Shown here piece after piece: positions 1 to 36,015 of a DNA stretch of 36,015 nucleotides. The DNA is taken from the NCBI GenBank assembly GCA_029782475.1, contig JARPSM010000010.1:1-36015 (forward strand), in the 5' to 3' direction. Source of the stretch: Nitrososphaerota archaeon. GTDB lineage: Archaea; Thermoproteota; Nitrososphaeria; Nitrososphaerales; Nitrosopumilaceae. A model generated the notes under the pieces. That model did not search any database. It worked only from the letters and a program-made list of their open reading frames with translations, and was not told where the DNA came from. The position numbers were made by a program, and so were the translations under genes. Position 1 is the first letter of the stretch. The number at the start of each line of letters is the position of its first letter.

Positions 1-63
1 AAAACCATAAGATAGAATTGAAATTGATAATAATACAAATGCCAAGAATCCAGTTAGCCTCAT
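1..63 (-). CDS. N-terminus of a secreted or membrane protein, cut by window edge
   Basis: The reverse strand has an ATG at 63 followed by 20 more codons open to the window edge, reading MRLTGFLAFVLLSISILSYG and then F. This is a basic start followed by a hydrophobic stretch, typical of a signal peptide or first membrane segment. An AT box (rc of 91-100, AAATATAAAT) lies about 33 nt upstream, suitable for a short-leader promoter. The preceding surface-protein gene ends at 125, so this gene has its own promoter. Product unknown because only 21 codons are present. Confidence 0.55.
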   Translation of the reverse strand, partial: MRLTGFLAFVLLSISILSYGF

Positions 64-124
64 TTTCAATTTGATTCATTGGTTTGAGGTATTTATATTT
101 TCAATGAAAGAAAAATTGACCAGA

Positions 125-3100
125 TTATATTCTTATGATACCTTTTTTGACCAAGTATTGGATTGATTTTACAAAGTCCTCATCAGAGATTTGATCATTT
201 GACCACCATTTTGCGTTATTTTTAATCCAATTAGGTATATTATGATCTAAAACAGAGATCGAAGTGCCAGGAAAAATTGTAATCATTCCCTCTTCAATTA
301 GATATTCAAGTCCATCTATAAATTCAGAATCTGAAACAGAATCAGATGACCACCATTTTGCGTTATTTTTAATCCATTGTGGAATAACAGGATCAGAAAC
401 AACTACGAAAGAAATTGTTTTTACATATTCATCATTATGAGATAATTCAATTTCATAAATCCCAGCCATCGAATTTTCATTAACTGAAATAACAGATTTG
501 TAGTGTCCACTACTTGATATTAAAGCAGCAAAATTTTGAATTTCCCCATCAGGGAATGTTATAGATACAGCCAAAGGAATTCCTCTTCTATGATTTTCTA
601 AACTGCCGGAAAGAGTTACATCTTCAACATTGCCAGATACAGGTTTTACAACTTCATATGCGCTAAGTTGGGGTGCGGTATAAAATGATGGAGATGTATT
701 TCTTAAAAGACTGTAGACATTTGCATTTCCAAAATTGTCCCGAGAATCATGATATTTTGCATCAAGACTTCCACCAGCTGATGATATTAATTCGGTGCCA
801 GATTTATTGCATATTTTTGATGGCATTTTGAATATCCCTTCAAAAAGACCAGTGCTAGGACCTGTTTCTACTAAAGAGAAACCACTAGCACCCAATCCAC
901 CATATTCAACACCATCAATGGTACAACGTTTGTAACGAATGTCTTTAATTAAAACTTCAAGTAAAATAGTCCCATCTTTTCCCACAGTGTCAACATTTGA
1001 AGAGTTAGGATCATTGACGGTGAAATAAATATCAACAAGATCATTTTTCAAATTAAGATCAGGATCATAAAGTGTTAATGTAACAGGTTGTCCAAAACGA
1101 TAAGATTTAGAGTTGGAGGATAAAACTCCAGAACTTGTATCAATATCAGATTTGGTAGATGTTGTTGTAAATACTCCAGATACATCAAGATCAGAATAAG
1201 AGATAGATATTCCTTCATCATCTACTAACCTGTCAGTAACAATGAATTTGATTTGATCATCAATAGTTTGAATTGTTTGAATAAATTGAGGATCTAAAAT
1301 ATTTAATTGGTTTGCAACAGAATACTCTACAGTACCATCAAAGGTAAAGGAGCTATCAGATGTTTCTTCTAATTCAAAACGATAAATAGAATTATTCATA
1401 TCATTTGAATTTTCAATTCCAAATGAAAAGAAATCAAACACTATAGGTTGATCACTTGTTTCACTTGAGATTGATAAACTATCACCAGTTCCAGTAGAAT
1501 CAAAATCAATTACAAGAAATACAGTTCCACTTTGATTGGAAATTGCAGATATATCCACATCATCAATTTGAATAAATCCTTGGGATGTTGAAATGTCGCC
1601 TGAATCAACAATAGTAATTGAAGATGAGCCAAGGGTTCCAAATGAGAGAGCAAATGAGGTATCACTAAAGTCAGAAATTCCCAAATCATTTTCAAATGAT
1701 CTTAAATCATAATTTATCCAGTTAGTACCATCTGTATTAGAATTAGAAACATCGAGAAGTGAAGATGTCAAAGATGAGGCAGTAACTCCCAAATTTATTG
1801 AGATCATCTCATATGAGCCATTTACGACATTAGATGTATCAATAAGGAGTCTATCAGAATTAGTATCAGGTACAGAAGAATTAGAATCATCACCACCAGT
1901 TAGAGTAGGAGAAACAGAGTGTAATTGAACATCAAAAGCATCTTCAAAAGTTATAGGATTTCCAATCACAAGAGTAGGAATAATTGCAGATGGAGCAAAA
2001 ACATCCAATTCATCTCTTAAACCAGAATTGATGTTCATATCAGGATCAATTAACACAACTGGAAATTCAGTACCAGGTTTTAGGGATTGTGTGCCATCAC
2101 CAATAGTAAGAGTGGGTTCAACTACAGAAACTGCAGCAGATGAAGAACCAGTAATAATAGAAATAGACTTTTTATCATATGTAACTGAGCCGGATTGTCC
2201 TCTAGGAGCATCATCTAAAATCCCCAAGGTTGATTGATCATTATGATCAGCATTATCAAAGATTCCAGAATTTGAACCAATTTCAACTAGGGTTAAAATT
2301 TTAGAGTAGGTTGTAGTTCCATCCGTTACGCTAGTGCCAGGTTGTTCATCATTAGACTGTAATTCAATTACATTACCAGTGTTTACAGAAAGTATTCCAT
2401 TATCTTCAAATCCAATATTTGAAAGATGCGGAACTAAATCTACCAATCCAACACCGCCATTTGCAGAGTTTGATCCCGAATTATCATATGCTTGATAAAA
2501 TGTTGAAGGAGATGCACCAATATCAAAAGTCCAAGAATCTTCATCTGTAGGATCTTGATTTAATTGAATATCATTTACTGTCAAAAATACTTCGGCATTA
2601 TTTGGATAGAGAATTCTATCAAGTGACATTGAAATATCTTTTATTTCATCATAGTCTAATGAGACTTGTTGGGAGGGACCAGCAGGATTGTATTGAATGT
2701 TAATGTTATCAAATGAAAAAAGTTGAATAAAAGGCCAAGCATTAGAATCCAATCCTATTTGTCCAGTTGGCACATTTGGATTGGTATTGATAGATTTTGC
2801 ATTTCTAACAACATTATTCAAAATATTTCCAGTTGGAGAACCAGTACATTGAGAAAAAGAAGTATCTCCATTAGTTGCTCCGGTAGCAGATTTAGATATT
2901 GCAAAACCATCAGTTTCAGAAAGAGAAATTCCAATTACATTTGAAGAAGTATCACGACTACAAAATTCACCAAAATCTAATCCTTTTCCAGCCAATCCAA
3001 CTGTAGCATCAGCAGATTTTGCTTGATTGACATTTGCAAAATACGCATACCAATTCCCATCAGTTGCCTGAACCATTCGTAATGATTTTCCATTAATTAT

Positions 3101-3316
3101 TACATCTGGTTCTCCTTCCCCTTCACCAGTGTCTTTCAAATTGAGATCATTAATTACAACTTCAACAACCATCGAACCTGCAAAATGATTGTCAAATTGT
3201 GAATTTTCAGCAGATACAAACAGATTAGAATTACCTGACGCTTCAGCATCAATTATAGGGAAAAATAGCAATAGTGAGAAAGTTGTCACTAGACTGAGAA
3301 ATTTCCCATCCAACAT
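125..3316 (-). CDS. large secreted surface (S-layer-like) protein with two C-terminal WIKNNAKWW repeats
   Basis: A protein of about 1,063 residues, probably a cell-surface or S-layer-associated protein. From the ATG at 3316 it begins MLDGKFLSLVTTFSLLLFFP and continues into a likely signal-peptidase site after AEA. The longer reading to an ATG at 3391 adds 25 residues that spoil the signal peptide and leaves only 17 bp to the divergent transporter gene, so 3316 is preferred. The body is Ser/Thr/Asp/Asn-rich, Lys/Arg-poor and beta-rich with few cysteines. Repeating phrases such as VSPTLTGGD and LVEIGSNSGIFDN/LVETGPSTGLFEG suggest repeated Ig-like surface domains. The last about 90 residues hold two copies of a 40-residue module, IPQWIKNNAKWWSSDSVSDS and IPNWIKNNAKWWSNDQISDE, each followed by a hydrophobic YLIEEG/YLVKKG segment. 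This module is common at the C-terminus of thaumarchaeal exported proteins. Exact role unknown. Confidence 0.75.
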   Translation of the reverse strand: MLDGKFLSLVTTFSLLLFFPIIDAEASGNSNLFVSAENSQFDNHFAGSMVVEVVINDLNLKDTGEGEGEPDVIINGKSLRMVQATDGNWYAYFANVNQAKSADATVGLAGKGLDFGEFCSRDTSSNVIGISLSETDGFAISKSATGATNGDTSFSQCTGSPTGNILNNVVRNAKSINTNPNVPTGQIGLDSNAWPFIQLFSFDNINIQYNPAGPSQQVSLDYDEIKDISMSLDRILYPNNAEVFLTVNDIQLNQDPTDEDSWTFDIGASPSTFYQAYDNSGSNSANGGVGLVDLVPHLSNIGFEDNGILSVNTGNVIELQSNDEQPGTSVTDGTTTYSKILTLVEIGSNSGIFDNADHNDQSTLGILDDAPRGQSGSVTYDKKSISIITGSSSAAVSVVEPTLTIGDGTQSLKPGTEFPVVLIDPDMNINSGLRDELDVFAPSAIIPTLVIGNPITFEDAFDVQLHSVSPTLTGGDDSNSSVPDTNSDRLLIDTSNVVNGSYEMISINLGVTASSLTSSLLDVSNSNTDGTNWINYDLRSFENDLGISDFSDTSFALSFGTLGSSSITIVDSGDISTSQGFIQIDDVDISAISNQSGTVFLVIDFDSTGTGDSLSISSETSDQPIVFDFFSFGIENSNDMNNSIYRFELEETSDSSFTFDGTVEYSVANQLNILDPQFIQTIQTIDDQIKFIVTDRLVDDEGISISYSDLDVSGVFTTTSTKSDIDTSSGVLSSNSKSYRFGQPVTLTLYDPDLNLKNDLVDIYFTVNDPNSSNVDTVGKDGTILLEVLIKDIRYKRCTIDGVEYGGLGASGFSLVETGPSTGLFEGIFKMPSKICNKSGTELISSAGGSLDAKYHDSRDNFGNANVYSLLRNTSPSFYTAPQLSAYEVVKPVSGNVEDVTLSGSLENHRRGIPLAVSITFPDGEIQNFAALISSSGHYKSVISVNENSMAGIYEIELSHNDEYVKTISFVVVSDPVIPQWIKNNAKWWSSDSVSDSEFIDGLEYLIEEGMITIFPGTSISVLDHNIPNWIKNNAKWWSNDQISDEDFVKSIQYLVKKGIIRI

Positions 3317-3408
3317 GTTTCTAAAACCCAATTTTCTCACAAATAACGTTGTCGTAGGATTACTTCGTCGAAAACGGTAATACGTGATCATATTGTCAAA
3401 AAGAAGGA

Positions 3409-4761
3409 ATGTTTGTTCAAAGAACCAGAGTTTTACAGATTTCGCTTTTAGCTATATTTTCAGCATTTTTAGTTGAATTAATTTTTGGATTAATCTCCAA
3501 CAGTTTGGCATTAATCACTGACAGTATTCATGCTTTGTTAGACAGTGTAGTAACACTGGTTCTACTTTTAGCTGCAAGATGGGCAATCAAACCACCAGAT
3601 GCAGAACATACGTACGGCCATGGGAAAATTGAATCACTTGGAGGATTAATTGGAGGAATAGCAATTTTTCTAATTGCCTGTTTTTTCATTTACGAATCAA
3701 TCAACAGATTACAAAGTCCACCTCCAAGTGTATTACCAGGATTATTTGCAATTATTGGTGGACTGTACACAATAGGAGTTGATTTTTTCAGAATTATTCT
3801 CTTGAAAAGATCTATTAAAAAAATAGGTGGTGCTACTTTGAAAGCAGATTTTTACCACGCATTCATGGATTTAGGTTCCACAGTAGTAGCAATTGCAGGG
3901 ATTGTTTTAGTTTCATATGGATTGTATTTTGGAGATTTTATCGCAGCATTAATTCTTGGAATTTTACTTGCAGCATTAAGTGTGAAATTGATATACAAAA
4001 CAGCATTAGATTTGACTGATGTAATATCTCCAGAGCTTGTAAAAAAAGTTAGAGGAATTTCAATGTCAACTGATGGTGTAGTAGATACAGGATCAATTCT
4101 TATGAGAAGATCAGGGGATATAATTTTTGCAGATGTTACAATCTCCCTAAGAGGAGACACTAGTTTTGATAGAGCACATGAAATTAGTGACAGTGTTGAG
4201 AGGAACATAAAAAACAAAATTCCTAACGCATCAACTACGATCCATTTCGAACCAAATTGGAAGGATGTCCCGCTAGATGCAAAAATATTAGACATTGCAC
4301 AAAATGTCGAGGGTGTTAAAGGAGTTCATAATGTTACCACACACAAGACAAAGGGTAAGACATATTCTAATTTACACGTGATGGTGGAAAGAGAGATAAA
4401 TTTATCCTCAGCTCATAAAATTTCAGAGATAATTGAACAAAGAATTCAAGAACAAATTCCAGATATGGAACACGTTACAATTCATCTAGAACCATTTGTC
4501 ACGGTTCCAGAAAATATCAATATCGAAGATGTTGAAACTGAACAAAAAATCAAAACAATATTGGAAAAATATCCAGATATTAAGAAAATAGGCAGAATTG
4601 TATCTTTGAAATTTGAAAATATTCTCAAAATAGATATCGATTGTTCATTTAACAAAGATTTGTCAATTGAAAAAGTTCATGATTTGACATCAGAGATTGA
4701 GCATATTATTAGAAGTGAAATTAAAAACTCTGTAATTACTATTCATCCAGAACCAAATTAG
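3409..4761 (+). CDS. cation diffusion facilitator (CDF) metal exporter with three C-terminal ZT-dimer-like domains
   Basis: A 450-residue inner-membrane CDF transporter, expected to export Zn2+ or another divalent metal by proton antiport. Six membrane segments lie within residues 8-200. The metal site is HxxxD in both key helices: HALLD at 41-45 and HAFMD at 150-154, the HD/HD pattern of zinc-type CDFs. The usual cytoplasmic dimerisation domain occurs about three times in tandem: about 205-285, 286-362 and 363-450, each ending in a similar strand (TTIHFEPNW, VTIHLEPFV, VITIHPEPN). Most CDFs have one. It lies divergent from the surface protein and tail-to-tail with the ZIP transporter, sharing TTAG at the stops. 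ZIP (uptake) and CDF (efflux) side by side suggests a metal-homeostasis locus. Substrate is inferred. Confidence 0.9.
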   Translation: MFVQRTRVLQISLLAIFSAFLVELIFGLISNSLALITDSIHALLDSVVTLVLLLAARWAIKPPDAEHTYGHGKIESLGGLIGGIAIFLIACFFIYESINRLQSPPPSVLPGLFAIIGGLYTIGVDFFRIILLKRSIKKIGGATLKADFYHAFMDLGSTVVAIAGIVLVSYGLYFGDFIAALILGILLAALSVKLIYKTALDLTDVISPELVKKVRGISMSTDGVVDTGSILMRRSGDIIFADVTISLRGDTSFDRAHEISDSVERNIKNKIPNASTTIHFEPNWKDVPLDAKILDIAQNVEGVKGVHNVTTHKTKGKTYSNLHVMVEREINLSSAHKISEIIEQRIQEQIPDMEHVTIHLEPFVTVPENINIEDVETEQKIKTILEKYPDIKKIGRIVSLKFENILKIDIDCSFNKDLSIEKVHDLTSEIEHIIRSEIKNSVITIHPEPN

Positions 4762-5936
4762 ACCAAGATACTAGTCAGATACATGATTACCATTCCAATT
4801 GCAAAACCAGAGGCGACTGCAACACTTGAGAGATTTTTGTCACCCTCTTCCCGTATCCACTTTAGAATTGTAATGATAACTTGAAATATTGCTCCTGCAC
4901 CAATTGACAAAAATATAACGGATGTAAATGGCGAATAAACAAAGCCGCCTATCCATGCACCAAAAATAGCTGGAGCGCCGGCGATCAATCCCATAGCAAC
5001 AAGTTTTCCAATTACTTTTTTCTCTCTAGATAATGGTGAAGCTATTGCAATTCCTTCAGTCGTATTATGCAGTGCAAAACCTATAATTAAAAACGTGCTA
5101 AAGGCAACAGATCCAAGACCAACAGCAGCTCCAATTGCAAGTCCTTCACCAAAGTTATGAAGACCGATACCAATAGATATCATCAATGCAATTGCAACAG
5201 GCTTTGTTATCCTAGATGATTTTGCTCTACTTACTAATTTTTCACCAGTATAATATAATCCGAGAAAGGATAATATCAAAACAGTTGCAACAAGTAATAC
5301 ACCGTTAAAGCTACCTGCAAGACTTTCATCTGAAACCTCTAATGCTTCTTCAACAGAATCAATCGCTAAAAATAATAATAATCCAGCAGTTAATGCCAAA
5401 AAGAAATGATATTTTTGTTTACTAATTCGTCTAATAAACGGCAACCAAAGTAATCCAATCATCACAGGAATTATTCCAACATAAGTTCCAATTATTGCAA
5501 AAAATCCTAAAAGCTCAAGGCTTGGTTCTAATGCAGGAGCTGCTGCTTCAATCTCTTTCTCAAATCTAGTTCCATCTTCAATTGTAATTCCAATTCTATA
5601 GGGTTCTGCCTCATTCCATTCAAAAGGAATTCTAACGAGAGCTGTTTCATATCGTTCCAAGTATCTGTCAGGTTCAACTGCTGCTGGTTGTATCCTATCA
5701 TTGATGTCTGCCATTGCAACTTCAACTGGTATTGGACCAGTGTTTCTAACTGTAACTTGAATTTCAGAATCTAGAAAATCAACTTTTTCCATAGTTACTT
5801 CAGGTAATGGCACACCCAAATCCAATAATTCAGATCCAGGACCAAAAATGTATGCAATCAAGATGATTAAAAATGCAAATGGAATTACACCGCTTGCAAT
5901 CAATTTTCCTTTTGAAGAGTTGTCACTAACTGCCAT
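4758..5936 (-). CDS. ZIP-family metal transporter with N-terminal extracytoplasmic domain
   Basis: ZIP-family divalent cation uptake protein. The two signature helices are clear: HNFGEGLAIGAA and HNTTEGIAIASP, the metal-binding HNxxEG motifs of transmembrane helices 4 and 5. Before the ZIP core there is one N-terminal membrane helix and an extra domain of about 100 residues rich in beta strands (region of VTVRNTGPIPVEV), probably outside the membrane. The start is uncertain: ATG 5936 overlaps the upstream oxidase by 11 nt, while ATG 5969 overlaps it by 44 nt and adds MKIKKIQSLKN. I prefer 5936. The overlap implies co-transcription and coupled translation with the multicopper oxidase. Metal preference cannot be read from sequence. 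Confidence 0.85.
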   Translation of the reverse strand: MAVSDNSSKGKLIASGVIPFAFLIILIAYIFGPGSELLDLGVPLPEVTMEKVDFLDSEIQVTVRNTGPIPVEVAMADINDRIQPAAVEPDRYLERYETALVRIPFEWNEAEPYRIGITIEDGTRFEKEIEAAAPALEPSLELLGFFAIIGTYVGIIPVMIGLLWLPFIRRISKQKYHFFLALTAGLLLFLAIDSVEEALEVSDESLAGSFNGVLLVATVLILSFLGLYYTGEKLVSRAKSSRITKPVAIALMISIGIGLHNFGEGLAIGAAVGLGSVAFSTFLIIGFALHNTTEGIAIASPLSREKKVIGKLVAMGLIAGAPAIFGAWIGGFVYSPFTSVIFLSIGAGAIFQVIITILKWIREEGDKNLSSVAVASGFAIGMVIMYLTSILV

Positions 5937-6984
5937 ATTCTTCAGACTCTGTATTTTCTTGATTTTCATTTACCAGGAATATTCCAACCCATCCTTTTTC
6001 TGAGAACTCAACTTTGTGTGCATGGAACAAATATTTTCCAGGATATTGATATTCAAATTCCATTATTCCTCTTTCTGTTTGTGATAAAGTAATCATGTCA
6101 GTATAAAATGACGGTACAATATCAGTTCCAGTTGGATAATATTTGTACAGATTACCATGTAAGTGAAAATTGTTAATCGGATCAAATTCCACCATATTAA
6201 CAACATAGACTCTGATTAATTCATTAGTGTTAATCTGAATTGGATGATGCTGATAGTAAAATGGAATTGTGTTTGCGGCATAGAAATTATTTTCAGTATC
6301 AAAATCAGTATCCAAACCGTTTAGAACCATTACCATTTCATCGGCAACTGGTCGTTTTTCTTTTGGATCTACTATAAAGACACCATATAGGCCATGCACG
6401 ATGTGCTCTTCTAAAGGCATCACATGACAATGATAAGGATGAACACCAACAGGTCCTGCTTCAAATTCATAAATAAATTGGCCACCATTTCCACCTACAG
6501 GTTCAAAGACACCATCCATCCCAGCAGGATGAATTCCATGAAAATGCATAGTGTGTTCTTTTTCCCCGTTGTTGATGAATTTGACTCGTACAATATCTCC
6601 CTCTGTTGCTCGAATTGTTGGCCCTGGAACTGTTCCATTAAAAGTCCACACATTGTAAAATATTCCAGGGGATACCTCCATAATTTCTTCATCATTTGCA
6701 ATAATCGTATATTCTCTAAGAGTAGTGCCATCATCAAGTTGGGAGATTCGTCCATAGTTAAAATCACGTAGATACTCCATTGGATCAAATTCTACAGTTG
6801 CACTAGTGTATAGAGGATCTAATATTTCACCAGTAGTTTTAACAATTGCACCACTATGAGTTACAAAGACATTTTCTTCTTGTTGAGCATTAATTCCTCC
6901 AGGAAAGGCAACAAACAGAATAGATATTGTAACAATTACAAACATAGACATCATCATGATGCCAGAACGAGATTTTATTTCCAT
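5926..6984 (-). CDS. two-domain multicopper oxidase, secreted
   Basis: A 352-residue exported copper oxidase. The signal peptide runs through FVAFPGGINA. All eight histidines expected for a trinuclear copper cluster are visible: H147/H149 (MHFHG), H185/H187 (YHCHV), H274/H276 (FHLHG) and H321/H323 (FHAHK). Type 1 ligands C186 and H194 are in domain 1 only, as in two-domain oxidases whose blue copper sits in the first domain. The axial position, normally Met, is Leu199 (HGLYG). Length and layout resemble two-domain laccase-like oxidases rather than NirK, whose centre is simpler. It is the first gene of an operon with the ZIP transporter. A TATA-like box at 7011-7018 lies about 30 nt before the ATG, suggesting a leaderless mRNA. 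Likely role: metal or small-molecule oxidation at the cell surface. Substrate unknown. Confidence 0.88.
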   Translation of the reverse strand: MEIKSRSGIMMMSMFVIVTISILFVAFPGGINAQQEENVFVTHSGAIVKTTGEILDPLYTSATVEFDPMEYLRDFNYGRISQLDDGTTLREYTIIANDEEIMEVSPGIFYNVWTFNGTVPGPTIRATEGDIVRVKFINNGEKEHTMHFHGIHPAGMDGVFEPVGGNGGQFIYEFEAGPVGVHPYHCHVMPLEEHIVHGLYGVFIVDPKEKRPVADEMVMVLNGLDTDFDTENNFYAANTIPFYYQHHPIQINTNELIRVYVVNMVEFDPINNFHLHGNLYKYYPTGTDIVPSFYTDMITLSQTERGIMEFEYQYPGKYLFHAHKVEFSEKGWVGIFLVNENQENTESEEYGS

Positions 6985-7010
6985 TAACAGATTAATGATA
7001 AAATGACAAT

Positions 7011-7018
7011 AATATAAA
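7011..7018 (-). promoter_or_regulatory. TATA box of multicopper oxidase-ZIP operon
   Basis: The reverse strand reads TTTATATT centred about 30 nt upstream of the oxidase ATG at 6984. This is the usual spacing for archaeal TBP sites when the transcript begins at or just before the start codon. Confidence 0.6.
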
Positions 7019-7024
7019 GTTGCA

Positions 7025-7103
7025 TTAAGCTAACTTTTTTAGCCTAGTCTAACTTTGTTGTGTTAGGCTACTAAATAATTGTGGAAAATTAGGTTTAAAC
7101 TAA
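7025..7103. promoter_or_regulatory. cluster of TTAG/CTAA inverted repeats, candidate metalloregulator operators
   Basis: The divergent promoter region between the oxidase and the small membrane protein holds several related palindromes. 7039-7052 is TTAGCCTAGTCTAA, where 12 of 14 positions are self-complementary. 7063-7074 is TTAGGCTACTAA. 7089-7103 is TTAGGTTTAAACTAA and includes the perfect palindrome GTTTAAAC. 7025-7033 (TTAAGCTAA) is a weaker copy. TAGCCTA at 7040-7046 also pairs exactly with TAGGCTA at 7064-7070. The pattern resembles operators of the DtxR/MntR/IdeR family, but assignment to a regulator is inference. One copy overlaps the TATA box of the rightward gene, another flanks that of the leftward gene, so both directions could be repressed together. 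Confidence 0.55.
7094..7099 (+). promoter_or_regulatory. TATA box of the small membrane protein gene
   Basis: TTTAAA is centred about 26 nt before the GTG start at 7123 and lies inside the TTAG...CTAA palindrome 7089-7103. The spacing supports a leaderless transcript starting at the GTG, and the overlap suggests that a bound regulator would exclude TBP. Confidence 0.5.
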
Positions 7104-7122
7104 AGATAGTCAGTCTAAATCT

Positions 7123-7629
7123 GTGCAAAAATCGGGATTAATTATTATAATTTTTGGATTATTAATTGTGTCAGGACTAGTAGTATCAATAGTGGAAAAT
7201 CAAATAACACTGGAAGGAATTAATCAAGGAAATGGAAAAGTTAGTTCAATTGAAACAGTTACAATTTCAGTTGATCTTGATAAAGAAATTACATCTACAG
7301 GGATTTTTGCAGTTCAAATAATGGAATTTAAAAAAAATGCAATCACTGCAATAATTTTAGATCCGTCAAATATAGAAATTATATCTCAAAAAATTAATGA
7401 AGAAACAATAGAAAAAGAGTTTGATGTGTTTGAAACCGGAACTTATCAACTAATTATTCAAAGTTCTAATGAAGATGGAATTTATGTCGCAGGAGCAATA
7501 GGTCCACTACCAGATGCAGATAAAAAATTCATCTTATCAATAATTTCCTTGAGTCTTCTCATATCAGGAATGGTAGGACTGGCAGTTACAGGGATAATTG
7601 GAATAAAAAACAGAAAGAAATCAGTTTAA
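7123..7629 (+). CDS. small membrane-anchored protein, two end helices and an exposed middle domain
   Basis: A 168-residue protein of unknown function starting with GTG. A hydrophobic helix at about residues 5-24 and another at about 139-160, followed by a basic tail (KNRKKSV), bracket a domain of about 110 residues predicted to be beta-rich and outside the membrane (e.g. FDVFETGTYQLIIQSSNEDG). This form, a small jelly-roll-like exposed domain between two anchors, is frequent in thaumarchaeal genomes. It is transcribed divergently from the oxidase-ZIP operon through shared palindromes, so a link to metal or redox state is plausible but unproven. Its 3' end overlaps the convergent regulator gene by 9 nt. 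Confidence 0.7.
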   Translation: MQKSGLIIIIFGLLIVSGLVVSIVENQITLEGINQGNGKVSSIETVTISVDLDKEITSTGIFAVQIMEFKKNAITAIILDPSNIEIISQKINEETIEKEFDVFETGTYQLIIQSSNEDGIYVAGAIGPLPDADKKFILSIISLSLLISGMVGLAVTGIIGIKNRKKSV

Positions 7630-7932
7630 GTAACTATCCATTTTTTCTAAGCTATTAATAGTTGCATCAAAATTATCACCATCTTCAATAATACTTGTGA
7701 GTTTTTCAGAATTTGCAGTTAGTATACATTTCCCATCATCAGAATTTTTTGAAATAAATCCATGCTCAATCAAATATGAAAGCCTTTCAAGGACCTCAGA
7801 TTCAGAAACAAAGGATTGTTCAGCCAAAAAAGAACACTCTTTTTGACCATCCTCAAGCTCTGCCAAAATGGATGAAGTGGTTGGATCAAACATGTATTCG
7901 ACAATTTTTTCTCGATCAAATGTATCACTCAT
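7621..7932 (-). CDS. small winged-helix (ArsR-like) transcription regulator
   Basis: A 103-residue acidic protein starting MSDTFDREKIVEYMFDPTTS. The segment at about 20-75 has the shape of a winged helix: helices around SSILAELEDGQ and CSFLAEQSFVSESEVLERL, then a recognition-type helix LSYLIEHGFI, then a short wing. Similar single-domain regulators are abundant in Nitrosopumilus-type genomes. An upstream in-frame ATG at 8022 would add 30 hydrophobic residues that do not suit such a protein, so the ATG at 7932 is chosen. No metal-binding Cys cluster is obvious (C33 and C69 only). Whether it acts on the neighbouring metal operons is unknown. Confidence 0.6.
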   Translation of the reverse strand: MSDTFDREKIVEYMFDPTTSSILAELEDGQKECSFLAEQSFVSESEVLERLSYLIEHGFISKNSDDGKCILTANSEKLTSIIEDGDNFDATINSLEKMDSYLN

Positions 7933-8016
7933 AATAGAACACAAAATTTTCAAAGTAATAACTTTTTGAATTAATTCTTCCAATAAGATAATTAAGAAAT
8001 AAAATCCTACAAAAAT

Positions 8017-8169
8017 ATGCAAAAACTCTGTAGTAAGGATCCATCAGGGAAAGGAATTCACTGTTTTTGTGTAGATATTGACGCTCAAAGAGGAGTCAAA
8101 AAATGTTGTAAATGTAATCTATGGAATGTCCAAGGCAGTGACTGGACCAGTGATGAGGATTTTAGATAA
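8017..8169 (+). CDS. 50-residue cysteine-rich zinc-ribbon-like protein
   Basis: ATG at 8017, stop TAA at 8167-8169. It starts MQKLCSKDPSGKGIHCFCVD, and the second half holds KKCCKCNLW. Six cysteines (5, 16, 18, 30, 31, 33) in CxC and CCxC groups suggest one metal-binding knuckle or ribbon. The end is acidic (SDEDFR). AT-rich promoter-like sequence (attaagaaataaaat at 7991-8005) sits about 20 nt upstream. The reading frame has no internal stop and codon use like its neighbours. Function not recognised; small zinc-finger proteins of this type are common in thaumarchaea. Confidence 0.6.
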   Translation: MQKLCSKDPSGKGIHCFCVDIDAQRGVKKCCKCNLWNVQGSDWTSDEDFR

Positions 8170-8260
8170 GTATATTCAAAAAGATATCAAGATTAGGCAT
8201 GATCTTAAAATCTCAATTAACCCATATTTCAAAAATCAGATAATTTGATGCCTAGCATGG

Positions 8261-8268
8261 TTTTTATC
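8261..8268 (+). promoter_or_regulatory. TATA box of the uS13-uS4 operon
   Basis: TTTTTATC, in the context GCATGGTTTTTATC, lies about 30 nt before the TTG start of uS13. The same GCATGGTTTTTAT context precedes rpo10 (14460-14472), which suggests a shared strong core promoter of housekeeping genes. Confidence 0.6.
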
Positions 8269-8293
8269 TGGGATTCTAAGAATTTTTGAATAC

Positions 8294-8881
8294 TTGAGCG
8301 CACAAGAATATAGACACATTGTCAGGATTGTAGGAAACGATATCCGTGGAGAGAGAAAAATGGTTATCGGATTAACTCAGATAAAGGGTCTTGGCTACAT
8401 GTTTGCAACGGCTATTCTTGATATTCTAAAAATTAATGCTAATTCCAATATCGGCAATCTTACAGATGAGAATGTTCAAGCAATTGAAAAAGTAATCACA
8501 GATCCAATTGCAAGTAACATTCCAACATGGTTCCTTAACAGAAGAAAAGATATTGAAACTGGTGCAGATTTACATTTGTTAACATCAGATATTCCATTTA
8601 CATTAAGAAATGATATTGAAAGAGAAAGAATCACTGCAAGTTGGAGAGGTTATCGCCATCTAAGTGGTCTTAAAGTTAGAGGACAAAGAACCAGAACTTC
8701 AGGTAGAAAAGGTGGAGCAGTCGGTGTCGCTAAAGGTGGATTGGCAGCTCCAGTTAAGAAAGGTGGTGCAGGAGCTCCGGCAGCAGCAGCAACAGAAGGT
8801 ACAGGAGCTCCGGCAGCAGCAGCAACAGAAGGTACAGGAGCTCCGGCAGCAGCAGCAGCAACAGCGGAGAAAAAAGAATAG
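8294..8881 (+). CDS. rps13: 30S ribosomal protein uS13
   Basis: Archaeal S13p/S18e, which sits in the head of the small subunit at the bridge with the large subunit. It starts at TTG and reads [20 protein letters not shown], a standard archaeal uS13 N-terminus. The helix-two-turn-helix part ([15 protein letters not shown]) and the basic tRNA-contacting C-terminus ([20 protein letters not shown]) are intact by about residue 145. It then carries an unusual tail of about 45 residues rich in Ala/Pro/Gly/Thr/Glu, built from a 33-bp tandem repeat, ending EKKE. uS4 follows after 9 nt, matching the archaeal S13-S4 order, although uS11 does not follow here. Confidence 0.97.
8771..8871 (+). repeat. 33-bp tandem repeat coding the uS13 tail
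   Basis: Two perfect 33-bp units (8771-8803, 8804-8836) and a third, partial and diverged copy from 8837. The unit begins GGAGCTCCGGCAGCAGCAGC and codes [11 protein letters not shown]. The third copy has one extra GCA codon, consistent with slippage. The repeat is more GC-rich than its surroundings. Confidence 0.9.
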
Positions 8882-8890
8882 GTGTTTTGA

Positions 8891-9502
8891 ATGGGTGATC
8901 CTAAATATCCACGTAAAGTCTGGAGGAAACCAAAAAGACCACTCAATTATGAATTAAAAATGGAAGAGTTAGAAACTCTAGGAACATTTGGATTAAGAAC
9001 TAAAAGAGAATTATGGAAAGCACATACAGAATTATCACGTGTGAGACATCAAGCAAGATCATTACTTGCATTAAGACAAGAAGTTAGAGCAGAAAAAGAA
9101 CCAATTTTAATGAAATCTCTTGCAAGAATCGGTTTAGTGTCAGGAGATGCAACATTAGATGACGTACTCAATCTAAATGCAAAGGATTTACTTTCACGAA
9201 GATTACAAACTATTGTTTCAAAAAAACTTGGATTCAAAACACCTTATCAAGCAAGACAAGCAGTCATTCATGGTCACATAATGATTGGTGAAAGAAAAGT
9301 CAACATTCCATCATATACAGTAACAGTTGAAGAAGAAGGCAGTGTTCGTTTTACACCAGAATCAAAAATTCCTGAAATGTTAGAAAAAACAAAGAAAGAA
9401 GAACCAAAAGTTGAGACTACAGAAGAAGCAACTGAGGTTCCTCCTGCAACTGAGGCTCCTGCAACTGAAGCCCCAAAAGATAAAAGTTCTTCAACTGAAT
9501 AA
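8891..9502 (+). CDS. rps4: 30S ribosomal protein uS4
   Basis: Primary 16S-binding protein that nucleates assembly of the 30S body. It begins MGDPKYPRKVWRKPKRPLNY, typical of archaeal uS4. The S4 RNA-binding fold covers about residues 103-150 (SRRLQTIVSKKLGFKTPYQA, then HGHIMIGERKVNIPSY). After about residue 165 a low-complexity Glu/Thr/Ala/Pro tail follows (ATEVPPATEAPATEAPKDKS), echoing the tail on uS13. It lies 9 nt after uS13 and is certainly co-transcribed. The next gene, glmS, follows after 52 nt with its own AT-rich upstream sequence. Confidence 0.97.
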   Translation: MGDPKYPRKVWRKPKRPLNYELKMEELETLGTFGLRTKRELWKAHTELSRVRHQARSLLALRQEVRAEKEPILMKSLARIGLVSGDATLDDVLNLNAKDLLSRRLQTIVSKKLGFKTPYQARQAVIHGHIMIGERKVNIPSYTVTVEEEGSVRFTPESKIPEMLEKTKKEEPKVETTEEATEVPPATEAPATEAPKDKSSSTE

Positions 9503-9554
9503 TCAAAAAAGTAGGCTTATCAGTAAATAACCCCAATTATCAAAGAGAATCATA

Positions 9555-11315
9555 ATGTGTTCAATTATAGGCTATTACGGAAAGGGATTTGCAGCACCCA
9601 TCATCGTAAATGGATTAAAAAGAATGGAGTATCGTGGATACGACAGCGTAGGGGTGGCAACTGAATCAAATAATCAAATTCAATTAAAAAAAGGAATTGG
9701 AAAAGTCAATGAAGTTAATTCAAAGATTCAGTTAGATCTACTTCCCGGAAAAATAGGAATCGGACATACTAGGTGGGCAACTCATGGGGAAGTTACAGAG
9801 TTTAATGCACATCCACATCCAAGTAATTCAGGAAAAATTGCAATTGTACATAATGGAATAATAGAAAATTTTGAAGAATTAAAAAAACAATTAGAAGATG
9901 AAGGATATGATTTCAAAAGTGAAACAGACAGTGAAATTATTGCAAACTTGATTCAGAAACACTATGAAAAAACAGGAGACGTTAAAGAAACAATTTTGAA
10001 AACAGTTTCAGAGATTAAAGGCCATTATGCATTTGTTGCAATGTTTGAAAACGGTCAACTGGCTGCTGCACGATTTCATGAGCCATTAATTATAGGAATA
10101 GGACAAGATGATTTTTTTCTATCTAGCGATGTTTTAGGATTTGTTGAATATACTGACGATGCAATTTATTTAGAAAATGGAAATTTTGTAATTTTAGAAG
10201 AAAATAAATTCCAAATTTTAGACTTTCAAGGAGAACATGCAAAATACGGAATTACAAAAGTATCTAAAGAGTTTGGGGATGCTTACAAAGGAGATTATGC
10301 ACATTTCACATTAAAAGAAATCTATGAACAACATGAAACTATACTAAAAGCTGGGGAGAAAACAGAAGAAGAAATAGAAAAAGCAGCAGATCATATCAAA
10401 CATGCAAAAAATATCTACGTTACAGGCAGTGGAACTAGTTATAATTCAGCACTCATTGCAAAGCAAATATTCTCAAAATATGCCAAGATCAAAGCAGAGT
10501 CAATTATGTCAAGTGAACTCCAGTTTGCACCAGAGAGTATTGAAGAAAATTCCATCGTGATAGCATTATCTCAAAGTGGAGAAAGTGCGGATGTTTTAGA
10601 TGCAGTAAAAATTGGAAAGCAGGCAAATTGTAAAATTATAGCAATAGTAAATTTAATGACATCTTCACTTGCTCGAGAAGCAGATATTGTAATCGGGATG
10701 AATTGTGGACCAGAAATTGGAGTAGCTGCAACAAAAAGTTTCACATCTCAATTAGTGATTCTCTATAAAATAGTGCAAAAACTAACTGACGGTAAAATAA
10801 CAATTAATTTTGAAAAGTTTGCAGAATCAATTTTAAAAATATTAGAAAACCCAGTAAATATTCAAAAAATTGCAAAAGAAATAAAAAATATTTCAGACAT
10901 CTACATACTTGGAAGAGGGATTAATTATCCAATTGCAAAAGAGGCAGCTTTGAAATTAAAAGAATTGACATACATTCATGCTGAAGGAATTCCAGGAGGT
11001 GAATTAAAACATGGACCTCTTGCATTAATGGATTCAAATGTATTTGCAATTATTATAAATCCAAATGATTCGACATATTCAGATACATTAACCAGTGCAA
11101 GAGAGATAAAAGCTCGCGGTGCAAAAATTATAGGAGTTTCAGATATCGAAAGTAATGTTTACGATTATTGGATAGAAATGCCAAAAATAGATCAAGTGTT
11201 ATATCCAATCTCAGAAATCATTCCAATTCAATTTTTATCATATTATGCAGCACTTGAAAAGGATACAGATCCAGATTATCCCAGGAATCTTGCAAAATCA
11301 GTTACAGTAAAGTAA
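9555..11315 (+). CDS. glmS: glutamine-fructose-6-phosphate aminotransferase (isomerising)
   Basis: Makes glucosamine-6-phosphate from fructose-6-phosphate and glutamine, the first step towards UDP-GlcNAc for surface glycans and N-glycosylation. It starts MCSIIGYYGKGFAAPIIVNG; Cys2 is the Ntn glutaminase nucleophile after Met removal. GHTRWATHG and HNGIIENF mark the glutaminase domain (about 1-220). Two SIS sugar-isomerase domains follow (about 270-400 with SGTSYNSALIA and SQSGESADV; about 430-575 with ILGRGINYPIA and GGELKHGPLAL). The C-terminus NLAKSVTVK is the family standard, so the gene is complete. Its end overlaps the convergent cobT by 14 nt. No glmS ribozyme is expected or seen. Confidence 0.97.
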   Translation: MCSIIGYYGKGFAAPIIVNGLKRMEYRGYDSVGVATESNNQIQLKKGIGKVNEVNSKIQLDLLPGKIGIGHTRWATHGEVTEFNAHPHPSNSGKIAIVHNGIIENFEELKKQLEDEGYDFKSETDSEIIANLIQKHYEKTGDVKETILKTVSEIKGHYAFVAMFENGQLAAARFHEPLIIGIGQDDFFLSSDVLGFVEYTDDAIYLENGNFVILEENKFQILDFQGEHAKYGITKVSKEFGDAYKGDYAHFTLKEIYEQHETILKAGEKTEEEIEKAADHIKHAKNIYVTGSGTSYNSALIAKQIFSKYAKIKAESIMSSELQFAPESIEENSIVIALSQSGESADVLDAVKIGKQANCKIIAIVNLMTSSLAREADIVIGMNCGPEIGVAATKSFTSQLVILYKIVQKLTDGKITINFEKFAESILKILENPVNIQKIAKEIKNISDIYILGRGINYPIAKEAALKLKELTYIHAEGIPGGELKHGPLALMDSNVFAIIINPNDSTYSDTLTSAREIKARGAKIIGVSDIESNVYDYWIEMPKIDQVLYPISEIIPIQFLSYYAALEKDTDPDYPRNLAKSVTVK

Positions 11316-12366
11316 ACAATCGACGATATTCTTTTTCTGCAATTTCTAAAAAGTTTGTAGAATCATTTCCAGTTTTAATCATTGATGAGATAATGCTACC
11401 ACCTGCCCCTACTCCTTCTTTTGCAAATCCTTCAGAAAATGCTTTCAAACCAGTATGTTGTGAATTTTCCAAATTTGGATTTATAGAGATTGCAGGAATA
11501 TCTGCAATTTTAGATACAAGACTAGTAAAATTTGCACTTTTATCATTAGTAATGTACGAGGTAGTTCCAATTGCAGTGTTTTCCTCATTAAAACCAATTT
11601 TTGCTGCAAATGCCAAAACTGCCGCCATCTGAGTTCCTCCTGCCAACATCACATTAGATACACTAGATGCAGAACTAAGCATTCCAGCTACAAACGGAAT
11701 CATCGGATCACCAACTTTAGCTACAATGCTATATGGATGATCAGAGTCTATTCTTTCAAGTGCAGATGTAACAATTTTATTTTTTAATTCAGTAGGATTG
11801 TTTGGAATACTGGAACTGACTTTAGCATCATATCCTAATGCTTTTAGAACTGCTAGAGATGTAGTTGTTCCACCAGGAATACTTTCACCAATTATCAAAC
11901 AATCAGTAAGTGATGCCATACTTCGCCCCACAATTCTGCCATAATCAACAGCATGTGACACCTGTGAATCAGTCATAGCATCCTCAGTTGAAATATTTTT
12001 TCCAAATGACATACCAGTATCAACAAATGGAAGTTGTGGAGAAATTTTACTTCCAGCATTAATCGTCAAGTGTGGAATACTAGCTGATTCTAATGCAGTT
12101 TTTGTTAATAATCCAGGAGTAGGTTTTCCATCAGGGGTCATTGGGATTTTATCAATAGTTTTGCAATACCCATAATGGAGATATTCAGCATCAGCAGGAG
12201 GAGTAAACTGAATTGAATCCCTATCTGCACCGGCAAATGTAATTCCAGGAATTTCACAAGTTTCAGTATAAGAAATTACAAAAGAGAAAAGAAATCTTTT
12301 AGATTTCATAGATTCAATGAAATTTTTTCCTTGCTCTATATTTCCAAATAGTTCAAAATCATCCAT
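11302..12366 (-). CDS. cobT: archaeal CobT-type nicotinate-nucleotide phosphoribosyltransferase
   Basis: A 354-residue protein of the archaeal CobT/UPF0284 family, which activates the lower-ligand base for cobalamin (alpha-ribazole phosphate synthesis). Recognised from the glycine-rich segments GESIPGGTTTSLAVLKALGY and MLAGGTQMAAVLAFAAKIG, the N-terminal ITFAGADRDSIQFTPPADAE and the late GAGGSI segment. Thaumarchaea make cobalamin with dimethylbenzimidazole, which fits. It ends inside the last codons of convergent glmS (14-nt overlap). The MBL hydrolase lies 8 nt upstream on the same strand, so nnrE-MBL-cobT probably form one transcript. Confident of family, less of the exact base used in vivo. 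Confidence 0.9.
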   Translation of the reverse strand: MDDFELFGNIEQGKNFIESMKSKRFLFSFVISYTETCEIPGITFAGADRDSIQFTPPADAEYLHYGYCKTIDKIPMTPDGKPTPGLLTKTALESASIPHLTINAGSKISPQLPFVDTGMSFGKNISTEDAMTDSQVSHAVDYGRIVGRSMASLTDCLIIGESIPGGTTTSLAVLKALGYDAKVSSSIPNNPTELKNKIVTSALERIDSDHPYSIVAKVGDPMIPFVAGMLSSASSVSNVMLAGGTQMAAVLAFAAKIGFNEENTAIGTTSYITNDKSANFTSLVSKIADIPAISINPNLENSQHTGLKAFSEGFAKEGVGAGGSIISSMIKTGNDSTNFLEIAEKEYRRLFTLL

Positions 12367-12374
12367 TGTAATTC

Positions 12375-12983
12375 CTAACCCATCATATCAAGAAACTGTT
12401 GTTCAGTTCTTTTTTGCATTACATGATTAGTGATTTTTTCTTGTCCTAAAGTTGAAATTTCAGCCCCACCATAATTATGCCCAGAATACATGACTAGATT
12501 ATCATCTAATTTGTGCAATACATCAAATAAGCTATAATAGAGATCTTTTGCATTACCTCCAGGTAGATCAATTCTGCCACAATTCCCAACAAACAATGTA
12601 TCACCAGAAAAAATTTTCCCATCACCTACAAGACAAATACTATCTTGAGAATGACCAGGAGTGTGAAGTACTTTTAATTTAGAATTTCCAAATTCAATAA
12701 AATCCCCATCCTTTACAGTAATGTCATGTTTTAATTCTGAAGATTCATGTTGAATAATTGGAGCTTTGGTGGATTCAGCCATGGCTTCATTTCCCAAAGT
12801 ATGATCAAAATGATGATGAGTGTTTACAATGTATTTTATTTTGAGATTATTTTCTTTTATGATCATTTCCAACTCTATCAAATCCCAAGAAGGATCAATT
12901 ATGATAGACTCGCCAGTATCGTCATCCTCAACAATGTATGAGAAATTCTGCATATTTCCTACTTGAATTTGATGGACTTTCAT
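12375..12983 (-). CDS. metallo-beta-lactamase-fold hydrolase, glyoxalase II / persulfide dioxygenase-like
   Basis: A 202-residue soluble MBL-fold enzyme. The full metal-ligand set is present: H56, H58, D60, H61 (THHHFDH), H111 (TPGHS), D128 (SGDTLF) and H169 (SGHNYGG), so a one- or two-metal site can form. The segment SGDTLFVGNCGRIDLPGG is typical of the hydroxyacylglutathione hydrolase/ETHE1 branch. Short length without the C-terminal glutathione-binding helices of true glyoxalase II argues for a different thiol ester or persulfide substrate. It overlaps upstream nnrE by 4 nt (ATGA) and is followed 8 nt later by cobT. Confidence 0.85.
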   Translation of the reverse strand: MKVHQIQVGNMQNFSYIVEDDDTGESIIIDPSWDLIELEMIIKENNLKIKYIVNTHHHFDHTLGNEAMAESTKAPIIQHESSELKHDITVKDGDFIEFGNSKLKVLHTPGHSQDSICLVGDGKIFSGDTLFVGNCGRIDLPGGNAKDLYYSLFDVLHKLDDNLVMYSGHNYGGAEISTLGQEKITNHVMQKRTEQQFLDMMG

Positions 12984-13627
12984 AGGATGCCCTCTTCAGC
13001 TTCAGGAGGAATTCCAATTTTTTCAGCATATAATTCACCAGTCAAATCTTTTCGTTTGGGAATTCCTTCTTTCATTTTGTGAAAAGTTACTGTCATGTTA
13101 CATTTTGTGAAAATATTTGAGGTTTCACCAGTTTGTGGATCTAATCCAGATGGAACATCTACTGCAAATTTGTAACAATTTGCTTCATTGATGAAATTAA
13201 TTGCAGATGCGTATGGTTCTCTAATATCTCCAGATATCCCAGTTCCCAGAATTCCATCAACTATCACATCAGGTTTAAAATCAAATTCAAAAGAATCACC
13301 GGACATTAATTTTACAGATGGCATTTTTTCTAAAATGGACCAATTCCAATTACTCTCCTCAGTCTTTATTTTATTAGGACTGCCAAGAAGCATTACAGTT
13401 ACTTTTGCACCATATCCTGCCAGATGTCTTGCCATCACCAAGCCATCACCGCCATTATTGCCCAATCCTACAAAAATTAGGATATTTTTTAATTCTATAT
13501 TATCAATTTTAGTAATTAATCGTCTAACAGCTGCAGCACCTGCATTCTCCATCATAAATTTTTTCAAAAATCCCATGTCATGACCTTTGTTTTCAATATT
13601 GTACATTTGATCAACAGTAATTTCCAT
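12980..13627 (-). CDS. nnrE: NAD(P)H-hydrate epimerase (YjeF N-terminal domain)
   Basis: A 215-residue stand-alone YjeF_N domain that epimerises damaged NAD(P)H hydrate so it can be repaired by the dehydratase NnrD. Recognised from GLGNNGGDGLVMARHLAGYG (residues about 54-73), followed by VIVDGILGTGISGDIREPYA and FAVDVPSGLDPQTGE. Many archaea fuse this domain to the dehydratase; here it is alone, so nnrD must be elsewhere. Its stop overlaps the MBL hydrolase start (ATGA). The ATG at 13627 is divergent from the translin gene with about 105 bp for two promoters. Confidence 0.88.
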   Translation of the reverse strand: MEITVDQMYNIENKGHDMGFLKKFMMENAGAAAVRRLITKIDNIELKNILIFVGLGNNGGDGLVMARHLAGYGAKVTVMLLGSPNKIKTEESNWNWSILEKMPSVKLMSGDSFEFDFKPDVIVDGILGTGISGDIREPYASAINFINEANCYKFAVDVPSGLDPQTGETSNIFTKCNMTVTFHKMKEGIPKRKDLTGELYAEKIGIPPEAEEGIL

Positions 13628-13733
13628 GTCTTTGATGAAATTATATCCAAAATAAGAGTTTAGGAAATAGATTCTATGGCATTCCTAAGAGTTTAGCAAA
13701 CAACTTTATCCTAGTTTTAAAACACGAATAAAC

Positions 13734-14357
13734 ATGACATTAAAAAATGTAAAACCATCATTAAATAAAATTGCAAAAGATTTAGGAGTGACTCAAGATG
13801 CCAGAGAATTTTTATTAAAAAATACAAGAGAAATCGTAATTCTTTGCAGTAAATCAATTATTGCTGTCCATAAAGGGGATTTGACAACTGGTAAAAATAA
13901 TCTAAAACAAGCAGAGACATTATTAAAAAAATATAAGAAAAAAGCAACAGGAGGATTACGAAGATATCTAATTACACCTGAACAAGAATTTGTAGAAGCT
14001 GCATGTTTAATTGCAATTGTTGAGAAAAAAGAAATCCCTTCAGATAAAAAATTGGCAGTTATGCCAGAATCATATGTTTTAGGATTACTTGATTGTATTG
14101 GGGAATTAAAAAGGCAAGTATTTGATAAAATTAGAATGGATAAAATTGATGATGCAACAAGAATGTTTGAAGTAATGGAGAATTTGTATCTTCAACTGTA
14201 TACTTTTTCAATGTATGATAAAGTTGTCAAAGAAGCAAGAAGGAAAATTGATGTGAATAGGATTCTAGTAGATGATGTTAGATCAGTAATTACTGAAGAA
14301 AAAAGAAGAACTGAATTAATCAAAGTTTTGCAAAAATTAGAAAAACAAGTAAACTAG
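13734..14357 (+). CDS. translin-family RNA-binding protein
   Basis: A 207-residue all-helical protein of the translin/TRAX superfamily (archaeal type), whose relatives form octameric shells that bind or cleave small RNAs and tRNA 5' leaders (C3PO). The family features seen are the N-terminal helices around FLLKNTREIVILCSKSIIAV, the central EQEFVEAACLIAIVEKKEIP and the segment VLGLLDCIGELKRQVFDKIR, where acidic residues of the active site lie in TRAX-like members. Starts with ATG 13734 after a TATA-like stretch. Its TAG (14355-14357) directly abuts the encoded CCA end of the convergent tRNA-Leu gene, leaving no spacer. Confidence 0.85.
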   Translation: MTLKNVKPSLNKIAKDLGVTQDAREFLLKNTREIVILCSKSIIAVHKGDLTTGKNNLKQAETLLKKYKKKATGGLRRYLITPEQEFVEAACLIAIVEKKEIPSDKKLAVMPESYVLGLLDCIGELKRQVFDKIRMDKIDDATRMFEVMENLYLQLYTFSMYDKVVKEARRKIDVNRILVDDVRSVITEEKRRTELIKVLQKLEKQVN

Positions 14358-14360
14358 TGG

Positions 14361-14445
14361 TGCGGACGATGGGATTTGAACCCACGTACTCCTAAGAGAC
14401 TAGCCCCTCAAGCTAGCGCCTTTGGCCAGGCTGGGCGACGTCCGC
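14361..14445 (-). tRNA. tRNA-Leu (anticodon GAG)
   Basis: Class II tRNA. Acceptor stem GCGGACG pairs with CGTCCGC. The anticodon stem CTAGC/GCTAG encloses the loop TTGAGGG, giving anticodon GAG (Leu, CUC/CUU codons). A long variable arm (TCTCTTAGGAGTACG) and the T arm TGGGTTCAAATCCCA follow. The discriminator is A, and CCA is encoded in the DNA (14358-14360). No intron. It is convergent with the translin gene and ends exactly at its stop codon. 5' of it the divergent rpo10 promoter begins. Confidence 0.96.
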
Positions 14446-14465
14446 AAATGGATTTTCTTGCATGG

Positions 14466-14475
14466 TTTTTATAAT
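14466..14475 (+). promoter_or_regulatory. TATA box setting the rpo10 start
   Basis: TTTTTATAAT is centred about 26 nt before the GTG at 14496. This places the transcript start at that GTG and excludes the more upstream in-frame TTG at 14478, which would lie before the transcription start. Confidence 0.7.
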
Positions 14476-14495
14476 CCTTGGTTACTTTTTTGTTC

Positions 14496-14732
14496 GTGTT
14501 AATTCCTGTTAGATGTATAACGTGTGGAAAATTAATTGCTGATAAATTTGAAGATTATCAAAATAAAATTAAAGCAGGAGAAGATCCTACAAAAACTCTT
14601 GATTCTTTAGGTGTTGAAAGATATTGTTGTAGAAGAATGCTTTTGACTACAGTAGAAACAATACAACAAGTAATTCCATTTTACGAAGCAATTCAGAGAA
14701 GAAAACAAGAAGTTCAATCTGAGTTAGAATAA
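14496..14732 (+). CDS. rpo10: DNA-directed RNA polymerase subunit Rpo10 (RpoN)
   Basis: A 78-residue zinc-binding subunit of archaeal RNA polymerase, homologous to eukaryotic Rpb10, which anchors the Rpo3/Rpo11 assembly platform. With the GTG start it reads MLIPVRCITCGKLIADKFED, the universal family N-terminus; the zinc ligands are CITC and the CC pair of RYCCRRMLLTTVE. A longer start at 14478 adds six non-family residues and conflicts with the TATA position. It heads the run rpo10-eno-rps2-mvk-ipk-idi-GGPPS-gltX. Enolase starts 1 nt after its stop. Confidence 0.96.
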   Translation: MLIPVRCITCGKLIADKFEDYQNKIKAGEDPTKTLDSLGVERYCCRRMLLTTVETIQQVIPFYEAIQRRKQEVQSELE

Positions 14733-14733
14733 C

Positions 14734-15972
14734 TTGGCCAAGATTTCTTCAATTGAAGGAAGAATTCTATACAACAGTAGAGGCAGTAAAACAGTAGAAG
14801 TAGATATTATATCAGATAATCAATTTTTAGGACGAGTATGTGCCCCATCAGGTGCAAGCGTAGGAAAATATGAAGCAGTTAGTTTTCCAAATGAAAAACC
14901 AGAAGAAAGTCTTAAAATTTTAAAAGAAAACGCTCAAAAATTTATTGGATTAGAGTCATCAGATCTTAAAGGGATTCATGATGTTCTAAAAGAATTAGAT
15001 GGAACTAGAAATTATTCAATAGTAGGAGGTGCACTAGCTTTTGCAGTTACAATTGCATCAATGGAATCAGCATCAAAAGCATCAGGGGAACCACTCTTTA
15101 GAACACTTTCATCAGAATCTTCATTCAAATTCCCATACCCATTAGGAAATATTTTAGGTGGAGGAGCACATGCAGGGCCTGGAACTCCAGACATTCAAGA
15201 AATTTTGATTTGTGCTACAGGCTCAAAAACTATAGAAGATGCAATTCAAACTAATTTGTCAGTTCATAAAGAATTACGTCGTGTATTAGAAAAGGAAGAT
15301 CCTGACTTTACAAACGGAAGAGGTGATGAAGGTGGTTGGGCACCAAAATTAGAAAATCAAAAAGCATTAGAAATTTCTGCCAAAGCCTGTGAAAACCTAG
15401 GATTTACTTTAGGAAAAGAAGTATCATTAGGAGTTGACTTTGCATCATCAACACAATGGAATGAAGAAAAAGGCAGGTATTTGTATGATAGAGCAGGATT
15501 TGAAAATTCAACTGGAGAGCAAATTGATTTTGCAGCAGGTATTATTGAGAAATTTAAATTAATTTATGCCGAAGATGCAGTTCATGAAGAGGCATTTGAA
15601 GACATGTCAGAATTAACAAAAAAATTTCCCAACACACTGATAACTGGAGATGACTTGACTGTCACAAACAAAGATATCCTAAAAAAAGCCATTGATGTAA
15701 AATCATGCAATGCTGCAATTTTAAAAGTCAATCAAGCAGGAAGTCTTTTTGATGCCTTGGAATTTGCTGATAAAGCAACTCAAAACAATATCAAACTAAT
15801 CACATCACATAGATCTGGGGAATCCACAGATTCTCAAATATCCCATATTGGTCTTGCTACAAAGTCAAAAATGCTCAAAGTTGGCATTGTAGGAGGAGAA
15901 AGAGTAGCAAAACTTAATGAGTTATTACGACTATCAGAGCATGATTTAATATGCGGTATGGCAGAGATTTAA
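14734..15972 (+). CDS. eno: enolase
   Basis: Interconverts 2-phosphoglycerate and phosphoenolpyruvate, a gluconeogenic step in autotrophic thaumarchaea. It starts at TTG one base after the rpo10 stop. Family motifs: ILYNSRGSKTVEVDI at the N-terminus, GGGAHAG, DEGGWAP, TGDDLTVTN with a metal-binding Asp, the catalytic-lysine segment ILKVNQAGSL and SHRSGESTD near the C-terminus. 412 residues is normal for archaeal enolase. The rpo10-eno-rps2 order is a classical archaeal arrangement. Confidence 0.97.
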   Translation: MAKISSIEGRILYNSRGSKTVEVDIISDNQFLGRVCAPSGASVGKYEAVSFPNEKPEESLKILKENAQKFIGLESSDLKGIHDVLKELDGTRNYSIVGGALAFAVTIASMESASKASGEPLFRTLSSESSFKFPYPLGNILGGGAHAGPGTPDIQEILICATGSKTIEDAIQTNLSVHKELRRVLEKEDPDFTNGRGDEGGWAPKLENQKALEISAKACENLGFTLGKEVSLGVDFASSTQWNEEKGRYLYDRAGFENSTGEQIDFAAGIIEKFKLIYAEDAVHEEAFEDMSELTKKFPNTLITGDDLTVTNKDILKKAIDVKSCNAAILKVNQAGSLFDALEFADKATQNNIKLITSHRSGESTDSQISHIGLATKSKMLKVGIVGGERVAKLNELLRLSEHDLICGMAEI

Positions 15973-15979
15973 AATCGTC

Positions 15980-16609
15980 ATGAGTGAACAAACTACAGCA
16001 ACCGACATCAAAAAGAAGGTTTTAGCCACTGGAATTAGAGTAGGCACTCAAGTTAAGACCAAATTCATGAAACCATTCATCACTAAAGCTAGCCCTGAAG
16101 GCCTATACATGCTCGATTTAGATATCACATTAGAAAAAATCAAAACAGCAGCCAAATTTATCAATAGATTAGGTGCTGAAAACCTCATCGTGTGTTCAGG
16201 TAGACAATATGCAGAAACACCAATTGAGAAATTCTGTGAAAGTTTAGGTTCTAAAAAATTACTAAACAGATTCATGCCAGGTACACTAACAAATCCATCA
16301 TTACCATATTACATTGAACCAAAATTAGTTTTAATTTCAGATCCACAAGTAGATGAACAAGCAATTATTGAAGCAACAAATGCAGGTATTCCAATTATCG
16401 GAATTGCAAATACAGACAACATCACATCTAATCTGGATGTAATTATTCCAGCAAACAACAGAGGAAGAAAAGCTCTAGCTACAGTTTACTGGTTATTGGT
16501 ACGTCAAGTTTTAATCGAAAAAGGAGAATTAAAAGAAGATGAACCAATGAAAGAAGAAATAGACGATTTCGAAACAAAGATCACAGAAGAAGAAATAGAC
16601 GATTTTTAG
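15980..16609 (+). CDS. rps2: 30S ribosomal protein uS2
   Basis: Small-subunit protein of the cytosolic face near the mRNA exit channel. Recognised from GLYMLDLDITLEKIKTAAKF, ENLIVCSGRQYAETPIEKFC, FMPGTLTNPSLPYYIEPKLV and the late PANNRGRKALATVYWLLVRQ, all typical of archaeal uS2/SA. 209 residues with an acidic tail containing EEIDDFETKITEEEIDDF, where EEIDDF appears twice. It follows enolase by 7 nt and precedes mevalonate kinase by 17 nt in the same orientation, so it is part of the long housekeeping transcript. Confidence 0.97.
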   Translation: MSEQTTATDIKKKVLATGIRVGTQVKTKFMKPFITKASPEGLYMLDLDITLEKIKTAAKFINRLGAENLIVCSGRQYAETPIEKFCESLGSKKLLNRFMPGTLTNPSLPYYIEPKLVLISDPQVDEQAIIEATNAGIPIIGIANTDNITSNLDVIIPANNRGRKALATVYWLLVRQVLIEKGELKEDEPMKEEIDDFETKITEEEIDDF

Positions 16610-16626
16610 AATTTCAAAGGGTTTAA

Positions 16627-17568
16627 TTGAAATCCAAAGCTTCTGCACCAGGAAAAGTAATTCTTTTTGGAGAACATTTTGTTGTGTATGGAGTTAAGGC
16701 AATTCTTTGTGCAATTAACAAAAGAATTACAGTAACTGCAGAAAAAATTGAGGGAGAGAAAATTTCTATTAAATCAAACATCGGAAATTTAGAATTAGAA
16801 ACTGGTAAATTGATTTCTGAAATTAATTCACCATTAAAACCATTTTACTATTTAGCAGATAAAATATTAAAGAATGAAAATACAGGAATAGAAATTATTG
16901 TCAAGTCAGACATCCCATTAGGAGTTGGTCTAGGTTCATCATCTGCATGTTGTGTTGCAGGAGCAGCAGCAATTTCAAGATTATTTAAAAAAACATCAAA
17001 AGAAGAAATCCTCTCCCTAGCAATAGAGGCAGAAAAAACAATTTTTAAAAATACATCAGGTGCGGATTGTACAGTTTGCACATATGGTGGAATTATGGAT
17101 TATGATAAGGGAAATGGGTTTCACAAAATAGAATCTGAGCCTAATTTTCATCTAGTAATTGCCAATTCAAACATGGAGCACTCTACAGAATCAGTAGTAG
17201 ATGATGTAAGGAAATTTAAAGAAAATGATGAAAATAGATTTTCTTCATTATGTGAAATAGAATCAAAATTAGTAAAAGATGTTTTAGGATTATTGAAAGG
17301 AAATGACATTAAGAAATTAGGAATTAAAGTTAAAGAGAATCAAGAATATTTAGAGACGATAGGAATCTCAAATACTAAATTAAGAGAAATGATCCAAATA
17401 GGGCAAAATGCATCATTTGGTGCAAAAATTACAGGTGCAGGGGGCGGAGGATGCATTTATGCACTTGCAGATGAATCAAATCTTAAACAAACCATTAACC
17501 AATTCAAAGATAAAAATTATGATTGTTTTTCAGTTAAAATCGATTTTAAAGGTCTGGATACTTTTTAA
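16627..17568 (+). CDS. mvk: mevalonate kinase
   Basis: GHMP-family kinase phosphorylating mevalonate, feeding archaeal isoprenoid lipid synthesis. It begins at TTG: MKSKASAPGKVILFGEHFVV, the family start with the GEHFVVYG motif. The phosphate-binding loop PLGVGLGSSSACCVAGAA lies at about 97-114, the catalytic Asp region is NTSGADCTVCTYGG, and the C-terminal glycine motif is KITGAGGGGCIYAL. 313 residues is the archaeal length. It is followed by isopentenyl phosphate kinase, idi and GGPP synthase, so most of the post-mevalonate pathway is in one operon. Confidence 0.95.
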   Translation: MKSKASAPGKVILFGEHFVVYGVKAILCAINKRITVTAEKIEGEKISIKSNIGNLELETGKLISEINSPLKPFYYLADKILKNENTGIEIIVKSDIPLGVGLGSSSACCVAGAAAISRLFKKTSKEEILSLAIEAEKTIFKNTSGADCTVCTYGGIMDYDKGNGFHKIESEPNFHLVIANSNMEHSTESVVDDVRKFKENDENRFSSLCEIESKLVKDVLGLLKGNDIKKLGIKVKENQEYLETIGISNTKLREMIQIGQNASFGAKITGAGGGGCIYALADESNLKQTINQFKDKNYDCFSVKIDFKGLDTF

Positions 17569-17591
17569 TTGATCAGATAATTTTGAAAAAC

Positions 17592-18344
17592 ATGATTCTA
17601 ATAAAATTAGGCGGTTCCATTATTACAAATAAAGAAAAACCATTGTCACCAAGGAAAAAAACAATTGAGAATCTATCTAAAAGTTTGAAGAAAATCAATG
17701 AGCCAGTAATTATCGTTCATGGCGGAGGATCATATGGGCACTATTGGTCCGTAAAATACGATATGCATACAAAAGAAAAAAAATATAGTCCAAAAGGAGT
17801 TGCAATTATTAAAAATTCAATGATTGAATTAAATAAAATAATTCTAGATTCATTAATAAAAAATAAATTAAATCCATACTGTCTTCCTCCAACTGATTTT
17901 ATGTCAGGAAATAAACCCATTATTAAAAAAATTAAAGAGATTACAAAAATTGCAAAATCAGGCTTAATTCCAGTCACATATGGAGATGCACTATGGTTTG
18001 GTCAGAATAAAACATACATTTTATCTGGAGATAAAATTATGACTCATCTTGCAAAAATCCTAAAACCCAGACTATGTATTTTTGCACTAAATGAAGATGG
18101 ATTGTATTCAGATTTAAAATCAAAAAAACTAATTTATGAATTACAAGGTGAACGTCCATCTATTTCTGAGAATGAAATGGATGTTACAGGTGGAATGACT
18201 AGAAAAGTCAAAGAAGCGTCAAAAATTGCAAAGATGGGAATGAGTGTTTTCTTTGTAAATGGTAACAAACCTGAAAGAATTGTGAAAGCGGTTAAAAATA
18301 AGACATTTGAAGGAACATTGTTTAGAGGTAAAAGAAATGTCTGA
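17592..18344 (+). CDS. ipk: isopentenyl phosphate kinase
   Basis: Amino-acid-kinase-fold enzyme converting isopentenyl phosphate to IPP, the hallmark of the archaeal alternative mevalonate pathway. With ATG 17592 it starts MILIKLGGSIITNKEKPLSP; a TTG at 17583 would add three residues. HGGGSYGHYW contains the His that distinguishes IPK from other members of the fold. GDALWFGQNKTYILSGDKIM and VTGGMTRKVKEA are nucleotide-binding segments. The stop overlaps the idi start by 8 nt, implying translational coupling. Confidence 0.94.
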   Translation: MILIKLGGSIITNKEKPLSPRKKTIENLSKSLKKINEPVIIVHGGGSYGHYWSVKYDMHTKEKKYSPKGVAIIKNSMIELNKIILDSLIKNKLNPYCLPPTDFMSGNKPIIKKIKEITKIAKSGLIPVTYGDALWFGQNKTYILSGDKIMTHLAKILKPRLCIFALNEDGLYSDLKSKKLIYELQGERPSISENEMDVTGGMTRKVKEASKIAKMGMSVFFVNGNKPERIVKAVKNKTFEGTLFRGKRNV

Positions 18345-18981
18345 AGAATTAGTAATTTTAGTTGATGAAAATGATAATCCAATAGGAAGTGAGGAAAAGA
18401 TAAAATGTCATTTACCAAATGGAAAACTGCATAGAGCATTTACTGCATTATTATTTGATAAAGAGGGAAGACTTGTTCTTACAAAAAGAGCCAAAGAGAA
18501 AATGTTATGGCCTAATGATTGGGATGGAACATTTGCAAGTCATCCAAGAGAATCAGAAACATATGTTTCATCAGGAGAAAGAAGAATGCCTGAAGAATTA
18601 GGAATTGATGGAACATTAGATTATTTACATAAATTCGAATATCATGTTCCGTACAAAAATGTGGGATCTGAAAATGAAATATGTGGAACGTTAATTGGCA
18701 TAATTGACAAGTCTACTGAATTAAAAGAGATTGAAGGGGAAATTGATGAAATTAAATGGATTTCATCTAAAGAACTAATTGTAGAATTAAAGAGCAATCC
18801 ACAAATATATTGTCCATGGATGTTAATTGCATTAGAGTTATTAGAAAAATCAGATAAATCTATGCTCGAAAAGCATGCAAGTGTCTTATCTACATGGATG
18901 AATAGTAAAGTACATGATGAATTGCAAAAAGCAATTAAAATTCATCTGCCAAATGACAAATGGAGATTAGTAAATGAATAA
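18337..18981 (+). CDS. idi: isopentenyl-diphosphate isomerase, type I
   Basis: Nudix-fold enzyme interconverting IPP and DMAPP. The start is ATG 18337 (MSEELVILVDENDNPIGSEE), supported by an SD-like AGAGGT at 18324-18329 inside the upstream ipk gene. Metal ligands correspond in position to E. coli Idi: H25, H32, H69 and the pair E112/E114 (SENEICG). The residue matching the catalytic Cys67 of E. coli is Ala67 (FASHPRE), so the proton donor must differ, or this archaeal subfamily works differently. 214 residues. It overlaps ipk by 8 nt and GGPP synthase by 8 nt, so the three are tightly coupled. Confidence 0.9.
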   Translation: MSEELVILVDENDNPIGSEEKIKCHLPNGKLHRAFTALLFDKEGRLVLTKRAKEKMLWPNDWDGTFASHPRESETYVSSGERRMPEELGIDGTLDYLHKFEYHVPYKNVGSENEICGTLIGIIDKSTELKEIEGEIDEIKWISSKELIVELKSNPQIYCPWMLIALELLEKSDKSMLEKHASVLSTWMNSKVHDELQKAIKIHLPNDKWRLVNE

Positions 18982-19954
18982 AACTAAACAAATGGAACAA
19001 AATGCAAAAACAGTCAATAAATATCTAAATTCAAAATTAAAAGGCAATCCTAAAAAACTCTACGATGCAGCAGGGCATCTAATTGTTAACGGTGGAAAAA
19101 GATTAAGACCATATATGGTAATTAGAAGTTGTCAAATTTTAAAAGGTAAAGTTTCCAATGCAATGCCTGCTGCAAGTGCTGTAGAGATGGTACATAATTT
19201 TTCATTAGTTCATGACGATATTATGGACAATGATGAAATGCGTCATGGAGTTCCCACAGTACATAAAAAATTTGGCATGCCAATTGCAATTCTTGCCGGA
19301 GATGTTTTATTTTCAAAGGCATTTCAAATTATTGTTGATTCAAAATTATCACCTATTGCTACAACTCAACTAGTATCTAGACTTGCAAAGGCTTGTGTTG
19401 ATATTTGTGAAGGTCAATTATTAGATGTGAAGATGGCCGAAGAACAAAAAATCCCTTCACAAGCAGAATACATTACAATGATTGGTAAAAAAACTGCTGC
19501 CCTGTTTGATGTATCTTGTGCGATGGGAGCTATTTGTGCAACAAATAAGGCAAAAGATATCACAAATCTTTCTTCATTTGGAAGAAATCTAGGAATTGCT
19601 TTTCAAATAACGGATGATCTCATTGGTGTAATGGGAGATCCTAAAATAACAAAAAAACCAGTAGGAAACGATCTAAGAGAAGGGAAAAAATCACTCCCAA
19701 TTCTTATGGCAATAAAATTAGCAAAAGGTAATGACAAAAAAATTATTCTAAAAGCATTTGGAAATTCAAAAATATCAAGAAAAGATCTAACCAAAGCAGT
19801 AAACGCCATTAGATCTTTAGGAATAGAAGAAAATGTGAGAAGTCAGGCGCTAAAATATGCTGAAAAAGCAGAAAAGTCGTTAGGAAATTATTCTGGATCT
19901 GCAAAAACTGAATTAATTTCATTGTTAGATTTTGTAGTAAAACGAAGTGTATAG
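18974..19954 (+). CDS. geranylgeranyl diphosphate synthase (trans-prenyltransferase)
   Basis: Condenses IPP with allylic diphosphates to make the C20 precursor of archaeal ether lipids. It is an all-helical prenyl synthase with the first aspartate-rich motif DDIMD at 81-85 and the second DDLIG at 214-218. Phe76, five residues before the first motif, matches the chain-length-determining Phe of Sulfolobus GGPP synthase and argues for C20 rather than longer products. Lysine/arginine substrate residues are in NGGKRLRPYM. 326 residues. It starts inside the end of idi (8-nt overlap) and is followed by gltX after 21 nt. Confidence 0.93.
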   Translation: MNKTKQMEQNAKTVNKYLNSKLKGNPKKLYDAAGHLIVNGGKRLRPYMVIRSCQILKGKVSNAMPAASAVEMVHNFSLVHDDIMDNDEMRHGVPTVHKKFGMPIAILAGDVLFSKAFQIIVDSKLSPIATTQLVSRLAKACVDICEGQLLDVKMAEEQKIPSQAEYITMIGKKTAALFDVSCAMGAICATNKAKDITNLSSFGRNLGIAFQITDDLIGVMGDPKITKKPVGNDLREGKKSLPILMAIKLAKGNDKKIILKAFGNSKISRKDLTKAVNAIRSLGIEENVRSQALKYAEKAEKSLGNYSGSAKTELISLLDFVVKRSV

Positions 19955-19975
19955 TTGCAATAGGTAAGAATCGAC

Positions 19976-21685
19976 ATGGATGAAGAATTAAAAAAAGAAA
20001 TTAGAAAAATGGCTCTTCAAAATGCTTTTGAACATGGAGGAGAAACTAGAGATAAAATAATTTTGGGAAAAATTCTTGGAACAAAACCAGAATTTAGAAG
20101 TAAAGTAAAGGAAATTTCAGGAGATATTTCTGAAATAGTATCAATAGTAAATCAGTTATCATTAGAAGAGCAAGAAATTGAAATCAAAGAAAAATTTCCA
20201 GAAATTTTAATCCCAAAAGAAAAAATTGTAGAAAGGGAAGGTCTTCCAGAATTAAAAGATGCTGAACAAGGAAAAGTAATTACAAGATTCCCTCCAGAAC
20301 CTAACGGATATCCACATATCGGACATGCAAAAGCAGCTATCATTAATTCAGAATATGCCAAAATGTATGGAGGAAAATTTATTCTAAGAATGGATGATAC
20401 AAATCCAGAAGCTGAAAGAATGGAATATCATGCAGCCATCAAAGTAGGATTAGAATGGCTAGGGATTGAATTTGACATAGTAAAAAGTACATCAGATGAC
20501 ATGGAATTATTTTATGAAAAAGGAATGGAGTTAATTAATTTAGGAAAAGCATACGTTTGTACTTGTAAAAGAGAAAATATCAGTAAAAACAGAAGAGAGC
20601 GAAAAGCATGCAAGTGTAGTAAAGAAGACATAGAAAAAAATAATAAAAATTGGGAAAAGATGAATGATAAATTCAAACCAGGAGATGCCATAGTTCGATT
20701 TCGTGGAGATATGAAAGCAGATAATGCAGTAATGCGAGATCCTGTTTTGTTTAGAATTATTGAAGGAAAACACTATACCTTAGGGGAAAAATATAGAATT
20801 TGGCCAAGTTACGATATGGCAGTTGCCATAGAAGATAGTATCGATGGAGTAACTCATGCCTATCGTTCAAAGGAATTTGAACTCAGAAAAGAGCTAATTG
20901 ATGCAATTTTAGATGTATTAAACATGAGAAAACCAGCCCAAGGCTTTTTCTCAAGATTAGAATTCAAAGGCATGCCAATATCAAAAAGAATCATCAAGCC
21001 GCTTATTGAAGAGGGAAAAGTAACATGGTATGATGATCCAAGATTACCAACTTTAGAGGCATTACGTAGAAGAGGAATCAAACCAGAAGCAATTAGGAAA
21101 TTCATCATGTCATTAGGATTAACCAAAGCAAACACTTTAGCACCATTTGACGCACTGGAAGCTTTTAACAGAAAATTTGTGGATGCAGATAGTATTAGAT
21201 TATTCATGGTAAGCAATGCAAAAAAACTTTCAGTAAAAAATTTGCCTACATCTTCTGTTGAAATCCCAAATCATCCAATAAATGATATGGGAAAAAGAAC
21301 AATCAAAATTGATGGGAATTTTTACATTTCAGGAGAAGATGCACAAACAATCAAAGAAGGATCACAAATCCGTTTATTGGGTTTAGGTAATATTCACATC
21401 ACAAAACAAGGAATAGAATTCGAAGGAGAGTTTGTTGAAAATGGAGATACAAAAGACATACCAAAAATCCAATGGGTACCACAAAAAACAGCACATATAA
21501 TAAAAATGATAATTCCAAAAATATTGTTTATTGATGATAAATTTAATGAAGATAGTTTAGAAGAATTAGACGTGTATACAGAACCACATTATCTACAATT
21601 AAAAGAAGGAGAAGAAGTACAATTTGTTAGATTTGGATATTGTAGAAAAGATTCTCAGAATCAAGCAATTTTTACACACAAGTGA
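19976..21685 (+). CDS. gltX: glutamyl-tRNA synthetase (archaeal GlxRS type)
   Basis: Charges tRNA-Glu, and in archaea usually also tRNA-Gln for later amidation. Class I motifs: PHIGH at 113-117 (RFPPEPNGYPHIGHAKAA region) and the KMSKS counterpart GMPISKRIIKPLIEEG. A Cys cluster between them (YVCTCKRENISKNRRERKAC and K-CS) is a probable zinc site. The C-terminal half is the beta-barrel anticodon-binding domain of GlnRS type rather than the bacterial helical cage, as expected for archaea. The N-terminal about 100 residues are an archaeal extension. 569 residues, complete. Confidence 0.95.
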   Translation: MDEELKKEIRKMALQNAFEHGGETRDKIILGKILGTKPEFRSKVKEISGDISEIVSIVNQLSLEEQEIEIKEKFPEILIPKEKIVEREGLPELKDAEQGKVITRFPPEPNGYPHIGHAKAAIINSEYAKMYGGKFILRMDDTNPEAERMEYHAAIKVGLEWLGIEFDIVKSTSDDMELFYEKGMELINLGKAYVCTCKRENISKNRRERKACKCSKEDIEKNNKNWEKMNDKFKPGDAIVRFRGDMKADNAVMRDPVLFRIIEGKHYTLGEKYRIWPSYDMAVAIEDSIDGVTHAYRSKEFELRKELIDAILDVLNMRKPAQGFFSRLEFKGMPISKRIIKPLIEEGKVTWYDDPRLPTLEALRRRGIKPEAIRKFIMSLGLTKANTLAPFDALEAFNRKFVDADSIRLFMVSNAKKLSVKNLPTSSVEIPNHPINDMGKRTIKIDGNFYISGEDAQTIKEGSQIRLLGLGNIHITKQGIEFEGEFVENGDTKDIPKIQWVPQKTAHIIKMIIPKILFIDDKFNEDSLEELDVYTEPHYLQLKEGEEVQFVRFGYCRKDSQNQAIFTHK

Positions 21686-21691
21686 TTTAAT

Positions 21692-22561
21692 ATGAAAATT
21701 GCACGACTGTCATATGATAATAATGAAACATATGGTTTTGTAAATGGGGATAAAGTATCCACAAAAGATGAAATTACTTACTCAACAGGGGTTCCAATTC
21801 CTCAAAATATCAAGGATTTTCTTTTTGATGGATGGTATGATGAAATTAAAAATAAAATTAAAGATTTACCATATGAAGAAAATATTTCAAAATACAAATT
21901 ATTGCCACCAATTCCAAATCCCAATAAGATAATTTGTTTAGCATTCAATTATGTAGATCATGCTAAAGAGCAAGGATTACAAGCACCAGAAGATCCTGCC
22001 CTGGTAATAAAACCTAGAACTGCACTAAACAGCACAAATTCAGACATCATGTGTCCAGACTTTGTTACACAGTTAGATTATGAGGTGGAATTAGCCTTGA
22101 TTATTGGTAAAAATTGTAAAAATATTAGCGTAAATGATGCATTTGATTCAATATTTGGATATATGATTTTCAATGATGTTTCAGCAAGAGATATTCAATT
22201 CAAAGACAAGCAATTTACAAGAGGAAAGAGTTTTGACTCTTTTGCACCTTGCGGGCCATGGATTACAACAAAAGATGAAATCAAAGATCCTCAAAATTTA
22301 AAAATGACAACCAAAATCAACGGAGAATTAAGACAAAATTCTTCATCAAGTAACATGTTTATTAAAATTCCAGAGATCGTTTCAAAAATTTCCAAAGTAA
22401 TGACATTAGAAAAAGGAGATATTATTTCCACTGGAACACCTGCAGGGGTGATGTTGAATAAACCAAATGCAGTATTTCTAAAAGATGGTGACAAGGTGGA
22501 AATGGAAATTGAAGATTTAGGAATTTTAAACAACACAATTAAAATTGTTAAATCAGTTTAA
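21692..22561 (+). CDS. fumarylacetoacetate hydrolase (FAH) family protein
   Basis: A 289-residue enzyme of the FAH superfamily, whose members cleave or decarboxylate beta-diketo acids (acylpyruvase, oxaloacetate decarboxylase, hydroxyheptadienedioate isomerase). The metal site is seen in QLDYEVELALIIGKN (Glu residues) and FNDVSARDIQ (Asp). The RGKSFDSFAPCGPW and STGTPAGV motifs are the family signatures. It begins 6 nt after gltX and shares TTAA with the stop of the convergent GNAT gene. Substrate cannot be decided; oxaloacetate decarboxylase or acylpyruvase activity is most usual for orphan copies. Confidence 0.9.
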   Translation: MKIARLSYDNNETYGFVNGDKVSTKDEITYSTGVPIPQNIKDFLFDGWYDEIKNKIKDLPYEENISKYKLLPPIPNPNKIICLAFNYVDHAKEQGLQAPEDPALVIKPRTALNSTNSDIMCPDFVTQLDYEVELALIIGKNCKNISVNDAFDSIFGYMIFNDVSARDIQFKDKQFTRGKSFDSFAPCGPWITTKDEIKDPQNLKMTTKINGELRQNSSSSNMFIKIPEIVSKISKVMTLEKGDIISTGTPAGVMLNKPNAVFLKDGDKVEMEIEDLGILNNTIKIVKSV

Positions 22562-23349
22562 ACAAAAGATTTCTTCATTAAATGAAATAAGATTTTAAAT
22601 TCCAAAGTATCAAAACTGGACAATTTTTCTTTAGTTAAAATTTGAATACGTTCATAATTTTTTTCCCAACCAAAGTTTTGTAAATATGAAAGAATTTCGC
22701 ATGTAGATTCATCTGAATTAGAGAATAAAGTGACAATCAACGTTCTATCAAAATGATCAGATTCAGTAATTATTGCACTGGAATTTTTATCACCAATTGA
22801 AGAAGTGATAATTTTATTTTGTTCATAAAATGATTCCAATATTTTATCGTCAATTGGAAGCCATCTCCAAGATTGTACATAATGAGTGTAAGATTTAGGA
22901 TTAATAGATTTTTCAAAAGTGACATCATCATGATTTGAATTTTTTCTTGGTTCAATAGTGTAGAAATTCCATGTTTGAAAAACTTTATAGTTTAGGGATT
23001 GGGCCATAGAAATTGAAATTGGATTTTCTGTATCTATCAACATATATGAAAAAGACAGATTTTTCTCCAAACCTATGATTTCAGCATGTTTTACTAACTC
23101 AGATGCAATATTTTGGCGCCGAGAATTCGATTCAATCCGGATTCCTTCAATCCAAACTTGGTTATCAGAGTAAAATGCATGACAAATTCCAACAGGATCT
23201 AATTTTTGTGCCAATAGCAAATAACCTTCAGATATCCAATAATTCCAAACATATTCCACATAATCCCCCCATGAAAAAGTATTTTTACAAAATTTCAAAA
23301 CAGAGATTTTATCTGAATCATTTGCCTCTCTAATTCTCAACTTTGTCAT
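22558..23349 (-). CDS. GNAT-family N-acetyltransferase
   Basis: A 263-residue protein starting MTKLRIREANDSDKISVLKF, the beta1-alpha1 start of the GNAT fold. The acetyl-CoA-binding loop region is WIEGIRIESNSRRQNIASEL with the following helix VKHAEIIGL. Beyond about residue 140 there is a second half of about 120 residues, without a clear catalytic motif, that may be a degenerate second GNAT-like domain. An in-frame ATG further upstream (23484) would run through the Rieske gene promoter and start, so 23349 is chosen. Substrate unknown. Confidence 0.8.
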   Translation of the reverse strand: MTKLRIREANDSDKISVLKFCKNTFSWGDYVEYVWNYWISEGYLLLAQKLDPVGICHAFYSDNQVWIEGIRIESNSRRQNIASELVKHAEIIGLEKNLSFSYMLIDTENPISISMAQSLNYKVFQTWNFYTIEPRKNSNHDDVTFEKSINPKSYTHYVQSWRWLPIDDKILESFYEQNKIITSSIGDKNSSAIITESDHFDRTLIVTLFSNSDESTCEILSYLQNFGWEKNYERIQILTKEKLSSFDTLEFKILFHLMKKSFV

Positions 23350-23389
23350 ATACAAAAAAATATTAAGAATAATTAGATAAAAAACTTCA

Positions 23390-23698
23390 ATGGGAAAAAT
23401 TATTGCAGGAAAAACATCAGATATCCCACCTGGAAAAATGATCAAAGTATCTATTGATGGCAGAGATATTCTTGTTGCAAACATTCAAGGGGAATACTGT
23501 GCTACAGATGATTCATGTACTCATTCAGGCTCCAGTCTATCTGAAGGAAAATTAGATGGCTGTACAATTACTTGTGGATGGCATGCAGCTGAATTTGATT
23601 GTAAAACTGGTAAATTAATGAAATTCCCAGCAAAAATTAGAGATTTAACATCATACAATGTTGTCGTAGAATCTGACAATGTCTTTGTAGAGATGTAA
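23390..23698 (+). CDS. small Rieske [2Fe-2S] ferredoxin
   Basis: A 102-residue soluble Rieske protein resembling ferredoxin components of dioxygenases or NirD. Ligands are C43/H45 (SCTHSGSSL) and C62/H65 (CGWHAAEFD), i.e. CxH-16-CxxH with the intervening residues normal for the family. No signal peptide or membrane anchor, so it acts in the cytoplasm. Stand-alone promoter, divergent from GNAT by 40 bp. Partner oxygenase or reductase is not in the window. Confidence 0.93.
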   Translation: MGKIIAGKTSDIPPGKMIKVSIDGRDILVANIQGEYCATDDSCTHSGSSLSEGKLDGCTITCGWHAAEFDCKTGKLMKFPAKIRDLTSYNVVVESDNVFVEM

Positions 23699-23733
23699 CT
23701 ATATACTTCTAATTTTTAAGAAAAGGTGTAAAA

Positions 23734-24003
23734 ATGGTTGACGACGCTCAAAATAAAGAATCTATGAAAGGAGCAATTGAAACATTAGAACAAATTACTT
23801 CTAGCAACTCAACTCCAAAAACAATCAAAAAGTCAATTACTGATTTAATTATAGAACTCAAAAACCCAGAATATTCATTATCTGTTAGAGCAGCAAATAC
23901 TATCAGTCTATTAGATGATGTAACACAAGATGCCAACATGCCCTCATACGTTAGAACACAATTATGGCAAGCAGTTTCAAAATTAGAAAGCATAAGAGAA
24001 TAA
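23734..24003 (+). CDS. UPF0147 family protein
   Basis: An 89-residue helical protein recognised as archaeal UPF0147 from PKTIKKSITDLIIELKNPEY followed by LSVRAANTISLLDDVTQDAN and MPSYVRTQLWQAVSKLESI. The family is conserved in archaea without assigned function. An SD-like AAGGTG lies 6 nt before the ATG, one of the clearer ribosome binding sites in the window. It is followed 25 nt later by a methyltransferase gene in the same direction. Confidence 0.92.
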   Translation: MVDDAQNKESMKGAIETLEQITSSNSTPKTIKKSITDLIIELKNPEYSLSVRAANTISLLDDVTQDANMPSYVRTQLWQAVSKLESIRE

Positions 24004-24028
24004 ATTCTCGTACAAGGTATCAAGCATA

Positions 24029-24790
24029 ATGAAAATTGAAGAATATTTAGAAACTCTTCCTGAAAATTTACTTAGTGGTGAAGATGTTCAATTACCTGAA
24101 AAATCATTTCGTGAAATTTTTAAATTTGTAAATTTAGATGAAAATGATATTTTTTATCATTTAGGATGTGGAAATGAGAAAGGGGTTGAACTTGCCATGA
24201 ACGAATTTGGAGTTAAGAAAGCAGTTGGCATTGATAATAACTTTGAAAAAATAGAACAAGCCAAAAAAAATCTTAAAGAAAAAAATACCAAAGCAGATTT
24301 AGTTTGTCAAAATATAGAAGATTCAATTTTCTCAGATGCATCAGTGATTTTATTCTGGTTCACGGATGAAAATATCATTAATAAAATGATGGAAAAATTT
24401 GAAAAACTCAAAGAAGATACGAAAATAATTACAATTTGGGGACCTCTGCCAGAATGCCTTCCAGATAAAGTAAATTTTCCATATATTATCAATAAAGTTC
24501 CTCTCAAAAAAGCACAAAATATGCAAGAACAGTTGTTAACAATTTTTGGTGTAAAATGCGTTGATTTTGTTACAGCATGGGAATTTGCTGAAAGATATAC
24601 GAAATCAATAGGCTCTCCAGAAATTAAAAATGATCGATTTTTGACTATCATTCAAACATTAGTGATTTGGATTAATGCAAAAAAACTAGGAGTGGCATGT
24701 GGAGAGAAAATTCCAGAATCAATTCAGACATATATCAACATCATGAAAATGCATTTTGACATTGATTTTGAATATCTATTAAAAGAGTAA
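24029..24790 (+). CDS. class I SAM-dependent methyltransferase
   Basis: A 253-residue protein with a Rossmann SAM-binding motif I at about residues 42-50 (FYHLGCGNEKG), an acidic motif II end in AVGIDNNFEKIEQAKKN and post-motif acidic residue in VCQNIEDSIF. The second half is helical and does not resemble a known substrate domain. Motif I resembles that of small archaeal DOT1-like lysine methyltransferases, but overall similarity is not enough to claim that. Target unknown. It probably shares a transcript with UPF0147. Confidence 0.8.
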   Translation: MKIEEYLETLPENLLSGEDVQLPEKSFREIFKFVNLDENDIFYHLGCGNEKGVELAMNEFGVKKAVGIDNNFEKIEQAKKNLKEKNTKADLVCQNIEDSIFSDASVILFWFTDENIINKMMEKFEKLKEDTKIITIWGPLPECLPDKVNFPYIINKVPLKKAQNMQEQLLTIFGVKCVDFVTAWEFAERYTKSIGSPEIKNDRFLTIIQTLVIWINAKKLGVACGEKIPESIQTYINIMKMHFDIDFEYLLKE

Positions 24791-24830
24791 TCTGTGTAAT
24801 CCTTTTATTTTGTTTTTACTTGAATAAAAC

Positions 24831-25178
24831 ATGGAAGGGAGAATTAACATCAATGTTTCAGCAGTAGATTATGATAAAACCAGTAAAGCATTAACCCATC
24901 AACTATCGCTTTTAGAAGAAATGGTTCATGGGCAAGAGGATTTTGTGATGACAGATTCAGAATTTGCGTTTGGATGGCATTTTTTTGTATTAAGTATTAA
25001 CAGATCATTAATAGAAAAGCTAGTAGAAATGATGGGTGCAGATTATGATAAAATCAAGGGCAAGGGAAATGAAAAGAAGTTTTTAACATGGTTAACAAAA
25101 AACATTGAGACTAAATCTCCCAGATTCAAACTAGCCATCAAAGAAGAGATGGAATCTAGCAAGTTTGGTATTTTTTAA
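24831..25178 (+). CDS. uncharacterised 115-residue helical protein
   Basis: Starts MEGRININVSAVDYDKTSKA. Predicted mainly helical (LTHQLSLLEEMVHGQEDFVM; SLIEKLVEMMGADYDKIKGK), soluble, no cysteines and no recognised motif. Ends in a T-run followed by a hairpin-forming segment. An AT-rich promoter-like tract (TTTTATTTTG at 24803-24812) lies about 25 nt before the ATG. I do not recognise the family; probably thaumarchaeal-specific. Confidence 0.65.
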   Translation: MEGRININVSAVDYDKTSKALTHQLSLLEEMVHGQEDFVMTDSEFAFGWHFFVLSINRSLIEKLVEMMGADYDKIKGKGNEKKFLTWLTKNIETKSPRFKLAIKEEMESSKFGIF

Positions 25179-25184
25179 AATAAT

Positions 25185-25228
25185 AGAGGGTCCTCGAGGT
25201 GACTTGTGAGATTAGTTCAAGGCCCTCT
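25185..25228. other. hairpin with 25-nt loop downstream of the 115-residue gene
   Basis: AGAGGGTCCT (25185-25194) pairs with AGGCCCTCT (25220-25228) through nine base pairs with one bulged T. The arms are much more GC-rich than their surroundings. The loop includes the rest of the CCTCGAGG palindrome. It could be a processing or termination structure or part of a small RNA. No box C/D or H/ACA signature is clear. The rest of the 25179-25324 gap shows only AT-rich sequence. Confidence 0.4.
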
Positions 25229-25324
25229 CTCAAATTAAGTAAATAATGAAAAATTAGTTGTTTTGTCTAGATTTTAATAAATAGGCAGGCAAAGAGGAAA
25301 ATCTAATTTTTCAAGGGTGGTTAT

Positions 25325-25549
25325 TTATTCAAAATCATGTTTGTGAACAGAAATTACAAATTCATTTAATTTTACTTGTGCATTTCTATAGTCAATAAAT
25401 TTTAAAATCAACTCTTTTTCTAAATCTTTATCTTGTAATATTTTATCAAACCACGTTTTACGTGCTTCTAGATATTGTGTTGGGGTTAGATCTCTTCTAC
25501 CTTCTACAATTTGAATAATTTCTTCTAGGTCTACATCTTCCAATGCCAT
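25325..25549 (-). CDS. uncharacterised 74-residue protein
   Basis: Starts at ATG 25549 (MALEDVDLEEIIQIVEGRRD), preferred over an ATG seven codons upstream that adds MCLVLII. Helical and charged; contains LTPTQYLEARKTWFDKILQD and ends VISVHKHDFE. No domain recognised. Codon use matches neighbours. It stands alone, with 190 nt to the next gene on the same strand. Confidence 0.6.
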   Translation of the reverse strand: MALEDVDLEEIIQIVEGRRDLTPTQYLEARKTWFDKILQDKDLEKELILKFIDYRNAQVKLNEFVISVHKHDFE

Positions 25550-25739
25550 TATTATCAATACTAAACACATTACTTAAACAAATTCAAAGTTATCAGACAT
25601 TATAGAAACATGGCTTAAATAACGTGTCTTACAAAGATAGAAGATAGAAAACATTCTCATTTCAAACCTTTTAGTCTAAAAATAATCAACATCCATAATT
25701 CTATTGACATTGAAAAGTCACAAATTTGAATAAAATATT

Positions 25740-26048
25740 TCAATTTTGAGTGAAGAGTCGATTTACAGGTGATTTACCAAATAATAGTATTGAATCTTCA
25801 ATCAGATAAAGTCGATTTCCTTTAAGGACACCTACAGGAATACCTTCCTTTTTACAATAATTTACAAAATCCACATCTTTTGTTACTACAGTGTAACCAT
25901 GTTTTTTTGCAAATACCGCAATATCCTGATCTTCAATTCCTACTGGAAGTTCAGGGTGGTGGTCTACACAAATTACTTCATATTGTTTTTCAATTTCTGT
26001 CCCACTACTATATTGTAATTGACAATGTACATCAAATAGTAATTTCAT
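25740..26048 (-). CDS. PIN-like (DUF5615-type) putative nuclease
   Basis: A 102-residue protein with the look of the DUF5615/PIN-like fold: an acidic residue in the first strand (MKLLFDVHC), then EDQDIAVFAKKHGYTVVTKD with the conserved DxD..A..  helix and TKDVDF strand, then a C-terminal GVLKGNRLYLIEDS. Such proteins are usually toxin-like RNases. No partner antitoxin gene is adjacent: bioA lies 30 nt upstream on the same strand, and the next downstream gene is unrelated. Probably read through from bioA. The fold call is by pattern only. Confidence 0.6.
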   Translation of the reverse strand: MKLLFDVHCQLQYSSGTEIEKQYEVICVDHHPELPVGIEDQDIAVFAKKHGYTVVTKDVDFVNYCKKEGIPVGVLKGNRLYLIEDSILLFGKSPVNRLFTQN

Positions 26049-26078
26049 AATTAGATTTTACAAGACCTAATAATTAAA

Positions 26079-27392
26079 TTAAAAATTAGAAGAGCAATTC
26101 TGAATAGTTCTAATAGTTCTATTCAGAAGTAAATCTAATTCTTCTTCTGAAATTGCCAAAGGTGGAACGAGCATGACTATATTTCCCAAAGTTCTTAGGT
26201 AGATTCCTTGCTTTTTACCCTCTTCAAAGAATATTTTATTGATTGATTTTTTTGAATTAATGGGAATTTTCTTTGTTTTGTTTGATACTAATTCAATCCC
26301 CATCAACATTCCTTTATGTCTAATATCTCCTACGATATCAATTTCTAAAAGTTCTTGATAGAATTTTTCAAATTTTTTTGATGTTTTTTGAATATTTTTT
26401 ATCAAATGATTCTTTTGATACATTTTTAAATTCTCATTTGCAACCGCGGCAACTATTGGATTTCCTGTGTATGTATGACCATGAAAAAGATGTTTCCAAT
26501 CATTAAATTCACCTAAAAATGAATCATAAATTTTCTTATTTGTCAGTGTTGCAGCCATCGTGAGATAGCCTCCAGTTAACATCTTACCATATGCTACAAT
26601 ATCAGGAATACTTTTTTGTTCTTCATATTGTATCATTGATCCTAACCTTCCAAAGCCCGTTGCAATCTCATCTAAGACAAACAAAACATCATATTTTTTA
26701 CATAATTGACTGATTTTTTTCTGAAATCCTTTTGGATAAATTATCACACCACCAGCAACTTGGGCACCACTTTCCATAACAAAAGCCGCAATATCATTAT
26801 TTTTAGAAAGTCCCTTCTCAATCTTCTCTAAACAATGGTTTTGATAATCTAAAAAAGAAAATCCTTTTGGTACTCTGTATTTGTTGGGTACTGGGAATTG
26901 AATTGTAGAAAATAATTGTTTTTTAAATTTACCAAAAAATTCTGGAACATATCCAACAGACATTGCCCCAAACGTATCTCCATGATATCCATTTTTTACT
27001 GTTACAATCTTTGTTTTTTTCTTCTCTCCAAAATTTTTCCAATATTGCAGAGCTATCTTGATTGCAATTTCCATTGCAGATGAACCATTATCTGAATAAA
27101 ATACCTTGTACATTCTAGGAGATATTTTTACAAGATTATCTGCTAATTTTTCTGCAGGTTCATTTGTAAGATTAAACATTGATGAATGTTGTAGTTTTTT
27201 ACTCTGATTTGTTATAGCATTAATTAATTGGAGATTTGAATGTCCCCAAACATTACACCACATTGATGCAACAGCATCAATCATCTTATTTCCTTTGGAA
27301 TCAATCAACCATATCCCTTTAGCTTTAGCAATTTTATCAAAAGAATTCCATTCTCTCATCTGGGTGTTTGGATGCCAAATAGAACTTTTCAA
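26079..27392 (-). CDS. bioA: adenosylmethionine-8-amino-7-oxononanoate aminotransferase
   Basis: PLP-dependent class III aminotransferase of biotin synthesis, making 7,8-diaminopelargonate from KAPA with SAM as amino donor. It starts MKSSIWHPNTQMREWNSFDK; the WHPNTQ opening is typical of BioA. PLP residues: SDNGSSAME (100-108) binding phosphate, D241-E242 (VLDEIATGFGR) and Schiff-base Lys270 (YGKMLTGG). 437 residues, full length. Other biotin genes are not in this window, so the pathway is split here. The thaumarchaeal 3-hydroxypropionate/4-hydroxybutyrate cycle needs biotin for its acyl-CoA carboxylase, which gives the gene a clear purpose. Confidence 0.93.
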   Translation of the reverse strand: MKSSIWHPNTQMREWNSFDKIAKAKGIWLIDSKGNKMIDAVASMWCNVWGHSNLQLINAITNQSKKLQHSSMFNLTNEPAEKLADNLVKISPRMYKVFYSDNGSSAMEIAIKIALQYWKNFGEKKKTKIVTVKNGYHGDTFGAMSVGYVPEFFGKFKKQLFSTIQFPVPNKYRVPKGFSFLDYQNHCLEKIEKGLSKNNDIAAFVMESGAQVAGGVIIYPKGFQKKISQLCKKYDVLFVLDEIATGFGRLGSMIQYEEQKSIPDIVAYGKMLTGGYLTMAATLTNKKIYDSFLGEFNDWKHLFHGHTYTGNPIVAAVANENLKMYQKNHLIKNIQKTSKKFEKFYQELLEIDIVGDIRHKGMLMGIELVSNKTKKIPINSKKSINKIFFEEGKKQGIYLRTLGNIVMLVPPLAISEEELDLLLNRTIRTIQNCSSNF

Positions 27393-27456
27393 CTAATTCC
27401 ATATAATTTCAGATCTTAATAATTAATCGATGAGGTGTATTGTAAAACTTTTTTGT

Positions 27457-27484
27457 AAATAAAATAAAAAATGGCTTTCGCCAT
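27457..27484 (-). terminator. hairpin plus T-tract terminator of the small membrane peptide transcript
   Basis: On the reverse strand ATGGC-GAAA-GCCAT (27484-27471) forms a 5-bp stem capped by a GNRA tetraloop and is followed at once by TTTTTATTTTATTT. This is the textbook intrinsic terminator form, placed 3 nt after the stop codon of the 25-codon ORF. Bacterial-style hairpin terminators are not required in archaea, where T-tracts suffice, but the fit is striking. Confidence 0.6.
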
Positions 27485-27487
27485 ACT

Positions 27488-27565
27488 CTAAAATAATAAT
27501 TCAATTATTTTATCTAAAATGAGAATTATTATTCCAGAGATTACAGATACTATGATTGAATTCAT
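27488..27565 (-). CDS. 25-residue hydrophobic peptide with a strong Shine-Dalgarno
   Basis: ATG at 27565, TAG at 27490-27488. It encodes MNSIIVSVISGIIILILDKI and then IELLF: a single membrane helix. GAGGAGG (reverse strand, 27580-27574) lies 8 nt before the ATG, the best ribosome-binding site in the window, where most genes appear leaderless or weakly led. A hairpin-T terminator follows directly. Upstream, CCCAA/TTGGG (about 27586-27597) could form a small leader hairpin, and an AT box near 27655-27665 could be the promoter. Function unknown; resembles small membrane peptides or type I toxin-like peptides by shape only. Confidence 0.5.
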   Translation of the reverse strand: MNSIIVSVISGIIILILDKIIELLF

Positions 27566-27580
27566 GTTCTCGTCCTCCTC

Positions 27581-27754
27581 GACTACCCAAATTGGGCAAA
27601 TTCTTAATCAGGCATAACCCGTTACTATTTGATTTACTCAAAGTAGATTCAACACCATTTATTATATTCATATTTTTTATCATAATCTATTTTTGATTTA
27701 TTTTTGATTTGAATTAAGGTTTTAGTTTTTTAATATGTCTCTAACACTAGGCAT
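27581..27754. other. AT-rich intergenic region, leader of the small peptide transcript
   Basis: Part of the long gap between bioA and the zinc-ribbon gene. It holds the imperfect palindrome CCCAAATTGGG, an AT box candidate for the leftward peptide transcript (reverse strand AATATAATAAATGG) and two direct copies of an 11-bp AT-rich unit (TATTTTTGATT, about 27689-27711). No other coding sequence convinces. An alternative rightward 32-codon reading from ATG 27519 lacks a ribosome site and is not supported. Confidence 0.4.
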
Positions 27755-27964
27755 CTAAAGTCGTTTAGGCTCTTTTTCAGGATTATTCAAAAAAATTCTC
27801 AATCTTTTTGAATTCCTAGGTTTTGTTTTTAATTTACTGTGACAACAAGGGCATAAATAACCATCCCATTTTATGAAAATATCACAGGTTTTACAAAAAC
27901 GTGAATCATTACTATCATAATTTCGATTCTTCTTAAATTTAATACATTGTCTTCCGCAATCCAT
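27755..27964 (-). CDS. 69-residue zinc-ribbon protein
   Basis: Starts MDCGRQCIKFKKNRNYDSND. Four cysteines in CKTCDIFIKWDGYLCPCC (CxxC-12-CxC form plus one adjacent) make a zinc ribbon, with two more cysteines at 3 and 7. The basic C-terminus (KTKPRNSKRLRIFLNNPEKE) suggests nucleic-acid contact. Proteins of this type are frequent in Nitrosopumilus genomes, often in many copies; function not known. It starts next to a short antisense reading that I treat as a shadow. Confidence 0.75.
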   Translation of the reverse strand: MDCGRQCIKFKKNRNYDSNDSRFCKTCDIFIKWDGYLCPCCHSKLKTKPRNSKRLRIFLNNPEKEPKRL

Positions 27965-28068
27965 GTCTACAAATTAAAAATAATTTGATATTATTAGAGA
28001 TTTTTGTTACAAACAAGATAAGCGAAGGATCTATAAACAACCGATTTAGCATGTGTGTAAGAGATAAA

Positions 28069-28149
28069 ATGGCAGATAACATTCCAAAATGGTGGCTAGG
28101 CATAGAAGATTTAGAGTCAGATATAGAAGACATTACTCAAAATAACTAA
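28069..28149 (+). CDS. 26-residue acidic small protein, tentative
   Basis: ATG 28069 to TAA 28147-28149, coding MADNIPKWWLGIEDLESDIE and then DITQNN. An in-frame ATG at 28051 would add MCVRDK. CTATAAAC at 28031 is a good TATA box for a transcript starting near 28058-28060, giving a leader of about 10 nt to ATG 28069. The IPKWW opening recalls the IPxWIKNNAKWW surface module, but nothing else matches. Peptides this short are uncertain; the promoter spacing and clean acidic composition are the support. Confidence 0.4.
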   Translation: MADNIPKWWLGIEDLESDIEDITQNN

Positions 28150-28223
28150 GTATTATAAAATTAACAACATAATCTTGAATTTTTAACTCTGTTTGAAATG
28201 ATAAAATTTTTCAAGCAATATCA

Positions 28224-29081
28224 TTGCATTCAAAACTAGTTACAGTTGATGTCAAACCATTTCTCAAATGGCCTGGTGGAAAACGTCAGTTATTATCCCA
28301 ATTAGAGCCAATAATACCATTAGAATTTGACAGATATTTTGAACCGTTTTTGGGGGGAGGCGCCATACTGTTTCATTTACTGTCCAGAAAATCACAACTT
28401 ACTGCAACAGTTTCAGATGTAAATCCTGAATTGATAAATTGTTATAAAATAATTAAATATAATTTAAAAGAATTAATTAAAGAATTAAAAATTCATCAAA
28501 AAAAATACATGAAAAATAGAGAACAATACTATTACAAAATTCGGGATGAATTTGAAAGTAAAGATAAAATTGAAAATGCAGCAAAATTTATTTTTCTCAA
28601 TAAAACGTGTTTTAATGGATTATACCGTGTTAATAAAAGTGGGAAATTCAATGTGCCACGGGGTCGTTATTTATCTCCTAATATTGTAAATGAAGAAAAT
28701 TTAGAAATAATTTCAAAATTATTAAATCGAAACAAAATAACTTTCAAAAGTTCAGATTTTTTCAAATCGTTGGAATCTGTAAAAAATGGAAATTTTGTAT
28801 TTCTGGACCCACCATATTTTCCTAGTTGCAAATCAGTTCACAGTACTCATTATTGGTCAGAGCCATTTGTTTATTCAGAACATGAGCGTCTAAAAGAAGA
28901 AATTGACCGTTTAGATTCCAAAGGAGTCAAAATAATACTCACAAATTCAGATACTCCTGAAACACGAAGGATTTTCAAAGATTACATGAATAATTCAATA
29001 AAAGTGAATGGCGTGCGTGTCATAAGTTCATCAGCTAATACCAGGTCTGACCATAAACAATTGATAATAAAAAATTTCTAA
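28224..29081 (+). CDS. D12-class (Dam-type) DNA adenine-N6 methyltransferase
   Basis: A 285-residue alpha-class m6A methyltransferase. Motif X/entry PFLKWPGGKRQLL (12-24), motif I FEPFLGGGAILF (39-50), FLNKTCFNGLYRVNKSGKFN in the middle, and motif IV DPPY at 195-198 are all intact. This order (SAM motif first, DPPY later) is that of Dam, DpnM and related enzymes, so the target may be GATC or a sequence containing it. It starts with TTG after ATAAAATT about 20 nt upstream. It lies 66 nt before the BglII-like endonuclease in the same direction and is part of the restriction island. Specificity is inferred. Confidence 0.9.
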   Translation: MHSKLVTVDVKPFLKWPGGKRQLLSQLEPIIPLEFDRYFEPFLGGGAILFHLLSRKSQLTATVSDVNPELINCYKIIKYNLKELIKELKIHQKKYMKNREQYYYKIRDEFESKDKIENAAKFIFLNKTCFNGLYRVNKSGKFNVPRGRYLSPNIVNEENLEIISKLLNRNKITFKSSDFFKSLESVKNGNFVFLDPPYFPSCKSVHSTHYWSEPFVYSEHERLKEEIDRLDSKGVKIILTNSDTPETRRIFKDYMNNSIKVNGVRVISSSANTRSDHKQLIIKNF

Positions 29082-29147
29082 GTTCATTATTTTTTATCAA
29101 ATTACTTTGACTCTCTAAATTACATAAAAAAATCAGAGTATTTATTA

Positions 29148-29809
29148 TTGGAATTAAAAATTTCAGATTATAATGATGCTGAGGGTATAATTAAAAATGA
29201 ATTCAGCGAAGAGTGGAAGGAATTTGAAAAAATATTACAAGAGATGCCTTTACATTTACAAGGATCAGACCAAAAAGGAAAAAAAGGCAGTGTAATTTTT
29301 GGTGTAAAAGAAACCAATAGATATCTAAAAGAACATCTAGTTAATGAGAATTGGGAAGTGATGTCTCAATTCCTGCAGAATACAATTCTTTTGGGATTGG
29401 TGTAGATTTTGGTAAAAAAAATATAATTGTAGAAGTGCAATTTTCAAACTATCCATTTGTAATTAATAATATTATCAGATCAGAAGTATTTTGTAAATCA
29501 GAATTAGAATTGATACCAGAATACCCTGTTAAACTATTGATTATAATTACGAAAGCCCATAAATTTCCTGCTTCAAATAGTACATCATACTATGAACAAG
29601 CTAAAGGTCAAATTGATTTTATGTTAGAACATGAAATTATTTCGATGTCCATACGATTGATTGGTTTAACTGTCAGTGATGGTGAGAATGTGGATGCAAT
29701 GTGGACAAACTATTCAGCAGAAAGATATTCTAGGAATGGAACAAACAGTTCGCAGACATTTAAAATAAAAACAATTAATGATGGAATTGCAAAAATTATA
29801 AAAAATTAA
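29148..29809 (+). pseudogene. BglII-family restriction endonuclease, interrupted by one frameshift
   Basis: Homolog of BglII (cuts A/GATCT). From TTG 29148 it reads MELKISDYNDAEGIIKNEFS, collinear with the BglII N-terminus as I recall it, to Trp69. The frame then shifts at the GGG of 29353-29355; the first frame stops at 29405 and the rest continues in the next frame to TAA 29809. Adding one G gives ENWGSDVSIPAEYN and a 220-residue protein, against 223 for BglII. The active site is conserved with exact spacing: D87 x8 E96 x Q98 (VDFGKKNIIVEVQ), matching D84, E93 and Q95. DNA-contact segments FSNYPF and FPASNSTSYYEQA are kept. BglII Asn69 corresponds to Asp72. As written the enzyme is dead unless the shift is a sequencing error or is bypassed. 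Confidence 0.85.
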
Positions 29810-30786
29810 TTTCCATTCATCTTCAATTTACTATTAAACAAAACAGAAATTGCATGCCAGAGTTCTTCTTTATCAAATAGTGTTTTTCCTAAATCAGTAG
29901 TTGCAACAGTTGATGGGACCTTGCTTGTTTGAGCATCAAATGAAAAATCTGCAGAGTTAGATTTAGGATGTTTTGCAAAGTATTGACGAAGTTGCTTTAG
30001 ATTAACAAATTTACCATTTTGTGGTTTGCCAGATAACCTTCGTTTGATTAGAATGTGATATTCAGAATCAATTTCTGCACCTAAATAATGACGTTTTAGG
30101 TCTTTAGCAACAACAGCGGTCGTTCCTGAGCCCATATAGGGATCTAAAACTACATCATTTTTCTTGGTTGTAGACAAAATAATTCGTTTGATTAAAGATT
30201 CAGGGAATTGAGCTGGATGAATGCATTGTTCCTCATGATTATGCTTTACATTTTCAAAAAGCCATACATCCCCAGGATTTTTTCCTAAAGGATTACCAGA
30301 TAATTTTCCTTTGTTTGGGCCTGCCCATTCTTTTTTGTTTGGATATAATTGAGGAATACGGACATTATCCAAGTAAAATCTGTATTTGTCTGGACTTTTT
30401 GTAAACCACAATATTGCTTCATGTCTATCAGTAAATCGTTTTGAAGCTTGTAATCCATGTGCACGCGGCCAAATAATTCTATTTTTTGGAAACATACCTA
30501 ATTTTTGAAAAATAGGAAACATGAGTATGTCAAGTGGATAGTGTCCAGTTTCATCAGTGTATGAACCAACTTCCCAGAAAATTGAGCCACTTGGTTTTAA
30601 CAATCTAGAACATTGTTCCAATACTTTAGTTTGGTAAGCAATGTACAAATCTAATGATTTTCTTTTTTCTTTACCACGTCCAATATTGTATGGTGGAGAA
30701 CTTACTACAAGATCTACTTTAGTATTAATAGATTCTAGAAATTTTAATGTGTCACCCTTGTGGATATAATCTAATTTATCTACCAT
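29806..30786 (-). CDS. beta-class SPPY DNA methyltransferase, probably N4-cytosine (BglII partner)
   Basis: A 326-residue beta-class methyltransferase: catalytic motif IV SPPY at 30-33 near the N-terminus and SAM motif I DPYMGSGTT at 215-223 near the C-terminus. SPPY is the usual motif of m4C enzymes, and M.BglII is an m4C methyltransferase, so this is the natural protector of AGATCT. Motifs look intact. The C-terminal about 70 residues (SADFSFDAQTSKVPSTVATT onward) look like an added domain. It is convergent with the endonuclease, the stop codons sharing TTAA, and follows the nucleotidyltransferase gene by 64 nt on the same strand. Confidence 0.88.
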   Translation of the reverse strand: MVDKLDYIHKGDTLKFLESINTKVDLVVSSPPYNIGRGKEKRKSLDLYIAYQTKVLEQCSRLLKPSGSIFWEVGSYTDETGHYPLDILMFPIFQKLGMFPKNRIIWPRAHGLQASKRFTDRHEAILWFTKSPDKYRFYLDNVRIPQLYPNKKEWAGPNKGKLSGNPLGKNPGDVWLFENVKHNHEEQCIHPAQFPESLIKRIILSTTKKNDVVLDPYMGSGTTAVVAKDLKRHYLGAEIDSEYHILIKRRLSGKPQNGKFVNLKQLRQYFAKHPKSNSADFSFDAQTSKVPSTVATTDLGKTLFDKEELWHAISVLFNSKLKMNGN

Positions 30787-30850
30787 AATGCTAATTCCTT
30801 GAAGAAGATATTACAGAATAAAATGTTTGGGGTATAATATAATTTAGAAA

Positions 30851-31963
30851 TCATGTTGTCTCAATTTGATGAATTAGATATAGACTTGGTAATGGAACAA
30901 CTTTGAATGCTTTGGTATTTAGATGTGTATGTTTTGAAAAAGAATTAATTAATTCTAGACGCTTTGTTCGTTGCTCAATTACATTAAAATCTTGAAATTG
31001 TTTTAAAGATGTTAGATGATTAGCAAATTTATCAATACAGTCAGATTTAGAATAAATTCCATTTATCGTATCCAAAACATTTTTACAAAATAATCTAACT
31101 TTGAAAATATCTTCAATATACTGAGTAACATTATATCCACCAGTATCAAGATATTGACCTTTAAAATCACCATGTTTATTTTTTGAAGTAGATTCTAAAC
31201 TATTGATATTTTGAGGATTAACTAGCGATTCTGTATGTTTCGATATAGATTCAACCACTTCTTTAAATGAAAAACTTTCAGCATGTTTTGAGGATTTGTA
31301 TGTAGAAAAGCTTTCAAATTTTTCATATGGTCTATTAAGGGAATTTTCGATCCAACTATCAAAAAGGCGACCTAAGTCATAGATTTGTTTTGGAGTTCTT
31401 TCAGGAATTTTAATTGTATAGCCAATTGTTCCTATTGCAATCGTGTTTAATTTATCAGCAATTAAAGATCCTACATCAAAAATCTCAATATCTTCTTTAG
31501 TTTTAAAACCTAAAATGTCAATTCCTTTACCAAAAGTTTTTGATTCTAGTTCAGGAATGTTCTCACAAAAAATGTCTAAATTTACATGACCAACTGGACT
31601 GAAATTAGTCTTATGAGTTATATCAAATCTCATCATTGGAAGATTTCCTTCGAAATTTTTATTTTCTACAAATATTATATCATCAGAAGTTAGATTAATT
31701 TGTGAAATCTTCTTTCTTACATCATCAAATGACAAATTTACAAGTATGTCAATATCAACACTTAATCGTCTAATGTTTTGATCCAAATGAAATGGCATAC
31801 TCATTCCTCCTCTAACTTTACAATCCATTAGTTTATTGACATGATGTAAAATTTCAAAATCCATAATGAACTTTTCAATAAATCCTTTATTAGGAAAATG
31901 TTCTTGTTGACTAATCTTTATGATATTATCTTTGTCTAGTTCTTGTTCATATAATAGAGTCAA
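30851..31963 (-). CDS. AbiEii-like nucleotidyltransferase
   Basis: A 370-residue protein with the DUF1814/AbiEii nucleotidyltransferase pattern: VRGGMSM (Gly52-Gly53), RRLSVDIDIL with Ser68, Asp70 and Asp72, a third acid in VNLDIF (Asp130), then DVGSLIADKLNTIA (Lys171) and RTPKQIYDLGRL (Lys192, Asp196). Relatives are toxins of the AbiE and MenT families that modify tRNA or other RNA. The normal partner, an AbiEi winged-helix antitoxin, is absent. Instead the gene starts inside the last codons of the MORC-like ATPase gene (4-nt ATGA overlap), so the two proteins are made together. C-terminal 170 residues are helical and unassigned. Confidence 0.8.
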   Translation of the reverse strand: MTLLYEQELDKDNIIKISQQEHFPNKGFIEKFIMDFEILHHVNKLMDCKVRGGMSMPFHLDQNIRRLSVDIDILVNLSFDDVRKKISQINLTSDDIIFVENKNFEGNLPMMRFDITHKTNFSPVGHVNLDIFCENIPELESKTFGKGIDILGFKTKEDIEIFDVGSLIADKLNTIAIGTIGYTIKIPERTPKQIYDLGRLFDSWIENSLNRPYEKFESFSTYKSSKHAESFSFKEVVESISKHTESLVNPQNINSLESTSKNKHGDFKGQYLDTGGYNVTQYIEDIFKVRLFCKNVLDTINGIYSKSDCIDKFANHLTSLKQFQDFNVIEQRTKRLELINSFSKHTHLNTKAFKVVPLPSLYLIHQIETT

Positions 31964-33894
31964 AATTCACTTTCTCCAAAAACTTGATCTAATAATTTGG
32001 AAACATCATTAAAATTATTGCGATGTTTAGATAATGAAACTAATTTGCTTTTCTTTACTAGATTGTAATTTTTGAGTAAATCAAGAACAGTGACTAATTC
32101 TTCATCAGTGATAGGAATATGATTAGAGATTATTTCTCTATAAAAATCCATCCAAGCTTTTTCAGGTTCAGCAAGAGGTTTTGATAATTCATCAGATTTG
32201 TATTCTCTAATAATTAAAAATGGTTTATCAGTAGAAATTTTGTATGCATTTTCAATTTCTTCCCGTGTTGGATCAAATAATAAAGCAAATTTTCTAGAGT
32301 TTGAAAAAGTTTGAGAGATAAAATCTAATACTATTTCACCCACACCTTTTTGAACATAGATAGTATAGAGCATTGTTTTTAATCCATATTCTAGATAAGT
32401 GTTAAGTGTACTAAGTGCTGTGAATTGAAATCTATATTCAAATTTTTCATGAAGATAATCATAGAGTTCAGTAAGTTCATCAGATAATCCATAAAATGCA
32501 TTAGATTCAGCATCACGACGTTCACGCATTTGTTTTGGTTTTTTCTGTTCTTTAGATAAAAAATCGTTTATAAATTTATTCCATTCAATATTTCTTTTTC
32601 TTAAAAATTCATCTAGAGTTAATTTTTCAGTAAGTAATTTTGATTCGATTTGAATTAATGCAATCAAAAATAAAGGATTTTTTGAAATTTTGAATGTAGG
32701 GCTATTTTTATTTATAGAAATATTAATTTCATTATTAGATTTATCAATATCATATAGATTTTTTTTGTCAGATTCAACAAAATCAAGAAATACATTTTTA
32801 GAATTTTTAGTAAATTCAAATTCAGGTACGTTGTCTAAAATTTTTTTTGAAACTGCAGAACTTAGTTGAACTTTAAGAGGCAAAATTTTCTTTGGTTTAT
32901 GACCTTTCAAATACGAATAAACATCATCTACAGAAGAAGCATTTTTTGATGAATAAGACTGCTCACTAAGAATATCAGAGATTGTTTTGTTATTACGTAG
33001 TTTTTCATCAGTTTCTTTGTATAGTTCATTATCAGTAAGGAATTTTGTTTTATAGAAATTCACAGATATTGGATCAAAATTCAAATCACCAACAACTTTA
33101 GAAACTTCAGGATGACTTCTTAATCCAATTTTTGAATGTGTTTCAATAAGTCTGTTATTTTTAAATAGATTAAACCCATATTCGCCTTTTGAAGACCGTT
33201 TTGTTGCTAAACCAATCCAACCTGTAATTTGAGAATCATTGGATAAATTAATTTTAATATTTTTTTTCTTTTCTTCTAGCTCTATAGGTTTAGATTTACA
33301 TAGAAATTGATTGATTTTGATTTCAATAGGGTAATCATTAAGATAACTAGCATATCTTGTTCCATAATGTTTTTTATAATTTGTTGCTTGGTTTGGATAA
33401 AGTCTAACATTGATTTTTTTAATTTCAATTTTTGTTCCAAACCAATTATCAGTATTTTTTTCTTCAGTAACTTGAAAATTATGCCAATCTAAAGTATCAT
33501 CGTTTAACCATTCATCTTCATCATATTCAACAACATATTTTTTTAAAGAACCTTTTTTTGCTGTTGTTATTCTAAAGTTTTTTCCTAACATAGAACAAGC
33601 ACTTTTCATACCCATACCAAATTGACCTAATTTTTTTTTAGATCTTTTAGTTGCTCTTGCAATTGTTAATGCATTTTCAAGTTCATCTAAATCCATACCA
33701 CGACCATCATCATCTACAGTAATTTTCTTATCAACAAAATCAATAGTCACATTTACTAACAAAGGTTGAGAACCATTTCTTGCATCTATAGAATTATCAA
33801 TTAATTCAGCAATGGCAGCTTCAGTTCTATATCCTATCATTCCTAGTTTTTTAAGGAGTGTTTTATCAGGCGTGATATTTAAATCTCTAACCAT
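31960..33894 (-). CDS. MORC/MutL-like GHKL ATPase
   Basis: A 644-residue protein with a complete Bergerat ATP-binding fold at the N-terminus: N box AELIDNSIDA (Glu30, Asn34), G1 box DDDGRGMD (61-68), G2 box GQFGMGMKSA (90-99). A transducer-like S5 domain follows to about 320 (FKNNRLIETH, then VSKVVGDLNFDPISVNFYKT). The remaining about 320 residues are helical/mixed and not recognised. This is the prokaryotic MORC-like group known to accompany restriction-modification genes. The start at ATG 33894 is chosen because a TATA box at 33924-33931 puts the transcript start near 33900; an in-frame ATG at 33915 would lie upstream of it. First gene of the leftward run ATPase-nucleotidyltransferase-methyltransferase. 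Confidence 0.85.
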   Translation of the reverse strand: MVRDLNITPDKTLLKKLGMIGYRTEAAIAELIDNSIDARNGSQPLLVNVTIDFVDKKITVDDDGRGMDLDELENALTIARATKRSKKKLGQFGMGMKSACSMLGKNFRITTAKKGSLKKYVVEYDEDEWLNDDTLDWHNFQVTEEKNTDNWFGTKIEIKKINVRLYPNQATNYKKHYGTRYASYLNDYPIEIKINQFLCKSKPIELEEKKKNIKINLSNDSQITGWIGLATKRSSKGEYGFNLFKNNRLIETHSKIGLRSHPEVSKVVGDLNFDPISVNFYKTKFLTDNELYKETDEKLRNNKTISDILSEQSYSSKNASSVDDVYSYLKGHKPKKILPLKVQLSSAVSKKILDNVPEFEFTKNSKNVFLDFVESDKKNLYDIDKSNNEINISINKNSPTFKISKNPLFLIALIQIESKLLTEKLTLDEFLRKRNIEWNKFINDFLSKEQKKPKQMRERRDAESNAFYGLSDELTELYDYLHEKFEYRFQFTALSTLNTYLEYGLKTMLYTIYVQKGVGEIVLDFISQTFSNSRKFALLFDPTREEIENAYKISTDKPFLIIREYKSDELSKPLAEPEKAWMDFYREIISNHIPITDEELVTVLDLLKNYNLVKKSKLVSLSKHRNNFNDVSKLLDQVFGESEF

Positions 33895-33923
33895 TTTGCT
33901 CTCTCTTAAATACACACATCATT

Positions 33924-33931
33924 GTATAAAA
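33924..33931 (-). promoter_or_regulatory. TATA box of the GHKL ATPase operon
   Basis: The reverse strand reads TTTTATAC about 33 nt before the ATG at 33894, predicting a leader of about 7 nt. The inverted repeat 33945-33972 begins only 14 nt upstream of the box, close enough for a bound protein to interfere with or recruit TBP/TFB. Confidence 0.55.
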
Positions 33932-33944
33932 TTAATGATAATTT

Positions 33945-33972
33945 TTTGCTAATTAAGGTATTCATTAGCAAA
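33945..33972. promoter_or_regulatory. inverted repeat TTTGCTAAT-N10-ATTAGCAAA upstream of the ATPase promoter
   Basis: A perfect 9-bp inverted repeat with a 10-nt spacer, about one helical turn between arms, directly upstream of the ATPase TATA box. The same core returns at 34048-34074 (see next entry). This form suits a dimeric regulator or activator of the defence operon. No controller-protein gene is obvious nearby. Confidence 0.55.
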
Positions 33973-34047
33973 TCATATTCTAAAATATCAATTACTTATA
34001 TAGAATAGATGTAAAAATGGCAATTATAAAATTCATCTAGACATTAT

Positions 34048-34074
34048 ATTGCTAATTAGCGGCGCAAATAGCAA
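34048..34074. promoter_or_regulatory. second TTGCTA/TAGCAA repeat with the palindrome GCTAATTAGC
   Basis: ATTGCTA at 34048-34054 pairs with TAGCAAT at 34069-34075, and GCTAATTAGC (34051-34060) is a perfect 10-bp palindrome. The core matches the inverted repeat at 33945-33972 about 100 bp away, so the two may be a pair of operator sites. Confidence 0.45.
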
Positions 34075-34192
34075 TTAATACAAAATTAAGAAATTGTTTA
34101 ATTTTCATCATACCAATCAGTACAGATCCAAATATTGGGCATTTCTTACATTTTCCATAAAACACAGAATATGATGTTGCTGCTGTTGTCAT
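34052..34192 (-). CDS. 46-residue small ORF, doubtful
   Basis: ATG 34192 to TAG 34054-34052, coding MTTAATSYSVFYGKCKKCPI and ending VLIAICAAN. One CxxC pair and a hydrophobic end. There is no clear ribosome site and its stop lies in the GCTAATTAGC palindrome. It could be a real short gene, a remnant, or chance. Listed because it is in tandem with the ORF at 34204-34353, upstream of the ATPase operon and on the same strand. Confidence 0.22.
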   Translation of the reverse strand: MTTAATSYSVFYGKCKKCPIFGSVLIGMMKIKQFLNFVLIAICAAN

Positions 34193-34203
34193 GAAATTAT
34201 TTC

Positions 34204-34353
34204 CTATACATAACACCTAGGCACTCTCTTTACAAATCTGGATACATCCATTATACCAAGACGAGTATCAGAGCATCTACGTATAATTTCATCATCATAA
34301 TTACAATAATCTAGAATTGTTTTTCGATATTTTTCTCTAGTTCTTTTATCCAC
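34204..34353 (-). CDS. 49-residue small ORF, doubtful
   Basis: GTG 34353 to TAG 34206-34204, coding MDKRTREKYRKTILDYCNYD and ending RFVKRVPRCYV. Charged and soluble, with coding-like composition (RRCSDTRLGIMDVSRF). No known family. It overlaps the 5' end of a rightward open frame (34341-34472) that has no start codon. Together these look like remnants of mobile or defence genes rather than certain genes. Confidence 0.3.
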   Translation of the reverse strand: MDKRTREKYRKTILDYCNYDDEIIRRCSDTRLGIMDVSRFVKRVPRCYV

Positions 34354-34472
34354 ATAAAACTAACCTAGATGAATTAGAACATGATGAAGTTAAACGTAGA
34401 CTAGACCTAATCGTTGAAGAAAATTATGAAAGGCTAGGTAAAAGGAAAAAGATAGACAAGAGTATAGTTTAG
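34341..34472 (+). pseudogene. C-terminal remnant of an unidentified protein
   Basis: An open frame without start codon after a TAG at 34338, ending TAG 34470-34472. It codes LDELEHDEVKRRLDLIVEEN followed by YERLGKRKKIDKSIV, a helical, charged, protein-like stretch. It looks like the 3' end of a gene whose front part is lost. No family recognised. Confidence 0.25.
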
Positions 34473-34546
34473 GCATATAAATTTTGAACGAATTATCAAC
34501 TATTTCAACCCAAAAGATCGAGATCATAGTTTACACTTACAGAATC

Positions 34547-34729
34547 ATGTCAAAACAAACTACTAGAGCATCAATGGTATCTTCAGGAAGCCATTTCATG
34601 AAAGGAACAAGCATCAATTTTTTAAGAAAAGTATGCAAGAATGAAAAAAATGCAAAGGCAAAGATAAGACTAAAGGCTGCAATTCTAAGAAAACAAAATA
34701 TTCCGTATTCTGTAATATGTGCTAGTTTA
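34547..34729 (+). pseudogene. 5' part of a small helix-turn-helix ORF split by the IS630 element
   Basis: From ATG 34547 (or TTG 34484) it codes SINFLRKVCKNEKNAKAKIR, LKAAILRKQNIPYSVICASL, which resembles the first helical region of the adjacent IS630 transposase (LKKAYKKEKDLQVRARILAV). At 34728 the IS begins. Joining TTA (34727-34729) to 35927 continues in frame as RTNIIEFFLKLKRFRL and stops at 35975-35977, giving a 77-residue protein with the end of a helix-turn-helix. So the IS sits inside a small IS630-like HTH gene, itself perhaps an old transposase fragment. Confidence 0.6.
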
Positions 34730-34856
34730 TACTGTCGAGAAAAAGTTCATGAGAGATCAAATTAATCAATTATACTGTCGAGAAAAAGTTCATGAGAGAT
34801 CAAATTAATCAATTATACTGTCGAGAAAAAGTTCATGAGAGATCAAATTAATCAAT
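34728..34856 (+). repeat. three perfect 43-bp tandem copies of the IS left terminal repeat
   Basis: Copies at 34728-34770, 34771-34813 and 34814-34856 are identical, each starting TATACTGTCGAGAAAAAGTT. Each holds the whole left terminal inverted repeat plus about 15 bp of inner sequence ending AATTAATCAAT. Arrays of this kind may come from slippage or from repeated abortive transposition at the element's end. Confidence 0.95.
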
Positions 34857-34893
34857 TAGCAATAGATATTGATCATGATAACGTAGTTTTTGT

Positions 34894-35915
34894 ATGACAA
34901 CAGTAACTTCCAAAGATCTAAAGAAAGCATACAAGAAGGAAAAGGATCTCCAAGTACGTGCCAGAATACTTGCCGTAAACATGATTTGTATGAACAATGC
35001 AAGCATTAAGTATACTGCCGATACACTCTTGCAGTGCCCCAACTGGGTCACCATATGGGTGCAACGATTCAAAGAGGGCGGCATAGACGCCCTCGTGGAT
35101 CTTCCCAGGTCAGGCAGACCGCCAAAGATAGACCTCGAAAAGATTGCAAAGATTGTATCGGATGCAGACGGCATCATCACTCCGAAGAAACTCAAGTGTA
35201 TAATACAAAAAAAATTCAGAGTAAACTACCACATTACAAACATCAGAAGGATATTGCACAAGCTTGACATGTCTGCCAAGACTGTCAAACGCATCCACAT
35301 CAATAGGGCAGAGATAAAACAGATCAAAAGATGGCAACACAACGCAAAAAGGCGGATTTCACGCCTAGAATCTAATGAATTTGCAGTTGTCGTCTTTGAT
35401 GAGGCAATATTCATAGATGATCCTGCAAGCGGAGTAAAGTACCAGTCAAAAAAGGGAGAGCCAATTGTTCGTCCATACAAGGGACGGCACGGCAAGGTGG
35501 TGGTGGTGGTGGTGGCATACGGCTCCATTGCAACAGACGACAGACAGTTCTTTAGGACGTATGACAGGTTTGACAAGGAGACGGTTCTGCAATACATCAA
35601 GGAGCTAGTCCGGCATTTCAAGAAAGTTGCAATAATTATGGATAACGCGCCGCAACACAAGGCATGCATTCTCCAAGAATTTCTGGATGGAAATCCAAAT
35701 GTAAAGGTCATATGGATGCCCACTGCAACACCTGAGGTCAGTGTGACAGAGGAGGAGTATTGGCACCAAGCAAAGCGCGATGTCCTAGTGTCTGAATACA
35801 TGCCACAGTTGGGGAGATGCGCCATGTACCACCATAATATTTCAGGACGGCGCGTCCGGATCTTAACGTGATGACGTTTATCAGTAGAAGCCCGCTTACA
35901 CTCAAGAACTTTTGA
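34894..35915 (+). pseudogene. IS630-family transposase, frameshifted near the C-terminus
   Basis: Starts at ATG 34894 (MTTVTSKDLKKAYKKEKDLQ). N-terminal HTH region to about 130 (including LPRSGRPPKID), then the DDE core: first Asp in VVVFDEAIF (about 170), second in IIMDNAPQH (about 249), third acid in PEVSVTEEEYWHQAKRD (about 290). In the original frame it ends at 35871 with the odd tail LGRCAMYHHNISGRRVRILT. One base earlier in the run GGGG (35811-35814) the other frame continues GEMRHVPP, a TAA at 35835-35837, then YFRTARPDLNVMTFISRSPL and TLKNF to 35915 inside the right terminal repeat. That second tail is the family-like one. So it carries a 1-base shift and a stop, and is probably inactive. 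Confidence 0.85.
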
Positions 35916-35927
35916 TCGACAGTATAA
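35901..35927 (-). repeat. right terminal inverted repeat of the IS630 element
   Basis: Reverse strand TTATACTGTCGATCAAAAGT then TCTTGAG. It matches the left copies except at two bases after TCGA and one base before TGAG. The family-like C-terminus of the transposase ends inside it. Confidence 0.85.
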
Positions 35928-36015
35928 GAACCAATATTATAGAATTTTTTTTGAAATTAAAAAGATTTCGATTATAATAATTAACTTTGGTTGTTAGATG
36001 AAAACATACCCTAGA
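35928..36015. other. host sequence after the IS, 3' end of the split HTH ORF
   Basis: 35927-35977 continues the frame of the disrupted HTH gene (RTNIIEFFLKLKRFRL, stop TAA 35975-35977). The remainder to the window edge is AT-rich without a supported feature. Confidence 0.5.

Follow-up and report, generated by a model that had tools for sequence, protein, structure and literature searches.

AbiE systems, as described in Streptococcus agalactiae and Lactococcus, pair an AbiEi antitoxin with an AbiEii nucleotidyltransferase toxin, and in the papers cited here they are regulated by promoter autoregulation, for which the winged helix of the antitoxin is needed. In S. agalactiae, the C-terminal domain of AbiEi alone suffices for antitoxicity, AbiEii requires G49, G50, D67, and D69 to bind GTP, and the two proteins do not co-purify, though they form a working antitoxin–toxin pair (PMC3985639). 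The published AbiEi C-terminal domain comprises a single helix, four strands, and a bundle of six helices (PMC7319586). In the related MenAT3 system of Mycobacterium tuberculosis, the presence of the antitoxin leads to phosphorylation of MenT3 at S78 (PMC11375011). MORC ATPases, in turn, carry a MORC-specific S5 motif, GhXhhpXXRhl (Iyer et al. 2008, PMC2292703).

Here we describe a two-gene unit of marine ammonia-oxidising archaea in which an upstream gene for a MORC ATPase with an AbiEi-type C-terminal domain is followed by a gene for an AbiEii-type nucleotidyltransferase. The unit lies on the minus strand of the window (the whole analysed stretch of 36,015 nucleotides, from contig JARPSM010000010.1 of a Nitrosopumilaceae genome), to which the following coordinates refer:

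30851..31963, minus strand: AbiEii/MenT-type nucleotidyltransferase (predicted toxin), 370 aa, TTG start (PF08843, PADLOC AbiEii, AlphaFold, motifs)
31960..33894, minus strand: MORC ATPase-AbiEi fusion protein (predicted antitoxin), 644 aa, ATG start
32965..33894, minus strand: GHKL-S5 (MORC) ATPase module, about aa 1-310 (HATPase_c_3, Morc6_S5, motifs)
32533..32937, minus strand: middle domain, alpha/beta by secondary structure in the model, about aa 320-454 (assigned to no family)
31963..32502, minus strand: AbiEi-type antitoxin C-terminal domain, about aa 465-644 (PADLOC AbiEi, DUF6577 below cut-off, hhalign)
31960..31963, minus strand: 4-base overlap TTGA (ATPase stop TGA plus toxin start TTG)

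The first-pass annotation had noted a four-base overlap, though it gave the letters as ATGA rather than TTGA. A nearby ATG (tatATGaac) is out of frame with the toxin, and the next in-frame ATG lies more than 30 codons downstream. We place the ATPase start at the ATG at 33894 because close homologues begin with methionine and reach (V/N)(D/N)(I/V/A)TPDK/R within a few residues. Homologous pairs have comparable overlaps or gaps near zero between the two genes.

The downstream gene had been recognised at the outset as an AbiEii-like nucleotidyltransferase, and profile searches bear this out (PF08843, 33.8 bits against a cut-off of 22.5; PADLOC AbiEii, E 3e-17). Together with a MenT3-like fold, it has the catalytic motifs of the AbiEii (DUF1814) nucleotidyltransferases, namely GG52-53, S68-x-D70-x-D72, K171, and D196; in an alignment of ten relatives, G52, G53, S68, D70, D72, and K171 are invariant and D196 is nearly so. 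The spacing of G52-G53-D70-D72 equals that of G49-G50-D67-D69 in S. agalactiae AbiEii, and S68 occupies the SxDxD position, as does S78 of MenT3. The AlphaFold model (pLDDT 88) has MenT3 as its best PDB match, and only MenT3/TglT, an H. pylori nucleotidyltransferase, MenT4, and MenT1 match it with E < 0.001. A PDB sequence search with the toxin gave no match, and viral contigs searched with the toxin alignment gave no relatives. PDC-M05, considered as an archaeal nucleotidyltransferase system, was dropped, being a HEPN pair.

The upstream gene does encode the MORC-like GHKL ATPase that had been proposed, with matches to HATPase_c_3 (E 2e-24) and Morc6_S5 (E 2e-6) that span the N-terminal half of the protein. 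The ATPase motifs are an N-box (ELIDNSIDA), G1 (DDGRGMD), G2 (LGQFGMGMKSA), and the S5 lysine K282; across 14 copies the N-box, G2, and the lysine are conserved, with G1 almost as constant. The protein combines the GHKL motifs with an S5 domain bearing a conserved basic residue, as members of the MORC family do, and the MORC S5 motif is found as GFNLFKNNRLI at aa 240-250. In a Foldseek search with the whole ATPase model, in which the ATPase part dominates the matches, MORC3 and MORC4 stand near the top of the list beside Hsp90 and SMCHD1, and a PDB sequence search with the ATPase found MORC and Hsp83. Motifs, domain matches, and fold identify the protein as a MORC, presumably an active one. 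In eukaryotes, MORC modules dimerise in an ATP-dependent manner and clamp DNA, and members of the family silence transposons. Beyond the ATPase module, the middle domain (aa 320-454) is alpha/beta in the model and has a mean identity of 27% among copies. Viral contigs yielded no relatives when searched with the single ATPase and only distant GHKL relatives when searched with the ATPase alignment; on plasmids, tblastn matched only the N-terminal half of the ATPase among the matches listed. Separately, a clostridial MORC-like GHKL protein (L032:5986-7239) has a C-terminus that by eye resembles the swivelling domain of PEP-utilising enzymes. MzaB of the MZA system gives a weak GHKL match (PADLOC E 1e-10) confined to aa 21-132 of the ORF. 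MZA was rejected as an assignment, the MzaB match covering about 110-127 residues and scoring 52.7 against an NCBIfam cut-off of 850 bits.

The first-pass annotation described the nucleotidyltransferase as lacking an AbiEi antitoxin. There is indeed no separate AbiEi gene, yet an AbiEi antitoxin domain forms the C-terminus of the ATPase protein. The C-terminal ∼175 residues are homologous to the AbiEi antitoxin domain by profile–profile comparison (E 5e-20). When eight aligned winged-helix AbiEi proteins were compared with the ATPase family alignment in hhalign, the only match paired ATPase columns 469-635 with AbiEi columns 76-245 (probability 99.3, E 5e-20), so the homology begins just behind the winged helix. 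For the last 190 aa of the ATPase protein, AbiEi is the sole PADLOC family matched (E 7e-4). On six homologous fragments, PADLOC AbiEi matched four with E values of 1e-5 to 6e-5 and L022 with 3e-3; the C-terminal fragment of L017 matched no family in PADLOC or Pfam. Similarly, Pfam DUF6577 was matched by five fragments at 6e-6 to 8e-5, just under its cut-off. As in AbiE, the upstream gene carries an AbiEi antitoxicity domain, by both hhalign and PADLOC. The N-terminal winged helix of AbiEi is absent, however: no HTH family matched the ATPase protein, and the GHKL-S5 ATPase stands in its place. We therefore class the pair as a variant of AbiE and not as a plain member.

The C-terminal domain is only 16-22% identical to winged-helix AbiEi proteins. 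A PDB search with its profile reached no AbiEi, and plasmid tblastn with the domain found nothing. In the model, aa 472-639 are predicted to form one helix, four strands, and additional helices, an arrangement that resembles the one described for the AbiEi C-terminal domain (PMC7319586). Because the AbiEi C-terminal domain alone is antitoxic in Streptococcus, the MORC-AbiEi ATPase protein is, by analogy, most likely the antitoxin. The earlier suggestion that the ATPase replaces the antitoxin as controller is thus supported at its core, and more directly than the sequence alone could show: the ATPase protein carries the antitoxin domain, and only the winged-helix DNA-binding domain has been replaced.

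In other Thermoproteota, the homologous domain occurs on ordinary winged-helix AbiEi proteins, mostly beside nucleotidyltransferases of the same family. For example, in one genome (G171, locus L113) a toxin of this family is preceded not by a MORC ATPase but by a 261-aa protein, which passes the cut-offs of AbiEi_4 (winged helix) and DUF6577 and matches the fused domain with E 2e-15 and probability 98.5. An HMM of the fused domain, searched against 398 genomes of the phylum, gave twelve matches outside the window's genome, eleven of them AbiEi-like (L130 being incomplete); L127 is a weak match to an unrelated protein. Nine of the matches adjoin a toxin-family gene (L119 and L120 are identical copies), and the short flanks of L124 and L130 hold none. 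A second search showed a toxin-like neighbour at L208 and detected none at L207. All seven winged-helix proteins checked (L113, L118, L119, L123, L125, L126, and L129) pass the DUF6577 cut-off and adjoin AbiEii-type genes, and several also pass AbiEi_4. Pfam PF20217 (DUF6577) thus seems to represent the antitoxin domain at the C-terminus of one group of AbiEi proteins. The window's own genome also contains a canonical winged-helix AbiEi/AbiEii pair (G000:C96, L019:6399-7947; PADLOC AbiEi E 3e-40, AbiEii E 1e-69). In one archaeal genome, four near-identical genes of 294 aa stand in tandem, with AbiEii-like genes behind some of them (L115:2882-9781).

The MORC-AbiEi ATPase is patchily distributed, occurring in 18 of 250 Nitrosopumilaceae genomes and 6 of 22 genera. 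In 15 copies the toxin gene lies directly behind it, overlapping or a few bases away, and this recurrence within the family led us to reject chance adjacency. Among the copies without a full pair, two end at a contig edge and one is a truncated ATPase (L160); a remnant of the toxin start remains behind the ATPase at L151, and the toxin is absent at L155 and L161. Just one close toxin was seen standing alone (L112), and stops interrupt its reading frame. The window's genome holds a second MORC-AbiEi/AbiEii pair (G000:C28, L014:113-2649), which lies close to the end of its contig and has a toxin shortened to 206 aa. A Cenarchaeum-type genome carries two MORC-AbiEi genes ∼20 kb apart (L161 and L111, G158:C1:1236617-1258926), one of which lacks a toxin and lies beside the candidate defence gene PDC-S46. 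Among the matches listed, MORC relatives of other lineages (L028-L100) lack the AbiEi domain; likewise, a contig scan, among the matches listed, and samples of the class and of the phylum showed no ATPase-AbiEi fusion outside Nitrosopumilaceae.

Mean identity among copies is 49% for the GHKL module, 33% for the C-terminal domain, and 27% for the toxin, the latter two diverging faster than the ATPase. Distances of the C-terminal domain and the toxin correlate (r 0.80; partial 0.54 given GHKL), as would be expected for a co-evolving pair, with shared descent contributing in part. In the toxin tree, one branch (support 99/98) separates ATPase-linked from winged-helix-linked toxins. This split by partner type fits a single exchange of the N-terminal part of the antitoxin; the tree is unrooted with long branches and does not give the direction of exchange.

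We interpret the pair as a variant AbiE (type IV-like) system, a toxin and a MORC-fused antitoxin whose ATPase sets the hold on the toxin, and give this reading a probability of roughly two in three. Judging from its family, the AbiEii/MenT nucleotidyltransferase probably adds a nucleotide to RNA, be it tRNA or another kind, and arrests growth. The C-terminal AbiEi domain would neutralise it, as its Streptococcus counterpart suggests, perhaps by promoting phosphorylation of S68 in the way that MenA3 does for MenT3. At rest, the AbiEi domain would keep the toxin neutralised. By analogy with eukaryotic MORC modules, which dimerise on ATP and clamp DNA, the ATPase most likely decides whether the attached AbiEi domain holds the toxin inactive. 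Engagement of the clamp with foreign or disturbed DNA, or loss of the antitoxin, may then free the toxin. Gating of the antitoxin by ATP or DNA is what we infer by this analogy, and invasion is the presumed trigger. The loci at which the antitoxin-ATPase is kept and the toxin lost or decayed (L151, L155, L161), together with the broken lone toxin (L112), fit a toxin–antitoxin relationship. Failed co-purification alone would not refute the pair, since AbiEi and AbiEii of Streptococcus do not co-purify either. With the winged helix, the domain required for AbiEi autoregulation is gone, and the MORC module may offer a different DNA contact in its place. Tentatively, and at somewhat short of even odds, the MORC clamp could be the sensor of an abortive-infection switch that traps invader or damaged DNA, alters the AbiEi domain, and frees the RNA-modifying nucleotidyltransferase.

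It is possible, though unlikely, that the pair is instead a plain AbiE system with a passive ATPase, in which the AbiEi domain neutralises the toxin at all times and the MORC part provides stability, DNA tethering, or autoregulation without ATP-gated release. The AbiEi C-terminal domain of Streptococcus works alone (PMC3985639), type IV antitoxins need not bind their toxins, and the winged helix and MORC are both DNA-contacting modules. However, diverged copies retain all the ATPase motifs together with the S5 lysine, though a passive tether could do without them, and the ATPase is the best conserved part of the pair (49% mean identity).

Also encoded in the window are a Dam-type methylase, a type II restriction enzyme disrupted by a frameshift, and an N6/N4 methylase, and a methylase gene lies 64 bases downstream of the pair on the same strand. 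The restriction enzyme gene (29148-29809, plus strand; PADLOC PDLC03428) lies between the Dam-type and N6/N4 methylases. Its single frameshift, around 29350-29400, leaves two overlapping ORFs and reflects a broken gene or an assembly error. A transposase-like gene with HTH and DDE_3 domains (34894-35871, plus strand) lies ∼1 kb upstream of the ATPase gene. Homologues of the window's methylases were not found near the pair at other loci. One homologue adjoins the PDC-S46 candidate defence gene (E 2e-201) and another is near a CapP-like gene; a defence role is plausible.

Such surroundings, like the usual teaming of prokaryotic MORCs with DNA-acting enzymes (PMC2292703), would also suit a MORC defence effector. 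In that reading the AbiEi-like domain would dock or activate the nucleotidyltransferase at DNA-bound clamps, and the enzyme, instead of being a self-toxin, would act on the nucleic acid of the invader. We consider this improbable: domain and enzyme come from an antitoxin and a toxin family, respectively, known members of the latter cause growth arrest and either modify tRNA or bind GTP, and loss of the toxin with retention of the ATPase gene fits a toxin–antitoxin system better. Least credible by far is that the pair belongs to the adjacent restriction-modification cluster, the usual setting of prokaryotic MORCs. A methylase does lie just downstream on the same strand, with the Dam-type methylase and restriction enzyme nearby, but homologues of these methylases were not found near the pair at other loci, where the nucleotidyltransferase was. 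A MORC restriction-modification operon, with SFII helicase, methylase, or nuclease neighbours, was rejected on the same comparison of the window's methylases, the conserved partner being the nucleotidyltransferase.

If the MORC clamp is such an abortive-infection sensor, the pair would be a two-gene immune system coupling surveillance of DNA to an AbiE toxin, and the first toxin–antitoxin under MORC control. The fusion bears on how AbiE systems sense infection: where the winged helix would stand there is an ATP-driven module of a kind known to clamp DNA, and antitoxin gating becomes testable by point mutations in a single protein. Moreover, MORC ATPases gain a defined toxin partner in archaea, and a function is suggested for Pfam DUF6577. 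Our literature search, which left preprints and most subscription journals outside, found no publication joining AbiE with a GHKL/MORC protein and none naming DUF6577, and the words GHKL and MORC are absent from a 2026 survey of archaeal defence. AbiE itself is known; we found no earlier description of a variant with a MORC-fused antitoxin.

Among described systems, the prokaryotic MORC ATPases of restriction-modification operons share the GHKL-S5 ATPase with its GhXhhpXXRhl signature; in the part of PMC2292703 drawn on here they occur with SFII helicases, methylases, and nucleases, and no AbiEi domain or nucleotidyltransferase partner is described. The toxin's best structural matches include MenT3 and MenT4 of the MenAT3 and MenAT4 systems of M. 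tuberculosis, with which it shares the SxDxD serine, but MenA3 and MenA4 are AbiEi-type antitoxins without an ATPase. The AbiE systems of S. agalactiae and Lactococcus have the same two-gene operon with the antitoxin first, and their antitoxin C-terminal domain is homologous by profile. Here, however, a MORC ATPase replaces the winged helix, the protein has 644 aa against about 200, and the domain for the usual promoter autoregulation is absent. The archaeal pairs of winged-helix AbiEi (DUF6577) and AbiEii (L113, L118, L119) likewise place a toxin of the same family next to a homologous antitoxin domain, and carry a winged helix where the fusion protein has its ATPase.

Follow-up and report, generated by a model that had tools for sequence, protein, structure and literature searches.

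A tripled left terminus in one copy of an IS630-type insertion sequence from a Nitrosopumilaceae archaeon

The ends of a few transposable elements have been studied closely enough to serve as a reference for the locus described here. ISY100, a member of the IS630/Tc1-mariner group from Synechocystis, is well studied. This element was shown to be cut precisely at its ends and to insert at TA; its 24-bp terminal repeats are probably sufficient, and about 24-30 bp are enough for cleavage (PMC2170065). In plants, some Mutator-like elements (MULEs) have tandem terminal repeats, whose origins have been discussed in terms of slippage, recombination and nested insertion (PMC3310237). The part of a survey of thaumarchaeal insertion sequences (IS) that is drawn on here places the IS630 family in a single thaumarchaeal species (PMC6563490). 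A limited search of open-access text found no prokaryotic example of tandem transposon ends.

The window (the whole stretch of 36,015 nt that was analysed) is contig C59 of a Nitrososphaerota genome of 1.92 Mb, which is assembled in 157 contigs and is 98.5% complete. At 34728-34856, the sequence reads as three perfect tandem units of 43 bp with zero differences between them. TRF reported a single array at this place (34727-34858, period 43, 3.1 copies, 100% matches, no indels), and this array is the highest-scoring tandem repeat of the window. The outermost unit (34728-34770, forward strand) includes the putative TA target copy at 34728-34729 and the terminal repeat at 34728-34753. It is followed by a perfect copy (34771-34813, forward strand) across the junction CAAT-TA-TACTG. 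The third unit (34814-34856, forward strand) runs on into the body of the element and matches the single left end of other copies. Every unit opens with the left terminal repeat, which is 26 bp long and reads TATACTGTCGAGAAAAAGTTCATGAG, so that a complete-looking terminal repeat with TA before it is found three times. The locus therefore has, as plant MULEs do, at least two complete terminal repeats in tandem at one end, namely three at the left. The initial annotation had described three perfect 43-bp copies of the left end at these positions, each with the full terminal inverted repeat, and both statements are confirmed. A chance repeat is ruled out by the TRF result and by the excess of TATACTGTCGA, which with at most one mismatch occurs six times in the window versus 0.23 times expected from shuffles. 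Structured DNA was also considered and rejected: a single 43-bp unit is no more stably folded than shuffles (z 0.29), and 187 of 200 shuffles of the whole array were at least as stable as the array itself.

The element that carries the array, called IS-A here, proper spans 34730-35924 (1195 bp, or 1109 bp minus the two extra units) and is flanked by TA at 34728-34729 and 35925-35926. Its open reading frame (34894-35871, forward strand) is open over 325 aa and encodes an IS630-family transposase with HTH_32, HTH_29 and DDE_3 domains. The product scored 130.8 bits against the NCBIfam IS630 transposase model NF033545 (cut-off 100), PF13358 (DDE_3) and PF13565 (HTH_32) were likewise above cut-off, and the D, D and E motifs could be read by eye (FDEAIF, MDNAPQH and EEEYW). 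The right terminal inverted repeat (35901-35926, reverse strand, ending in the TA at 35925-35926) is present in a single copy and is identical to the left end at 23 of 26 positions (88%). IS-A thus combines a transposase with terminal inverted repeats at both ends, as expected of IS630/Tc1-mariner elements, and its earlier identification as an IS630 element is borne out by the profile score and the terminal repeats. The nearest transposases within the genus are 34-56% identical, and a search for close relatives in named genomes gave one Nitrosopumilaceae match only, at 41% identity.

Pieces of IS-A are found at about 20 other places in the genome, many of them in copies broken by stops, frameshifts or contig ends. 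All eight of the other readable left ends (C51, C21, C63, C16, C75, C87, C142 and C131) are single and lead directly into CAATTAGTAATAG or CAATTAGCAATAG, apart from slight variation between copies. The triplet is therefore unique among the nine readable left ends of the genome. The tandem junction CAATTATACTGTCGA is confined to the window array among the IS-A loci compared, all IS-A right ends examined are single, and neither an intermediate with two units nor a nested full-length copy was found. Beyond this genome, a gapped pattern search of 94 further congeneric genomes detected no two ends close together, the array sequence matched none of the other genomes in a set of 100, and the left end had no match in viral contigs. 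Across about 36 further IS630 loci from the order, TRF detected no array in a comparable position at a transposase-proximal end, a coarse comparison in which the loci were not delimited end by end. The tandem-ended form is thus a single occurrence in the genome and in the genus, and is not found at several sites. It had been proposed that other copies of this IS be checked for one versus several left repeats; with eight of eight single and no tandem in the 94 congeneric genomes, the triplet is ruled out as the normal end of the IS and is non-standard. TA flanks both ends of the window copy and of most other copies; C16 reads GCTACTG and not TATACTG.

Two further observations concern the sister copies. 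Several of them (C21, C75, C87 and C142) are short of one A (GCCAGATACTTG versus GCCAGAATACTTG); the A is present in the window copy, in C51 and in the divergent C131. A frameshifted form of IS-A may have been multiplied in trans. Other rearranged ends of IS-A are also found in the genome, namely isolated short ends at C65, C134 and C68 and, at C97:7853-8090, two left ends that lie inverted with TA on both sides and another short repeat between them. The C97 locus was considered as a MITE made from two left ends, a reading that was rejected because its inner ~140 bp is another repeat, also present at ten or so other places. The locus is more plausibly a palindromic left-end remnant into which the ~140-bp repeat has come. 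The ten or so copies of this repeat (C97, C4, C74, C152, C122, C27, C105, C69, C10 and C68) show 91-98% identity to the C97 copy and have ends that are alike in inverted orientation, features of a probable MITE of another kind.

The initial annotation had taken the perfect identity of the units as a sign of recent amplification. The identity stands, while the case for recency is weak. The left 43 bp are nearly invariant across all copies of IS-A, and three identical units therefore say little about time. The window copy has 17 private positions in 1111 (1.5%), and at this rate about 2 differences would be expected in 129 bp, with a probability of about 0.14 that there would be none. The same copy is 3.8% different from the consensus of the copies, which would give a probability of 0.007; this value was set aside and is not relied on, because most of the 3.8% is common to other copies and so predates the insertion in the window. 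Over pairs with at least 200 shared positions, pairwise identity among the copies peaks at 97.8%, and the window copy reaches 96.2% with its nearest partner. Judged from these distances, the IS family looks old, with no recent burst. With the best match of the window copy at 96.2% and no compared pair above 97.8%, there is no sign that the triple-ended form ever moved.

The triplet is true as assembled, and the interpretation first given to it is overstated. It is likely to be a real and one-off local duplication without demonstrated function that arose either by an event linked to the terminus or by slippage. The left 43 bp of a degenerate copy of a genome-specific IS630/Tc1-type IS would have been tandemly duplicated in place, once. 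It is tentatively proposed that the initiating event was tied to the IS terminus, a proposal that takes together self-insertion with recombination and a mis-repaired transposase break or nick. By the first route, an IS copy would insert at the TA that is found 43 bp inside the left end, giving an inserted state of 43 bp, TA and a complete element, and the two nearly identical bodies would then recombine to the observed structure. By the second route, the transposase would break or nick the DNA at the terminus and mis-repair would follow. The third unit would be gained by slippage between two units. The start of the array is exactly the IS terminus and the end of the unit is a TA inside the element (CAAT-TA-GC); CAAT-TA-TACTG is the junction expected from TA-specific insertion into CAAT-TA-GCAA. 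When all possible tandem-duplication breakpoints that offer 3 bp or more of microhomology around the single-copy left end are counted, 7 of 298 (2.3%) touch the terminus; this count, made post hoc and over breakpoints that are not equally likely, favours a terminus-linked event. The tentative standing of the proposal reflects the junction, the breakpoint count and the other rearranged ends in the genome, with the TTA microhomology weighed against them. The precise cutting of ISY100 and its insertion at TA, and the probable insertion of IS-A into another IS630-type element, are in line with the overall reading; the search that found no intermediate and the rearranged right flank count against it. 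The sequences show the array, its uniqueness among the copies compared, its boundaries at the terminus and TA, and the age of the IS family, and from these comparisons we infer how the events followed one another, by which mechanism, and that the triplet lacks an effect; it is probably neutral.

Could the array have formed by replication slippage alone? The template switch would use the two copies of TTA, one at the terminus and one at +43, after which two units would become three, and a transposase is not required. Short tandem duplications that rest on a few bp of microhomology are frequent, and the 3-bp TTA is indeed common to both breakpoints. Slippage by itself leaves unexplained the exact coincidence of the array start with the terminus, which only 7 of the 298 equivalent breakpoints touch (again post hoc). 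As the whole explanation, slippage is possible, and it is nearly as likely as a terminus-linked origin.

The surroundings of the array bear on how far the assembly can be trusted. IS-A sits in, and probably inserted into, a second IS630-type relic, IS-B, whose left part lies at 34463-34729 (forward strand) and which has other copies at C92 (uninterrupted) and C110. This left part has 95% identity to an uninterrupted stretch of contig C92, after which the C92 reading frame has an HTH_33 domain, found in transposases of the IS630 type. The uninterrupted site at C92 has a single TA (GTTAGTT-TA-GATGTC), and in the window IS-A begins after GCTAGTT-TA. The right flank of IS-A (35927-36015) consists of 89 bp up to the contig end and contains no continuation of IS-B: the sequence after the right end is TA-AGAACCAATATT where C92 has TA-GATGTC, and no other place in the genome was found to carry the continuation of IS-B. 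C92 was compared as an empty site, but the right flank does not fit it, and the comparison did not show a simple insertion of IS-A. The missing far side of IS-B implies a further rearrangement, of the locus or of the contig end, besides the formation of the array. The rest of IS-B would have been lost or exchanged when IS copies recombined, unless the last 89 bp of the contig were wrongly joined. IS copies at C21 and C63 are 92% identical and have the same left flank and different right flanks, which would come from IS recombination or false joins. Together with the missing continuation of IS-B, these flanks mean that the assembly around IS copies needs caution.

Elsewhere in the window, 28224-33915 looks like a defence region, with a D12 adenine methylase, a type II restriction enzyme (PADLOC model only), an N6/N4 methylase, an AbiEii-type nucleotidyltransferase and a GHKL ATPase that has a weak MzaB match and a Morc6_S5 domain. 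A 33-bp coding repeat (8765-8857, 2.8 copies, 98%) lies in the alanine-rich tail of a protein (8294-8881) that by eye reads like ribosomal protein S13.

An assembly artefact in copy number or joining, by which the true number of units may be either two, or more than three, is an unlikely source of the triplet. Pieces of the IS recur at about 20 places, the window contig stops 89 bp beyond this copy, many IS pieces lie at or near the ends of the 157 contigs, and the right flanks disagree both between the window and the uninterrupted IS-B of C92 and between C21 and C63, which have their left flank in common. Against an artefact, CAATTATACTGTCGA occurs, among the loci compared, only in the array, and the false joining of single-end copies should not yield head-to-tail junctions of such precision; the simplest source of the assembled sequence is a real read that contains two units or more.

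It had also been suggested that multiple left ends alter transposase binding and allow mobilisation from different boundaries. In this reading, three left ends raise transposase occupancy and the element leaves from any of three left boundaries. Each unit does have TA and then a full terminal repeat, about 24-30 bp are enough for ISY100 cleavage (PMC2170065), and MULEs of plants have multiplied with their terminal repeats in tandem; the MULE study nevertheless described those whose extra repeat is one-sided as unsuccessful (PMC3310237). With no other copy that has two or three units, no recent IS copies at all and a best match of 96.2%, a functional role of this sort is very improbable. It is equally hard to credit that the triplet is a transposase product of serial self-insertion at the left-end TA, its multi-site end raising capture as a prokaryotic counterpart of the tandem-repeat MULEs; if the transposase did multiply the end, elements would have a way to acquire additional binding sites.

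As a probable local duplication, the locus adds one prokaryotic example of a tandem transposon end, with single-end sister copies for comparison; little is at stake beyond this. ISY100 and IS-A have in common one transposase ORF (N-terminal HTH and DDE domain), terminal repeats of about 24 bp and, as a putative feature of IS-A, a TA target duplication. ISY100 has one repeat per end, whereas the window copy of IS-A has three at the left. Like the IS630 elements in the part of the thaumarchaeal survey considered, IS-A has its close relatives confined to one genome; unlike the window copy, the elements described in that part of the survey are presented without tandem ends (PMC6563490). The terminal repeat of IS-A is in tandem at one end, as in plant MULEs, where terminal repeats are tandem on one or both ends. 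Plant MULEs differ in belonging to another transposase superfamily, in their long terminal repeats and in that some of them have multiplied, whereas the tandem end of IS-A is built from a 43-bp unit and is carried by a single decayed copy.
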